Assembly (NCBI GenBank): GCA_016218105.1
Contig: JACRET010000001.1
Coordinates: 1 to 64,000 of the forward strand
DNA length: 64,000 nt
Direction: 5' to 3'
DNA from: Deltaproteobacteria bacterium
GTDB lineage: Bacteria; Desulfobacterota; GWC2-55-46
Position 1 is the stretch's first letter, and each line of letters starts with the position of its first letter. The notes below the pieces were generated by a model. That model worked only from the letters and a program-made list of their open reading frames with translations. It was not told the DNA's origin and did no database searches. Of the stretch, positions 1 through 64,000 are shown piece by piece. The translations under genes were made by a program, and so were the position numbers.

Positions 1-41
1 AAGCGTAACCCGACAAATATTATCCACGCCAGACATTACGC

Positions 42-115
42 TGTCATTCCCGAATGCCTTTAATCGGGAATCCAGAAAAAAAGGACGATGGATTCCCGCG
101 TACGCGGGAATGACA
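42..115. repeat. Palindromic intergenic repeat (TGTCATTCCCG...CGGGAATGACA)
   Basis: TGTCATTCCCG at 42-52 is the inverse of CGGGAATGACA at 105-115; internal hairpins ATTCCCGA..TCGGGAAT and GATTCCCGCGTACGCGGGAAT. Confidence 0.7.
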
Positions 116-125
116 AAGACTCTGT

Positions 126-1151
126 TCAAAACAGCCTGTCCTCTCCATTCTCCCTCGGCTTGTACGGGCGGCCGAGGTGCTCGTAGGCCATCGCCGTAGC
201 AATCCTCCCCCTGGGAGTCCTGTTCAGGTAGCCCTCCTGAATAAGATACGGCTCGTAGAGGTCTTCTATCGCGTCCTTCTCCTCGTGCAAAGCAGAGGCA
301 AGGGACTCGATACCGACAGGCCCGCCCCCGAACTTGTCTATTATGGTCAAAAGGAGCCGCCTGTCCATCTTGTCAAACCCCTTGGAGTCTATCTCAAGCA
401 TGGTAAGGGCCTTTGCGGCGACTTCTTTGGTGATTACCCCGCCCGCCTTCACCTGGGCGAAGTCCCTCACCCTACGAAGCAGTCTATTGGCTATCCTCGG
501 AGTCCCCCTCGACCTTCCGGCTATCTCCAGCGCGCCGTCTGACGTCATCTCTATATTCAATATGGAAGCCGACCTGGTGACGATAGTCTTTATCTCTGCA
601 GGGGCGTAAAAATCAAACCGTAATATGACCCCGAACCTGTCCCTCAAAGGCGAGGTCAAGAGCCCCGCCCTCGTGGTCGCGCCAACGAGGGTGAACCTGG
701 GTATCTCAAGCTTGACCGACCTCGCGGAAGGCCCCTGCCCTATCATAATGTCGATGTGGTAGTCCTCCATGGCGGGGTACAGTATCTCTTCGACGACGGT
801 TGAGAGCCTGTGTATCTCGTCTATGAAAAACACGTCCCGCTCTTCGAGGTTCGTAAGTATCGCCGCCAGGTCGCCAGCCTTGTCGATGACAGGGCCGGAG
901 GTGGATTTTATCTGCGTGCCAAGCTCGTTCGCGATGATGTTCGCCATCGTCGTCTTGCCGAGACCCGGAGGGCCGTAGAAGAGCACATGGTCGAGAGCCT
1001 CCTGCCTGCCCTTGGCGGCCTCGACAAAGATCTTCAGGTTCTCTTTTAATTTGTCCTGCCCTATGAAATCGCCGATAAGCTTCGGCCTTAACGTCGCCTC
1101 AAAGCCTTCGTCTTCGATTAATTTTACGGGCGCTATCTCACGGTCTTCCAT
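126..1151 (-). CDS. ruvB: Holliday junction branch migration DNA helicase RuvB
   Basis: [19 protein letters not shown], Walker [36 protein letters not shown]; adjacent to ruvA/ruvC. Confidence 0.98.
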
Positions 1152-1305
1152 TATATCCTGACATTAGAGTTTTATTATTTTCTGGAAAGGCACTATAAAC
1201 CACACAGCAGCAAGCCCCCTCCCTTGTTAGATGGACAAAAGGGGTATAATCCCCCTCCCCTCCGCCCTCTCCCGCAGGTGGAGAGGGAACTATGAGGATG
1301 TCAGA

Positions 1306-1905
1306 TCATTTTCTGGAAAGGCACTTTAAAGCCTCTTTAAAGAGTTCCTCGAAACCGCCACCCGGAAGGGCCGTCTTTGACTTTTTTGCCGCCTCTTCCG
1401 CCAGCACGTTCTTGTAGCCCAGATTCTCAAGGGCCGACACCACGTCGGCTGTAAGAGAATCCCTGGATGCAGGAACGGCCGCCTTGGTCTCCGGCTTTGC
1501 GATATTTTTAACCTTGTCCTTAAGCTCCAGTATGAGCCTCTCGGCGGACTTCGCGCCAATGCCGGGTATGGAGCTTAAGCGCGCCTTGTCGCCTGCGCCG
1601 ATGGCCGAGACGAGATCAGCTACGGCTATGCCTGAGAGGATATTACGCGCGAGCTTCGGCCCAACCCCTGTTACGCTTATAAGGAGCTGGAAAGATTCCT
1701 TCTCTTCATGCGTAAGAAAGCCGTAGAGCTGAATGGCGTCTTCCTTATGGTTCATGTGGACGTTAAGGAATACGGTCTCGTTTATTTCAGGGAGCTTATA
1801 GAAGGTAGAGAGCGGAATAAAGACTTCGTAGCCGACCCCGCCTACGTCCACGATTACGGATTCGGTCGTCTTAACGGTCAGTCTGCCGTTTACGTGGGCT
1901 ATCAT
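1306..1905 (-). CDS. ruvA: Holliday junction branch migration protein RuvA
   Basis: MIAHVNGRL..., VTGVGPKLARNILSG, IPGIGAKSAERLILELKDK helix-hairpin-helix motifs. Confidence 0.97.
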   Translation of the reverse strand: MIAHVNGRLTVKTTESVIVDVGGVGYEVFIPLSTFYKLPEINETVFLNVHMNHKEDAIQLYGFLTHEEKESFQLLISVTGVGPKLARNILSGIAVADLVSAIGAGDKARLSSIPGIGAKSAERLILELKDKVKNIAKPETKAAVPASRDSLTADVVSALENLGYKNVLAEEAAKKSKTALPGGGFEELFKEALKCLSRK

Positions 1906-2444
1906 GATTTTATGGGGGCGGCCCCGGAGGCGCGCTTCCGTTTTAAAACGGCCTGTTCATGGAGATGGAGGCCCGGATGGAAGTGATTTATATGGCATAT
2001 GGCTGCGGCGAGCGCGTCAGCCGCGTCCGGCTTTACCGGTTCGGTTATCTTAAGGAGCGCCTTTATCATCTGATTTACCTGCTCCTTTTCCGCGTTCCCG
2101 TAACCCGTTACGGCCTGCTTTATGGCCCTTGGCGCGTATTCGAATACTTGAAGGCCGCTTGAAGCGGCCGCCAGGAGGGCCACACCTCTGGCATGGCCGA
2201 GCGTTATGGCGCTCCTTACGTTCCTGGCGAAAAAGACGGATTCAACCGATACAGCGTCCGGCTTTAAGTCACGGATCACGGAGGAGAGCCCCTCCGATAT
2301 CAGGAGGAGGCGTCCTGAAAGTTCCATCCCCTCGTCAAGGGCGATAGTGCCGCTGGAGATATGTATGAGCTTACCGCCGCCGCCCTTTTCTACAAGGCCC
2401 CATCCTGTAACGTGGCTTCCGGGGTCAATGCCCAATATTCTCAA
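1902..2444 (-). CDS. ruvC: Crossover junction endodeoxyribonuclease RuvC
   Basis: RILGIDPGSHVTGWGLV, VFFARNVRSAITLGHARGVALLAA, DAADALAAAICH. Start moved from 2492 to a TTG at 2444 (TTG AGA ATA TTG GGC) with AGAGAGG 5 nt upstream; the upstream codons lie in a repeat. Confidence 0.93.
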   Translation of the reverse strand: MRILGIDPGSHVTGWGLVEKGGGGKLIHISSGTIALDEGMELSGRLLLISEGLSSVIRDLKPDAVSVESVFFARNVRSAITLGHARGVALLAAASSGLQVFEYAPRAIKQAVTGYGNAEKEQVNQMIKALLKITEPVKPDAADALAAAICHINHFHPGLHLHEQAVLKRKRASGAAPIKS

Positions 2445-2458
2445 ATCGGCCTCTCTGT

Positions 2459-2519
2459 CAGGATGTTGAAAAAGTCCATCCATGGATTGCACAGGAGGGT
2501 TTTTTTCAACACCCTCCTG
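2459..2519. repeat. Short TIR-like repeat between yebC stop and ruvC start
   Basis: CAGGATGTTGAAAAAGTCCATC...TTTTTTTCAACACCCTCCTG; same end pattern as the element at 32814-32936. Confidence 0.5.
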
Positions 2520-2526
2520 GTTTTAC

Positions 2527-3279
2527 TTAGGCTATATTCGCCATATCCTCGGCGGAGATATCGAAATTCGCGTAAACAGTCTGCACATCGTCAAGATCTT
2601 CCAGATCCTCCAGGAGATTCAACACCTGCTGTGCAACCTTGCCCTCCACCTTTACGGTCGTCTTGGGGATCATCGAGATATCGGCGTTTGTATATTTTAT
2701 CCCGGCCTGATCGAAGGCGGATCTTACCTTGTTGAAATCAGTGTGTTCGGTATAGACCTCAAATATACCGTCCTCCTGATTAGGGACTACATCCTCGGCC
2801 CCCGCCTCAAGCGCGGCTTCCATGAGTTTTTCTTCGGATATCGAACCCATGTCGAAGGTAAAAAAGCCTTTCTTCTCGAACATGTAAGCGACCGACCCGC
2901 TCTGCCCGAGACTTCCGTTATACCGTGTAAAGGCGTGCCGCACCTCGGAGGCTGTCCTGTTCCTGTTATCCGTCATAAAGTTTACGATTACGGCGACCCC
3001 GCCCGGCCCGTAGCCCTCGTAAGTGCCTTCCTCGTAAGTTACGCCCTGAAGCTCGCCGGCGCCTTTCTTTATGGCCCTGTCGATATTATCCGCCGGAAGG
3101 TTTTCAGCCTTGGCCTTGTCGATAGCCGCCCTCAGGCGCGGGTTGCCGTTAGGGTCGCTTCCGCCGACCTTCGCGGCCACCATCATCTCTTTCACGAGCT
3201 TTGTAAATATCTTGCCCTTCTTGGCGTCTGTTTTGGCTTTCTTATGCTTTATATTGGCCCATTTTGAATGACCTGACAT
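2527..3279 (-). CDS. yebC: YebC/PmpR family DNA-binding regulatory protein
   Basis: [43 protein letters not shown]. Start set at MSGHSKW (3279) rather than the ORF-track start 3363. Confidence 0.96.
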
Positions 3280-3537
3280 CAAAAACCCCCGGATAGTAGA
3301 GTATGTGTAATACCCACCGCCCCTTTTGCAGAGGCGATATAATGGATTATGTTTACATAACACAAAAGACGGAACTTTGCAATTTCAAATGGAAAACGAA
3401 GCGCGCGAGACCCCCCTCTCACTTGACAGCATAAGTGAAAGGCGCATAAAATTAATAAGCTGCCCAACTGCACAAACAAAAGTATGAACGCGGCCTAAAG
3501 ACCGAATTTTCCAACTGGCTTTATTAAGAGGTAAAAG

Positions 3538-3948
3538 ATGAGCGGTGAAAAGATAATTAAAACCGAAGAGGAATGGAAAAAAATACTTACCCCTGAGCAG
3601 TTCAAGGTTACAAGGAAGAAAGGGACTGAGCGGGCGTTCTCGGGTGAATACGCCCACACTAAAGAGGACGGGGTCTATAAATGCGTCTGCTGCGGCAACG
3701 AGCTCTTCAACTCTAAGGAAAAATACGACTCCGGCACAGGGTGGCCTAGTTTCAGAGCCCCTATCACCCCGGATAAGGTCAGCCTGCAAACTGACAGAGG
3801 CCTTTTTACAAGCAGGATAGAGGTATTATGCGCGAGGTGCGACGCGCACCTGGGCCATGTATTCGACGACGGCCCTCCGCCTGCCGGAAAGCGGTACTGC
3901 TTGAATTCCGCCGCGCTTACACTGGAGAGGGAGAAAGCGCCAAAATAA
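3538..3948 (+). CDS. msrB: Peptide-methionine (R)-S-oxide reductase MsrB
   Basis: YKCVCCGNELFNSKEKYDSGTGWPSF, CARCDAHLGHVFDDGPPPAGKRYCLNSAAL. Confidence 0.97.
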   Translation: MSGEKIIKTEEEWKKILTPEQFKVTRKKGTERAFSGEYAHTKEDGVYKCVCCGNELFNSKEKYDSGTGWPSFRAPITPDKVSLQTDRGLFTSRIEVLCARCDAHLGHVFDDGPPPAGKRYCLNSAALTLEREKAPK

Positions 3949-3992
3949 CCGTGTGCCTCTTCTTAAGCGGCGGCCACTTGAAAAAAAAGCAG

Positions 3993-4254
3993 GGCCCGTT
4001 CACCGAACGGGCCGAGAACAACGGAAACCCTGCAGCAAGCAAAACCTCTCCTCCTCGACGGGAGGGGACTGAGGGGAGGGTGAAAATTCATTCCAGTCAG
4101 ATAAAGCCCTTTTGCGCGCTGCCGCGCGCTTTTGGGTATTGGCTCCGCGTGCTGTGCAATGAAAACAGAGGCTTGCTCGTTCTCTCTCCTTTATGCTCGC
4201 TTCGAAATACCCTTGGTATTTTTGAAAACAAAATCTAAAAACGAAAGTCATTGC
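3993..4254 (-). repeat. Dispersed structured repeat family R1, copy A (between convergent genes)
   Basis: GGCCCGTTC-ACC-GAACGGGCC hairpin (3993-4013) plus (minus strand) GCGGAGCCAATACCCAAAAGCGCGCGGCAGCGCGCAAAAGGGCTTTAT; matched by copy B at 31188-31470. Confidence 0.7.
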
Positions 4255-4272
4255 GGGCTTTACCCAACGCGG

Positions 4273-5334
4273 CTATCGTCCCTTGGGCTGTGGCGGTTCA
4301 TTTTCATCCTGAAGTCCATCAGAGTAGACGCCGTTACGGCCGGCCTCCTTTGCGTGATAAAGAGCGGCATCGGCGCGCTTGAGTAAACTCTCGGCTGTCT
4401 CCCCGGGCCTGACCTCGGCAATGCCGATTGAAAGGGTTGTCATTAATTCGACGTCGCCAAGCAGAAACCGGGTCGTCCTTATGGCGGCGTTGACCTTCCA
4501 GGCGACATCCGTCGCGGTCTTGATGTCCGTCTTTATCAAAATAAGGGCAAACTCGTCGCCGCCGAACCTTGCCAGAAAGTCGCTCTTGCGCAAAACCACC
4601 TTGATCTTTGACACCATGCCTTTAAGTACCCGGTCGCCTGCCTGATGGCCATGCGTGTCATTTATGGTCTTGAAGTTATCCGCGTCGATCATCATGAGAG
4701 AGAATGGGTCGTTATAGCGTTGCCGCAAACTTATCATCTCCGCCAGTTTTTCATCAAAATAGGCTCGATTAGCGATTTGGGTCAGGCCGTCGATACGGAC
4801 AGTCGTTTTCAATTCCTCAATTTGACTGCGCTGAGTGTTCATAACGGCCTGTGAGCTGGCAAGTTCATTTTTGAGCATTGTATTGTTGGCGATCACCCGG
4901 TCAATTTCCGTTATGAGGAGTGATTGCGCCGACGCCAGCTCAGGGGGAAGCCCTGCATTATTAATGCTCTTCTTTATGTCAATTAGAGCCTGGGACGCAT
5001 TGCTTGCCGCCTGGTCAGCCCGCATGATGACCGATGTCAATGTAAGAAGAATACTCCGGATGGTTTGAGCGGAATCGCTTATCTGCTGTTCGCGTGGGTC
5101 TACAGGCGGCGTGACAGGCGCGTGCGGCTGTTTGACCTCTTTTTGCGCCTTTGGGGCAACCGGCTTTCTCCTGAAACGGTTGCGCAGGCGCGAAAAAGGC
5201 GCGGCAACGCCCCGCCCAATCGCGCCCATAAGGCTGTCAACGCCCTTGGTCTGGAGCAGACCGGCAACAAGGTGGATAATAAGGCCGAAAAGAAGCCCGG
5301 CGCTAAAAAGAAGTATATATGGCAACAATTCCAT
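4273..5334 (-). CDS. Membrane-anchored GGDEF-domain protein (predicted diguanylate cyclase)
   Basis: N-terminal TM segment; DGLTQIANRAYFDEKL..DADNFKTINDTHGHQAGDRVL..LARFGGDEFALIL. Confidence 0.93.
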   Translation of the reverse strand: MELLPYILLFSAGLLFGLIIHLVAGLLQTKGVDSLMGAIGRGVAAPFSRLRNRFRRKPVAPKAQKEVKQPHAPVTPPVDPREQQISDSAQTIRSILLTLTSVIMRADQAASNASQALIDIKKSINNAGLPPELASAQSLLITEIDRVIANNTMLKNELASSQAVMNTQRSQIEELKTTVRIDGLTQIANRAYFDEKLAEMISLRQRYNDPFSLMMIDADNFKTINDTHGHQAGDRVLKGMVSKIKVVLRKSDFLARFGGDEFALILIKTDIKTATDVAWKVNAAIRTTRFLLGDVELMTTLSIGIAEVRPGETAESLLKRADAALYHAKEAGRNGVYSDGLQDENEPPQPKGR

Positions 5335-5480
5335 GTAATATGCCCTGACGTGGAGTTTTGCAGGACGACTGAGCCGGCCTGCCTAAGTAGCGTTTGAGCC
5401 GGGTTACGGAACTAAACGCTACATCTCAAGGCTCATTATTTCAGTAAAAAAACTCAACCCGGCCCTGCAAGGTGACAAGG

Positions 5481-5696
5481 TTACACCTTTTTCAAAAAAC
5501 ATGTCTTGAGCACGATGGTGGTTTTCCCTTCACGGCACTCAATCTCTTCGTTTTTAGAAGTGGTGCGGATATTTTTAAAGACCTTTCCTCTTTTGAGCGT
5601 GATGGAAGAACCTTTTACCTTTAAATCTTTAATGAGTTGCACGGAGTCCCCTTCAGTGAGAACTGTTCCATTGCTGTCTTTTATGTCCATGATCAC
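5481..5696 (-). CDS. PhnA/YjdM-like C-terminal domain protein
   Basis: DIKDSNGTVLTEGDSVQLIKDLKVKGSSITLKRGKVFKNIRTT pattern of the PhnA domain; no zinc ribbon. Confidence 0.8.
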   Translation of the reverse strand: MIMDIKDSNGTVLTEGDSVQLIKDLKVKGSSITLKRGKVFKNIRTTSKNEEIECREGKTTIVLKTCFLKKV

Positions 5697-5776
5697 CTTT
5701 CCTGATAATTATAAAATTGTACTTCGATCTGTTTAGTTACGTTGGTCGGGCTAAGGCCTTCACACGCAAAGGTTCT

Positions 5777-6712
5777 TTATCCTGTTTCGGGTAAAAAGCT
5801 CGGGATGCTGATTCCTTTGAAGGGCTGGAATTCTCCCCACACCTGGTAAAGGTGTGTCTCCACATTTCTGGCCTTCCATTCGTACATCTGGCTGACTAAT
5901 TTGCAGCAATCCATAGGTATGACGGAAAGTACCCCCTCGCCCTTATATCTTTCGAGCGAGGAAAGTATTAATGCGGCGGCAGCCTCTTCTGTCCTGGCCA
6001 CACCCGGCCCGATCATGTTGAGGGCTGGGTGCTTGATCGATATCATGAAGCCATCCAGGCATCCCTGAGTAGTCTCAATTACCTTTACTTGAAAGAGGCC
6101 GCGTTTATTCTCTATCGCATACAAGTAATCCTGCAGACGCTTTATGCCGCTCAACTCAAATTCCAGTTCTCCCATTGAATGCGCGTCGCCGATCGTTGCA
6201 TCTCTGACCATGTCGAGACCGCGCACCTTGCCTCTGATTCCATCAGCCGGAACAGAGATGACCATGTCATGATAGGTTTTCCGCGGCACGAAACCTGATT
6301 TATTGTACAGGGAGAATGAATCCATGTTGATCGCGCTCCCGACCAGGCGAAGAGATTTGTAGCCCTTGCTCCTTGTAAAATCTATAATATATTTCACCAG
6401 GGCCTTGCCTATGCCCCTGCCGCCATAACTCGGATGAACGCTCATGATCCCCAGGCTGACATGATATTCCCTTGGGTGATAAAAACACGCCCCCATCATT
6501 CGTTTAGTCTTTTTATTTATCGCCGCGATGCTGCAAGCGGGGGAAAGGTCGTTATAAATGTCATAAAAGACAGCCGCATCCTCCGGCGGGCACCTGAAAT
6601 AATCCATGCCCCAGCCCTTCTTCCAATACCAGGCGTTAAAGGAGCTGTGCACCAGGTCGGCATATTCGCTTTTGTCGCTCTCTTCCAGCGGTCTCAATTC
6701 AAAATCAAACAT
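5777..6712 (-). CDS. GNAT-family N-acetyltransferase
   Basis: LGIMSVHPSYGGRGIGKALVKYIIDFTRSKGYKSLRLVGS acetyl-CoA binding motif; C-terminal second domain. Confidence 0.85.
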   Translation of the reverse strand: MFDFELRPLEESDKSEYADLVHSSFNAWYWKKGWGMDYFRCPPEDAAVFYDIYNDLSPACSIAAINKKTKRMMGACFYHPREYHVSLGIMSVHPSYGGRGIGKALVKYIIDFTRSKGYKSLRLVGSAINMDSFSLYNKSGFVPRKTYHDMVISVPADGIRGKVRGLDMVRDATIGDAHSMGELEFELSGIKRLQDYLYAIENKRGLFQVKVIETTQGCLDGFMISIKHPALNMIGPGVARTEEAAAALILSSLERYKGEGVLSVIPMDCCKLVSQMYEWKARNVETHLYQVWGEFQPFKGISIPSFLPETG

Positions 6713-6874
6713 GAACAGATTCCCCTTTTGTTTGATATTTATCTTATGTCTATTTTCAGGAAGAATATACGATTACCATCCTATACGGTCAAATATGGCT
6801 TCAGGACGGAGCGCAGAAAATCACAAGGATGACAATGTAAAATTATTACAGTTCTTTACACTTATCAAGCAAAA

Positions 6875-6983
6875 TTCAATTACCCTGCCATAAATGGCAG
6901 GGATTGTCGGCAAGGTACCTGTCTTTTATAAGCCTAAACTTTGACCCGTCCTTAAAGGGCAGGATTCCGCCGGGCACCTGATT
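6875..6983. repeat. Two-hairpin palindromic repeat family R3, copy 1
   Basis: TTCAATTACCCTGCCATAAATGGCAGGGATTGTCGGCAAGGTAC...TTTGACCC..GGATTCCGCCGGGCACC; near-identical layout at 46480-46592. Confidence 0.7.
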
Positions 6984-7087
6984 GAATGCTCCACGCAGAA
7001 AGTGAGAACTCGAACTGTAAGGATGTTAGGTTTTTTATTCGCGGAAGGCTGAGGGGTAGCGGGATCGATGCATTTTCAATATGTATG

Positions 7088-7123
7088 GCGAGCGGATTCC
7101 CCGCAGCTTGCCACAGGGAGCTT
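7088..7123. repeat. REP-like palindrome
   Basis: GCGAGCGGATTCCCCGCAGCTTGCCACAGGGAGCTT; reverse-complement relative at 29910-29945. Confidence 0.6.
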
Positions 7124-7192
7124 CAATTACCCTGCCACAAAACGGCAGGGTTGCAGGGCAGTTACTTACCTTTTATGTATACGCCGATGGCC
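7122..7192. repeat. Partial/degenerate R3 copy
   Basis: CTTCAATTACCCTGCCACAAAACGGCAGGGTTG... shares its 5' hairpin with 6875-6983. Confidence 0.55.
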
Positions 7193-7234
7193 CGCCATTA
7201 AATGAATGGAACTTCCGTCTGGCACCATTTAAAC

Positions 7235-8653
7235 TCAGATACCAGGCTCCCTTATCTTAAGCTCCTTCATCTTTATAAAAAGGGTATTTCGGTGGATCTT
7301 CATCACCCTGGCGGCCTCAAGCCTGTTCCAGTTGGTTCTATTCAACACCCCTATTATGTACCTGCGTTCAAAAAGCTTGCACGCCTCTTTGTAGTCCTTC
7401 ACGTCTTTTGCGGCATGCTCGTCAAATGCCCCGTCGAAGATACCCTGAGGGAGGTCTTCAAAGCCGATAGAAAACCCTTCCCTTGATATGACTACAAGCC
7501 TCTCGATAAGGTTCTCAAGCTCTCTGACATTTCCGGGCCACGAGTAGCCAAAGAAGGCTTTTATCGCCTCATCCGTGATGCCGGTTATTTTTTTCCCGCA
7601 CTTCTTGCCATGCTTTTCGAGAAAATGCCTTACAAGCAGCGGTATGTCTTCTTTCCTCTCGCGAAGGGGCGGAAGCTCGATGGGTACGACTTTCAGCCTG
7701 TAATAAAGGTCTTCTCTGAAGCTGCCTCTGCGCACAGCGTTCTCAAGGTCTACATTTGTAGCCGCTATCACCCTTATATCCACTTTAACAGGCATATTCG
7801 ACCCGACACGCTCGAAGGATTTTTCCTGGAGCACCCGCAGTAATTTTATTTGAAGGTGCATGGGAAGGGTCGACACCTCGTCAAGAAACACCGTGCCGCC
7901 GTCAGCGTATTCGAATTTTCCGACCTTCCTCGCGTGCGCGCCCGTAAACGCGCCCTTCTCGTGGCCGAACAGCTCGCTCTCCATAAGCTCCGAGGGTACC
8001 GCCCCGCAGTTAAACGCGACAAAGGGCTTGTTCTTCCTATCCCCTATCGACTGGATTGCTCGCGCCACCAGTTCTTTTCCTGTACCGCTTTCTCCCGTGA
8101 TCAATACACTCGAAGGGGTACGCCCCACCATCTGTATCAGCTCGAATAACTTCTTCATCTTTGGGGATATGCTTATTATCTCTCCGTAACTCTGGCTTTT
8201 AAGTTCTTCTTTTAGGTAATTTACTTCGCTTTTGAGGGTAAGCGTATCCGCGAACCTCCTGATAGTGGAAAGGAGGTCGTCATTCTCAAAAGGCTTGGTT
8301 ATGTAATCGTACGCCCCTTTTTTGAGCGCCGACACGGCCTGCTGCGCGCTGTCGGAAGCTGACAGCATCACAACACCTACCTCGCGGTCGATATTCTTGA
8401 TCATCTCTAGGGCCTGCAGGCCGTTTACGCCCGGCAGGTTCACATCCATAAGAATTATATCTATGGAACCCGTCTTGACCGCCTCAAGCGCCTCGTAGGC
8501 ATCTCTTGCCATCATTGTATCGTATTGGTCATTGAGCAGGAATTGAAGCATCCCCCTCATCGGCTCTTCATCATCGACAATCAAGATCACCGGTCTTCTC
8601 ATAGTCATAGCTGCCACCAATTTTGTGTTGTAATTTCTTGAAAGCACCCCCAT
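7235..8653 (-). CDS. Sigma-54-dependent NtrC-family response regulator
   Basis: REC ([20 protein letters not shown]), AAA+ ([21 protein letters not shown]), HTH C-terminus. ATG at 8653 preceded by AAAGGAAG preferred over TTG at 8674. Confidence 0.95.
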
Positions 8654-8705
8654 AATGGCTTCCTTTCCGCTCAAATATTTAACTAATTATTTATTATACA
8701 CCATA

Positions 8706-8734
8706 TATTTAGCATATAATAAAAATAATGTCAA
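8706..8734 (-). promoter_or_regulatory. Candidate sigma-70 promoter
   Basis: TTGACA (8729-8734), 17 bp, TAAATA (8706-8711) upstream of the NtrC-family regulator. Confidence 0.45.
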
Positions 8735-8815
8735 CTATTGTTTAGTCAATAAATGATGTTTTTAAATAAATAGTTTGCCCGAGGGCTCTTGGGTGTGGTT
8801 TCAATGGTGGAGGGC

Positions 8816-10186
8816 TTACTGGTTTAAAGCATCGGTCTCATGGTCGATGCCGTAGCTCTTTATCTTTCGATATAAATGGCTCCTTTCTATGCCGATAGAT
8901 TCGGCTGTTTTTGAGATATTGCCTCCGCATTCCTTCAACTTCCTGATTATGAACTCTTTTTCGAACTCGCGCCTGGCTTCCTTAAGGAGCGTTGACCTGA
9001 AGAGGTTCTTCGGGTTTGACGGATGAGCACCCCTTATATAAGAGGGCACGTCCTCGGCCGTTATGATGTTGGAGGGCGTCATTATAACAAGCCTCTCTAT
9101 CATGTTTTTAAGCTCCCTGACATTACCGGGCCAGTCGTAATTCGTAAGCACCTTCATGGCCTCGTCATTTATCTTGATGCACTCGCGCGCCGTTTCCCTG
9201 CAGAACTCCTTGAGGAAATGCTCTATGAACAGCGGGATATCCTCCACCCGCTCACGGAGAGGCAGGACATGGAAAGGTATCACGTTAAGCCTGTAGTAAA
9301 GGTCTTCGCGGAAAGACCCTTTGACTATCTGCTCTTTGAGGTTTTTGTTCGTGGCGGCTATTACGCGCACATCCACAGAAATATGCTCGTTGCCCCCTAC
9401 CCTCTCGAAGCTCTGCTCCTGGAGTATCCTTAATATCTTTGCCTGGGTCTTAAGGCTCATGTCGCCTATCTCATCAAGGAATATCGTACCCTTGTCCGCG
9501 AGGTCGAACTTTCCTTTCTTCTGCGCCACGGCGCTCGTGAACGCGCCCTTTTCATGGCCGAAGAGCTCGCTTTCTATTAGCTCTTCCGGAATAGCCGCGC
9601 AGTTCACCTCTATGAAGGGCTTGCCTGACCTGTTCGACAAGAGATGTATGTTCCTTGCCACGAACTCCTTGCCTGTTCCGTTCTCACCGGTTATAAGAAC
9701 CCATGAGTTGCTTGGCGCGACCCTTCCAATGTCGCTGCGTAAAGCCTTTATGGACTTTGATTGGCCTATTATCTCGTACTTCGACCATGCCTTGGAACGG
9801 AGCAGACTGTTTTCCTCGATAAGCCGCTTCTGCTCCAAAGCGTGCTCAGCCGTCAGGATGACCTTATCGAGCGAAAGAGGCTTCTCTATGAAATCGTAAG
9901 CGCCGAGCTTGGTGGTCCTGACGGCCGTCTCAATGTTTGCATGGCCCGATATCATTATGATCGGAAGCGTCGGGTACTTAAGCTTGATGATCTTCAGCGC
10001 TTCTATGCCGTCCATGCCCGGAAGCCAGATGTCGAGCAAAACCATGTCCGGTACTTTTGAGTCGAGCTTACGGAGTGATTCCTCGGCGCTCCCCGCGGTA
10101 ACGACAGTAAAGCCCTCGTCCTTGAAAACGCCTTCGAGCGCATCTCTTATGTCTTTCTCATCGTCCACTATGAGGACTGTCTTCAT
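8816..10186 (-). CDS. ntrX: Sigma-54-dependent response regulator, NtrX-like
   Basis: REC + AAA+ + Fis-type HTH; 4-nt overlap with an NtrY-like kinase. Confidence 0.88.
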   Translation of the reverse strand: MKTVLIVDDEKDIRDALEGVFKDEGFTVVTAGSAEESLRKLDSKVPDMVLLDIWLPGMDGIEALKIIKLKYPTLPIIMISGHANIETAVRTTKLGAYDFIEKPLSLDKVILTAEHALEQKRLIEENSLLRSKAWSKYEIIGQSKSIKALRSDIGRVAPSNSWVLITGENGTGKEFVARNIHLLSNRSGKPFIEVNCAAIPEELIESELFGHEKGAFTSAVAQKKGKFDLADKGTIFLDEIGDMSLKTQAKILRILQEQSFERVGGNEHISVDVRVIAATNKNLKEQIVKGSFREDLYYRLNVIPFHVLPLRERVEDIPLFIEHFLKEFCRETARECIKINDEAMKVLTNYDWPGNVRELKNMIERLVIMTPSNIITAEDVPSYIRGAHPSNPKNLFRSTLLKEARREFEKEFIIRKLKECGGNISKTAESIGIERSHLYRKIKSYGIDHETDALNQ

Positions 10187-12408
10187 ACGGTTGCCGCCTT
10201 GATCGGGAGCTCTATGACAAAACGCGTTCCGCTTGGGGTGTTGTCTTTCACCCTGATATAGCCGTTATGGTCGGCTATGATATTGCTTACTATCGCCAGC
10301 CCAAGCCCCGTACCAGATCTCTTTGTAGAGAAGTACGGCTCAAAGAGCCTCTGTTTCACTTCAGCGGATATTCCGGCCCCGTTGTCTATCACCTCAAGCC
10401 GCGCCAGCTGAAGCTCTTCCAGATAGAGCGTCTCCACCCTGACCTCGCCGTTATCATCGACAGCGGCGATAGCGTTGTCTATCAGGTTTATCAGCACTCT
10501 TTTGATCTGATCCCTGTCTATGTCAAGGATCGGGAGATTGCTGTCCGTTACCTCACCGAAGCTGACATTCCTCTGTCCCGCCTTGTAGAAAGATACCGTC
10601 TCGTTTACTATCTCTTTAAGATCATTGGGCGACGGGTTTGACGCAGGCATCCTGGCGAAGCTTGAGAACTCGTTGACCAGCGTTTTAAGCTCGTCCACCT
10701 GCCTTATTATAGTGGTCGTGCACTCATCGAAAACATTACCATCTTCCTGAAACTTATCAAGGTATTTCTTCCTTAGCCTCTGCGCGGAAAGCTTTATCGG
10801 GGTGAGCGGGTTTTTTATCTCGTGGGCTATGCGTCTGGCGACCTCTTTCCACGCGAACATCCTCTGTGTCTTCAGAAGATGCGTCAGGTCGTCAAGGACG
10901 GCGACCATGCCCAAATAGTTGCCTGATTCGTCCTTGAGCGCGTTCAGGTTTACGAGCACGGTCATTACCTTTTCGCTAAGCTCGACTTTCATCTGCCGCT
11001 CCAGGGACTCGGCCCCCATCTCGTTCATCACCCGGATCATTTCCCTGAAGACCTCCCTGTCCTCCTGCCTCAAGACCTCCTTGTAGGATTTGCCCATGGC
11101 GTAATCTTCATCGGTGCCGAGTATCTCAGCCGCCACCCTGTTTAAAGATACTATCCTTCCGAGCTTGTCTATCGATATGACGCCGGCAGGGATGTTGCCG
11201 AGGACTATCTCTATATAACGCCTCCTCTGATCGAGCTCGGTGTTGGTGCGCCTGAGATCAAGGTTCGCGGCCTCAAGCTTTGTCTTGCCTGCCTTCAGGT
11301 CCTCAGTCATCCTGTTAAAAGACGTTACCAAGAGCCCTATCTCGTCTTTTGAGTCTGATTTTATCCTGTAATCAAGATTTCCGCTCGCTACGGCATGAGT
11401 CCCTTCCGCAAGCTCATGTATCGGCACGGTTATCTCTTTGGCCAGATACCTCCCGATCCATATGGAGAAAAAAACAATGAGCAGCGTGATTATAAGGAGT
11501 ATCGTAAAATAACTTATTTTTACGGGGTTTTTAAGGAGCTTCAGCTGTTTATACCCTTCGAACGCGTTTGATATCTCCTTCATTTTATCTATAAGGCTTC
11601 GGGGCACATAATAGCTTACGGCTACCACCCCAATGGATCTGTCAGGGTCTGACGGCGATGGTATGGGGGCGATCCCTCTCACCACGTCCCCTACCTGCAG
11701 TGTCTGGACAAACCCGGAGGCCTCACCCCGCAGAGCCTTTATCAAGGACTCCCTGTCGATGTCAGGGACGGTTGTCCTGTTGATCTTGCTTGAAATGGAA
11801 TACGCTAGCCTCTTGCCGTCCGCCGAGTAGACCTCGATAGTGGAAAAATCGTTGTCGCCGACTTTAATATCTATGAATGTCTGGAGACGGTCACTGTTTA
11901 AGCCGTAGCCTTCCCGGACAGAGGCGACGGCCACGGCGCGCGCGCCCGATTCGACCCTTTCCGTCATATCCTTGTAATAATTCTGCGCGAGCTCAAGGGA
12001 TTCCTGAAGCGAATCCTCTATCTTTATCCCGAACCATCCGTCTATTGACCTGTTTATGAACCCTATTACCACGAAGAAAAGCAGGAATGTGGGGACGATG
12101 GTAAGGGTTACGAAAGAGGAAATAAGCTTCGTCATGAGCTTCGAGCCCATGACCTTCCTCTTTCTTTCCATGTATATCTTGACCGTATTCCTTATGACCA
12201 GGAATATCAGGAGGATCAGGAGGATTATGTTTATGTTTATAAGGCCTAAAAGGAAGATGTTCGTGGCGATCGGCACGTCGCCGCTTATGACGGAGATGTG
12301 CGATTCGATGTACGTTAGAAGGATAATGGCGGGGACGACCACCAGGATAATAAGGAACTCGCGGCGGCGCCTCTTCTGTTCAGCTTCTAACTTCTGTGTA
12401 TCGTTCAT
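10183..12408 (-). CDS. ntrY: Sensor histidine kinase, NtrY-like (TMs, HAMP, PAS, HisKA, HATPase)
   Basis: VARRIAHEIKNPLTPIKLSAQRLRKKY H-box typical of NtrY; LFEPYFSTKRSGTGLGLAIV. Confidence 0.9.
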   Translation of the reverse strand: MNDTQKLEAEQKRRRREFLIILVVVPAIILLTYIESHISVISGDVPIATNIFLLGLININIILLILLIFLVIRNTVKIYMERKRKVMGSKLMTKLISSFVTLTIVPTFLLFFVVIGFINRSIDGWFGIKIEDSLQESLELAQNYYKDMTERVESGARAVAVASVREGYGLNSDRLQTFIDIKVGDNDFSTIEVYSADGKRLAYSISSKINRTTVPDIDRESLIKALRGEASGFVQTLQVGDVVRGIAPIPSPSDPDRSIGVVAVSYYVPRSLIDKMKEISNAFEGYKQLKLLKNPVKISYFTILLIITLLIVFFSIWIGRYLAKEITVPIHELAEGTHAVASGNLDYRIKSDSKDEIGLLVTSFNRMTEDLKAGKTKLEAANLDLRRTNTELDQRRRYIEIVLGNIPAGVISIDKLGRIVSLNRVAAEILGTDEDYAMGKSYKEVLRQEDREVFREMIRVMNEMGAESLERQMKVELSEKVMTVLVNLNALKDESGNYLGMVAVLDDLTHLLKTQRMFAWKEVARRIAHEIKNPLTPIKLSAQRLRKKYLDKFQEDGNVFDECTTTIIRQVDELKTLVNEFSSFARMPASNPSPNDLKEIVNETVSFYKAGQRNVSFGEVTDSNLPILDIDRDQIKRVLINLIDNAIAAVDDNGEVRVETLYLEELQLARLEVIDNGAGISAEVKQRLFEPYFSTKRSGTGLGLAIVSNIIADHNGYIRVKDNTPSGTRFVIELPIKAATV

Positions 12409-12476
12409 ATATTCCCGGTATTAAAACCCTCGTATCCCAGAAGGTTGCTGAAAAAATCAAAATCACATTCAGGCTG

Positions 12477-13040
12477 CTAGGGCGAAAACCTGTATGTATA
12501 CCACCCAGTCTCAAAGTCCCACAGCTTTAAGAAAAAGAACATGTAATTAAGAAGCGGCGGCATGTCAACCGTACGGAGCTCTGCCATTACCCTCAGATCA
12601 TACTGCTCGCCCTGCGCCAGGTGCGCCGGGGTTATGGCGATCGAGTTTCCGGTCACCATGAGCCTTTTCATCTCCCCCGCATCCTTTGTCCTGAGGCCTA
12701 TATCCCCGGTCTCATCTAGGCTTATATCGTACTCCTCTTTGAGCGTATCGTATTTAACGGTATGCTTAAACTCCCATCTGCCGACATCTTCGTTGAACCA
12801 GACGCTATTTACCTTCTCAAGCTCTACTATAAAGGTGAACGAAGTAGGCAGTCCGCTCGCGATGGCCTCCTCTATCTCCTTTGTAAAGGCGTCCCTTACC
12901 TGAAAAGAGACCTTGAGGTTCGGGGAGAGGGTTACCTTGACATCATCTATCCTGGCATCAGGCCTTAAAGCTTCCGCATATCCTTTTGAGGGCAGGAAGA
13001 TAATAAAAAAGAGCATCAGGTATTTTGTCAGTTTCTTCAT
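12477..13040 (-). CDS. DUF4390-like secreted protein
   Basis: Signal peptide; position upstream of ntrYX, a known DUF4390 context; FETGWYTYRFSP C-terminus. Confidence 0.7.
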   Translation of the reverse strand: MKKLTKYLMLFFIIFLPSKGYAEALRPDARIDDVKVTLSPNLKVSFQVRDAFTKEIEEAIASGLPTSFTFIVELEKVNSVWFNEDVGRWEFKHTVKYDTLKEEYDISLDETGDIGLRTKDAGEMKRLMVTGNSIAITPAHLAQGEQYDLRVMAELRTVDMPPLLNYMFFFLKLWDFETGWYTYRFSP

Positions 13041-13303
13041 GGCCGTTAAAATCCGATGGATTCCGGGGCCTCAGGGAAAGCCCGATTGTTTACCTGAAAG
13101 ATTTGCTCGAAAATCTTTGAAATTTAAAGGAAATGGACTCAAAAAATATAACGAATTTCGGCCAAAAAAGCAAGAACGTATGCGCACCGGAGCCATCTCC
13201 ATATCGATTGCGGATGTCTTATGTGATTCTAATAATTCCTTAACCTCCGGGATATTAATATTAAACAGGCGACAATCCCGTAAGAAAGGAATAATTATTT
13301 ATA

Positions 13304-14020
13304 ATGGAAGCTCTAGAGGAACGTGCCCGGTTGTTAACGGATGCGGCGGCTGACATTCATGCAGTACCAGTACCAGAATCTTTGAGAAAGCGCATGAGGG
13401 AGATACACGACGGCGTCCCTCCGGATTATTACGATAGATCTATGGCCGAGAACCCATTTCAGAGGTTCTGGCATACAAGCAGGATAAAGGCTATCGCGGG
13501 CCTCCTTAAAGGCGAAGACGCCAAAATGCTAGATATCGGCTGCGGCGGGGGGACTCTCCTTGACAAGATAAGCGGCAGGGCAGCGCTAAACTGGTCGGCG
13601 GGAGTGGACGCGTCTTTCGGGGCTATTAACTACGCGAACACAGCGCACAAAGGTCCAAAGTTCCTCTGCGCTGATTTTTATGAACTGCCGTTTAAGAACT
13701 CGACATTCGGGCTTATCAGCGCCATTGAGGTCCTTGAGCACCTGCATGAGCCTGAAAAGGCGCTGGTAGAGCTGAACAGGTGCCTTACCAGGGGCGGGAA
13801 GATACTTATACTTGTTCCCAATGAGAACAACCTGCTCTTCCGGGTCATCTGGTTTTTCTGGACAAAGGGAAAAGGCAAGGTCTGGAAGGAAGCCCATGTC
13901 CAGAAGTTTACGGGCAGGAGCCTTGAAGGGCTCTTAAATGCAACTGGGTTCGAGGTAACCAAAAAAAAGAAGTTCCTGCTCGGTATGCTGATGGCTATGA
14001 AGGGGGTTAAAAAGGATTAG
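13304..14020 (+). CDS. Class I SAM-dependent methyltransferase
   Basis: AKMLDIGCGGGTLLDKISG, LISAIEVLEHLHEPEKAL, GGKILILVPNE. Confidence 0.9.
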   Translation: MEALEERARLLTDAAADIHAVPVPESLRKRMREIHDGVPPDYYDRSMAENPFQRFWHTSRIKAIAGLLKGEDAKMLDIGCGGGTLLDKISGRAALNWSAGVDASFGAINYANTAHKGPKFLCADFYELPFKNSTFGLISAIEVLEHLHEPEKALVELNRCLTRGGKILILVPNENNLLFRVIWFFWTKGKGKVWKEAHVQKFTGRSLEGLLNATGFEVTKKKKFLLGMLMAMKGVKKD

Positions 14021-14084
14021 CGTTTTTTCAACAGAATAAACCTCCCCACAAAATTCAGGGTATCAGAAAGCGTCTTTATTTTTT

Positions 14085-14225
14085 TTTAGAAAATACCAGG
14101 TGTACTGCGGAGCGAGCATAAAGGAGGCGAACGTCCGGGCTTCATTTCTATCGCAGGGTGAGAGCCGACAGGGTGCGGAGCAATACCCCGAGAGCGCGCG
14201 GAAGTGTATCGGCTCTATGAGAGAA
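14085..14225 (+). repeat. Dispersed structured repeat family R1, copy C (between convergent genes)
   Basis: GGAGCGAGCATAAAGGAGGCGAACGTCCGGGCTTCATTTC..GAGAGCCGACAG..GCGGAGCAATACCCCGAGAGCGCGCGGAA matches copies A/B. Confidence 0.65.
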
Positions 14226-14244
14226 TAAGCCCTGCGGTCAGGGA

Positions 14245-15876
14245 CTATCTAATCCTCGCCTTTTTCTTGATCCCAACCTGCGCCCTGGCTTTCTCAAGAT
14301 TCGTCAGAGCTATCTTTGACGACGGGTCCAAACCCAAAACCTTCTCAAATTCGGCAGCCGCCAGATCAAACCTTCCCATCTCGGCATATGCTATCCCCAA
14401 AGCGTTATACGCCTCGGAAAAATCAGGTTTTAATTCAACCGCCATCAGAAGCTCGGCTACCGCGCTATCTAGCCTGCGGCTCTTGATATACAGCGAGCCG
14501 AGTTCGTAATGGAGTATATGATTGCCGTTTGAGAGCGCTGTAGCCGCTTGAAGTTCCCTGATGGCGCCCTCGGTGTCGCCGGCCCTTAAATAAGCGTGCC
14601 CAAGGTTCGCGTGAGGGATGGGAGAGTCAGGCGCGCCCTTTACCATAGCGGCATAAAAAGTCACGTCATCCCCCCATACACGGTTGCGCTGTATGGTAAG
14701 CACCCCGAGGACTATGATCACTGCGGCCGCGGCATACGGGACAAACCTGCTCAATATCTTTTCCTTCAAGAGTGAATTGAATACGAGCCCCAGGAATATC
14801 GAGAAGCCTATGGAAGGTATATAGAGGTATCTTTCGGCTATCGAGAACTCGCCCAGAGTGCCGATATTGAGCACAGGCAGCAGTGAAACAAAGGTCCAGA
14901 GGATCGAGAACGCATGCAGCCTTTTGTCCCTGGCGAGGTAAAATAAGACCCCTGCCCCGGATATCAGAAGGAGCAGAAATGCCAGAATAACCCTTACGCT
15001 CAAACCTGTCTGCCAGAATATACTGTAATATGCCTTGAGCGGGTAAGGAAAGAAAAGTAGCCTTATGTAGTCGAATACGGCTACAGAGGATGTAAACGCC
15101 AGGGTAATGAAATCCGCCTTAAGCTTGTGCTGCCCCGTAAAGGAACTGAGGCCAAATACCCTGAAAACAATATAAAGCGCCAGTATTATAAAATAAGGCG
15201 CCACCCTGACAAGCCGCCTCCCCCACTTTTCAAAGAACCAGGCGTAGATGGCGAGGAGTATGGGCATTGTGACCGCCATCTCCTTTGAAAGGAGCGCCAG
15301 CATGAAAAAAAACATTGAGAGTATGTCCCTTAAACCGAAGCCCCTGCCGAACTGCTTGTAACCCGGTTCCGGGTGAAAGGCAAAGAGCTGAAAGGAAAGG
15401 AGAAGGAAAAAGGCGCAGAGGAGATCGACCCGCGCCGATATGAACGTAACGGACTCAGTATGTACCGGGTGCACCGCGAAGACAGCCGCCGCTATAAAGG
15501 AGGTTATCCGCTCTTCGGTCAGCTTTAACGCAAAGACGAATACAAGGATCGTGTTCAGAAAATGGACTATCACGTTCGTCAGGTGAAACCCGAACGGGTT
15601 CAAGCCCCATATCCTGTAGTCGAGCATCGAAAGGATGGTGTGGAGCGGCCTGTAAAAACTCCGGAACGCGTCGTTATCCACACGAAGGCCCCATAGCCTG
15701 GGGCTGAAGGCTGAGAGGACGCTCTCCAACCCGCCTTTTATGCCGGTGTTGTAAAGGACGAGAGTTTTATCGTCCCACATGAACGGCGTAAAGAGGGCGT
15801 TGTAGTATACAACGGCCACAAAGAGCCCCAAAAGGGCTATCGCGTAAATGTTTTTATAAAATAGGTCGCGAAGCAT
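14245..15876 (-). CDS. TMTC/GT-C-like integral membrane protein with C-terminal TPRs
   Basis: Multiple TMs, FMWDDKTLVLYN, NPFGFHLTNVIVHFLNT, then TPR repeats (ALGIAYAEMGRFDLAAAEFEKVLGLDP). Confidence 0.85.
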   Translation of the reverse strand: MLRDLFYKNIYAIALLGLFVAVVYYNALFTPFMWDDKTLVLYNTGIKGGLESVLSAFSPRLWGLRVDNDAFRSFYRPLHTILSMLDYRIWGLNPFGFHLTNVIVHFLNTILVFVFALKLTEERITSFIAAAVFAVHPVHTESVTFISARVDLLCAFFLLLSFQLFAFHPEPGYKQFGRGFGLRDILSMFFFMLALLSKEMAVTMPILLAIYAWFFEKWGRRLVRVAPYFIILALYIVFRVFGLSSFTGQHKLKADFITLAFTSSVAVFDYIRLLFFPYPLKAYYSIFWQTGLSVRVILAFLLLLISGAGVLFYLARDKRLHAFSILWTFVSLLPVLNIGTLGEFSIAERYLYIPSIGFSIFLGLVFNSLLKEKILSRFVPYAAAAVIIVLGVLTIQRNRVWGDDVTFYAAMVKGAPDSPIPHANLGHAYLRAGDTEGAIRELQAATALSNGNHILHYELGSLYIKSRRLDSAVAELLMAVELKPDFSEAYNALGIAYAEMGRFDLAAAEFEKVLGLDPSSKIALTNLEKARAQVGIKKKARIR

Positions 15877-15891
15877 ACGGCAGAAAAGTCC

Positions 15892-16620
15892 TTAGCCTTT
15901 CCTTAATCCAAGCTTACGAAAAATAGATTCAAAGCGCAACCGCCATACAGTGAGCACGGCCTCTCTCACTATATGCCCGGACATCTTGGAAACTCCCGAA
16001 TACCTTCCCCAGAATATGACCGATATCTCGCCTATCCTGAACCCCTTTGAATGCGCGTTGAAGTTCATCTCTATCTGGAAGGCGTATCCGTTGCTGTGTA
16101 TCCTGTCGAGATCGATCGACTCAAGAACCTTTCTCTTGAAGCACTTGAAGCCGGCGGTATTGTCGAATGTCCTGAGGCCCGTCACAAGCCTTGCGTATAC
16201 GTTGCCGAAATAACTTAACAGGAGCCTCGGAAGAGGCCAGTTTACGACGCTGATCCCGTTGGCGTATCTGGACCCTATTACCATATCGAACTCATTCATC
16301 TTCTCAAGGAACCTCGGGAGGTCCTTGTAATCATGCGAATGGTCCGCGTCCATCTCGAAGATATAATCCGCCTTCTCTTTAAGTGCGTATTTAAAGCCGG
16401 CGATGTAGGCGGAGCCAAGCCCCATCTTCCCCGGACGCTCAAGGAGCATAACCCGGCTGTCATCTTTTCTCAACGACCGCGCGACATCGGCTGTCCTGTC
16501 GGGAGAGTTATCATCTACAACAAGCACATGAAATTCTTTCCCAAGCCCCAATATCTTCGGCACCAATATGCGTATATTTTCAGCCTCGTTATAGGTAGGG
16601 ATTATTACAATGATCTTCAT
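15892..16620 (-). CDS. Polyprenol-monophosphomannose synthase-like GT2
   Basis: MKIIVIIPTYNEAENIRILVPKIL, VVDDNSPDRTADVARSL, FEMDADHSHDYKDLPRFL; start trimmed to MKIIVI. Confidence 0.9.
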   Translation of the reverse strand: MKIIVIIPTYNEAENIRILVPKILGLGKEFHVLVVDDNSPDRTADVARSLRKDDSRVMLLERPGKMGLGSAYIAGFKYALKEKADYIFEMDADHSHDYKDLPRFLEKMNEFDMVIGSRYANGISVVNWPLPRLLLSYFGNVYARLVTGLRTFDNTAGFKCFKRKVLESIDLDRIHSNGYAFQIEMNFNAHSKGFRIGEISVIFWGRYSGVSKMSGHIVREAVLTVWRLRFESIFRKLGLRKG

Positions 16621-17051
16621 GAAAAAGCCGGTGAACCTGATAAATTTAGCAAAACTTTTGGCAGGAACTTTCACAGGGCAGGCAGAGGCCTCATACCGCC
16701 CCTCTGATTCTGTCTGTAAATACCTTTCTTATATCACCATTTTGTTTAGAAAATCAATCGCAATCTGGGATTTGAAGGGTTGGCCGGAACACCGAGTTTT
16801 CAAAGCTGGTTCGGATATTATGCTTAAAACCATTTAAATTTCAAAAATACAACTGTGATTTTTTTAAGGGAGCTCGCTCGATAGCGAACGGAGCAATGGG
16901 CAGAGGTATAGCGCGCAAATAGGCTTTTGCAAAACATAGGAAGACGCGGGATAAGACTAAAAAAGATCGATCTCACTAAAGGATAAAATTTTGATGTCGG
17001 AGCGGTGGAGGAAATTATGGGGGGAAACGATTGAAAGGTATACCTGATAAC

Positions 17052-17375
17052 TTAACTGTAATGCTGTTTTTTGTTCCAGAGCCGTTTTAACCCGGCCTTT
17101 ATAAGCTCTTTTCTCAGCTTTTTCCTGAGCTCGGATTCATCGACCTTGAACTTGAACGCCTTCTTGCCGTTTATAAAAACAGTGGGGATATCTTCATTGA
17201 ACCTTCGCAGCAGGTCCTCATTAGCGTCTATATCGACTTCTTTAAACTGAAAAGGTATATCAGCCCCTACCCTGTCGATTATATCCTTTACGTCCCTGCA
17301 CAAAACGCAATCCTTCGCGGAGTCGCAGAGCGTGCAGTCTTTTCTAGCGTAGACTTCTATTAGAAGCTTCGTCAT
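17052..17375 (-). CDS. Glutaredoxin-like (DUF836-type) thioredoxin-fold protein
   Basis: EVYARKDCTLCDSAKDCVLCRDVKDIIDRV...IPTVFINGKKAFKFKVDESEL. Confidence 0.8.
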   Translation of the reverse strand: MTKLLIEVYARKDCTLCDSAKDCVLCRDVKDIIDRVGADIPFQFKEVDIDANEDLLRRFNEDIPTVFINGKKAFKFKVDESELRKKLRKELIKAGLKRLWNKKQHYS

Positions 17376-17433
17376 AGGGGTGTAGAGCCGAGTCTCTTTC
17401 CATTTAAAAGCCGGCCCCAGGTCGCCCCGGAAG

Positions 17434-18168
17434 CTAGCTTATGCTCGGAATCAAATTGTTCAGGTACCCCCCTATAATACCAAGAGAGTTTGAAAAAATC
17501 AAGACCCCAGTTATTATAAGGAAAATACCGGTCACAATCGATATGACCCTCATGTGCTTCTTTAATCTGCTGAAGTGCTTGAGGAAGGTATTGATGCCTA
17601 TGGATGTCAGGAAAAACGGGATCGCAAGCCCGGCGGAATATGCGACGAAAAGTATCATGCCCGACCAGGCGCTCTCGGATGTGGCCGCCACCGCGAATAT
17701 GGCGGAAAGGATCGGCCCGATGCAGGGCGTCCATCCAGCGGCAAAGCCGATGCCGACCAGGAACGAACCTAAAAGACCTGTCGGCCTGCTGCGGCTGAAA
17801 AAATCGAGCCGCTTGTCCTTTTGAAGGAATCCGAAGTTGACAACGCCTGTGATATGAACGCCCAGCAGCACTATCACGATTCCGCCTAACTGCCTTATCG
17901 CGTCCTGGTATTGCATAAAGACGGAACCTAGAAGCTGCGCGGAGGAGCCTAGTATAACGATAAATACCGTAGAGAAGCCAAGGATGAACATCAGGGAGTT
18001 TTTGATTACTATCCTTTTTACCCTGGCGTCGTTGTCATTTGTAAGCTGCTCAAAGGATATGCCGGTAACGAACGAAACGTAAGAGGGTACGAGCGGGAGT
18101 ACGCATGGAGAAACAAACGAGAGCAGGCCGCCCAGAAAAGCCAGCGGTATGCTTACTTCTGTAGTCAT
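17434..18168 (-). CDS. ccdA: Cytochrome c biogenesis protein CcdA
   Basis: LAFLGGLLSFVSPCVLPLVPSYVSFVTG, GFAAGWTPCIGPILSAI; 6 TM. Confidence 0.95.
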   Translation of the reverse strand: MTTEVSIPLAFLGGLLSFVSPCVLPLVPSYVSFVTGISFEQLTNDNDARVKRIVIKNSLMFILGFSTVFIVILGSSAQLLGSVFMQYQDAIRQLGGIVIVLLGVHITGVVNFGFLQKDKRLDFFSRSRPTGLLGSFLVGIGFAAGWTPCIGPILSAIFAVAATSESAWSGMILFVAYSAGLAIPFFLTSIGINTFLKHFSRLKKHMRVISIVTGIFLIITGVLIFSNSLGIIGGYLNNLIPSIS

Positions 18169-18240
18169 TTCAAGCCTCCTTCCATTAGGCGGTGCAGTTG
18201 GACCATTTTAACAGGGGCACATTAAGGCAGGATTAGAGCC

Positions 18241-18843
18241 TTATTTGCCCCTGACGGTCTTGTACGCCTCTTTGGGCTTTGGCCCGTTCTTGATGAGTTC
18301 AACTATCACCCTGTATGAGGCGGGGTCTGACCAGTCCCTCGGGCCCCAGACCTTCTCGGCGATATTGCCGTTCTGGTCTATGATAAAGGTTTCAGGCACG
18401 CCGGTGGTCTTGTAAGTCTCTTTTATGCTGCCTTTCCTGTCATGGAGTATCGTGAAGGTCAGGCCGTATTTCTGCGCGTACTTGGCGACGACCTCGGGGC
18501 CATCCTTGTCAACGCTTACCGCAACTATCTCGAACGGCTGTCCGGCAAACCCCTGATAGAGCGCCTGCATCGAGGGCATTTCCTCTTCGCAGGGCTTGCA
18601 CCATGTCGCCCAGAAGTTGAGGAACACGACCTTGCCCCTGAACTCCTTAAGGCTCCTGGCCTTTCCTGAAAGATCCGGCAGGGTAAAGTCTATCGACTCG
18701 CTTCCGGCTACCACCGGCTCGAACTTGCGTTTCTGCCCGAGCACTATGAAAACCGCGACCGCTATGACTACCAGTACTATTACGGCCAGAGCCGCCTTTG
18801 GCAGCCCCTTTTCCTCTTTTTTATCGCTCATTCTTCCAGCCAT
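18241..18843 (-). CDS. TlpA/ResA-like thiol:disulfide oxidoreductase
   Basis: GKVVFLNFWATWCKPCEEEMPSMQALY, GVPETFIIDQNGNI; N-terminal TM. Confidence 0.93.
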   Translation of the reverse strand: MAGRMSDKKEEKGLPKAALAVIVLVVIAVAVFIVLGQKRKFEPVVAGSESIDFTLPDLSGKARSLKEFRGKVVFLNFWATWCKPCEEEMPSMQALYQGFAGQPFEIVAVSVDKDGPEVVAKYAQKYGLTFTILHDRKGSIKETYKTTGVPETFIIDQNGNIAEKVWGPRDWSDPASYRVIVELIKNGPKPKEAYKTVRGK

Positions 18844-18856
18844 TCTGTTTTATTTT

Positions 18857-19747
18857 TTATGAGGCGTAAGCGTGCAGGCCCGGCAAAATGAAGCTGACTC
18901 CCCAGTAGAGGAATATAACCGCTAAAAAGCCCGCGATGGAGATGTAAGCGGCCCTCTTCCCTCTCCAGCCCCTTGTAACCCTGGCGTGGAGGTATGCCGC
19001 GTATACAAACCATGTGATAAGCGACCAGGTCTCTTTCGGGTCCCAGCTCCAGTAAGAGCCCCAGGCGTAATTGGCCCATACGGCGCCGGAAACGATGCCA
19101 GTGGCGAGAAAGGGGAACCCCCATGCTATCGCCCTGTAGCTGAGCTCATCGAGCGTCCTCGCGTCAGGGAAGGCGCTCATGACGCCTCCGTCCTTGCCGC
19201 TCTCCTCAGACCTGTTCTTGAGGAGATATATGAGGCTCAGTCCGAATGATATGGCGAAACCCGCGTAGCCGATAAAAGTAGTGAAGACATGGAAATCCAG
19301 CCAGCCTATCGCGTACTTCTCAAGCCCTAACGGCCTTAAAGCGTCCATCATCCAGTGCCATTTATTCTGAAGCGCGGGGTTTAACGGCTCCGCGCTTTTA
19401 AACCTGTAGGGAAGCAGCGACGCCGAGAGCATGGCTAGGAACTCCAACCCCATGACAAAGGCGCCTATCGCCTTGAACTTGTGCTTGTACTCAAGGAGGA
19501 GATACCCGGCGTTGGTCGCCCAGACGAAAAGCATCATGGACTCCCATAGGTTGGAAAAGGGCGCGTGCCCCGATTCGCCCGCCCTGGTGACAAGTATCAT
19601 GGTGGTGGACATAAGGGCGATAAAGGACATGGCCGTGCCGGTCTGCCCGATCCATTTCTTCTTGAATAACCAGTGGCCGATATACAGAAGGGCCGTGATC
19701 AGGTAGAAAACAAATGAGAAAGTGAAAAACACCAAAGATAGAATCAT
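18857..19747 (-). CDS. ccsB: System II cytochrome c biogenesis protein CcsB/CcsA-like
   Basis: ANYAWGSYWSWDPKETWSLITWFVYAAYLHAR tryptophan-rich heme-handling motif. Confidence 0.93.
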   Translation of the reverse strand: MILSLVFFTFSFVFYLITALLYIGHWLFKKKWIGQTGTAMSFIALMSTTMILVTRAGESGHAPFSNLWESMMLFVWATNAGYLLLEYKHKFKAIGAFVMGLEFLAMLSASLLPYRFKSAEPLNPALQNKWHWMMDALRPLGLEKYAIGWLDFHVFTTFIGYAGFAISFGLSLIYLLKNRSEESGKDGGVMSAFPDARTLDELSYRAIAWGFPFLATGIVSGAVWANYAWGSYWSWDPKETWSLITWFVYAAYLHARVTRGWRGKRAAYISIAGFLAVIFLYWGVSFILPGLHAYAS

Positions 19748-19750
19748 CTC

Positions 19751-21172
19751 TTACCCCCGCGGTTTATCCGAACTTACCAGTTCAACAATATCCTTTAATT
19801 CTTTTTCGAATACAAGGTTATTTTTATTTATTATGCCTCCGAGCTTGACCTCGGTTGATTTGCCTGAATCTTTCACCACGACCCAGACCCTCCTGTGGTA
19901 GACGAAGAAGGCCAGGATGAACCCGAAGCCCATCACTATCGAACCCGCCCAGACTATATTCGTGCCGGGGTCCTTATTGATGGAAATCCCGGAATACATC
20001 ACACCCCTGAAGCCTGTGAAGACGAGGTCTTCGTCGGAGTTCGGTATGGCAGGGAATATCCCCGGATATTTAAGGAATAGCCACGGCGTGGAGATGACTT
20101 TGCCGTCCTCGGTTATCTCGACCTTTACGGCGGGGTTTTCCGCTTCAGCGGATTTCGAGTAGACCGTATTTGTCTTCTCGTCGTAGGCGAAATCAGCCGT
20201 GTACCCTACGAGCTTTACGGAGTACTTTGTGCCGGTAAGCTCCTGCGGGTTTTCCCATTTGAGGGTTATCGGCTCGCCGGTGTTGTCCTGGTTTTTCTTC
20301 TTGACCGCTATCTGAGCCTCTTCAACCCTGTTCCAGGCCATTCCGTAGCTGGACTGGTAGAACCTGATGCCTTTATAATAAAGGGGCTCGTTGACCCATA
20401 TCTGCTTCTTTAATACCTCTTTGCCGTCCTCTACGACCGTCAGCATGCTGTTGTACTGCTTTATCTGGCCTGAGTCGTAATAATCTATCCAGAACTTGTC
20501 CAGCTTTATCCTGAAGTCGGCTTTCGGCACGGACATATCGCCGCCGACGAACACGGCCCTGAAGTCCTTATATCCAGCGAAGCTTCCGACTATCGCTCCA
20601 AGAAGGATCAGCAAGAGGCTGATGTGAGTGAAATCGGAACCAAGCCTCCCGATCCTCCCCTTCCAGGCGTAAAAATGGAACTCGCTCCCTGCCCCCGATG
20701 AGATGACGTCGTACTTCTTCCTTTTAAACGCGCTTATGACCCTCTCCTTTACGGCCTCGGGGCTGGCGTTTACGGTGAAGGTCTCCTTATTCGAGAACTT
20801 GTCTATAAGCTTGGAGTCGAATTTATCCGATTTGTGGTTCAGGAGGGCCTTCCACTTGGGAGGGAACCTCTCGAAGGTGCAGACTATGATGTTAAGCGCG
20901 AGCATCGCCAGGAGCGCCACGAACCAGTAAGAGTGGTACATGTCGTTGAGGCGGAGATAAAGGATGAAGCTGGTCCACTTCTCCCCGTACTGCTTTAAAT
21001 AATCCTCCACAGGCAGGTTCTGCTCGATAACCGTACCGAATATGGAGACGACGGCCAGCGTTATCAATACGAACAAGGTGAGCTTAAGGGAGTTGAAAAA
21101 ATACCATATCTTTGAGAGCGCGGCCTTGTGCCAGGGTTTTGTCTCAGCGGCTGCTTTTGCTTTATCGTGCAT
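19751..21172 (-). CDS. resB: Cytochrome c biogenesis protein ResB
   Basis: FNSLKLTLFVLITLAVVSIFGTVIEQN, YYKGIRFYQSSYGMAW, C-terminal TM. Confidence 0.92.
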   Translation of the reverse strand: MHDKAKAAAETKPWHKAALSKIWYFFNSLKLTLFVLITLAVVSIFGTVIEQNLPVEDYLKQYGEKWTSFILYLRLNDMYHSYWFVALLAMLALNIIVCTFERFPPKWKALLNHKSDKFDSKLIDKFSNKETFTVNASPEAVKERVISAFKRKKYDVISSGAGSEFHFYAWKGRIGRLGSDFTHISLLLILLGAIVGSFAGYKDFRAVFVGGDMSVPKADFRIKLDKFWIDYYDSGQIKQYNSMLTVVEDGKEVLKKQIWVNEPLYYKGIRFYQSSYGMAWNRVEEAQIAVKKKNQDNTGEPITLKWENPQELTGTKYSVKLVGYTADFAYDEKTNTVYSKSAEAENPAVKVEITEDGKVISTPWLFLKYPGIFPAIPNSDEDLVFTGFRGVMYSGISINKDPGTNIVWAGSIVMGFGFILAFFVYHRRVWVVVKDSGKSTEVKLGGIINKNNLVFEKELKDIVELVSSDKPRG

Positions 21173-21183
21173 CTACAATGTCC

Positions 21184-21762
21184 TTATTTTTTATTGAACT
21201 GCGCGAGGAATTCTCCGGCTGCCTTGCCGACCTGGCTTTCCGGGTTCAAGGCATTGGCCTTTTCCCAGGCGGCCTTCGCGCCGTCAAGGTCCCCCATGCC
21301 GTAGGCGAGTATAAAGCCCTTGGTGAGCCAGATTCTCTGGTGATAAGGGTTTTTCTTTATGCCTTCCTCGACGATCTTAAGCCCTTCGTCGGATTTGCCC
21401 AGGTAGTGGGCTGAAAGGCCCAGGTCGTTATAGATATCCGCCTCGTTGGGTTTGAACTGCAGAGCCTTTTTGTAATATGCGGAAGATTCGGCAAACTGTT
21501 TTGAATCGAAGTACGCATCTCCCAGCCTCCAGAGGATATCCGGGTCATTCGGCTTTTCCTTGAGCCTCGACGTAAGGTCGGCTATTATCGTAGAGTTATT
21601 TATGGGGGCGCTGGGCTGGGCCGCCTCTTCCTTGGCGCTGGTCTGCGCCGTCTGGTTCTCTTTCGATTTAGAGCAGCCGCTCATGCCCGTTACGACCGCG
21701 AGACCGACCGCCATAGCGCCTAGCAATATTGTTTTCTTCCGCACAGATACCTCCGTTATCAA
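21184..21762 (-). CDS. TPR lipoprotein
   Basis: Lipobox VTGMSGCSK; TPR repeats. Confidence 0.8.
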   Translation of the reverse strand: MITEVSVRKKTILLGAMAVGLAVVTGMSGCSKSKENQTAQTSAKEEAAQPSAPINNSTIIADLTSRLKEKPNDPDILWRLGDAYFDSKQFAESSAYYKKALQFKPNEADIYNDLGLSAHYLGKSDEGLKIVEEGIKKNPYHQRIWLTKGFILAYGMGDLDGAKAAWEKANALNPESQVGKAAGEFLAQFNKK

Positions 21763-22172
21763 TGACGTAAACTGGAAAATTTGCTGTCAACGGCCTCTCT
21801 TATTAACTTGACGTCCTTACCCTGCTTGTGGAGGTCGTAAGCCATGAGCGCCTCTTCTATGCAGATGTCGCAGTGCACGGCGTGTTCATCCACATAGCAG
21901 GTTAAGAGGCTCTTATGGTCAAAATGCTTCTTACAGTCGCAATAGCAATAAAGGCTGTCTATTACCTCAGGGATCTCCCTGGCGGCCTGATACGCTCTGG
22001 CCGTTTCTCCCGTATAGTTAGCCGGGGATAAAGTCTCCCTGGTCTCCCCGCCGCGAAGCGATGAGTTTTGAACTTCAGTCTTTGAGCAGGAAGTCAGGAC
22101 AAAGATGGCGAATAAAGATAAAAGAACCGAGGTATATAAACGGGTTCTACTCTGATTTTTCATTCTAACCAT
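21759..22172 (-). CDS. CYCGC-like motif lipoprotein
   Basis: Lipobox FVLTSC; SLYCYCDCKKHFDHKSLLTCYVDEHAVHCDICIEEA resembles PCYCGC-motif proteins. Confidence 0.7.
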   Translation of the reverse strand: MVRMKNQSRTRLYTSVLLSLFAIFVLTSCSKTEVQNSSLRGGETRETLSPANYTGETARAYQAAREIPEVIDSLYCYCDCKKHFDHKSLLTCYVDEHAVHCDICIEEALMAYDLHKQGKDVKLIREAVDSKFSSLRH

Positions 22173-22302
22173 ATCGGCACTAATTGTTATTTATAAACTT
22201 TTTTTTGTTGGATTTCAAATAGATTTTGGATTCAGGGTCATATTAACAGAATTGGATTAAAAACTTATTAAGATTAAATTACTTAATTTTTAAGTAACCG
22301 GG

Positions 22303-22368
22303 CCTGACTTCTCCTGTTTTCGAGAGAAAACGAGAAAAGGCCGTGATCCTTAATTTCGGGAAGTCAGG
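22303..22368. repeat. Intergenic inverted repeat
   Basis: CCTGACTTC (22303-22311) / GAAGTCAGG (22360-22368). Confidence 0.55.
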
Positions 22369-22376
22369 ATGGGCAG

Positions 22377-22402
22377 GCAAAAAAAAACGGCCTTTTGGGG
22401 CC
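22377..22402 (-). terminator. Rho-independent terminator after rnfB
   Basis: Minus strand GCGGCCCCAAAAGGCCGTTTTTTTTTG. Confidence 0.75.
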
Positions 22403-22468
22403 GCTTTGCGCTGTAAAGCAAATCTGTTTTATAAAGGCGTGAACCAGGCTTTAGACCGGTGGTGTCAT

Positions 22469-23323
22469 TTACCCTGTCTTTTTTGGCTGTGAGGCGTAAA
22501 AAGCGGCCTTTGTGACCTTTTCCTCGATCCCCGAAAGTATGCACTTTGTCGGGCAGCGCTTTACGGACTCGTCGTTCTGAGGGGCAAGCCCATAATTCAC
22601 CACTGCAAGGTTGTCCTTTAACGCTATGCCGCCGGGCACCGAGCAGTCCTTTACGCAGAGCCCGCAGGCTATGCAGGAGACCTTGCAGACCTTTTTGGCG
22701 TGCGCCCCCTTGTCCTTGCTCTTGCAATATACGAACAGCTTATGGTCTTCCGGGTGCATCTCGATTATATCTCTCGGGCATGCCCTCGCGCACGCTCCGC
22801 AACCTACGCACTTATCAAAAAATACCACCGGCAGCCCGTTGGCGTTCATCGCCATCGCGTCGAATTTGCAGGCATCCACGCACTCGCCGTAACCGAGGCA
22901 CCCGTACGTGCAGCTCTTGTCCCCGCCGGTAAGGTTTGCCGCGGTACAGGTCATCTCTCCCCTGTACTGTGCCCTGCGCTCCGCCTCAGCCGTGCCGCCC
23001 TTACAAAGGACGACGGCTACCTTCCTCTTGTGCTCTGACGCGTCAGCGCCTAGTAAAGCCGCGAGCGCCTTTGCGGTATCGCTGCCGCCAGCCACGCAGG
23101 CGTTCGAAGGCGCTGTGCCCGCAAGAAGGGCTTCGGCAAGCATCCTGCAGCCGGGATATCCGCAGCCGCCGCAGTTCGTGTTAGGGAGTATCCCGGCTAT
23201 CGCCTCTATGCGCGGGTCTTCCTCCACCCTCAGCTTTTTATCCGCGAAGGCAAGGAATATCGAGAGAGCGGCGCCAAGGCCTCCCATGCTTACGGCTGAT
23301 ATTATGAGCGAAGCGGCTGTCAT
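22469..23323 (-). CDS. rnfB: Rnf complex subunit RnfB
   Basis: LPNTNCGGCGYPGCRMLAEAL, 4Fe-4S CVGCGACARACP, CIACGLCVKDC. Confidence 0.95.
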   Translation of the reverse strand: MTAASLIISAVSMGGLGAALSIFLAFADKKLRVEEDPRIEAIAGILPNTNCGGCGYPGCRMLAEALLAGTAPSNACVAGGSDTAKALAALLGADASEHKRKVAVVLCKGGTAEAERRAQYRGEMTCTAANLTGGDKSCTYGCLGYGECVDACKFDAMAMNANGLPVVFFDKCVGCGACARACPRDIIEMHPEDHKLFVYCKSKDKGAHAKKVCKVSCIACGLCVKDCSVPGGIALKDNLAVVNYGLAPQNDESVKRCPTKCILSGIEEKVTKAAFYASQPKKTG

Positions 23324-23327
23324 TGAT

Positions 23328-23906
23328 CTATCCTCTTATAAGTCCGGCAAAACCCATGAAAGCCAGGGCCATCATGCCGGCTACTATGAGCGTTATGGAA
23401 ATGCCCTGGAACGGCTTGGGAATGTCCGCGAACTCAAGCTCTTCCCTTATGCCTGACATCATGAGTATGGCAAGTGTAAAGCCCACGCCAGTCGCGAAAC
23501 CGAAGATTATCGATTCGATATAGTTATATTCCCTCAAGACCATGAAGAGCGCAAGCCCGAGGACGGCGCAATTCGTGGTGATTAGCGGCAGATATATCCC
23601 AAGCGCCCTGTAGAGGGCGGGACTGGATTTGCGTATATACATCTCGACCAGCTGGACGAGCGCGGCTATGGCGATAATGAAGGCCACGTACTCGAGGAAC
23701 GGCACGTTGAACCTGACGAGCACATAAGTGTATATGGGCCACGTGACCGCGGCCGTAAGGGTCATTACAAAGGTCGTGGCAAGACCCATATTGAGCGCGT
23801 TCTCCGTCTTGTTGGATACCCCTACGAACGGGCATATGCCCAGAAAATAGGTGAGCACGAAGTTGTTGATCAGGGACGCTGATATAAAAATCATTAATAG
23901 CTTCAA
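23328..23906 (-). CDS. rnfA: Rnf complex subunit RnfA
   Basis: NNFVLTYFLGICPFVGVSNKTENALNMGLATTFVMT. Confidence 0.95.
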   Translation of the reverse strand: MKLLMIFISASLINNFVLTYFLGICPFVGVSNKTENALNMGLATTFVMTLTAAVTWPIYTYVLVRFNVPFLEYVAFIIAIAALVQLVEMYIRKSSPALYRALGIYLPLITTNCAVLGLALFMVLREYNYIESIIFGFATGVGFTLAILMMSGIREELEFADIPKPFQGISITLIVAGMMALAFMGFAGLIRG

Positions 23907-23916
23907 AGCAAAACTC

Positions 23917-24546
23917 CTAAGCGTTCTCTGTGCCTGCAGCTTTTCTGCTTGAGATATAATTCACGAGCGCGATGAGCGCGCCGAAGACGAGGAACGCGCC
24001 AGCCGGCAGGATCATCACTATCCAGGGTTCGAACCAGGTGTTGCTGAGTATCTTGAAGTTGAATATCGAGCCGAAGCCTAGCAGCTCCCTGATAAAGCCC
24101 ATTGTCATGAGGCTCAAGGTAAATCCTATGCCGATCCCGAGCGCGTCGGCAATCGATGGAATGACCGGGTTCTTTTGCGCGAACGCCTCGGCGCGGCCCA
24201 GGATGATGCAGTTTACGACTATACTCGGCAAATAGGGCCCAAGCGCCTTGGATATCGGCGGGAACTTGGCCGCCACAAACAAATCAGCCACGGTTACGAG
24301 GAGCGCTATGATAACGACGTACGCCGCGATCCTGACCTGCGGCGAGATATACTTTCTTACCGCCGAAATAAGGATATTCGAACCCAGGAGGACAAAGAGT
24401 GTAGCAAGACCCATCGCGACGCCGTTTATTACTGAGTTCGTAACTGCGAGGGTCGGGCATGTGCCGAGCACCAGCCTGAACGGCGGGATGTCCTGCCAAA
24501 GGCCTTTTTTAAACTCATACCAGAGTGAATAATTATTTTCCGCCAT
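23917..24546 (-). CDS. rnfE: Rnf complex subunit RnfE
   Basis: PFRLVLGTCPTLAVTNSVINGVAMGLATLFVLLGSN. Confidence 0.95.
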   Translation of the reverse strand: MAENNYSLWYEFKKGLWQDIPPFRLVLGTCPTLAVTNSVINGVAMGLATLFVLLGSNILISAVRKYISPQVRIAAYVVIIALLVTVADLFVAAKFPPISKALGPYLPSIVVNCIILGRAEAFAQKNPVIPSIADALGIGIGFTLSLMTMGFIRELLGFGSIFNFKILSNTWFEPWIVMILPAGAFLVFGALIALVNYISSRKAAGTENA

Positions 24547-25189
24547 CTTTTGACTCCTTGGGCTCCGCGCTCTCCGGGGCCTTTACAGCCGAAGCCGGTT
24601 TCGCCTCGAAAGCCGCGAGACCGTCTTTGGGGAACTCCCTTAAGACCTTCTGGACGGCATTGTTTATGTTCTTGACGACCGCGTCCGACGAGATAGTCGC
24701 GCCTGTGATGGACTGGATCTGGTTCGGCTTCTCGGGCTTCCGGTTCTTTATGTACTCTACCTTCGGGGTTATGTCGATGCCTTTGAACTGGTTCTCGAAT
24801 TCAGGCTCGCTTATCCTGTTTCCAAGGCCTGGAGTCTCGACCTGGTCAAGTATCTTTATGCCTTTGAGCTTTAGATAATCAAGCCCCAGGCCTACCATGA
24901 CCCCGATATTCCCCTGGAAACCGCCGCCGTCCGCCTTGAAAGCAAGCCCGACAGGCTTTCCTTCCCCGTCAATGCCTTCATACACGACTATCGTCTCCTG
25001 CCCAACCTTCTTCTCAAGGAGCTTGTAATCCTTCGCCTCGGGGAGGACGACGAAAATGGCCTCCTTGAGCTCCTTTTCCTTGTTGGCCTGTATCATCGGG
25101 TCGGCGACCTGGAAGACCCCGGCGAGTATTACGCCCGATATCGCGCCCACAAGCGTGAGGTTCAGAAACATTTTTGTTACATTATTCAA
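24533..25189 (-). CDS. rnfG: Rnf complex subunit RnfG (FMN-binding)
   Basis: QVETPGLGNRISEPEFENQF, SITGATISSDAVVKNINNAV flavinylation-type motif. Confidence 0.93.
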   Translation of the reverse strand: MNNVTKMFLNLTLVGAISGVILAGVFQVADPMIQANKEKELKEAIFVVLPEAKDYKLLEKKVGQETIVVYEGIDGEGKPVGLAFKADGGGFQGNIGVMVGLGLDYLKLKGIKILDQVETPGLGNRISEPEFENQFKGIDITPKVEYIKNRKPEKPNQIQSITGATISSDAVVKNINNAVQKVLREFPKDGLAAFEAKPASAVKAPESAEPKESKDGGK

Positions 25190-25219
25190 GAGTAAAACCC
25201 CTCCGGAAACTTAACTTGA

Positions 25220-26248
25220 TTACTGTCCTGCCTTAAGCCCGTTCGCGCCGAACACCCTCGGCCGCGTGTGTTTATTGAGGAGCGGCACGAACGCGTTCAT
25301 AAAGAGTATGGAGTACATGACGCCTTCCGGCAGACCGCCGAAGAGCCTGATTACCACAGCCATTATCCCGCCCAGTATCGCGAATATCCACTGTCCGGTA
25401 TCCGTAGTAGGGGATGTTACCATGTCAGTGACCATGAACCACGCCCCTAGCATCGCGCCTCCGGCGCAGAGATGGAAAAGCGGGCTGGGATATTTCACGG
25501 GGTCGATAAACCAGAATATCGCGGAGAAGGCCGCCATTGATCCAAGATAGCCGAGCGGCAGCTTCCAGTTGACGTAGCCTTTATAACGGAGATAAAGCCC
25601 TCCGATGATTATGGCGATAACCGAGGTCTCGCCAAGCGACCCGGCGACGTTACCCGTGAAGAGGTCCATTATAGGCGTCGCCTTGCCCTCGAACTTCATC
25701 AAGGCCAGCGGTGTGGCCGCCGATACCGCGTCTACCGCCTTTTGTATCGTCCTCGGCTCTACCCATGTGGTCGTAAGAACCGGGTAGGTAGCCATCAAAA
25801 ACGCCCTTCCAAGGAGAGCGGGGTTGAATATATTGAATCCCAGTCCGCCGAAGAGCTGTTTGCCTATGCCTATCGCGAAGACCGAGCCGAGTATCGTTCC
25901 GAATACCGGGAACCCCGGAGGAAGGGTCATCGCAAGGAGTATGCCTGTTATAATGGCGCTGCCGTCATAGATTTTTATAGGCCTGCCGCGGTATTTCTGG
26001 AATGCGTATTCGGTAATGAGGCATGTGCCGATCGCTATCACGTAAAGGAGAAGCGCCCTGAAACCGAAAAAATATACAGATGCGGCCATCGCCGGAAAGA
26101 GCGCCATCACGACCGTGTGCATGATCTTCGGTACGGACTCGTTCTTCAGGAAATGCGGTGACGATGTCACGAAGAGCTTCCCGCTCCCGCTCCCGCCTTC
26201 GGGCATAGAGGCCTTTATCTCTTTTTTGTCGAGCGTCTTATCTTCCAT
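25220..26248 (-). CDS. rnfD: Rnf complex subunit RnfD
   Basis: FVTSSPHFLKNESVPKIMHTVVMALFPA; VSAATPLALMKFEG; FMVTDMVTSPTTDTGQWIFAILGG. Confidence 0.95.
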   Translation of the reverse strand: MEDKTLDKKEIKASMPEGGSGSGKLFVTSSPHFLKNESVPKIMHTVVMALFPAMAASVYFFGFRALLLYVIAIGTCLITEYAFQKYRGRPIKIYDGSAIITGILLAMTLPPGFPVFGTILGSVFAIGIGKQLFGGLGFNIFNPALLGRAFLMATYPVLTTTWVEPRTIQKAVDAVSAATPLALMKFEGKATPIMDLFTGNVAGSLGETSVIAIIIGGLYLRYKGYVNWKLPLGYLGSMAAFSAIFWFIDPVKYPSPLFHLCAGGAMLGAWFMVTDMVTSPTTDTGQWIFAILGGIMAVVIRLFGGLPEGVMYSILFMNAFVPLLNKHTRPRVFGANGLKAGQ

Positions 26249-26309
26249 GATAAACTCTATAATCCCTTTTTTAAAGCCGGCTGTTCATCCCAGGGCTTAA
26301 GCCCTGGGG

Positions 26310-27638
26310 TCATTTGGACGAGGCACGCTGCGCCTCTTTACGGACAAAGTACTTGCCCACCCTTATCCACTGAAGGAGCGGCCTCTTGGCCGGGCATACG
26401 TATGAACAGCAGCCGCATTCTATGCAGGCTCCAGCGTCCCAGCCCTTGAAATTATCGAGCATCTTGGCCTTGCCGTAGTCTCCCAGCCTGTAGGGCATAA
26501 GGCCCATGGGGCAGGCGTGGACGCAGCTGGCGCATTTGATGCAAGGGTCGTATCCTTCGGGTTTGATGGCGCCGGCGTCTATTACCGTGATGCCTGATGT
26601 GCCCTTAATGACAGGCGCTGTCAGGGATGACTGGGCTATACCCATCATGGGGCCGCCGTTCAAAACTTCTTTTTCGCCCTCGCCTGTCAGACCGCCGCAC
26701 TGGTTTATTACTTCCTCAAAGCTTGTGCCTATGCGCACCCTCAGATTGCGCGGGTCTCTCACACCGTTGCCGCTTATGGTGACGATCCTCTCTATAAGAG
26801 GCTTTTTATAGACAAGTGCCTCGTAAATAGCGGCGGCCGTGCCGACGTTATTGACCACAACACCTACATCCAGGGGTAATTTTCCAGGGGGGACTTTTCT
26901 GTTAAGGGCGGCCTTGATGAGCATCTTCTCGGCGCCCTGCGGATACTTTGCTTCCAGGATTATTATCTGAACGTCCGATAAGCCGATCGATTTTTTCAAG
27001 GCCTCGATCGCGTCAGGCTTATTCTCTTCTATGCCGATAAAGCCTTTAGTAGCGCCCGTAGCCCTCATAAGCGCCCTCAGGCCCCAGACTACCTTTTCAG
27101 ACTCTTCTACCATTATCCTGTGGTCGGCCGTAAGGTAAGGCTCGCACTCGCATCCGTTCAAGATAATGGCGTCAATCGCCTTGCCTTTGGGTGGGGCGAG
27201 CTTTACGGAGGTCGGGAATGCCGCTCCGCCCATGCCGACGATGCCTGCGTCGCGCACCAGTTCGCGGATGGATTCGGGCGACTGTGAATTTAAATCCACA
27301 GTCCCCTCCGCCTTCCACTCACGGGTGGTCCCATCGCCCTCTATGACGACCGCCAATACCCTGGCGCCACCGGGGTGCTGGGCAAGCTCGATATCCTTTA
27401 CCTTGCCGTTTATGGATGAATGCACCGGTGCCGAGACAAAGGCTTTTATATCGCCTATCTTCTGGCCTTCCTGTACGATGTCGCCTTTTTTAACGAGTGG
27501 TTCGCAGGGCGCGCCTGCGTGCTGCTGGAGCGGTATGGTTACGACTTTGGGAAGTGCCGCGGTTACGACACCTTTGCCGGAGGTCAGTTCTTTATAGTAA
27601 GAGGGGTGTATGCCCCTCTCGAAAGTCTTATGTCCCAT
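26310..27638 (-). CDS. rnfC: Rnf complex subunit RnfC
   Basis: TIPLQQHAGAPCEPLVKKGDIVQEGQKIGD, GMGGAAFPTSVKL, two 4Fe-4S motifs. Confidence 0.95.
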   Translation of the reverse strand: MGHKTFERGIHPSYYKELTSGKGVVTAALPKVVTIPLQQHAGAPCEPLVKKGDIVQEGQKIGDIKAFVSAPVHSSINGKVKDIELAQHPGGARVLAVVIEGDGTTREWKAEGTVDLNSQSPESIRELVRDAGIVGMGGAAFPTSVKLAPPKGKAIDAIILNGCECEPYLTADHRIMVEESEKVVWGLRALMRATGATKGFIGIEENKPDAIEALKKSIGLSDVQIIILEAKYPQGAEKMLIKAALNRKVPPGKLPLDVGVVVNNVGTAAAIYEALVYKKPLIERIVTISGNGVRDPRNLRVRIGTSFEEVINQCGGLTGEGEKEVLNGGPMMGIAQSSLTAPVIKGTSGITVIDAGAIKPEGYDPCIKCASCVHACPMGLMPYRLGDYGKAKMLDNFKGWDAGACIECGCCSYVCPAKRPLLQWIRVGKYFVRKEAQRASSK

Positions 27639-27707
27639 AAAATTCCAAAACTAAGGATTTTATTTAATTTCCAAAAGCAAAAGCTGCTTACCAAGGGAGC
27701 GAGAGAC

Positions 27708-27773
27708 AAAAAAAAAAGACCGTCACGGCAATACACTTACAGTTTTTAGCTGCAGGTATTCGCCCAGACGGTC
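27708..27773 (-). terminator. Riboswitch-controlled rho-independent terminator upstream of rnfC
   Basis: Minus strand GACCGTC...GGC-GAATAC...CTGCAG-CTAAAAA-CTG...GTATT-GCC..GACGGTC then T10; the 5' arm overlaps the riboswitch pseudoknot strand CCGTC. Confidence 0.85.
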
Positions 27774-27839
27774 GGCAGTTACTCTATAATCTCTCGATCC
27801 CCGGTGGTAGCCACCTTGATTCCGTCAGTCACGAAAGAT
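27762..27839 (-). ncRNA. ZTP (pfl) riboswitch aptamer
   Basis: Minus strand AUCUUUCGUGACUGACGGAAUCAAGGUGGCUACCACCGGGGAUCGAGAGAU...GCCGACCGUCUGGGC: P1 AUCUUUCG/CGAGAGAU, P2 GGUGG-CUA-CCACC, pseudoknot GACGG/CCGUC, conserved CCGnCUGGGC. Confidence 0.9.
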
Positions 27840-27859
27840 ATTTGTTACCTATAGAGACA

Positions 27860-27888
27860 CTATAATTCATAGAGCGCCTGCTTGTCAA
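27860..27888 (-). promoter_or_regulatory. Sigma-70 promoter of the ZTP riboswitch-rnf operon
   Basis: TTGACA (27883-27888), 17 bp, TTATAG (27860-27865); predicted start a few nt before the aptamer. Confidence 0.75.
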
Positions 27889-27925
27889 GCTGAAAAAACA
27901 TAACTAACGTAATTTTATTTGATCG

Positions 27926-28558
27926 CTATAACCTGCCATGTAAAAAATCCTTTATGAGGAAAAAAAGCGTTATGAGTATCCCGGCAAGCACCAGGAGTAT
28001 GCTTAAACCCACTATCGGTATGACCGATTCAGCGGCGACCTCGGCCCCAAGGGCGGTAGTCCTGTAGCCCATTATTATCCACGCGAACGGGTAGAAGAAG
28101 CCGCCAGTGCCGAGGCATGTTGAGGCGACAGTCTTTACCTTGTGATTGGCTGAAAGGAATGAGAGCAGTATGGAGACGCTTATCGAGAGTATGCCAAGCC
28201 CCATCGCGTGAATATGCCCTCTCGTAAGCCTCTCGTGCGCCTCTTCCATGTCGCCGTCTGAATGGGAGGAATGGTCTTCTGTTTTACCGTGTTCATGCGG
28301 CGCGCCAGCGGTTTGAGCAGCATGGCCGCTGGCCCCTTCGGCTGCCGCCGTGGTATCGGCGGGGTTATGATGCTCGTGGCCCTGCCCCGGCCCGCTTAAA
28401 ACGAACTTTTCCTCAATCGCGGTTTTAGCGCTTAGCGAGAGCGTCCTGTGAATGGATTCATGGTTTACCGTCATGTAGGCGGCCCAGAATATCCCGAACA
28501 ACAGGCTGAATAAACCTAAAAGTAACCCGATAAAGACTGGGCGAAACTGATTTTTCAT
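27926..28558 (-). CDS. Membrane protein with histidine-rich periplasmic loop
   Basis: MKNQFRPVFIGLLLGLFSLLFGIFW...; HEHHNPADTT..HEHGKTEDHSSHSDGD; about 4 TM. Start at 28558 with AAAGGAG. Confidence 0.65.
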   Translation of the reverse strand: MKNQFRPVFIGLLLGLFSLLFGIFWAAYMTVNHESIHRTLSLSAKTAIEEKFVLSGPGQGHEHHNPADTTAAAEGASGHAAQTAGAPHEHGKTEDHSSHSDGDMEEAHERLTRGHIHAMGLGILSISVSILLSFLSANHKVKTVASTCLGTGGFFYPFAWIIMGYRTTALGAEVAAESVIPIVGLSILLVLAGILITLFFLIKDFLHGRL

Positions 28559-28647
28559 ATCATCTCCTTTGATCAGGCCGCTAAACGCAATAAATACAAG
28601 TAACATAATACGGCAATACAACGCGGCATTAAAGACATTTTATCGCG

Positions 28648-28708
28648 TTCGTACGCCGCAGTGACGAGCGGTGATGCAACGAAGCAGATGGACTTTTTCA
28701 GCAGCCTG
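28648..28708. repeat. Repeat family R2 (TIR element), partial copy abutting htrA stop
   Basis: GTACGCCGCAGTGACGAGCGGTGATGCAACGAAGCAGATGGACTTTTTCAGCAGCCTG; near-identical to the right half of 32814-32936. Confidence 0.75.
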
Positions 28709-29782
28709 CTAGTTGCCGCGGGGCATCTCATCAAGCCTGACGCTTACAGATCTCACCTTGCCGTCCCTCAATATCTTCAGGTTCACGGCAGCGCCCACCT
28801 CGAGCTTGTCCATCATCTCATTGAACTCATCCATTGATTTGACCGGGCTTCCGTCAACGGCGGTAATGAGGTCTCCGCCTGAAGCGATGATCAGATTGCC
28901 TATCCTGATATTGCGGCTGGAACCCCTGAGACCCGCCTTCTCAGCCGGGCTGTTCCTGTATATGTCCGCTATCAGCACACCCGGAGAGCCGAGACCCAGC
29001 ACCTCCGCGTCAGCAGCGTCTATGGATTGCCCCGTTATCCCAAGCCAGGGCCGTGATACGTACCCCTTTTTTATCAATTGAGGGAATATCTTTTTTACCG
29101 TATTTACAGGAATGGCGAAGCCGATGCCTATGGAACCGCCCACGGGGCTGAAGATCGCGGTATTGACCCCTATCATCTTCCCGTCGCTGTTAAGAAGCGG
29201 GCCGCCCGAGTTGCCCGGGTTTATCGCCGCGTCGGTCTGAATTACTTCCCTTATGAGCCGCCCGTTCGTGGCCCTCATGGTGCGGCCGAGCGAGCTTATT
29301 ATGCCAACGGTAAGGGTTTTCTCAAGGCCGAAGGGGTTGCCGATAGCCAGCGCCTTCTGGCCGACCTTGAGCGCGGACGATTCCCCGAAGACGAGCGGCC
29401 TGAGCTTGTTTAGCGGGGCCTTTATGCGTATGACAGCGAGGTCATTGCCGGGGTCTGTGCCGATGACCTCGGCATTGAACTTTGATCCGTCAAAGAGAGT
29501 CACATAGATGCTTCGCGCGCCCTCGATCACATGAAAATTTGTGACGATATTCCCGGACCTGTCTACTATTATGCCTGACCCGGTCCCCGTGGAAGGCACG
29601 GGGTTATAAAAGAAATCATAAGAGACGGTAGAGCTTACGATATTTACGACCGACTGCCCTGCCTCCTCGTAGATCCTGATGTTCGCCTCCTCGTCCGGCG
29701 TGGCGTAGAGAGAGGCCGGGGCTAAAAAGGCCAGGAGCAAAATCAGATGTAAGGTTCCGATCGTTTTACAAAAACGGTTCAT
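28709..29782 (-). CDS. HtrA/DegP-like trypsin-like serine protease with one PDZ domain
   Basis: GTGSGIIVDRSGNIVTNFHVIEGA, GNDLAVIRI, INPGNSGGPLLNSDGKMIGVNTAI; PDZ. Start set at the signal peptide MNRFCKTIG. Confidence 0.93.
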   Translation of the reverse strand: MNRFCKTIGTLHLILLLAFLAPASLYATPDEEANIRIYEEAGQSVVNIVSSTVSYDFFYNPVPSTGTGSGIIVDRSGNIVTNFHVIEGARSIYVTLFDGSKFNAEVIGTDPGNDLAVIRIKAPLNKLRPLVFGESSALKVGQKALAIGNPFGLEKTLTVGIISSLGRTMRATNGRLIREVIQTDAAINPGNSGGPLLNSDGKMIGVNTAIFSPVGGSIGIGFAIPVNTVKKIFPQLIKKGYVSRPWLGITGQSIDAADAEVLGLGSPGVLIADIYRNSPAEKAGLRGSSRNIRIGNLIIASGGDLITAVDGSPVKSMDEFNEMMDKLEVGAAVNLKILRDGKVRSVSVRLDEMPRGN

Positions 29783-29856
29783 AAAGCCTTGCATTCCTTT
29801 TTTATACAATAAAAGCGGATAGATGTCCATAAAAGCAAAAAAACGTGGACGCCGGT

Positions 29857-29885
29857 TTGCCTCATTTTTTCAAAGCTGATATAAT
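29857..29885 (+). promoter_or_regulatory. Candidate sigma-70 promoter for the hexaheme cytochrome
   Basis: TTGCCT (29857-29862), 17 bp, TATAAT (29880-29885). Confidence 0.5.
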
Positions 29886-29900
29886 CTTTTTGCCAAATTG

Positions 29901-29946
29901 AAGCTCCCCGCGGCAAGCCGCGGGGGATGCGCTCGCTATGCATATT
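29901..29946. repeat. REP-like palindrome
   Basis: AAGCTCCCCGCGGCAAGCCGCGGGGGATGCGCTCGC; strong hairpin; relative at 7088-7123. Confidence 0.65.
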
Positions 29947-29972
29947 CCATATGGGGTTTATTAAAGGGGCAT

Positions 29973-31112
29973 ATGAAAAAGAAAAGGCTCGCCGCAATAA
30001 TTTTTTCAGCGCTGATGATGATCGCATCCGCCGCCTATCCGGAAAACAACTTCCGCATGCAGTTTGCCGACAGCTACAGGCAAAACAGGTTCGACGCCCT
30101 CGCCTTCCTCGTAAAAAAGAACAAGGATATTATCCCGGCGGAGGTGCGCTCCCTCACCAAAGAGGCCCTGGAAGGCGACAAGACTTTTAATGAGAAGATG
30201 AACCTCCTCGACCTCGCCAGCGCCATGGCGTCCATGTACAGGCACTGGCACGGGGATGGCAGTCTCGTCCCGGAGGTCGATCAGGTAAACAAGGCGGAGA
30301 TAAAGAAGGAAGAGTCCCGTGTCACAGAGCTAACCAAATGGGACAAATACGAAAAATTCCTTGGAAACTTCGTAATGAAAGACCATCAGGCCGGGATGGA
30401 CACCAAAGGCCTTTCCCCGGTCATTTATCCGCACTGGTTCCACAGGCTGCTTTTCGAATGCAAGACCTGCCATCAGGAGATATTCGTCATGAAAAGGGGC
30501 GGCAACGCGATATCGCACGACGGGATGCGGGAAGGCAAGCTCTGCGCCGCGTGCCATAACGGGAAGCTGTCCTTCAGCTCCGGCGAGAATTGCGGTAAAT
30601 GCCACACAGCCGGGCTTCCCGAATCAGAGCGGCTCAGAGACTTATCAAAGATGGACTTAAACGCCATAAAGGAAGCAGCCTATCGCATAGGCTCCGTATT
30701 CAACCCGGATAACCTTCCGGGCAAGTCCCTGCCGCTTGACAAGTTCGGCCATATAGACTGGGCGTACCTAAAAGAAAAGAAGGCATACGAGCCTTTGAAG
30801 GCCCTGGACAAAGGAGCGATCGACGAGGTCAGGGAGAACGCGATATTATTCGAGCCCCCGATGACATACGTCAAAAACGTCGTCTTCGACCACAAGACGC
30901 ATTCATCTCAGATAAAATGCGCCACCTGCCACCCGGCTATCTTTAAAGACGAATTGGGCTCGAACAAGGTCACGATGATTGAGATGTCCACGGGCAAGTA
31001 CTGCGGATATTGCCACGGAAAAGTGGCGTTCAAGTTCGCGGAATGCAACAGGTGCCATTCAAAGCCGCCGGGAGACCAAACAGGCGGAGCGCTCATAAGA
31101 AAGGCCAAGTGA
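29973..31112 (+). CDS. Multiheme c-type cytochrome (two triheme, cytochrome c7-like domains)
   Basis: Six CxxCH: CKTCH, CAACH, CGKCH, CATCH, CGYCH, CNRCH; signal peptide MKKKRLAAIIFSALMMIASAAYP. Confidence 0.9.
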   Translation: MKKKRLAAIIFSALMMIASAAYPENNFRMQFADSYRQNRFDALAFLVKKNKDIIPAEVRSLTKEALEGDKTFNEKMNLLDLASAMASMYRHWHGDGSLVPEVDQVNKAEIKKEESRVTELTKWDKYEKFLGNFVMKDHQAGMDTKGLSPVIYPHWFHRLLFECKTCHQEIFVMKRGGNAISHDGMREGKLCAACHNGKLSFSSGENCGKCHTAGLPESERLRDLSKMDLNAIKEAAYRIGSVFNPDNLPGKSLPLDKFGHIDWAYLKEKKAYEPLKALDKGAIDEVRENAILFEPPMTYVKNVVFDHKTHSSQIKCATCHPAIFKDELGSNKVTMIEMSTGKYCGYCHGKVAFKFAECNRCHSKPPGDQTGGALIRKAK

Positions 31113-31187
31113 GCGATATGGTATATGTCACCCTGTCCCCCTGCGGGAGAGGGCGGAGGGTGAGGGGGATATTTAAGCGAGACTTCG

Positions 31188-31470
31188 CTCCACTCGCAAT
31201 GACATTCGTTTTGCTTTTAGTTTTTAAAAAATCACAGTGGTGCGCAGCGAATAAAAGAGGCGAGCGACCGGGCTTCAGTGCCATCGGAGGGAGAGAGCCG
31301 ACAGCTAGCGGAGCCAATACCCAAAAGCGCGTGGCAACGCGCAAAAAGGCCTTTTACCAAGAGGCATGAATTCACCCTCCCCTTAGTCCCCTCCCGTCAA
31401 GGGGGGGGATGTTAAAACGATCCCGGCCCGTTCGGGGAACGGGCCCTACATTCGTTTTTAGATTTTGTTT
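31188..31470 (+). repeat. Dispersed structured repeat family R1, copy B (between convergent genes)
   Basis: GCGGAGCCAATACCCAAAAGCGCGTGGCAACGCGCAAAAAGGCCTTTT...AATTCACCCTCCCC..GGCCCGTTC-GGG-GAACGGGCC..ATTCGTTTTTAGATTTTG; inverted relative to copy A. Confidence 0.7.
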
Positions 31471-31540
31471 TTGTATTACCCAGACACAAGGGCGCAGGGA
31501 ATATTTGACCTTAAGAGAGAATAACCGCCCTGGTTCTTCT

Positions 31541-32341
<801 letters not shown>

Positions 32342-32363
32342 AGATGGACTTTTTCAGAGCCTG

Positions 32364-32729
32364 TTAGAATATCCCGGCTTCTTTCTGAAGGTTACGTATA
32401 TATTTAATGAGCACTTCTATCTCATCATCACTCACTCCGTCTATCTTCGGCATATTGCCGAATGTCCAGTGGTGGGAGCGCGCCCCTCTCTGCACCGCCC
32501 AGCGAAAGCTCATATCCGAATGATGGTTGGGATGGTATATCTTGTGCACAAGCGGAGGGCCCGACTCTGTACCCGATCCCTTCTCCCCGTGGCATTTCAA
32601 ACAGCTGTGTTTATAAAGCAACTCCCCTTTCTTCAAGGTCTCCGCATCGGGCGCGGCATATTCCGCCTGTAAAGGCGAGGCGGTTATTACAAAAGAGGCA
32701 AAGATCATTATAGCAGCTATCTTTCTCAT
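32364..32729 (-). CDS. Monoheme class I-type cytochrome c
   Basis: Signal peptide MRKIAAIMIFASFVITASPLQA; GELLYKHSCLKCHGEKGSG. Start adjusted to 32729. Confidence 0.85.
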   Translation of the reverse strand: MRKIAAIMIFASFVITASPLQAEYAAPDAETLKKGELLYKHSCLKCHGEKGSGTESGPPLVHKIYHPNHHSDMSFRWAVQRGARSHHWTFGNMPKIDGVSDDEIEVLIKYIRNLQKEAGIF

Positions 32730-32813
32730 ATGGACTCCTTTCAGGGACTTTTTACCACACTGGAAATGCCTGGTAAAGGATTTAACAGTTTGCCTAAAAA
32801 CCCGGGATTTGTT

Positions 32814-32936
32814 CAGGCTGCTCAAAAAGGTTCCGCTGCGAGGCGTCGAAAAGCGAGGAATGAGGCGTACTTTGTCTATACGCCGCAGTGACGAGCTTTG
32901 ATGCCAACGAAGCAGATGGACTTTTTGAGCAGCCTG
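32814..32936. repeat. Repeat family R2, full-length copy with perfect 16-bp terminal inverted repeats
   Basis: CAGGCTGCTCAAAAAG (32814-32829) / CTTTTTGAGCAGCCTG (32921-32936); 123 bp; ends immediately before the copA stop codon. Confidence 0.85.
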
Positions 32937-35828
32937 TCAGGCATGCGCAGGCTTGAACCTTTTAAGCCTTAGTGAGTTGCTTACTACGCTTACCGAAGAC
33001 AGCCCCATTGCCGCGGCGGCGAACATCGGGTCTAAAAGAACGCCGAAGAAAGGATAAAGTATGCCTGCGGCTACGGGGATGAGCAGTACGTTATAGAAAA
33101 ACGCCCAAAACAGGTTCTGCTTGATATTCCTGATAGTGGCCCTGCTCAGTGAAATGGCTGTAACGATAGACCGCAGGTCTCCGCCGATAAGTGTAATGTC
33201 CGACGCCTCCATCGCGACGTCGGTGCCTGTGCCAATGGCTATGCCGATGTCGGCCTCCGCGAGTGCGGGCGCGTCGTTTATGCCATCGCCTACCATCGCC
33301 ACTATCTTGCCCTCGGCCTGGAGCTTTTTCACCTCTCTCGCCTTGTCCTCGGGCAAAACCTCGGAAAGCACCCTGTCTACGCCGATTTCCTTTCCGATGG
33401 CGTTTGCCGTCCTCCGGTTGTCGCCTGTGATGATAGCGACCAAGAGCCCCATGCGCTTGAAAGAGGCTATCGCCTCCTTCGAGAACTCCTTCAAGGTGTC
33501 GGCTACGGCGATCAATCCGGCGGCCTTGTTGCCAACGCTGAGGTAAATAGCGGTCTTGCCCTGGTCAGATAACCTGGCCGCGGCATCCTGCAGACTGCCT
33601 ACCGCGATGCCGCTGTCGGCCATCATCTTGAAATTACCGAGGAACACACCCTTGCCGTCTATTTCAGCCTTTATGCCGTGGCCCGGAACAGCCTCGAATA
33701 ATGACGGGTCTTTAAGCTCTACCCCCCTTGCGGCGGCGTGCGCGACTATCGCCTCTCCCACCGGATGCTCGGAGCCTTTCTCTGCTGATGCGGCGTAGAA
33801 GAGCAAGCTGTCCTCAGGCGACAAGCCTAGGCGCGATATTTCATTTAAAACATCTTTATCTTCCGTAAGCACGATATCGGTGAGCGACGGCTCTCCCCTG
33901 GTGAGGGTGCCTGTCTTGTCGAGCACTATCGCGTTTAATTTATGGGCGGTCTCAAGCGACTCCCCTCCCCTGATAAGTATCCCGTTCTCCGCGCCTTTGC
34001 CTGTGCCGACCATAATGGAGGTCGGGGTCGCGAGCCCCATCGCGCACGGGCATGCTATTATCAGCACTGCTATGAAGTTCAAAAGCCCGTAAGTGAACGC
34101 GGGCTCAGGGCCGAATATGAACCATATGAAAAAGGTTATGACCGCCAGGACGATCACGGCCGGGACAAACCAGCTCGCTATGATATCCGCCAGCCTGGCT
34201 ATCGGCGGCTTACTGCCCTGGGCCTCCTCCACCATCTTGATAATCTGTGAGAGCGTCGAATCCTTTCCGACCCTTGTAGCCTTGTATTTAAAAGAGCCGG
34301 TCTTGTTTATCGTTGCCCCGACGACCTCGTCGCCCGACTTTTTGTCTACCGGCAGGCTCTCCCCGCTTATCATCGACTCGTCTATAGAGGAATAGCCCTC
34401 GATGACCCTGCCGTCCACGGGTATCTTTTCGCCCGGCCTTACTACGATGATATCTCCCTCGACGGCCTCTGCCGCCGGGATGTCTTGCTCCCTGCCGCCT
34501 CGCACCACCCTTGCCGTCTTCGGCTGCATGCCGATGAGCTTCTTTATAGCTTCTCCGGTCTTGCCGCGCGCCCTCATCTCAAGGAGCCTCCCGAGGAGTA
34601 TCAGTGCGATGATGGCGGTTGCGGTATCGAAGTAGACACCGGCATGGAAACCATGCACGCCAAAGTATTGCGGAAAAAAAGTCACGGCTGTACTGTAAAA
34701 ATATGCCGCCGAGGTTCCGACGGCTATCAGGGTATTCATGTCCGTTGTCCTGTGGCGGGCCGAGGCGACGGCGCCCCTGTAGAACTGCCACCCTGCCCAG
34801 AACTGGACCGGCGTAGCCAATATGAACAGTAAATAGTTATTGCTGAGGATAGAGGGTATCCATGAAAACCACTCTGAAAATGCCCCTGCCATGACAGGCA
34901 CGGAGAGGACCGCGGCAAAAATAAATTTGGCGCGCGTCTTCTTGAACTCCTCCTTCTTTATCCGCTCATCCCTCCCGAGCGCGTCCTCGTCCCCGGCCGG
35001 GGCGAGGGCCTTGTAGCCTATAGAGTTTATGGCCTTTACGAGGCCGTCAACGCCTATGATCGTCGGGAGGTAATTTATGGCCGCCTTTTCCGAAGCGAAG
35101 TTGACTGAGGCGCTTATGACGCCTTCGACCGAGTTTAAGGTCTTTGTTATCTTTTCAACGCACGAGGCGCAGGACATGCCCTGAACAGGAATAGTAACGC
35201 TCGCCACCCCCGCACCGTACCCGAGCTCTTTGATGGTCTTTATGAAGTCCGTCAGGTGGACTTCCTGAGGGTCATAGGAGATGCTTACCTTCCCGGCGGC
35301 AAAGTTGACGCTGGCCTCTCGTATGCCGCTTAAGGATACGAGCCCTTTCTCGATCTTGGCGGCGCATGAGGCGCAGGACATGCCTGTTATAGGCAGGTTT
35401 ACCTTTTTAAGCCCTTTAGGGAGCGGCTTTTTATCTTCCGCGGAATGGACGTGGCCGTGGATGGAACCTTTTTCTTTAGAGTCCTTGCCCGCCAGGTACT
35501 TTTCAGGCTCTCTTTGGAACTTTTCCCTGCAGTTAGGGTTGCAGAAATAATATGTTTCGCCCTTATAGGCATGCGTTCCGCCCTTCGGGTCGTTTTTGGG
35601 GACGGTCATGCCGCAAACAGGGTCTATAGCCTTCTCTTCCATATGCTCATCCGGCATTTTCAAGGCCCTGGCGCCGTCCGTATCCATAAAGGACGCTGTG
35701 TCCGCGTCAAATCTCTCCTTGCATCTAACGGCGCAAAAATAAATCTTCACGCCTTTGTAGACGGACTCCCCCTTTGCCTTTCCTGGGGCTACTTCCATCC
35801 CGCAGACCGGGTCTCTTGCCATGTACAT
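32937..35828 (-). CDS. copA: Copper-translocating P-type ATPase with two N-terminal YHS and two HMA domains
   Basis: [19 protein letters not shown] motifs, two GMSCASC HMA motifs, CPC ([14 protein letters not shown]), [17 protein letters not shown]. Confidence 0.95.
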
Positions 35829-36009
35829 CCTCCTGTTATCATATTATATCATACAGGTTTAATGCCCTTCTACATTAAGTGAAAGGCAGGGCTCTGCGCA
35901 AGCCTTCAATAATCAATTCCTGACAAAAATTTAGTATTGTTTAAGGGTTATAACTATGTTATCTTTTTTATATTAATGCCTGCCTAGAGAAGGGACTGAA
36001 GACGTTAGA

Positions 36010-37077
36010 ATGGACGAATACAGGATAGACAGCCATAAGTTGATTTTTCATGTCGAGCGGGTAAACGATTGGCTTAATAACGGCAATATCTACCCCATTT
36101 ATATGGAAGTCTCCCCGGTCGGGGCCTGTAATCACAGGTGTACGTATTGCGCCCTCGATTATATGGAATACCAGGCCCGTTCCCTCGACAGGGAAATCCT
36201 GAAAACAAGGCTTACTGAAATGGGGCGACTGGGGCTTAAGTCCATCATGTACGCCGGCGAAGGCGAACCCTTTCTCCACAAGCACATCGCGGAGATAATA
36301 AACCACACAAAAGAGTCCGGAATTGACGTCGCGATAACCTCCAACGGCGTCCTTTTTACCGAAAAGATAATGGAAGCCTCGCTGAAATCCATAACATGGA
36401 TAAAGGTAAGCATAAACGCCGCCACAAAAGAGACCTACGCGAAGATCCACCGGACAAAGGAAGAGGATTTCGAGAGGGTACTGGACAACATCTCAAAAGC
36501 CGTGAAATTCCGCGCCGCTAACGGCCTTACATCCACGATAGGCATGCAGCTTATATTGCTCCCGGAAAACGTGAACGAGGCCGTGCTGCTCGCGAAAAAG
36601 GCCAAGGAAATCGGCGCGGACTACCTTGTCATAAAATCTTACTCCCAACACCTCAAGAGCCATACAAGGCAATATGAGGACTTCAAATACAGAGACCACC
36701 TCCATCTGAACGACGAGCTTCAGAAGATATCCGATAACAGGTTTAAGGTGATCTTCAGAAGCAACGCCATGAGAAAGCTTGAGGAAAAAGGCAGGAATTA
36801 CACCCATTGCCTGGCGCTCCCCTTCTGGTCCTACATAGATTCAGGCGGCGGCGTCTGGGCCTGCAGCGCATTTCTGAACGATGACAGGTTCCTGCTCGGA
36901 AATATAAACGAGAATACTTTCGAGGAGATTTGGAAGGGAGAGAAGAGGAAGCGCGTAATGGAGTTCGTCTCCAGGGAACTCGATACCAACGAATGCCGCA
37001 AGAACTGCAGGATGGATGAGGTAAACCGCTATCTCTGGGAGCTTAAAAACCCCTCACTGCACGTCAACTTCATATAG
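36010..37077 (+). CDS. Radical SAM/SPASM-type protein
   Basis: GACNHRCTYCALDY (CxxxCxxC); C-terminal CSAFLNDDRFLLGNINENTFEEIWKGEKR..CRKNC SPASM-like. Confidence 0.9.
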   Translation: MDEYRIDSHKLIFHVERVNDWLNNGNIYPIYMEVSPVGACNHRCTYCALDYMEYQARSLDREILKTRLTEMGRLGLKSIMYAGEGEPFLHKHIAEIINHTKESGIDVAITSNGVLFTEKIMEASLKSITWIKVSINAATKETYAKIHRTKEEDFERVLDNISKAVKFRAANGLTSTIGMQLILLPENVNEAVLLAKKAKEIGADYLVIKSYSQHLKSHTRQYEDFKYRDHLHLNDELQKISDNRFKVIFRSNAMRKLEEKGRNYTHCLALPFWSYIDSGGGVWACSAFLNDDRFLLGNINENTFEEIWKGEKRKRVMEFVSRELDTNECRKNCRMDEVNRYLWELKNPSLHVNFI

Positions 37078-37099
37078 GCCCCCTAAAAAAACCAAGACA

Positions 37100-38131
37100 A
37101 TGATGAAAGACGAATTGATAAAATACGGGATAAAGACTGTCACCAGGACGATGCTCCTGCAGATGTATGCCTCGATGCTTAAAATACGCATGTTCGAGGA
37201 AAAGATAGTGGAGCTTTATCCGGAGCAGGAGATGAAGTGCCCGGTGCACCTGTGTATCGGCCAGGAAGCCATAGCCGCTGGCGTGTGCCTGAATCTAAGG
37301 AAAGAAGACTATGTTTTTTCCAACCACCGCGGACACGGGCATACTATCGCCAAAGGCGGCGCGTTAAGGCCGCTCATGGCCGAGTTTTATGGCAAGAAGA
37401 CCGGATGCAGCAAGGGCAAAGGCGGCTCGATGCACATCATCGACGTGGACAACGGGATACTCGGCACCTCCGCGATAGTCGGCGGCGGCATACCGATGGG
37501 TGTCGGCGCGGCCCTTTCATCGGCATTAAGAAAGCAAGACCGCGTCACCGTAATATTTTTCGGGGACGGCGCCTACGACGAAGGGGTTTTCTACGAATCA
37601 TTCAACTTCGCGTCCCTTAAAAAACTGCCCGTGGTATTTTTCTGCGAGAATAATTTTTACGCCACCAACTCACATCAGTCCGCCAGGCAGCCCGGCTGCA
37701 GGATATCGGACACCGCGTCGGCCTTTGACGCCCGCGGGACATGCATAGACGGAAACGACGTCCTTTCGGTCTACAAGGAATCGCAGGATGCCATAGCCCG
37801 CGCCAGACGCGGCGGCGGCCCGAGCCTGATAGAGGCAAAGACGTACAGATGGAAGGGGCATGTCGGCCCGGAGGCCGATTATGAAAAGGGGTGCAGGCCG
37901 AAGGAAGAGCTCTTCTACTGGATAGAGCGGTGCCCGATAAAGAGGTTTAAGGAACTCCTTCTCCGTAAAGATGTAGCCACAGTAAAGGAGCTGGACGAGA
38001 TCGCCGCGAAGTTGAGCGCGGAGATCGAGGATTCGGTGGACTTCGCCAAAAAAAGCGAATACCCCGAGCTTTCAGAACTCCTTACCGATGTATACTACAC
38101 TGGCGGCGGCGTGCCAAAGGAAAACAATTAA
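37100..38131 (+). CDS. ThDP-dependent 2-oxoacid dehydrogenase E1 alpha-like
   Basis: MYASMLKIRMFEEKIVELY, GHTIAKGG, GDGAYDEGVFYESFNFASLKKLPVVFFCENN. Confidence 0.93.
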   Translation: MMKDELIKYGIKTVTRTMLLQMYASMLKIRMFEEKIVELYPEQEMKCPVHLCIGQEAIAAGVCLNLRKEDYVFSNHRGHGHTIAKGGALRPLMAEFYGKKTGCSKGKGGSMHIIDVDNGILGTSAIVGGGIPMGVGAALSSALRKQDRVTVIFFGDGAYDEGVFYESFNFASLKKLPVVFFCENNFYATNSHQSARQPGCRISDTASAFDARGTCIDGNDVLSVYKESQDAIARARRGGGPSLIEAKTYRWKGHVGPEADYEKGCRPKEELFYWIERCPIKRFKELLLRKDVATVKELDEIAAKLSAEIEDSVDFAKKSEYPELSELLTDVYYTGGGVPKENN

Positions 38132-38132
38132 G

Positions 38133-39185
38133 ATGCCGTGGACAAAGGTTTACAGCAATAAAACGGACTTTGAAAACGCCCTTAAAGACAATAAGGACTT
38201 AAGGGGCGTCACCTATAAATCCGCGATATTAGAGGCCACTTACCAGATGCTTGAGTCGGACCCGGACGTTTTTGTCATCGGCGAAGGGGTCGATGATTCA
38301 GGCGGGGTCTTTGGCACCACAAAGGGCCTCCATGAAAAGTTCGGAAAAGAACGCGTAATGGATATGCCTCTGGCGGAGAGCGGCCTTACCGGGGTCGCCG
38401 TAGGCGCCGCCATAGCCGGCATGAGGCCGATCCTCGTGCACATGAGGGTCGATTTCATCCCCTTGTCGATGGACCAGATCATAAACCACGCAGCGAAGTG
38501 GCATTACATGTTCGGCGGCAAGCTCAATGTGCCGATAGTCATAAGGTCGATTATCGGACGCGGCTGGGGCTCGGCCGCCCAGCACTCGCAGAGCTTCCCG
38601 TCCCTTTTTACGAATATACCCGGCCTGAAGGTCGTGATGCCCGCAACCCCCTATGACGCAAAGGGGTTGCTCATGGCCAGCGTATATGACGGGAACCCCG
38701 TCATCTCGATAGAGCACCGCTGGCTGTACGAACACATGGGCCATGTCCCTCTTGAGCCCTATCAGGTCCCCATCGGCAAGGGGATCGTCAGGAGGCCGGG
38801 CAAAGACGCGACCATTGCAGCCATATCATACATGGTATACGAATCCATGCTGGCGGCTGAAGCTTTGAAGGCAGAGGGCATAGACGCCGAGGTGATAGAT
38901 CTAAGGACTTTAAAGCCGCTTGATATGCCTCTCATACTGAACTCCGTCGCAAAGACCGGCAGGCTGGTCATAGCGGATACAGGCTGGAAGGAGACCGGCA
39001 TAGGGTCTGAGATCATCGCGCGCGTAGTAGAAGATGGTTTCGATTCCCTGAAAGCCCCCGCGGAAAGGGTGAACCTCCCAGAGGTGCCCACGCCTGCGAG
39101 CCCGGTACTTGAAAAGGCGTACTACCCTGGGAAAAATGACATCGTGGCGGCTGTCAAGAGAACACTTTCCCGAAAGCGCGGATGA
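38133..39185 (+). CDS. ThDP-dependent 2-oxoacid dehydrogenase E1 beta-like
   Basis: VFVIGEGVDDSGGVFGTTKGLHEKFG, MPLAESGLTGVAVGAA, C-terminal transketolase domain; start 1 nt after the E1 alpha stop. Confidence 0.93.
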   Translation: MPWTKVYSNKTDFENALKDNKDLRGVTYKSAILEATYQMLESDPDVFVIGEGVDDSGGVFGTTKGLHEKFGKERVMDMPLAESGLTGVAVGAAIAGMRPILVHMRVDFIPLSMDQIINHAAKWHYMFGGKLNVPIVIRSIIGRGWGSAAQHSQSFPSLFTNIPGLKVVMPATPYDAKGLLMASVYDGNPVISIEHRWLYEHMGHVPLEPYQVPIGKGIVRRPGKDATIAAISYMVYESMLAAEALKAEGIDAEVIDLRTLKPLDMPLILNSVAKTGRLVIADTGWKETGIGSEIIARVVEDGFDSLKAPAERVNLPEVPTPASPVLEKAYYPGKNDIVAAVKRTLSRKRG

Positions 39186-39190
39186 TGTAA

Positions 39191-39958
39191 ATGGCGGCTG
39201 AGAAAAAGCGCAGACAAAAAGAGCCTAGCGTTTCTATTATCGTCCCCTGCCTGAATGAGGAAGGCAATTTACGGGGCACTATTGAGTCCATTAAAGAGGC
39301 GCTCGCCTCAGCCAAGGCCTTCAGCGATTACGAAATACTTATCTTTAACGATTTCAGCACCGACGGAACCGGCAAGCTCGCCGAAGAGATAAAGAAGACG
39401 GAAAAAGGGGTCAAGGTCATACACAACCCCAGGAACATGGGGTTTGGATATAATTACACGGAAGGGGTAAGGCTCGCCAGAAAAGACTATATAATAATGG
39501 TCCCCGGCGATAACGAGATACCCGCGGAGGCGATACGGCAGGTATTAAGCCAGGCCGGTGAGGCGGATGTCATCATACCATACACCGCGAACACGCATGT
39601 AAGGGCGCTCTCTAGAAGGGTGATATCAAAGCTCTTCGTAATAATAATAAACACCCTTTTCGGCCTTAACGTCATCTATTATAACGGCACCTGCCTTATA
39701 AAAAGCTCGCTCCTTAAAAAAGTCCCTCTCAAGACATGGGGGTTTGCCTACATGGCGGCGATACTCGTGAGGCTCCTGCGTTCCGGGGCAAGCTACAGGG
39801 AAGTAGGGGTTGAGATAAAACCCAGGGCGAGCGGAAAGACAAAGGCATTCAGATTCAAGAATATAATGAGCGTAGGGAGCGCGATAGCGTCATTGTTCTG
39901 GGAAGTGCGGATAAAGGAACGCTCAAGCTACAATAGCCCCAGAGGCGCGCGCGGATAG
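39191..39958 (+). CDS. Family 2 glycosyltransferase
   Basis: VSIIVPCLNEEGNLRGTIESI, FNDFSTDGTGKLAEEI. Confidence 0.9.
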   Translation: MAAEKKRRQKEPSVSIIVPCLNEEGNLRGTIESIKEALASAKAFSDYEILIFNDFSTDGTGKLAEEIKKTEKGVKVIHNPRNMGFGYNYTEGVRLARKDYIIMVPGDNEIPAEAIRQVLSQAGEADVIIPYTANTHVRALSRRVISKLFVIIINTLFGLNVIYYNGTCLIKSSLLKKVPLKTWGFAYMAAILVRLLRSGASYREVGVEIKPRASGKTKAFRFKNIMSVGSAIASLFWEVRIKERSSYNSPRGARG

Positions 39959-39999
39959 CTGAACAGACCTGATTTAAATTCCGTTAAGGATGGCTCTCT

Positions 40000-41496
40000 T
40001 TGAATATCCTCTTTGTCATAAAAGACGTCGAGTACATAGACCCGATGGGCATAATGCTTCTCTCGGCGCTCGCGAAGGAGAAGGGCCACAAGACCGCCGT
40101 AGCAGTATTGGCCAACGGCGACCTTGAAAAGGTTGTAATGTCGTTCAAGCCCGACATAGCGGCCTTCAGCGCAAAGACCGGGGAGCACAAATATTATATC
40201 GCCGCCAACGAAGTCATCAAGGGCCTCTCCAAAGACATCTTTACGGTCATAGGCGGCCCTCACGCGACGTTCTTCCCCGAGATTATAGATAAATACCCTT
40301 TTGACGCCTTATGCGCCGGAGAAGGCGACGACGCCTGGCCCGAGCTGTTGACGGCCCTCGAACGCAAGACCTCTTTTGACAATATCCCGAACATCGTAAC
40401 GAAGAACAATTACAGGAAAGACAAGCCCCCCTTCATAAGGCAGAGGAGAAGGGAGCTCGACGACCTGCCGTTCCTCGACAGGGAGCTCTTCTATTCAACC
40501 ACGCGCCTCGGCAGATTCCCCATGCGCTCCTTCATGGTCGGCAGAGGATGCCCGTATAAATGCACATACTGCTTCAATCACAAGTACAACATGCTCTATA
40601 AGGGCAAAGGCCCGCTGGCCTCGCGCATGTCCGTAGACAGGATAATAGCAGAGCTAAAGACGCTAAAGAACAGTTACGAGACGCAGTTCATCAAGTTCTA
40701 CGACGATATCTTCGTAATGAAGGACGACGAATGGCTCGACGAGTTCTCGGAAAAGTACGCCAGGGAAATCGGCATCCCCTTCCATTGCCTTATGAGGGCG
40801 AACCTCCTTACGGAATCGATCCTCATCAAGCTTAAAAAGGCCGGGCTCTCTTCCATGAGCATGTCGATAGAGAGCGGCAACGATAACATAAGGAATGAAG
40901 TATTGAAGCGGAACATGACAAAAGAGACCATGACCGACGCCTTCGACCTTTGCTTCAAGCACGGCATACCGACCTTTTCAAACACGATATTCGCGATACC
41001 AGGCACCTCGCTCTCAGAAGACATAGAGTCGCTCGATTTCAATCTGAGGTGCAGGGTGACCCTCGGCGAGTTTCCGGTCTTTTTCCCCTACCCCGAGACC
41101 GAGCTTGCGAATTACGCCATAAAAAGGGGGGATTTTGACGGCGACTTCAACAAGCTCCACATGAGCTATCAGTCGACCTCTCCCCTCAGTTGCTTTACCG
41201 ACAAGGAAAAGATGGAGCAGCTGAACCTTTCCATGCTTTCGACCGTCTGCCTGTGGAAGCCGTCGCTCAGGAACCTGATCGTGAACAGGCTTATCAAGCT
41301 CCCTTTGCCGAGGCTCTACTTCCTGATGTACTATTTCGTAAAGGCTTATCTGGTAAAGACGAAGATATACCCGATGAAGTTCTCATTCGTAAATACGGTA
41401 CGCGGCATATACGAGAGCTTCATCCTTGAGAACTTCAAGCACTCTGAGGAGATAATCACCGAAAAGGAGGGCCTTAAGGCCGTAAAGGGTAAATAG
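40000..41496 (+). CDS. B12-binding-domain radical SAM protein
   Basis: Cobalamin-type N-domain (VIGGPHATFFPE) plus GRGCPYKCTYCFNHKY. Confidence 0.92.
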   Translation: MNILFVIKDVEYIDPMGIMLLSALAKEKGHKTAVAVLANGDLEKVVMSFKPDIAAFSAKTGEHKYYIAANEVIKGLSKDIFTVIGGPHATFFPEIIDKYPFDALCAGEGDDAWPELLTALERKTSFDNIPNIVTKNNYRKDKPPFIRQRRRELDDLPFLDRELFYSTTRLGRFPMRSFMVGRGCPYKCTYCFNHKYNMLYKGKGPLASRMSVDRIIAELKTLKNSYETQFIKFYDDIFVMKDDEWLDEFSEKYAREIGIPFHCLMRANLLTESILIKLKKAGLSSMSMSIESGNDNIRNEVLKRNMTKETMTDAFDLCFKHGIPTFSNTIFAIPGTSLSEDIESLDFNLRCRVTLGEFPVFFPYPETELANYAIKRGDFDGDFNKLHMSYQSTSPLSCFTDKEKMEQLNLSMLSTVCLWKPSLRNLIVNRLIKLPLPRLYFLMYYFVKAYLVKTKIYPMKFSFVNTVRGIYESFILENFKHSEEIITEKEGLKAVKGK

Positions 41497-41997
41497 GTGA
41501 CAGTCAAAGACCATGTGATACTCAGTAGCGCCGCTTCCCTGGCGCTCTGGACGGAGCTGGGCTTTGACGCGATCTTTTTCTGGGTTGCCGCCATCGGCAT
41601 AGATCTCGACCATTATATAGATTACATCTGGCATAACGGCTTCACGGACTTCGGCATTAAGAAGATGTTCCTTTACCACCACGTCCTTGAGCGGTTCTGG
41701 GGACGGTCCGAGTTCTTGAACGTTGTAATCTTCCATACGGTGGAATTCGTAGCGCCTCTTTTTGTCATATCGTACTGGACAGGCTCCACGGCGCTCTTTG
41801 CCCTCTCTTTGGGGCTTACGTTTCATATAGCGTGCGATATCGTTTTTTTACTCAGGCTCAGGATATTCCTTATACGGGCGCACTCTTTTACGGAGTACTT
41901 CATAAGGAAGCGCCGTTTTGAGAACAGGGGCCTGAAACCGGGGTCCGTATTCGCCGAGGCCATAAAAATTGTAAATGAAACCGGCGGGGAAATATGA
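41497..41997 (+). CDS. Small integral membrane protein with conserved D/H residues, function unknown
   Basis: GIDLDHYIDYIWHNG, YHHVLERFWG; several TM segments; translationally abutting neighbours. Confidence 0.65.
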   Translation: MTVKDHVILSSAASLALWTELGFDAIFFWVAAIGIDLDHYIDYIWHNGFTDFGIKKMFLYHHVLERFWGRSEFLNVVIFHTVEFVAPLFVISYWTGSTALFALSLGLTFHIACDIVFLLRLRIFLIRAHSFTEYFIRKRRFENRGLKPGSVFAEAIKIVNETGGEI

Positions 41998-42033
41998 GAT
42001 ACTTTGCCGAAAAGACCGCGTTGAGAGGTTGGA

Positions 42034-42963
42034 ATGGGAACGACTGAGAAGGTACTGATAATAAAGCTCGGATACTCGGAGACCCTTGTCGGGGAGATAA
42101 GCAGAAAGACAAGCCTCGGCGACGTGCTGCGGTCAACCGTGCTTTTAAATCTCTTTAAGAACGCCAACGTGACATGGCTTGTTGATGAAAAGGCGATATC
42201 CCTTCTCAAGGGAAATCCGCTAATAAACCGCATAATGCCCTATGACCTGACCACAGTCCTCCAGCTTAAGGCAGAGAGGTTCGACACCATCATAAACCTT
42301 GAGAAGGTCGCTGGCATCTGCGCGTTCGCGGACTCGCTTACCGCATGGAGGCGTTTCGGTTTCAGGTTCGATCCTGAAACAGGCAGCGCCATGGCCTATG
42401 ACGGGAGCCAGCACGTTTTAGAGCTTTGCATGAGCCAGAAGGACAAGCTCGCGAACAAAAAATACTGGGAAGACTTCCTCTTTGAGATGGTCGGCGCCAA
42501 GTGGCAGGGAGAGATACCCACTATCGGCTACAAGCCGTCCTCGAAAGAGATATTCGACATAGGCTTTAACCACAATGTCGGCGAGAAGTGGCCGATAAAG
42601 GCGTGGCCCCCTGAATACTGGAAGGAGCTTGAGGCCCTTATCGACGGGAAATACACGATATCATGGCAGCAGGGGCTTAAGTCCATTGAGGAATACATAG
42701 AGTGGATCAACTCGTGCAGGCTGCTGGTCACGAACGACAGCCTCGGGCTCCATATAGCCCACGCGCTCAATAAAAAGGTGGTAACGCTTTTCGGCCCCAC
42801 CCTTTCGACCGAGGTGTATGTAAAAAACGGCGTCAAGCTCCTGCCCGACGCCGTTTATGACTGCATGCCCTGCCTGTCCACGACCTGCGTAAAGGAAAGG
42901 CCGTGCATGTTTGAAATAAAGCCTGCCAGAGTTCTTTCAGAGATAGATAAATTACTTGGCTAG
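42034..42963 (+). CDS. Family 9 glycosyltransferase (heptosyltransferase-like)
   Basis: LIIKLGYSETL, GDVLRSTVLLN, LLVTNDSLGLHIAHALNKKVVTLFGPT. Confidence 0.88.
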   Translation: MGTTEKVLIIKLGYSETLVGEISRKTSLGDVLRSTVLLNLFKNANVTWLVDEKAISLLKGNPLINRIMPYDLTTVLQLKAERFDTIINLEKVAGICAFADSLTAWRRFGFRFDPETGSAMAYDGSQHVLELCMSQKDKLANKKYWEDFLFEMVGAKWQGEIPTIGYKPSSKEIFDIGFNHNVGEKWPIKAWPPEYWKELEALIDGKYTISWQQGLKSIEEYIEWINSCRLLVTNDSLGLHIAHALNKKVVTLFGPTLSTEVYVKNGVKLLPDAVYDCMPCLSTTCVKERPCMFEIKPARVLSEIDKLLG

Positions 42964-43849
42964 AGAGGTGGATATGAAGGACTTGAAACCTATTGCAATA
43001 CCGGAACACTACAACTATATCGCCGCTTTCATGACCCTTGCCTGCAATCTCTCATGCAGCTATTGCATAAACCACTTCGGCAAGGACGGCTTCGTGAAAA
43101 AGAGGCTTACGGGAGAGGAATGGGTAAGAGGCCTTAACAGGATAGTGTCGAGGGAAGACCTTCCGATAACGCTCCAGGGAGGCGAGCCGAGCCTGCACAA
43201 GGACTTCATATACATACTTAACAATATAAAGCCTGAGCTTAACATAGACATACTTACGAACCTCCAGTTCGACGTTGACGAATTCATAAAAAAGGTAGAC
43301 CCGAAACGGATCAGGAGAAATTCTCCCTACGCCTCTATAAGGGTCAGCTACCACCCCGAGGTGATGAAGCTTGAGCCTCTGGTGGAAAAAGTCCTCAAGA
43401 TGCTTGAAGCGGGGTTCTCGATCGGCATATGGGGCGTACTCCACCCTATCCAGGAGGAAACGGTAAGGCAGGCCCAGAAGCACTGCCAGGCGCTTGGTAT
43501 AGACTTCCGCTTTAAAGAGTTCCTTGGCGAGCATAACGGAAAGATGTACGGGACTTACAGGTACGAGGGGGCTTGCGACCAGAAGTTTGAAAAGTCTGTC
43601 CTCTGCAAAACCACTGAGCTTATAATGGGCAGCGACGGCTCCGTATACCGGTGCCACAGCGACCTTTACGAGGGGCGCACCCCTGTCGGCAACATCATCG
43701 ACCCCGCTTTCGACATAGAGGATATCTACAGGCCCTGCCATGTGTTCGGGCACTGCAACCCGTGCGACATCAAGGTCAAGACAAACAGGTTCCAGGAGTT
43801 CGGCCATACGTCAGTAGAGATAGAGGATATGCCTGTAGAGCACAAGTAA
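42956..43849 (+). CDS. Radical SAM protein
   Basis: LACNLSCSYCINHFG (CxxxCxxC), LQGGEPSLHKDF, C-terminal Cys cluster. Confidence 0.9.
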   Translation: MAREVDMKDLKPIAIPEHYNYIAAFMTLACNLSCSYCINHFGKDGFVKKRLTGEEWVRGLNRIVSREDLPITLQGGEPSLHKDFIYILNNIKPELNIDILTNLQFDVDEFIKKVDPKRIRRNSPYASIRVSYHPEVMKLEPLVEKVLKMLEAGFSIGIWGVLHPIQEETVRQAQKHCQALGIDFRFKEFLGEHNGKMYGTYRYEGACDQKFEKSVLCKTTELIMGSDGSVYRCHSDLYEGRTPVGNIIDPAFDIEDIYRPCHVFGHCNPCDIKVKTNRFQEFGHTSVEIEDMPVEHK

Positions 43850-43878
43850 GGAACTGCAGACCGCGTAAAAACAGTATT

Positions 43879-43911
43879 GAAAGGCAGGCATTCGTGTCCT
43901 GCCTTTTTTTT
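43879..43911 (+). terminator. Terminator of the radical SAM/E1/GT operon
   Basis: AAAGGCAGGCATTCGTGTCCTGCCTTTTTTTT. Confidence 0.85.
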
Positions 43912-43965
43912 ACCTGATCCCGGGCGTTTCGGATGAAAAAAAGTTCAGAGTAAAACGGCTCAGCC

Positions 43966-45621
43966 TCACCTCTTAAGACGCTTAAGCGCGTCCTCCGCGT
44001 ATTTATAATCAGGCCATCTCGCAAGTATGTATTTAAACTCCGCTTCAGCTTCCGGCTTTAACCCCTTTTTCATATATAATACCCCAAGGTTATAGGAAGG
44101 TTCCGGATTGCCAGGGTCGAGCCCCTTCAAGATTCGCGCCTCGCCGATGGCCTCAGCGGTCATCCCCAGCGAATCGTAATATTTTACCAGCGTGCGGCGG
44201 ACATACCGCGACTTCGGGTTTATTTCCTCCGCCTTTTTAAACTCCTCTAACGCCTCGCCGTGTCTTTCTATCTCGTAATATTTCATTCCAAGATACATAT
44301 GCGGGCTTACGGAGTAAGGGTTCTTTTTCACCTCGTCCTCGTAGAGCCGCAACGGTACCCTCCAAAGCTCATTCCTGAAATAAGCGGCAAACGAGAGCGG
44401 CACAGCCAGCGCAAGCAAAAGAAACGTCATCAATATCTTCCGCCTGCCCCGGCTCAGGGAGTCTTCCATATATAAAACCGCTGTAACAAACGACAGCATG
44501 ATCCCTGCCGATGGGAGATAAACCCTGTGCTCGTTTATGGCATCCCTGATGGGTATTACCGAGGATTCGACGGAGAGGGTGATAAAAAACCATAACACCC
44601 CGAATGATATGATAGACCCGTAGGCATTCCCTTTCATTATGGAGAAGGCAAACATATATATGGAGGCGCCGATGAATAAAACAACGGCAATTAAGGGGCC
44701 AGACACCCCCGGGTCAAAGACCGATTCCGCAAGCGGGAAATAATACGTAAAATGCTGATCCACTGGTAAGATCAAAAGCCTTAAATAGACAAGTATCGCC
44801 TGCGGCTCCGTTATCAGGTAATTATACCTGGAGATGGTGAACGCCTCCTCCAGCTTTCGGACCCGCATCAGCTCGTCGACCGTATTCACTGCCCCGGTAC
44901 CCGGGATGACCATGCTTAGAGGTATTATCAGGAGCGTTAAGAAGAACGGCAAGAGGCGTTTGCCCCTCCCCTCACCTTTCGGAAAGAATGAGAACTCCAC
45001 GAGAGTCAAGATGAAGGGCAGCGTAAAGCTTATCTCCTTCGACTTCATTGCGAGGACGGCTGAAAGGACAGCCCCTGCGTAAAGGAGCCTGCCTTTTGTA
45101 CCCCCCGGTATTCCTGTCCTTGCCTTTAGATAAAGAACCAGAGACAAAAGATAGAAAAGGGTCGCGAGAGACGTGTATCTCTGGCTTATATAAGAGACCG
45201 CCTGTGTCTGTACAGGGTGCGTAAGGAAGTATACCGATGTCGCGAGAGCGGCCGCAAAGGGAAAAATCTCCCTATCCTTAATATTCGTCTTTATAAAAGG
45301 CGTCTCGAAGAGAGCCTTTATAAGCTTAAACACAAGGGCCGAATTGGCTATGTGGATCAATATATTGACGAGGTGATAACCGAACGGATCAAGGCCGGAG
45401 AGCTTGTAATTCAAAGCGAAACTGAGGTCTCCAGCATACCTAACGCCGGACACATCCAGAAAATTCCATAGAGACCTTATCCAGGGCGCCTCCGTAACAT
45501 ACGCCCTGTCATCGAATACGAAATCGCCGAAAAGAGCATTTGAATAGATTATTAGGCCGAGAGGCAGTAATACGAGATACAAACGGTTACAAGTTATGAT
45601 TTTTTCATATAGTGTCTTCAA
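43966..45621 (-). CDS. TMTC/GT-C-like membrane protein with TPRs
   Basis: FVFDDRAYVTEAPWIRSLWNFLDVSG.., DPFGYHLVNILIHIANS, TPR tail; paralogue of 46559..48349. Confidence 0.85.
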   Translation of the reverse strand: MKTLYEKIITCNRLYLVLLPLGLIIYSNALFGDFVFDDRAYVTEAPWIRSLWNFLDVSGVRYAGDLSFALNYKLSGLDPFGYHLVNILIHIANSALVFKLIKALFETPFIKTNIKDREIFPFAAALATSVYFLTHPVQTQAVSYISQRYTSLATLFYLLSLVLYLKARTGIPGGTKGRLLYAGAVLSAVLAMKSKEISFTLPFILTLVEFSFFPKGEGRGKRLLPFFLTLLIIPLSMVIPGTGAVNTVDELMRVRKLEEAFTISRYNYLITEPQAILVYLRLLILPVDQHFTYYFPLAESVFDPGVSGPLIAVVLFIGASIYMFAFSIMKGNAYGSIISFGVLWFFITLSVESSVIPIRDAINEHRVYLPSAGIMLSFVTAVLYMEDSLSRGRRKILMTFLLLALAVPLSFAAYFRNELWRVPLRLYEDEVKKNPYSVSPHMYLGMKYYEIERHGEALEEFKKAEEINPKSRYVRRTLVKYYDSLGMTAEAIGEARILKGLDPGNPEPSYNLGVLYMKKGLKPEAEAEFKYILARWPDYKYAEDALKRLKR

Positions 45622-45745
45622 TTGTCATCCGTTTGAAAACGCATCACGCTCACATTCCAGTCAGTCTCACGGGAGCGGCAAGGGAATGGAAAATTGCAAA
45701 CTCCTGATTATTGCCAGGAGTCCGTCTCACAGCGGGTCTTCAATC

Positions 45746-45774
45746 AAAAAAAAAGGAGGGGTTTTCACCCCTCC
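45746..45774 (-). terminator. pilA terminator
   Basis: Minus strand GGAGGGG-TGAAAA-CCCCTCC followed by T9. Confidence 0.85.
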
Positions 45775-45800
45775 TCTCTTTAAACGTATTCAAGATTCAA

Positions 45801-46208
45801 TCAGGGTGAGTTGGCGAATACGATCCTGCCGTTAAAGAATACTACAGTGTTGTTGTCGGTAAGACCGGCTGCTGTTGTCTTAAGCTCGACGTTGCCCGAT
45901 GTAAGGTTCATACCACCGTTTACGAAGCTTACGTTAACAGACTTCTGGTAACCGCCAGATTTAAGCTTGGCAAGGCCGTTGGTGCTGTCCACAGACTGTG
46001 CCGGGTTATCGGTAAGATAAGCCTGAGCAGCTGTGTACGCGTTCTTTGCGTCTGAATCGAGCTCTGTCTTGTACCCTCTCAGCCTGTACTTTGTAAACTG
46101 CGGGATGGCGATGGCGGCAAGTATGGCGATGATAGCGACGACTATCAAAAGCTCAACCAGCGTGAAGCCTTCCTCCCTCTTGATCCTCTTTAGCATCTGT
46201 TGCAGCAT
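45801..46208 (-). CDS. pilA: Type IV major pilin PilA
   Basis: REEGFTLVELLIVVAIIAILAAIAIPQFTKYR prepilin motif. Confidence 0.96.
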   Translation of the reverse strand: MLQQMLKRIKREEGFTLVELLIVVAIIAILAAIAIPQFTKYRLRGYKTELDSDAKNAYTAAQAYLTDNPAQSVDSTNGLAKLKSGGYQKSVNVSFVNGGMNLTSGNVELKTTAAGLTDNNTVVFFNGRIVFANSP

Positions 46209-46298
46209 ATTTTCCTCCTTCCGGCTTTTGATGAGCAGCTTTTAAGTATCTTCGGCTGTTCTCTAAAAAACTTGAAACATATTTGACATATATACTTA

Positions 46299-46313
46299 GC
46301 AACATCTATGCCA
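46299..46313 (-). promoter_or_regulatory. Sigma-54 (-24/-12) promoter of pilA
   Basis: TGGCATAGATGTTGC on minus strand; GG-N10-GC spacing exact. Confidence 0.88.
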
Positions 46314-46377
46314 AAATAAAATATCTTTTAAGAATGGGTACTTACCCTTTTATAGCGATACAAATAATGTACTTAAG

Positions 46378-46413
46378 TGACAATTTTTGTCAGTGTATTG
46401 ACAATTTTTGTCA
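46378..46413. promoter_or_regulatory. Tandem palindromic operator (candidate PilR upstream activating sites)
   Basis: TGACAATTTTTGTCA at 46378-46392 and 46399-46413, 21 bp apart. Confidence 0.75.
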
Positions 46414-46479
46414 GTGAGGGCAGGGTTTGTGGGGGGGGCAAGCTCGTAGCGATGGGATACGCTCGCAATGACAAATCAA

Positions 46480-46592
46480 TTCAATTACCCTGCCATAAAT
46501 GGCAGGGATTGTCGGCAAGGTACTTTGTTTCTTTCGTATAGCCCGGCTTTGACCCGCCCTAAAAGGGCGGGATTCCGCCGGGCACCCGATTA
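46480..46592. repeat. Two-hairpin palindromic repeat family R3, copy 2
   Basis: TTCAATTACCCTGCCATAAATGGCAGGGATTGTCGGCAAGGTAC..GCCCGGCTTTGACCCGCCCTAAAAGGGCGGGATTCCGCCGGGCACCCGATT. Confidence 0.75.
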
Positions 46593-48349
46593 ATGGGTAT
46601 ATCCATGAATCTGCCGCAGCCATCCATATCCCGTTCCAAACAGGATCTTTTAATCCCTGTTACAACCTCTTTCATTAAAGGGCTCTTGATGAATTCGGAA
46701 AAACCGGGGTAGATTACAGCGGCCTGGTCAAAGTCCTTTAAAGCCTCCTTGTGCCTGCCTGAGGCCGCGTATGAGATGCCGCGGTTCAGGTATACGATCT
46801 CGTAATCACGGTTAAGGGCAAGCGCGGCGCTGAATGACTCTATGGATCTCCTGTGGTCTCCCAGCCCGGAATACGCCACCCCCCTGAGATTATGCGCCTC
46901 GGCTATCTTCGGGTTCATCGAGAGGACCTTATCCGCGTCGTAGAGCGCCTCGGCAAACTTGTTCTTCTTGAGATTAAGCAGACCCCTGAAGTAATAGAGC
47001 CTCGATTTACCGGGGGACTTCCCGATAGAATCGTTAAGGAGCGCCATCTCATCGTTCCATACGTTATTTCTCAAGTAAAGCGAGGTGAAGAGCGCCGGGC
47101 ACAAAATAATGAGCAGCCCGGCAGTCAATACCTTATACGAAATCTTTTTCTCCCTCTTTGAATTCAGATATTCGACTGTCCAGAAAACCAGCGAAACAAA
47201 GGAGATTAAAAGTCCGACGCTCGGGAGATAAACCCTGTGCTCATATATGAAATCCTGTATAGGGACAAGGGTGGATTCTACCGATAGGGTTAAAAAGAAC
47301 CAGAAGACCCCGAAAGGGAAAAGATGCCCCCAGATATTTCCTGTTTTACGGGAAGACCTTAGAACAAAAAAAGAAATTAAAATGAGAGATGAAAGGAATA
47401 AGAAAGACATGAAAGCGGGAGGGTCGAATAAAGACGTCGATACCGGGTAATCGTATTCAAGCCTCTGCCCTACAGGGAGCAGAAGGAGCCGTATATATGT
47501 TACTACCACCTTTAGCTCGGTGAAGAAATAAACGCTCCTGGGGAGCCTCGCGGCCTCGTTTATCTGCAGATTCCTCAGGTGCTCGGCGCTTGCGTTATAG
47601 TTACCGAAAATCCCGATATCAGGCCCCAGGAGAGTAAGGGGTATTATGACCAGAGTAAAATAAAAAGGTATCCTGTAGCGCGCGGAACTCTTTATCTCGG
47701 GCCGGAAGAAGACGAACTCATAGAGCGCGATGGCGAATGGCAGCGTAAAGCTTATCTCCTTTGTCTTCATCGCTATAACGGCCGAGAGCAACGACCCTGC
47801 GTAGAAGAGCCGGTTCGCCGTCCCCCCTTTGCCTTGCGCCCAGCCGATCCTCGCCTTCACGTAAAGAAGCACTGATGATATATAAAAAAAAGCCGCCAGC
47901 GAGGTAAACCTCTGGGTCACGTAGCTTACGGCCTGTGATTCTACCGGGTGAGAGAGGAAGATAACCGCCGCGATGAATGCGGCATAAACAGAGACCTCAT
48001 CACTGGCATGTATTCCCTTTATGAAAGGCGTGCGGAAGGTATTTCTTACAAGAGAGAAGACAAGAATGGAATTGAGTACGTGTATGAGTATGTTGACGAG
48101 ATGGAAATCAAACGGGACGAGGCCGCCGGTAGAGTAGTTGAGGGCAAAGCTCAAAAAACCGATATACCTTGTGCCTGAGAGGTCCAGAAAATTACCGAGA
48201 GACCTTATCTGCCGGTTCGCGAGGACATAAGCCTCGTCATCGTAGACGAAAGGCGCGTTCAGCACGTTTGAGTACAACAGCACACCCAAAGGGATGAGGA
48301 GTAAAGGCAGATATTTAAGGAAGATTTTTTTATCGGGAATATTTTTCAT
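46559..48349 (-). CDS. TMTC/GT-C-like membrane protein with TPRs
   Basis: FVYDDEAYVLANRQIRSLGNFLDLSGTRYIGFLSFALNYSTGGLVPFDFHLVNILIHVLNS; TPRs; last residues NRVPGGIPPF encoded by R3. Confidence 0.85.
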   Translation of the reverse strand: MKNIPDKKIFLKYLPLLLIPLGVLLYSNVLNAPFVYDDEAYVLANRQIRSLGNFLDLSGTRYIGFLSFALNYSTGGLVPFDFHLVNILIHVLNSILVFSLVRNTFRTPFIKGIHASDEVSVYAAFIAAVIFLSHPVESQAVSYVTQRFTSLAAFFYISSVLLYVKARIGWAQGKGGTANRLFYAGSLLSAVIAMKTKEISFTLPFAIALYEFVFFRPEIKSSARYRIPFYFTLVIIPLTLLGPDIGIFGNYNASAEHLRNLQINEAARLPRSVYFFTELKVVVTYIRLLLLPVGQRLEYDYPVSTSLFDPPAFMSFLFLSSLILISFFVLRSSRKTGNIWGHLFPFGVFWFFLTLSVESTLVPIQDFIYEHRVYLPSVGLLISFVSLVFWTVEYLNSKREKKISYKVLTAGLLIILCPALFTSLYLRNNVWNDEMALLNDSIGKSPGKSRLYYFRGLLNLKKNKFAEALYDADKVLSMNPKIAEAHNLRGVAYSGLGDHRRSIESFSAALALNRDYEIVYLNRGISYAASGRHKEALKDFDQAAVIYPGFSEFIKSPLMKEVVTGIKRSCLERDMDGCGRFMDIPINRVPGGIPPF

Positions 48350-48372
48350 GCAGGCGGCTCAACGTGCGGGCG

Positions 48373-50622
48373 TCATTTCAGTATCTCGTTCAATGCGCCG
48401 CCTTTGGCCGTACCCTTGAATTTATCGGAAAGGTTCTTAAGCACCGCCTTGTATTCAGGCTTCGTCTCAATCGCCTTGCCGTAATAATAAGCGCCCTCGT
48501 CAAGCCCCCCCGTCTCAAAGAGCGAATTGCCTATGTAGTAATATATGTCCCCCAGTTCCTTCGGATCGTCTATGGCGAACGCGGCCCGTTTGAGGTACGT
48601 GACCGCAGGCTCGAAATCCGATGTGTCGAAGTACGACATGCCCAGCGCCTGATAGGCAAACGGGTCTGATTCATCGTCAGCCATGATGACGTATTTATTA
48701 AGATTGCATATCGCCTCTTTATGGTCCTTCATATCACGGCTTACAAGGCCGAGCGCGAGGTAGGAGTTTTTGTAGGACTTGTCGCACTTGATAGACGACC
48801 AGAAGGCATCTATGGATTCCTTCTGTCTCTTAAGCTTCCCAAGGACAACGCCCATGTCATAATAGGTATCCGCGCTCTTGATGACCGAAAGCGCCTTCTT
48901 AAACTCCGTTACCGCTTCTTCCATATACTCCCCTCCTAGCATGCTGTCAACCAGCCCGAGGAGCCTGTGGGGCCTGGCGAACGGCTCGCCGCCCGAATCG
49001 GAGATGAACCTCTTAAGCTCGGCCCTTATGGACTTAAGCCCTTCCCTGTCCTCCGGGAGCTTGTATTTAGGGTCATCAGAGCAGGCGTTAAAGGCCATAC
49101 CGTGCCTCCCTATGGCTTCCCTATGGCTTTCGGTATTCTTTAAAAAAAGTATGGAGATGTCATCGAAGCTTACGGCCTTCCATTCCGGGCTCAGGTGTAA
49201 ATTCTTGCAGAAGGGGCTGTCCAGCTTTATCAGCGCCATGTCGATGGACAGCTCGGCTACGAGCCTGTCCCATCTTGCCGGGTTGTTTACGAGCCTCGAT
49301 TGCCAGAAAAAATAAGGCGAATAGACCGTCGGCGTCCTTCCGTCTATATAGACCTTCGCCTCGGGATACTCGTATATAAGGTACCCTCCGAAGATGTACT
49401 CATTATAGATATTGCCCTTTATCCCTTCTTTTTTCATGAAGGCCACCGTGCCTTCGGGGTATTGGCCTTTCTCAAGCCCAAGCCCCAGGCTGCCGCCTAT
49501 AAAGGCCTTTCCGAAATCAAAGATCATAACGAACGCCAAAAACAGGCTTATGAGCACCGGTAGTAAAAGATGCGGCTTTTTTCCCCTCGACTTCAGATAA
49601 TCGTTTATATTGAGCGCCAGCACAGGCCCGGCAAAATATGCGAACAAGGCTATCCATCTCACGTGCGAGATTGCCATATACAGCCCTGCCGCCACGAGGA
49701 ATATCGACCTTGCCTTAAGAGACCTGTAGTTGATTATGAGGGCTATTACGGTAGCGATTATCAGCAGCTCAAAGGCGAAGTGATCGAGCGGAAAAGGATA
49801 CAGATAGAAAAAAAGCTCTTTTAGGCCGGGTTTTGTCCACTCGCCGATATGCTTTATGGCGTCCGCATTGTCCACGCCGTGATGTATGAAAGGGAAGATG
49901 ACCAGCTTGGGGCCGTAGGGGTTGATAAGGGAGACCGCCGGCAAGGCGACGGCCGCGCCTATCATGCTTTTGAGCTTCCCGGAGAGGTCGCCCTTCAAGC
50001 CCTGCCTCCGTATCGTATCAATCACCTCGCCTGCCGCGTAAGCCCCGGCTATAAATATACCGAGTATCGCGCTTGAATGCACGTTGACCCATATCACCTG
50101 CAAGGGCAAAAGCGCCAGCAGATATAAAAGCTTACCCTTACGCTCATAAAGCGTGAATAAAAGGAGATACAGGGATACGAAAAAATACTCAAAGAGATGG
50201 GGGCGTATAAAAAGCCTGGTATGCGAGCATACGAAGACAAGGTAGAGTATCGGGATTACAAGCCAGATATCCCCTGCTGTATGCCTTAGATTGCGGTAAA
50301 GGAAGATGAATGTGAATGTGACGAGTATTACCTGAAGTATGAAAAGGCCCTGCCACCCTCCGAGCCAGGTGAAGAAAAAATAAGTCAATACCTGAAAGCC
50401 CCAGGTAAAATCAACCCAGGGTTTTCCGCCGAAGGTGTATGAGAACGGGTCGGTAAAGGGTACCTTGAGGTTGGATGTGATCCATTCGCCGCTTTTAAGG
50501 GCCCAGAATATGTCCGTGTCCCAGTGCTGTTTCTGGTATGAGACAAGGATTATAAGGATGCCGAGTACCGCGAACAGGATCGCTGCCAGTACCCTGGTGA
50601 TGCGGCTACTCGGGGATTTCAT
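48373..50622 (-). CDS. Large polytopic GT-C-like membrane protein with C-terminal TPRs
   Basis: Many TM segments then TPR repeats (YLALGLVSRDMKDHKEAICNLNKY). Confidence 0.8.
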   Translation of the reverse strand: MKSPSSRITRVLAAILFAVLGILIILVSYQKQHWDTDIFWALKSGEWITSNLKVPFTDPFSYTFGGKPWVDFTWGFQVLTYFFFTWLGGWQGLFILQVILVTFTFIFLYRNLRHTAGDIWLVIPILYLVFVCSHTRLFIRPHLFEYFFVSLYLLLFTLYERKGKLLYLLALLPLQVIWVNVHSSAILGIFIAGAYAAGEVIDTIRRQGLKGDLSGKLKSMIGAAVALPAVSLINPYGPKLVIFPFIHHGVDNADAIKHIGEWTKPGLKELFFYLYPFPLDHFAFELLIIATVIALIINYRSLKARSIFLVAAGLYMAISHVRWIALFAYFAGPVLALNINDYLKSRGKKPHLLLPVLISLFLAFVMIFDFGKAFIGGSLGLGLEKGQYPEGTVAFMKKEGIKGNIYNEYIFGGYLIYEYPEAKVYIDGRTPTVYSPYFFWQSRLVNNPARWDRLVAELSIDMALIKLDSPFCKNLHLSPEWKAVSFDDISILFLKNTESHREAIGRHGMAFNACSDDPKYKLPEDREGLKSIRAELKRFISDSGGEPFARPHRLLGLVDSMLGGEYMEEAVTEFKKALSVIKSADTYYDMGVVLGKLKRQKESIDAFWSSIKCDKSYKNSYLALGLVSRDMKDHKEAICNLNKYVIMADDESDPFAYQALGMSYFDTSDFEPAVTYLKRAAFAIDDPKELGDIYYYIGNSLFETGGLDEGAYYYGKAIETKPEYKAVLKNLSDKFKGTAKGGALNEILK

Positions 50623-52006
50623 ATTTGCTAAGTTTGTACCTCATCGATCTGAAGGACAGGCCGAGAAGCTCAGCCGCCCTCTTTTTTACGCCACCTGACT
50701 TCTTGAGAGCATCTATTATAATAGCCTTTTCAAATTCTTCAATAGTCTTTTCAAGGTCTACGCCTCCGGAAGGAACAGGCACGCCAATACCGGGGTTCGC
50801 GAGGTTCGCCGCGCCGTGGACGGTTTCCGCCCGCTCCCTTAGATACGATGGAAGGCTCTCCGTGGTGATGATATCCGTGGTTTCAAGCGCCACCGCCCGC
50901 TCCATTATATTTTCAAGCTCGCGGACGTTGCCCGAATAATCGTATTCAACAAGGCATTTGAGCGCCCCTTCCGAAAGCCTTTTTATATTTTTGCCGTGCT
51001 CCAGGCTGAACTTCTCCAAAAAATATCTTGATAGCGCCGGAATATCTTCCTTCCGCTCCCTTAAAGGGGGCAGGCCTATCCTTATCACGTTGAGCCTGTA
51101 GAAGAGGTCCTCCCTGAACCTTCCGGCCTTGACCTCGGCCTCAAGGTCTTTGTTTGACGCGGCTATAAGCCTTATGTCCACGGAGATATCGGCTGTGGCT
51201 CCGACCCTCCTGAAATTCCTCTCCTGAATAAAACGAAGGAGTTTTACCTGGAGGTGAAGCGGCAGCTCAGTCAATTCATCGAGAAAAAGCGTCCCTCCGT
51301 CCGCCTGCTCCGCCAGCCCCTCTTTGTTCGCGACAGCGCCGGTAAAGGCCCCCTTCTGGTGGCCGAAAAGCTCGCTCTCAAGGAGGTTTTCAGGTATGGC
51401 GCCGCAGTTTATCGCGACGAACGGCTTGTCCTTCCTGTCGCTCTCCAAGTGTATCGCCCTGGCGACCAGCTCCTTGCCCGTGCCGCTTTCTCCTGTAACG
51501 AAAACATTGGTCTTGGTCTTCGCGATACTCATTATGAAACTGTATATCTCGGCCATCCTGGGACTCGTGCCCACAATATTGGAGAAACCGTATTTTGTCT
51601 TAAGGTCTTTTTTAAGAAGCCTGTTCTCAAGCTCAAGGCTCCTAAGCTTAAGCGCCTTCTTTATGTTGAGCTTTATTTCATCTATGTTAAAGGGCTTTGT
51701 AAAGTAATCGTAAGCGCCCGCCTTCATCGCCTCTATCGCGGTCTCAACCGACGCGTAAGCAGTTATCATTATGACGAGCGTGTCAGGATCAAGCTCTTTT
51801 AAAGCCTTTAGGAAATCCACCCCCCCCATGCCAGGCATCCTGATATCGCTTATTACAAGGTCAACAGGGTTGTCCCTGCAGAAGTCGAGCGCCGCCTTCG
51901 CGCTGTCCATTCCCCTGGCGCCGTAGCCTTCCTTGCGGAGCATTATTTCGAGGAACTCCCGCATGTCCCTTTCGTCATCGACTATGAGTATATTTACTTT
52001 TGCCAT
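50606..52006 (-). CDS. pilR: Sigma-54-dependent response regulator PilR
   Basis: REC-AAA+([21 protein letters not shown])-HTH; between pilS and the pilus locus. Confidence 0.92.
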   Translation of the reverse strand: MAKVNILIVDDERDMREFLEIMLRKEGYGARGMDSAKAALDFCRDNPVDLVISDIRMPGMGGVDFLKALKELDPDTLVIMITAYASVETAIEAMKAGAYDYFTKPFNIDEIKLNIKKALKLRSLELENRLLKKDLKTKYGFSNIVGTSPRMAEIYSFIMSIAKTKTNVFVTGESGTGKELVARAIHLESDRKDKPFVAINCGAIPENLLESELFGHQKGAFTGAVANKEGLAEQADGGTLFLDELTELPLHLQVKLLRFIQERNFRRVGATADISVDIRLIAASNKDLEAEVKAGRFREDLFYRLNVIRIGLPPLRERKEDIPALSRYFLEKFSLEHGKNIKRLSEGALKCLVEYDYSGNVRELENIMERAVALETTDIITTESLPSYLRERAETVHGAANLANPGIGVPVPSGGVDLEKTIEEFEKAIIIDALKKSGGVKKRAAELLGLSFRSMRYKLSKYEIPE

Positions 52007-52012
52007 CCCGTT

Positions 52013-53677
52013 TTAGCCTATAACCCTTTCCCTTTCGACCGGCAAGGCGATCCTGAAAGCAGTGCCTTGCCCCAGAACGCTTTTGACCTCTATGCTGCCG
52101 CTGTGGCTCTCTATTATCCTGTGCACCATCGCAAGCCCGAGACCCGTGCCGAAGTCCTTTGTGGAAAAGAACGGATCGAATATCCTGTTCAAGTCCTCCG
52201 GCCTGATCCCCTTGCCTGTGTCAATCACTTCTATCAATGCGAAGGAAGCTTCATCCCCGCCTCCCCCGCCGGGCCTCCCCCATCCAAGGCTGGCGGAGAC
52301 ATTCAAAACTCCCCCCCCTTCCATGGCGTGGGCCGCGTTAAGGAACAGGTTCCAGAATACCTGCCCCAATTGTCTCGCGTCACCCTTGAGCATCAGCCTT
52401 TCCACGACGCCGCTTTTTATGTCGATTGAAGCGGCTTCGGGGGAGTTCCTGAAAATCCTTATCGTCTCGTCTATCACTGAGCTCAGATCGATCAATTCCC
52501 TTTTCTCCTTCGCGGGTTTCGCGAAAAGGAGATAGTCGGTGATAAGGAGATTAAGACGGTCAGTCTCGCGCAAGACTATATCCATGAGCTTAAGGTCCTC
52601 TCCGCTCAAATCCAGTTCCTCCTTAAGAAGCTGGATAGAGCCGCTTATGGAAGCGAGCGGATTTCTTATCTCGTGGGCTATGCCTATGGATATCTCACCA
52701 AGGGCCTTTAATTTTTCATCCCTTCTGAGCTGCTCTTCCATGGCCTTTAGCCGGGTCAGGTTCTGGAATATTATTATATTCGAGGCGTCCCCGCCCTGCC
52801 CCTCCGAGATGGAAAAGCCGAGGTATACCTCTTCCCCGTCTTTCCTCCTGAACCTCTTCTCGATCCTGATGCCGCTGAGATCCTTCCTGTTGCCGTCCAG
52901 CATCCCGGGGAATATCTCGTTAACGTCCCTGTAATAAACCTCCTTCAGCGTATACCCGGTTACAAGCTCCGCCTCTCTGTTGAAGGAGGTGATGCGAAGC
53001 CTCTCGTCAAGCGTCATTATGCCGCTTGTGATATTCTCAACGATATGCCTGTTTAACTGCTCCAGCGCCTCAAAGTCTATCTCCTTTTCTTCAAGCTCCC
53101 TCTCCACCCTGGCTGCCTTCTCGGCAAGATAGCCGGTGAGATAAGCGACGGTAAAGAATGCGAGTATGTTCGTAGCTACGGTGGTAAATACGTCCTCCCA
53201 CCTCTGGACAGGCATCGAATGTATCACTTTAAACCTGGCGGGCAGCATCCTGTAAAAATCCATGTCTATCAGTATGCCGTACGAGATGCTTGAAAAAGAA
53301 GCGGCGAAAAGCCCGCCCCGCTTGCTTAAAAGTATCGCGGCGCCGATGACGGAAAGCGGATAAAGCGTCTGGAGGTAGCTCTCCGTTCCGCCGGTGATGT
53401 AGACAATTACGGTGATGAGGATTATGTCTATCGCTACCTGGAGATATGTAAAGAGGCGTAAATTAGCTATCCTCTTGATGGCAAGCGAGTAGATGATCGT
53501 GAGGAAACCGGTCGTGACGACTATCCCATAGAGGGGGTAGAAGTTCAGTCTGGTGAGTGAATATTCCTTTATCTGGAACCAGGTGGTTATGCCGAGGAAT
53601 GCAAGCGCAAGCACAACCCTTAAGACCATCATGGCCAGGAGTTTCTGCCTAAGCGCCTGTGGATTTGTTACAAACAT
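52013..53677 (-). CDS. pilS: Sensor histidine kinase PilS
   Basis: N-terminal TMs, PAS, GIAHEIRNPLASISGSIQLL, FDPFFSTKDFGTGLGLAMV. Confidence 0.92.
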   Translation of the reverse strand: MFVTNPQALRQKLLAMMVLRVVLALAFLGITTWFQIKEYSLTRLNFYPLYGIVVTTGFLTIIYSLAIKRIANLRLFTYLQVAIDIILITVIVYITGGTESYLQTLYPLSVIGAAILLSKRGGLFAASFSSISYGILIDMDFYRMLPARFKVIHSMPVQRWEDVFTTVATNILAFFTVAYLTGYLAEKAARVERELEEKEIDFEALEQLNRHIVENITSGIMTLDERLRITSFNREAELVTGYTLKEVYYRDVNEIFPGMLDGNRKDLSGIRIEKRFRRKDGEEVYLGFSISEGQGGDASNIIIFQNLTRLKAMEEQLRRDEKLKALGEISIGIAHEIRNPLASISGSIQLLKEELDLSGEDLKLMDIVLRETDRLNLLITDYLLFAKPAKEKRELIDLSSVIDETIRIFRNSPEAASIDIKSGVVERLMLKGDARQLGQVFWNLFLNAAHAMEGGGVLNVSASLGWGRPGGGGGDEASFALIEVIDTGKGIRPEDLNRIFDPFFSTKDFGTGLGLAMVHRIIESHSGSIEVKSVLGQGTAFRIALPVERERVIG

Positions 53678-53682
53678 TTTCT

Positions 53683-54906
53683 TTAGCCCGCCGCGGCCCC
53701 CGCGATCTGGAATATCGGAAGATACAGAGCTATAACCAGTCCGCCGACGACTATGCCGAGGAACGCCATAAGAAGCGGCTCGATAAGAGAGGTCAGCGCG
53801 TCCACCGCCGCGTCAACTTCCTCTTCATAAAAATCAGCTATCTTCGTGAGCATCGCGTCGAGCGCCCCTGTCTGTTCGCCGACGGCTATCATCTGTGTGA
53901 CCATCCCAGGGAAAACCTTTGTTTCCATAAGCGGGTCGGCCAGCGTTTTACCCTGGCTCAAGCTCGTGCGGGCCTTCATAATGGCTTCTTCTATTATTAC
54001 GTTCCCCGAAGTTTTGGAGACTATCTCAAGCCCCTCAAGGATTGGCACGCCGCTGGACAACATCGTGCCGAGCGTGCGCGTGAACCTCGCAACCGCCGAC
54101 TTCCTGACCAGATCGCCCGCCACAGGCGCCTTCAGGATAAGGGCGTCCATTATTCTCCTGCCCTTTGGCACCTTATAGAACCTGTTGATGGCGATACCCG
54201 TGCCGACCAACCCTGCTATTATAAAATGCCAGTAGCTCTGAAGCGCCTTGCTTAGATTGACTACCAGCTGGGTCGGCGCAGGCAGCGCCTGGCCGAACCC
54301 CGCGAACATACTCTCGAATATGGGAACAACCCATAGGAGGAGTCCCGCGACTACCAGGCACGCTATTATGATAACCGCGCTCGGATAGGTCATCGCGCCT
54401 TTTATCTTACCTTTGAGTTTTTCTGATTTTTCTAGAAAACCAGAGAGCCTGTTCAAGATCGTGTCGAGTATGCCGCCTATTTCTCCGGCGGCGATGAGGT
54501 TTACGTACAGTTGGTCAAATACCTTCGGGTGCTTGCGCAGCGCGTCGGCAAAGGTGGAGCCGCCTTCGACCGAGCCCTTTACATCCATAAGCACCTTTTT
54601 GAATTCAACGTTATCCTGCTGGCTGGCGAGTATATCGAGACATTGCACGAGCGGGAGACCCGCGTCGATCATCGTGGCAAACTGGCGGCTGAAGACGACA
54701 AGGTCTTTTGTCTTTATTCTTGTACCGAGCCCTGGGATCTGAATGCTGCTTAGAGATGAAAGGCCGCCTTTTTTCTGGCTTATAGAGGCCGGCACTATCT
54801 GCTGCCTCCGGAGAGCCGCCGTAGCCTGGGCCAGGTTAGCGGCCTGAAGCTCGCCTTTCTTCATTTCACCGCTGACGGTCTTGCCTGTATACGCGAATGT
54901 CGGCAT
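53683..54906 (-). CDS. pilC: Type IV pilus inner-membrane platform protein PilC
   Basis: FSRQFATMIDAGLPLVQCLDIL; GTMLSSGVPILEGLEIV; C-terminal TM. Confidence 0.96.
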   Translation of the reverse strand: MPTFAYTGKTVSGEMKKGELQAANLAQATAALRRQQIVPASISQKKGGLSSLSSIQIPGLGTRIKTKDLVVFSRQFATMIDAGLPLVQCLDILASQQDNVEFKKVLMDVKGSVEGGSTFADALRKHPKVFDQLYVNLIAAGEIGGILDTILNRLSGFLEKSEKLKGKIKGAMTYPSAVIIIACLVVAGLLLWVVPIFESMFAGFGQALPAPTQLVVNLSKALQSYWHFIIAGLVGTGIAINRFYKVPKGRRIMDALILKAPVAGDLVRKSAVARFTRTLGTMLSSGVPILEGLEIVSKTSGNVIIEEAIMKARTSLSQGKTLADPLMETKVFPGMVTQMIAVGEQTGALDAMLTKIADFYEEEVDAAVDALTSLIEPLLMAFLGIVVGGLVIALYLPIFQIAGAAAG

Positions 54907-54909
54907 CGC

Positions 54910-56031
54910 CTAGCTCCTGCCTGTGGGCGGCCCGCTTCTTAAGACGCCGGCGTTTATCATCATCTGCCGGAGCTCATCGGGCTCCGAGCTTCTGCCGAGC
55001 GCCTCTTCAAGGGTTATAAGCCGCCTGGAGTAAAGGTTCATGAAGCTCTGATTCATCGTCTGCATCCCGAACTTTGATTGCCCGACCTGCATCTGAGAGT
55101 ATATCTGGTGCACCTTGTCTTCCCTGATAAGGTTGCGTATCGCGGCGTTCGGGATCATTATCTCCATCGACACGACCCTGCCTTTTCCGTCGGCCCTGGG
55201 TATCAGGAGCTGGGAAAGAACGGCCTCAAGGACGAATGAAAGCTCCGCCCTTACCTGCGGCTGCTGATGGGAAGGGAAGACGTCTATGACCCTATTTATG
55301 GTCTGTACGCATGAATTAGTGTGAAGCGTGGCGAAACAAAGATGCCCTGTCTCGGCTATGGTCAGCGCCGTCTCGATAGTTTCCATATCCCTAAGCTCTC
55401 CGAGGAGAACAACGTCAGGGTCCTGCCGGAGCACATATTTGAGGGCTTTTTTAAAGGCGTGCGTGTCGTAGCCGACCTCCCTCTGGTTTACAAGCGCCGT
55501 CTTTGAGTTATGCAGATATTCAATCGGGTCTTCTACCGTTATAATATGCTCGGCGCGATCTGTGTTTATCTTGTCTATCATGGAAGCCAGCGTCGTTGAT
55601 TTACCGCTCCCCGTAGGCCCTGTAACAAGGACGAGCCCTCTTGGCTTCTTGCATAACTCCTCGATTATCGGGGGCAGCCCCAATTCCTGGAACGATTTGA
55701 TCTTGAAGGGGATCGTCCTGAATACGCCCGCCACAGTTCCTCTCTGGACGAACAGATTGCCCCTGAAGCGGCTTAAGCCCTTTATTCCAAACGAAAAGTC
55801 AAGCTCGTTCTCCTCTTCGAACTTGTGTTTCTGAACATCGGCAAGGATACTGTAACAGAGCTGTTTTGATTCGACCCCCGTAAGTTGAGGGGCGTTTATG
55901 GGAGAAAGCTTGCCGTGTATCCTTATCCTCGGCGCCGAGCCGGCCGCGACATGCAGATCGCTTCCGCCCTGATCCACCATTATCCTCAGGAGTTCCTGCA
56001 GATTTAATTTTGAACCGCCTTCAGTTCCCAC
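54910..56031 (-). CDS. pilT: Twitching motility ATPase PilT
   Basis: GLVLVTGPTGSGKSTTLASMID, GELRDMETIETALTIAETGHLCFATLHTN. Confidence 0.96.
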   Translation of the reverse strand: MGTEGGSKLNLQELLRIMVDQGGSDLHVAAGSAPRIRIHGKLSPINAPQLTGVESKQLCYSILADVQKHKFEEENELDFSFGIKGLSRFRGNLFVQRGTVAGVFRTIPFKIKSFQELGLPPIIEELCKKPRGLVLVTGPTGSGKSTTLASMIDKINTDRAEHIITVEDPIEYLHNSKTALVNQREVGYDTHAFKKALKYVLRQDPDVVLLGELRDMETIETALTIAETGHLCFATLHTNSCVQTINRVIDVFPSHQQPQVRAELSFVLEAVLSQLLIPRADGKGRVVSMEIMIPNAAIRNLIREDKVHQIYSQMQVGQSKFGMQTMNQSFMNLYSRRLITLEEALGRSSEPDELRQMMINAGVLRSGPPTGRS

Positions 56032-56055
56032 TTATCCTCCGATGCACGGATACCG

Positions 56056-56082
56056 CCTGATATATTATATTAAATTATCAGG
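56056..56082. promoter_or_regulatory. AT-rich palindrome upstream of pilT
   Basis: CCTGATATATTATATTAAATTATCAGG, arms CCTGATA/TATCAGG. Confidence 0.45.
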
Positions 56083-56147
56083 CAAATAATTGTAATGACA
56101 AAAGTTACAGGATGAATGCGCCGCCATATCCATTAAAAACCAGGGTT

Positions 56148-57845
56148 TCAGTCCGCCATTGTCACCCTTAAGACCTCTTCTATCGTGGTGACCCCTTCGC
56201 CGACCTTGGTTATCCCGCTCATCCTGAGTGACTTCATCCCGTCTTTTATGGACGCCCTTTTTATTTCGGCTGTCGAGGCGCCGTTTAAAACAAGTTCTTT
56301 AATGGTTTCGGTAAACGGCATTACCTCGTAAAGGGCTATCCTGCCCTTGTAGCCCGTGCCGCCGCACACCGCGCAGCCGCTCCCCTTGCAGACATCCATC
56401 TTTTGAGCTTCCGATTGAGGCACTCCGAGGTCGATCAACACCTTCTCCGTTATCGGCATCTTTACCTTGCAGTCCTTGCATATCTTGCGCGCGAGCCTCT
56501 GCGCTAGTATCAGGTTGCAGGATGAAGAGACGAGGAACGGCTCTATGCCCATGTTCAGCAGCCTGTTTACCGTAGACGGGGCGTCATTGGTGTGGAGGGT
56601 TGAAAGTACCATATGGCCTGTCAGGGCGGCCTTTATCGCTATTTCGGCAGTCTCGTAGTCCCTTATCTCCCCGACCATTATGATATCGGGGTCCTGTCTT
56701 AGAAAACTCCTCAGGGAAGCGGCGAAATTCAGCCCTATATCCTCATGCATCTGTACCTGATTGATGCCCATGAGGTTAAATTCGACCGGGTCTTCCGCGG
56801 TCGAGATGTTCTCGCTTATCTTATTCAGTTCCGACAGGGCGGAGTAAAGCGTCGTCGTCTTGCCGCTGCCTGTCGGCCCCGTGACAAGGACTATCCCCCA
56901 CGGCTTATGTATGGCGTTCATGAAGTCCTTAAGCGCCTTTTCCTCGAACCCGAGTTTCGTCATGTCGAGCTGAAGGTTGCTCTTGTCCAGGAGCCTTAGG
57001 ACGACCTTCTCGCCGAAGAGCGTAGGCAGTACGGAGACCCTGTAATCCATCTCCTTGTTCTTGGAGAGCTTAAGCTTTATACGGCCGTCCTGAGGCAGCC
57101 TCCTCTCGGCGATATCGAGCTGGCTCATGATCTTTATCCTCGATACTATCGCGTTCTTAAGCTTCATCGGGGGCTTCATCACTTCCATCAAAATACCGTC
57201 TATCCTGTACCTTACGCGGAAGTGCTTTTCATACGGCTCTATATGAATATCGCTGGCGCCCTTCTTTATCGCGTCAGTAAGGATCAGGTTCACGAGCTTT
57301 ACGACCGGCGCGTCTTCGACGGCTTTTTTAAGGTCAGTGAGGTCAACCTCCTCCTCGTCCTTTATGATCTCCATCTCACCTTCGTCAAATTCGGTGAGCA
57401 CGCCCTCAAGCCCCATCTCAGGGCTCTCATAGAGCTTCTCGATAGAGGTTTTTATAGCCGCGTCGGATGCCACAAGAGGCTCGACATTGTAGCCTGTTAA
57501 GAATTTAATGTCGTCTATGGCGAATATATTCGAGGGGTCGGCCATTGCTACGACCAGGGTAGAGCCTGTCCTGCTTATGGGTACTACCTGGTATTTTTGA
57601 GCGACATCTTCTGGGATGAGCTTGATGATCTCGTGGTCTATTTCCTGGGCCGAAAGGTCTATCGTAGGAATGCCGTATTGGCGGCTTAAAAATGCGGTTA
57701 AGTCTTTTTCGGTGATAAAGCCGAGCTTTGTAAGATTATACCCGAGCCTGCCACCGCTTTTTTTCTGCTCTTCGATGGCTTTCTTAAGCTGTTCAGGTGA
57801 AATTAACTTTTCTCTAAGTAAAAGCTCGCCTATCCTGTCGGTCAT
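56148..57845 (-). CDS. pilB: Type IV pilus assembly ATPase PilB
   Basis: GIVLVTGPTGSGKTTTLYSALSELN, QDPDIIMVGEIRDYETAEIAIKAALTGHMVLSTLHTNDAP, CxxC zinc motif. Confidence 0.96.
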   Translation of the reverse strand: MTDRIGELLLREKLISPEQLKKAIEEQKKSGGRLGYNLTKLGFITEKDLTAFLSRQYGIPTIDLSAQEIDHEIIKLIPEDVAQKYQVVPISRTGSTLVVAMADPSNIFAIDDIKFLTGYNVEPLVASDAAIKTSIEKLYESPEMGLEGVLTEFDEGEMEIIKDEEEVDLTDLKKAVEDAPVVKLVNLILTDAIKKGASDIHIEPYEKHFRVRYRIDGILMEVMKPPMKLKNAIVSRIKIMSQLDIAERRLPQDGRIKLKLSKNKEMDYRVSVLPTLFGEKVVLRLLDKSNLQLDMTKLGFEEKALKDFMNAIHKPWGIVLVTGPTGSGKTTTLYSALSELNKISENISTAEDPVEFNLMGINQVQMHEDIGLNFAASLRSFLRQDPDIIMVGEIRDYETAEIAIKAALTGHMVLSTLHTNDAPSTVNRLLNMGIEPFLVSSSCNLILAQRLARKICKDCKVKMPITEKVLIDLGVPQSEAQKMDVCKGSGCAVCGGTGYKGRIALYEVMPFTETIKELVLNGASTAEIKRASIKDGMKSLRMSGITKVGEGVTTIEEVLRVTMAD

Positions 57846-57864
57846 CAGTAATCCGCTTTTGAGG

Positions 57865-57879
57865 TGACAAAAATTGTCC
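57865..57879. promoter_or_regulatory. Operator-like palindrome upstream of pilB
   Basis: TGACAAAAATTGTCC; reverse complement GGACAATTTTTGTCA matches the pilA sites at 14 of 15 positions. Confidence 0.65.
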
Positions 57880-57884
57880 TTCTT

Positions 57885-57913
57885 ATATTATTAAAATTAA
57901 CTTTTTATGTCAA
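57885..57913 (-). promoter_or_regulatory. Sigma-70 promoter of pilB
   Basis: TTGACA (57908-57913), 17 bp, TAATAT (57885-57890). Confidence 0.75.
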
Positions 57914-57988
57914 GGTATTTAGGCCGGTCACCGGGGGAGTATCCTGGCAAGTTAAGTATCTGATAAAATTAATTATTTAAGGCAACCG

Positions 57989-58369
57989 TCAAGAGTATCT
58001 CTGGGCTGTGGTTATGATCTCCTCCGCGAAAAAGGGTTTCCTTAAAAACTCGTCTATCATGCCCTCCTTTATTCCCTGGTATATGGCGGTGTCGGCATCC
58101 TTGAAGTACCCTGTAAAGAGCACAACCTTTGAAACAGGGCTTATCTCCTTTATTTTCCTGAAGGTCTCAAGACCATTCATCCCAGGCATCACCATATCCA
58201 TAAAGACCAGAGAATACCGTGATTTCAGTACCTCTTCGAGGGCATCTTTTCCGCTTGTCACGTAAAATGCCTTAAATCCCGCGCCTTTAAGGATCTCTGA
58301 CATCCCGAGGCCGACTGATTCCTCATCATCGACTATCAATATGTTTTTTGGTTCCTTTTCCCCTGACAT
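57989..58369 (-). CDS. Stand-alone receiver-domain response regulator
   Basis: [32 protein letters not shown]; no output domain. Confidence 0.92.
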   Translation of the reverse strand: MSGEKEPKNILIVDDEESVGLGMSEILKGAGFKAFYVTSGKDALEEVLKSRYSLVFMDMVMPGMNGLETFRKIKEISPVSKVVLFTGYFKDADTAIYQGIKEGMIDEFLRKPFFAEEIITTAQRYS

Positions 58370-58461
58370 ATGGCCAACCCCCTTATTTTATCGGCAGGTT
58401 TCATGAAAGCTTAAAGATCTTAACCGGCTGTAGATTGAAGCTATGCGCTCGCGATGCGTAT

Positions 58462-60405
58462 TCACTTCTTTTTGATGGGCAGATAGACCCTGAATATTGC
58501 TCCGCCGCCCGCGTTATTCTCGAATTCTATCATACCCCCGTGCTCCTTTACGATCGACTGCGATATCGAAAGGCCAAGCCCGATATTGAGCCCTCCGCCC
58601 TTCTCCTTTGTGGTAAAGAAGGGATCGAACATCTTTTCTTTTACCTCATCGGAAATACCGGGGCCGGTGTCCCTCACCTGGGCTACCGCGTACTCCAGGT
58701 CTTCCCTCTTTACCAGGTATGTGGAGATGAATATCCTTCCGTTGCCGTTTATGGCGTCACGGGCGTTCTTTAACAGATTGAGCGCCACCTCCATTATCCT
58801 GCCTTTGTGACCCATTATCTCAGGCAGGTCGGGCTCATAATCGGCGATGATATCTATTGAGCTCAACTTCATCTCGGATACGAAAAGGCTCAACGTAGCC
58901 CTTATCGTCTCGTTCAGGTTCATGGGCTCATAATCCGCTTTCGAAGGCCTGGAATACGTAAGCACATCAAGTATTATGTACTTGGAGCGCACCGCGGCCT
59001 CTCTCATCTTTTCAAGGAGAAAATAGTCGGGGTGTTTCCTGTCCGTTCTCCTCAACAATGCCTCGCAGATGCTTAATATCCCGGCTATCGGGCTATTAAG
59101 CTCATGAGCGATCCCCGCCCCCATCTCGCCAAGGGATATGAGCTTGGCGGACTGTATGAGCCTCTGTTCGGAATACTGCAGCTTTTTATAGGCTGTCTCC
59201 AGTTCCTTGAGAGAATCGTCAAGCTTCAAGGTCCTCTCTCTGACCGTATCCTCAAGCTCAGAGACGTATTTGTTCAGAGTGGCTACGAACCCCTTTCTCT
59301 CGGTGAGGTCTCTCCATATCTCCTGCATATAGAATTTCCCGTCAAACTCAAAGACAGACGCGGCTATTTCAACCGGCACGCTGAAACCGTCCTTTTTGAT
59401 TATAACCGCGTCATGCAGATACCCCTTGCCGTCATGCTTCCACCTTTTAAATACCTCCATGTACTCTGAAACCTTCTCAGGCGGATAAAGGTCTTCAGAG
59501 CGCATGTTAAGGAGTTCCTGTAATGAATACCCGGTCAGAACAGAGGCGGCGGGATTGGCGTCGGCTATCATCTTTGTGCTCATGTCTTTAAGCAGGATCG
59601 CGTCAGCCGCCATCTGGACAAGCCTGGAGTGTTTCTCGCTCAAATATCTGAGCCTTTCAGTCGCATTATGGAGGGATTCCGCCATCTGGTCGAACGCAAG
59701 ACCGACATCTTCGAATTCATCGCCGGTCTTAATGCCCACCCTGTGCCAGAAATCACCTTCGGCCAGCGCCAAAGCCCCCTTTTTAAGGCTTTCGAGCGGC
59801 TTTAAAAGCCTTTTATTGACCGTAACGAGTATTGCCATGAAGATCAGTAAAAGGATACCTCCGCACCAGTAAATGAATCCCCTGCTGTGGCCTAATATCG
59901 CTCCCTCGTATCTTTTCATGGAAATTTCAACGGAGACGGCCCCGCTTACGTCGCCGGCCTTCGCGGTATGGCAGGTCATGCAATCCTCAAAAAATACAAT
60001 GGGCCTTACGACCCTTACCGTCATGTGACCGTCATGAGACCCGAATTCCGTTCCCCTGCGGCCTTCAAGGGCCTGCCTGTCCAGCTCATCTATGGGCAGT
60101 TCGTCTTCTTCAATCCCGAATTGCCTGTCGAGGTGAGCGCCATGTATAATCCGCAGATCCTCTATATCGCCGGCATTCCTGAACCTCTCGATTATAAGCC
60201 TGTTCTCTTTCCTCCCTCCGCCTAGCCTCATCGACGTATAAAGCTGATGAAAGACGGTTTCAGAGATCTGTTCGGCCTCGCTTATGCCTATTTCATCAAG
60301 GAGTTTTTTGCTTGAACGTATGTCATAGATAAAGAGCGCAAGCATCCCCAGGAGCAGGATGCCTCCGATATAGAGATTAAACCTGTTGGTAAGTTTAAGC
60401 CTCAT
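58462..60405 (-). CDS. Sensor histidine kinase with DUF3365/Tll0287-like periplasmic domain, HAMP, PAS, HisKA, HATPase
   Basis: FFEDCMTCHTAKAGDVSGAVSV (CxxCH), GAGIAHELNSPIAGILSICEALL, FDPFFTTKEKGGGLNIGLGLSIS. Confidence 0.88.
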   Translation of the reverse strand: MRLKLTNRFNLYIGGILLLGMLALFIYDIRSSKKLLDEIGISEAEQISETVFHQLYTSMRLGGGRKENRLIIERFRNAGDIEDLRIIHGAHLDRQFGIEEDELPIDELDRQALEGRRGTEFGSHDGHMTVRVVRPIVFFEDCMTCHTAKAGDVSGAVSVEISMKRYEGAILGHSRGFIYWCGGILLLIFMAILVTVNKRLLKPLESLKKGALALAEGDFWHRVGIKTGDEFEDVGLAFDQMAESLHNATERLRYLSEKHSRLVQMAADAILLKDMSTKMIADANPAASVLTGYSLQELLNMRSEDLYPPEKVSEYMEVFKRWKHDGKGYLHDAVIIKKDGFSVPVEIAASVFEFDGKFYMQEIWRDLTERKGFVATLNKYVSELEDTVRERTLKLDDSLKELETAYKKLQYSEQRLIQSAKLISLGEMGAGIAHELNSPIAGILSICEALLRRTDRKHPDYFLLEKMREAAVRSKYIILDVLTYSRPSKADYEPMNLNETIRATLSLFVSEMKLSSIDIIADYEPDLPEIMGHKGRIMEVALNLLKNARDAINGNGRIFISTYLVKREDLEYAVAQVRDTGPGISDEVKEKMFDPFFTTKEKGGGLNIGLGLSISQSIVKEHGGMIEFENNAGGGAIFRVYLPIKKK

Positions 60406-60532
60406 TATAGGTACCGTAAGATTTTTTTCCGGGAAGTATTCGGGGTGAGAAAATGCTGGAGCCGGTGGTTATGGGAAAGAATTTTCTTCCCGGGACATAA
60501 TCAGTTCAATCTTATCCAATAGCTGCTTTTTG

Positions 60533-61117
60533 TCAATTACCCGTCAGGTTATGGCTTTTAAAGAAGCTTACGAAATAATCGACCCCAGACCACATGGTAA
60601 GCACGAAGGACACAAGGAGCAGCGCCGAACCCGCAAGGTGAAAATCAAAACCCATGAAGGGATAATGCATCAGGAGCGGTACGATGCATACTATCTGTGA
60701 GATGGTCTTGATCTTTCCAAGCCTGCTCGCTGAAATGACCACGCCCATGTCTGAAGCTATTGCGCGAAGTCCCGTTACCGCCATTTCACGGGATATCATG
60801 AGGGCAATGATCCACGCGGGAACCCTTCCGAGCGGAATAAGCATTATAAACGCCGTTGTTATCAGAAGCTTATCGGCCAGAGGGTCAAGGAATTTGCCAA
60901 GGGAAGTGATTACACCCATCCTGCGGGCCAGATACCCGTCAAGCCAGTCCGTCAGGCAGACGAGAATGAAGATGCCAGCCGTAATCGCGCTTAAAAGCCT
61001 CCCGGGCGACAGCAGAAGATAGACGAACAACGGGGCAGAGCCTATCCTGATGATGGAAAGGCTGTTGGGAAGGTTTAAAAAACTCACCCGCGGCTCTGAG
61101 GACATAATTTCACTCAT
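60533..61117 (-). CDS. pgsA: CDP-diacylglycerol-glycerol-3-phosphate 3-phosphatidyltransferase
   Basis: LTDWLDGYLARRMGVITSLGKFLDPLADKLL CDP-alcohol phosphotransferase motif. Confidence 0.95.
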   Translation of the reverse strand: MSEIMSSEPRVSFLNLPNSLSIIRIGSAPLFVYLLLSPGRLLSAITAGIFILVCLTDWLDGYLARRMGVITSLGKFLDPLADKLLITTAFIMLIPLGRVPAWIIALMISREMAVTGLRAIASDMGVVISASRLGKIKTISQIVCIVPLLMHYPFMGFDFHLAGSALLLVSFVLTMWSGVDYFVSFFKSHNLTGN

Positions 61118-61185
61118 TTTTTCTTGCTATTATTTATTACAGATAAAGGAAGGGAATTCAAGCAAAAAGACGGAAGAATCTACCT

Positions 61186-61779
61186 CTATTTCCCTGCGCC
61201 CCTGTATTGGCTGTAATAGTAGAGCACCCTCTTTACGTATGTCTGGGTTTCGGAGTACGGGGGTATGGAGCCGTATTTCAACACAGCGTTCTCTCCGGCG
61301 TTATAAGCCGCGACGGCCAAAGGGACCTTCCAATCGAACATCTTAAGGAGTTTGCTCAGGTACCTTATCCCGCCCTCCACGTTCTCCTCAGGGTCATGTA
61401 TGTCCCTGACGCCCATGAGCCTTGCGGTCTCCGGCATAAGCTGCATGAGCCCCCTCGCGCCTTTAACGGAGACAGCCCTCGCGTCAAAATCAGATTCAGC
61501 CTTGACGATGGCCTTTACCAGCTTCGGGTCTATCCCGTATCTCTGCGAGGTATTATATATGATATCCTCGAACCTGCTGTTAGACGATATCCTGTATGAG
61601 GCGTTCCTTGGCCCTGAATTGCGTTCTGACATCATCCATTTGTAATTCGAAGATGTCGGGACGTTCGTGATGTGCACGACGCCGTTCTCGTCGGTATACT
61701 TGTAGAAATCCGCGTGGGCCGCGGAGACCAGCATGAAGATTACCGGGAGGAACAGGAGGTATATAATTTTTATCGTCAT
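61186..61779 (-). CDS. DUF4124 plus lytic transglycosylase (SLT) protein
   Basis: FYKYTDENGVVHITNVPTSS; VKAIVKAESDFDARAVSVKGARGLMQLMPETA; AYNAGENAV. Confidence 0.93.
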   Translation of the reverse strand: MTIKIIYLLFLPVIFMLVSAAHADFYKYTDENGVVHITNVPTSSNYKWMMSERNSGPRNASYRISSNSRFEDIIYNTSQRYGIDPKLVKAIVKAESDFDARAVSVKGARGLMQLMPETARLMGVRDIHDPEENVEGGIRYLSKLLKMFDWKVPLAVAAYNAGENAVLKYGSIPPYSETQTYVKRVLYYYSQYRGAGK

Positions 61780-61917
61780 ATTACCGTTTCGCTAAGGTTA
61801 TGGCTCTGAAGCAACAAACCTTGCCCTTAAGTGTACAATGTGATTTAAAAAAGGGCAAGCCCTTTATACATGACAATGCAAAACAATTAATAAATTCAAC
61901 TACTTGCATTTAAAAAT

Positions 61918-61946
61918 TGACAAAGAGTCACTCTTGTCATAATCTT
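61918..61946 (+). promoter_or_regulatory. Sigma-70 promoter of nadB with palindrome in the spacer
   Basis: TTGACA (61918-61923), 17 bp, TAATCT (61941-61946); TGACAAAGAGT-C-ACTCTTGTCA at 61919-61940. Confidence 0.6.
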
Positions 61947-62099
61947 GAAAAGTTCCCTCACATATAATATCGTCCGTTACTCATGAAACTTAAAGATATA
62001 GAGCTCCGAACGGGTATGAACCGCGCTTGCGGTTTCAGCTGTGGATAATGGAAAAATCATGCCCTGGAGTTTCAATTTAAATCTGAAAGAGGCTTTCCA

Positions 62100-63713
62100 T
62101 TGGAAATAAGGTCTGATTTTTTAGTCATCGGGAGCGGCATAGCTGGTTTAAGTTTCGCCTTGAAGGCGGCCCAAACCGGCACCGTATCCATTATAACCAA
62201 ACGCTCGATAAGGGAGTCCGCCACCTTTTACGCCCAGGGCGGCATCGCCTCGGTATCAAGCAAGGAAGACACCTTCGAGGCCCACATAAAAGACACCTTA
62301 TACGCCGGGGCCGGGCTGTGCCACAAAGATATCGTGGAGGTGGTGGTAAAGGACGCGCCTGCGCGCATTCAGGAGCTTATACAGCTTGGGGTCAAGTTCT
62401 CCAGCCGCTCGACCGGCGCCGATGTGGAGCTGGACCTGGGGAAGGAAGGCGGCCATTCAAAGAGAAGGATAGTACATGCAGAGGACCTGACCGGCAGGGC
62501 CGTAGAAGAGGCCCTTGTGGCGGCGATAGAGTCGAACAGGAACATAAAGGTATTTGAAAACCATATCGCGGTAGACCTTATCTCCCATTCCAAATTCGTG
62601 GAAAATACGGGAGAGGAGATCATATGGGGCGCTTACGCCCTGAATAAAGATACGGGTGAAGTTTATACCTTTTTATCGAAAGCCACGATACTCGCCACAG
62701 GCGGGGCCGGCAAGGTATACCTTTTCACCTCAAATCCCGATATCGCCACTGGGGACGGCATCGCCATGTCATACCGAGCCGGGGCTGAGATCGCGAACAT
62801 GGAGTTCATCCAGTTCCATCCGACCTGCCTTTACCACTCAAAGGCTAAGAGTTTTCTTATTTCAGAGGCGTTAAGGGGGGAAGGCGGCCTCTTAAAGCTT
62901 AAAGACGGGACCACCTTCATGAAAGGCCACCATCCGATGGCGGACCTCGCCCCAAGGGATATTGTCGCCAGGGCCATCGACTTTGAGCTTAAAAAAAGCG
63001 GCGACGATTGCGTCTATCTGGATATCAGCTTCAAACCCTCCAAATTTATAAAGGAACGGTTTCCCAATATTTACGGCAAATGCCTTGAGTTCGGGATAGA
63101 CATTACGGAGGCCCCCATCCCTGTAGTGCCTGCGGCACATTACACATGCGGAGGGGTGCTGACCAATAAGGACGGGCTTTCTTCCTTAAGCAGGCTTTAT
63201 GTGATCGGAGAGACCGCCTGCACCGGGCTCCACGGGGCGAACAGGCTCGCGTCAAACTCCTTGCTCGAATCGCTTGTTATAGCCGAGAGGGCGTCGATCC
63301 ACGCCAGGGATGTAGTCAGGCGCACGTCCGGCCCGATCCCCGCGATACCCGAGTGGGAGACGAGGGGCGCCGTGGTGAGCGATGAGGCTGTCGTTATCAG
63401 CCAGAACTGGGACGAGATAAGAAGGTTCATGTGGAATTATGTCGGCATCGTAAGGTCTGACAAGAGGCTTGAGCGCGCGCAGAGGCGGATCAGCCTCCTT
63501 AAAGAAGAGATAAACGAGTACTATTGGGATTTCAAGATAACGAATAATCTGATCGAACTTCGGAACATCTCTACGGTAGCCGAGCTTATCATAAAATCGG
63601 CGAGCCTGCGGAAGGAATCGAGGGGGCTCCATTACAATATAGATTATCCTGAAAAGGATGACGTGAACTTCATGAAGGATACTGTCTTGAAGCTTGGGGT
63701 CGAGCCTGCGTGA
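62100..63713 (+). CDS. nadB: L-aspartate oxidase NadB
   Basis: DFLVIGSGIAGLSFALKAA, FYAQGGIASV, HYTCGGVLTNKDGLSSLSRLYVIGETACTGLHGANRLASNSLLE; start at TTG 62100. Confidence 0.95.
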   Translation: MEIRSDFLVIGSGIAGLSFALKAAQTGTVSIITKRSIRESATFYAQGGIASVSSKEDTFEAHIKDTLYAGAGLCHKDIVEVVVKDAPARIQELIQLGVKFSSRSTGADVELDLGKEGGHSKRRIVHAEDLTGRAVEEALVAAIESNRNIKVFENHIAVDLISHSKFVENTGEEIIWGAYALNKDTGEVYTFLSKATILATGGAGKVYLFTSNPDIATGDGIAMSYRAGAEIANMEFIQFHPTCLYHSKAKSFLISEALRGEGGLLKLKDGTTFMKGHHPMADLAPRDIVARAIDFELKKSGDDCVYLDISFKPSKFIKERFPNIYGKCLEFGIDITEAPIPVVPAAHYTCGGVLTNKDGLSSLSRLYVIGETACTGLHGANRLASNSLLESLVIAERASIHARDVVRRTSGPIPAIPEWETRGAVVSDEAVVISQNWDEIRRFMWNYVGIVRSDKRLERAQRRISLLKEEINEYYWDFKITNNLIELRNISTVAELIIKSASLRKESRGLHYNIDYPEKDDVNFMKDTVLKLGVEPA

Positions 63714-63754
63714 GAGCGGATTACGGCTTTTAAAAGCGCCGGCAGGCTTATCGC

Positions 63755-64000
63755 TTATCTCTTTCCGGCAGGGCGGAGTTTTACCGTTACCGCCGTCCCC
63801 TCCCCTTTTTTGCTCTCCACATCTATGTCCCCGCCATGATCGTGTATTATCCTGTATGTGATCGTAAGGCCCAGCCCGGCCCCTTCGAATTTCGAGGATT
63901 GGAAGGGGTTGAAAATTTTTCTAAGCTCGTCGGGGTTTATTCCGATGCCGTTGTCGGATATCCTGATCATTAAAGTCTGATCGGGCGCCGTGGACGTTTC
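63755..64000 (-). CDS. Histidine kinase C-terminal HATPase domain (truncated by window edge)
   Basis: IRISDNGIGINPDELRKIFNPFQSSKFEGAGLGLTITYRIIHDHGGDIDVES; frame open to the window end. Confidence 0.88.
   Translation of the reverse strand, partial: ETSTAPDQTLMIRISDNGIGINPDELRKIFNPFQSSKFEGAGLGLTITYRIIHDHGGDIDVESKKGEGTAVTVKLRPAGKR

Follow-up and report, generated by a model that had tools for sequence, protein, structure and literature searches.

The leader of the rnfCDGEAB operon in this deltaproteobacterium very probably contains a transcriptional ON riboswitch that senses ZMP/ZTP, where the ligand and the direction of switching are those expected from the class of the RNA. It is a canonical ZTP riboswitch, and rnf is an apparently new, conserved and clade-restricted target for it.

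A complete ZTP aptamer lies between a promoter and rnfC

The whole stretch of DNA analysed (64 kb, hereafter the window) was searched against Rfam, and RF01750, the ZMP/ZTP aptamer or pfl motif, was the sole family above its gathering score (39 bits for this model). The match on the minus strand covered model positions 1–86 of 86 with 56.4 bits and an E-value of 1.7e-6 for the whole window, and bore out the original prediction of a ZTP riboswitch upstream of the rnf operon. A chance similarity to the ZTP aptamer was ruled out by this full-length covariance match and by the position kept in 29 genomes.

The aptamer is placed between a TTGACA promoter and rnfCDGEAB (Table 1). The promoter was present at 27888–27860 (minus strand) as had been described, and a promoter scanner registered the site as TTGACA-18-TATAGT with 11 of 12 matches. 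The predicted identity of rnfC and its operon was also upheld, as all six Rnf subunits (C, D, G, E, A and B) were matched by their NCBIfam models in one operon, with genes spaced by at most about 62 bases or overlapping. Judging from family membership, the Rnf complex should be a ferredoxin:NAD oxidoreductase with ion transport. Because of the tight gene spacing and a terminator-like hairpin closing the unit after rnfB, the controlled unit is most likely rnfCDGEAB alone; beyond this hairpin lie cytochrome c maturation genes (ResB, a cytochrome c assembly protein, thioredoxin-like and DsbD-like).

Table 1. Features of the rnf leader and operon in the window
Feature	Position	Strand	Basis
Sigma-70-type promoter, TTGACA (27888–27883)-N17-TTATAG (27865–27860)	27859–27888	−	Read from sequence; promoter scan
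ZMP/ZTP aptamer (RF01750, pfl motif)	27755–27842	−	Rfam covariance-model match, full length
Pseudoknot 5′ strand GACGG (J1/2)	27822–27826	−	Pairs with CCGUC in 28 of 28 aligned rnf leaders
Pseudoknot 3′ strand CCGUC	27767–27771	−	Also base of terminator 5′ arm
Intrinsic terminator, hairpin (27773–27718) and run of 10 U (27717–27708)	27708–27773	−	Direct folding
rnfC	26310–27638	−	NCBIfam TIGR01945, 516.5 bits
rnfD	25220–26248	−	NCBIfam TIGR01946
rnfG	24533–25189	−	NCBIfam TIGR01947
rnfE	23917–24546	−	NCBIfam TIGR01948
rnfA	23328–23906	−	NCBIfam TIGR01943
rnfB	22469–23323	−	NCBIfam TIGR01944
Terminator-like hairpin and T run after rnfB	22384–22407	−	Hairpin of 9 pairs; top-ranked site on the minus strand of this region

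P1, P2, P3 and the pseudoknot between J1/2 and the P3 loop were all present in the window copy, with their pairs kept across 28 rnf leaders. P1, P2 and the pseudoknot had been claimed to pair, and all three do so, but the innermost (top) P1 pair of the window copy is U-U, as it also is in G024, whereas most siblings have C-G or U-G. The window rnf aptamer is not the top-scoring RF01750 copy of its own genome. Its conserved core positions agree with the consensus, including the U of the P3 loop. The loop nucleotide after the pseudoknot strand, a U (T77 of alignment A1), was invariant in the 28 leaders, and by our own mapping we take it to be the U that contacts ZMP in the crystal structure of a ZTP riboswitch (PMC7337938).

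Directly upstream of the riboswitch is a membrane protein gene (27929–28564, minus strand) with no Pfam or NCBIfam match; by sequence reading, a similar gene is also found upstream of rnfC in the aptamer-less genomes G007 and G012. A CRISPR-DR4 match at 28463–28490 of the plus strand (22 bits against a threshold of 35) falls within a coding region of the other strand and is most likely due to chance.

The pseudoknot shares a strand with an intrinsic terminator

A generic terminator scan reported no site in the rnf leader because the hairpin has internal loops, and it was direct folding that revealed it. The segment 27774–27705 folded with −28.8 kcal/mol (z −5.76), and none of 200 shuffled sequences was equally stable. 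The 5′ arm of the terminator contains CCGUC, the 3′ strand of the aptamer pseudoknot, and since this strand is common to both structures, the pseudoknot and the terminator are mutually exclusive. The terminator with this shared strand, absent from the original prediction, is the strongest mechanistic evidence. Its 5′ arm begins at the pseudoknot strand or inside it in nearly all leaders: 28 of 29 at rnf, 31 of 32 at NADP-isocitrate dehydrogenase (idh) and all 19 at aminotransferase–serA; G014 is without a clean T run. Covariation within the upper terminator stem was dropped as evidence, as the alignment is loose there and the +1 slide control was unconvincing, scoring nearly as high.

Competition between pseudoknot and terminator has been proven for the ON switches of Thermosinus carboxydivorans (PMC7337938) and Clostridium beijerinckii (PMC10085676). 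The rnf leader resembles the ZMP/ZTP riboswitches of C. beijerinckii pfl and T. carboxydivorans (PMC10085676, PMC7337938) in its full-length aptamer, this competition and its predicted ON direction, but differs from them in its target, which is rnf and not a purine, folate or one-carbon gene. In the mechanism that we propose, CCGUC at the end of the aptamer would, without ligand, pair with a downstream GACGG to form the intrinsic terminator, and rnf would be off. When 10-formyl-THF runs short, ZMP/ZTP would accumulate and stabilise the GACGG/CCGUC pseudoknot, so that the terminator would be blocked and rnf transcribed.

The rnf leader is conserved within a restricted clade

Of the 59 genomes searched, 53 had rnfC, and 29 of the 53 carry a ZTP leader at this gene. 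By family, the leader was present in 25 of 27 members of f1 (the window's family), three of four of f7 and one of four of f11, and nowhere else among the 59. The layout of promoter, aptamer, terminator and rnfC is kept in these 29 genomes (the window's bacterium and 28 relatives), and every one has a perfect TTGACA −35 box upstream of the aptamer. Pairing and covariation were analysed in an alignment of 28 rnf leaders (A1). P1 showed changes on both sides at seven of its 12 pairs, and sliding the partners lowered the share of paired cells from 88% to 50% or less; the aptamer also beat shuffled controls. GACGG/CCGUC pairing was found in 28 of 28 leaders, with a single pair broken in one; the pseudoknot is nearly invariant and hence carries no covariation.

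The common form of this pseudoknot in ZTP riboswitches is GGCGG/CCGCC, and GACGG/CCGUC had been read as a compensatory change. Measured against the Rfam consensus the change does exist, but it is not special: at least 89 of 94 ZTP aptamers from this and related genomes have it, whatever gene follows. It is a lineage-wide trait with nothing specific to the window copy, and we rejected it as special evidence for that copy.

In two f1 members (G007 and G012), and in most other families of the class, rnfC is present but the aptamer is missing; ZTP control of rnf is therefore dispensable. Among 247 genomes sampled evenly across the phylum, 68 had rnfC above the cut-off and 15 had any ZTP aptamer, and the two co-occurred only in members of f1. 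In a collection of named genomes, Rfam placed no ZTP aptamer at the locus for 75 of 80 RnfC relatives; the five carriers (L129–L132 and L134) are all in this clade, being ‘Deltaproteobacteria’ MAGs mostly from groundwater. Thus the rnf leader is clade-restricted. On an RnfC tree computed without the badly framed row G031, at least four changes of state were needed, and a single clade uniting all leader carriers was rejected. Because the f11 carrier G056 clusters with the non-carriers of its own family, repeated gain, or a single gain with several losses, is the likely history. This patchy distribution, together with the U-U mismatch of the window copy, could point to an element that was copied recently or is decaying and that hardly regulates rnf, but we consider this highly improbable given the P1 covariation, the intact overlap of terminator and pseudoknot and the −35 box conserved in 29 diverged genomes.

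Rnf appears to belong to a wider ZTP regulon

At least one RF01750 match above the cut-off was found in 42 of the 59 genomes searched, and five in the window's genome. Clustering of the downstream genes at 94 ZTP loci from this and related genomes gave idh as the first gene after the aptamer at 32 loci, rnfC at 29 and a class-V aminotransferase followed by serA at 19. Rarer first genes were a CPA2 antiporter (five), a citryl-CoA-synthetase-like gene (three) and icd, kup, pntA and ppa (one each; icd and ppa named by sequence reading alone); two loci were not resolved. The idh leader is the most widespread (families f1, f3, f4, f7, f8 and f11), and the genes after the ZTP-led idh have the citryl-CoA synthetase subunits of 6hxq as their best solved relatives. 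The aminotransferase–serA leaders precede the gene order aminotransferase, serA, hisZ, purA. Genes for 2-oxoacid:ferredoxin oxidoreductase lie downstream in ZTP loci of G051 and G057, and four f11 loci (L115–L118) have ZTP leaders before kup, icd, citryl-CoA-synthetase-like and 2-oxoacid:ferredoxin oxidoreductase genes, and a transhydrogenase alpha subunit.

Some of these loci call for separate remarks. Three (L123, L056 and L057) have long hairpin insertions in or beside the P2 region of the aptamer. One of the five matches in the window's assembly (L125), on a 3.6 kb contig (C68), is identical to the aptamer L039 of the sibling species G002; a distinct aminotransferase–serA leader is on contig C84, and the stated contamination of the assembly is 5.78%. 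Contig C68 probably comes from another organism, which would reduce the genuine ZTP copies of the window's genome to four.

The original prediction had tied one-carbon status to redox and ion-gradient metabolism through rnf. The ZTP switch at rnf agrees with this, but because these genomes have the same aptamers before genes for isocitrate dehydrogenase, citrate cleavage and serine synthesis too, the link is better framed as a regulon. Rnf would be one part of it, and the regulon as a whole looks like a combination of TCA or CO2-fixing carbon flow with the supply of reduced ferredoxin and of serine/C1 units.

Variants are known to have arisen within riboswitch classes, and idh, citryl-CoA synthetase, Rnf, the cation antiporter and Kup are outside the classical purine/folate set. 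These targets might reflect another signal, with the ZTP-class fold kept and a related molecule sensed. We regard such a change of ligand as improbable, however, as the conserved core agrees with the consensus down to the P3-loop U, and the same aptamer type also stands before serA–hisZ–purA, a classical one-carbon/purine context.

All five genomes of the window's genus, and only these, have a ZTP leader at a CPA2-type cation:proton antiporter (L124, L037, L041, L046 and L049), and these leaders keep the pseudoknot–terminator overlap. Such leaders, and the one carried by the Kup transporter of G051, would suit a reading in which ZMP/ZTP is sensed but purine shortage serves to report growth or energy state in general, with Rnf and the ion transporters managing the ion gradient or NADH. 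This is possible but doubtful in our view, as most of the 94 loci precede carbon, redox or serine genes (idh, rnfC and aminotransferase–serA).

Comparison with known ZTP riboswitches

The pfl/ZTP RNAs have been found at purH, fhs, pfl, glyA, folD and genes related to these (PMC2864571); a gene of the serine pathway and, as an unusual case, moeA are further sites (PMC9481103). Nearly all ZTP riboswitches described so far belong to purine, folate and one-carbon genes. The view that rnf falls outside the standard targets is in line with the literature searched, in which no ZTP riboswitch was linked to rnf or isocitrate dehydrogenase, the supplement of the 2015 discovery paper, which lay outside that search, being a place where some could be listed; ‘ferredoxin’ in the ZTP riboswitch literature searched refers to another riboswitch class. 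In Bacillus, tandem ZTP/glycine leaders precede the gene starting the conversion of 3-phosphoglycerate into serine (PMC9481103). The aminotransferase–serA leaders of this clade have the same type of target, but with a single ZTP aptamer, followed by aminotransferase, serA, hisZ and purA. The ZTP riboswitches at moeA (PMC9481103) set a precedent for a target outside purine/folate metabolism, although they are tandem and predicted to be OFF switches, whereas the rnf leader is single and predicted to be ON.

Metabolic setting and possible meaning of the switch

We found purH in 28 of the 30 genomes checked, and its enzyme consumes ZMP in a 10-formyl-THF-dependent reaction; ZMP is therefore made and consumed by such an enzyme in these bacteria. 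A full formate–THF ligase was found only in part of f1, and acetyl-CoA synthase was found in none of 21 genomes searched. The window's genome encodes a 2-oxoacid:ferredoxin oxidoreductase as well (KorA). Citrate synthase is also present, so the oxidative TCA direction is possible too, which bears on the purpose of the regulon. A reductive carbon flow would agree with this gene set. Such a flow requires reduced ferredoxin, and Rnf is able to produce it from NADH by drawing on the ion gradient; the forward reaction of Rnf, from ferredoxin to NADH, is just as conceivable.

In the regulon that we propose, Rnf would act together with NADP-isocitrate dehydrogenase, citryl-CoA-synthetase/ATP-citrate-lyase-like proteins and SerA. 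Carbon would be driven towards 2-oxoglutarate and acetyl-CoA and from there to serine, which donates one-carbon units, and Rnf would supply reduced ferredoxin by spending the ion gradient. That one-carbon supply through this carbon and ferredoxin regulon is the purpose of the switch is a looser reading, to which we give roughly an even chance. Similarly balanced is our judgement that, in this uncultivated clade, ZMP/ZTP serves as the alarmone in command of a regulon for central carbon and energy metabolism, comprising isocitrate dehydrogenase, citrate cleavage, Rnf and serine synthesis, with 2-oxoglutarate:ferredoxin oxidoreductase and transhydrogenase in some members. If so, a lack of one-carbon units would act directly to turn on reductive carbon assimilation together with the supply of ferredoxin that it requires.

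Taken together, the results suggest that a stress signal of purine/folate state would control central carbon and energy metabolism besides purine synthesis. The leaders of rnf, isocitrate dehydrogenase, citrate-cleaving and serA genes would extend the reach of the alarmone to redox and ion-gradient metabolism, and make this clade a testable case of an RNA regulon recruited to new targets.
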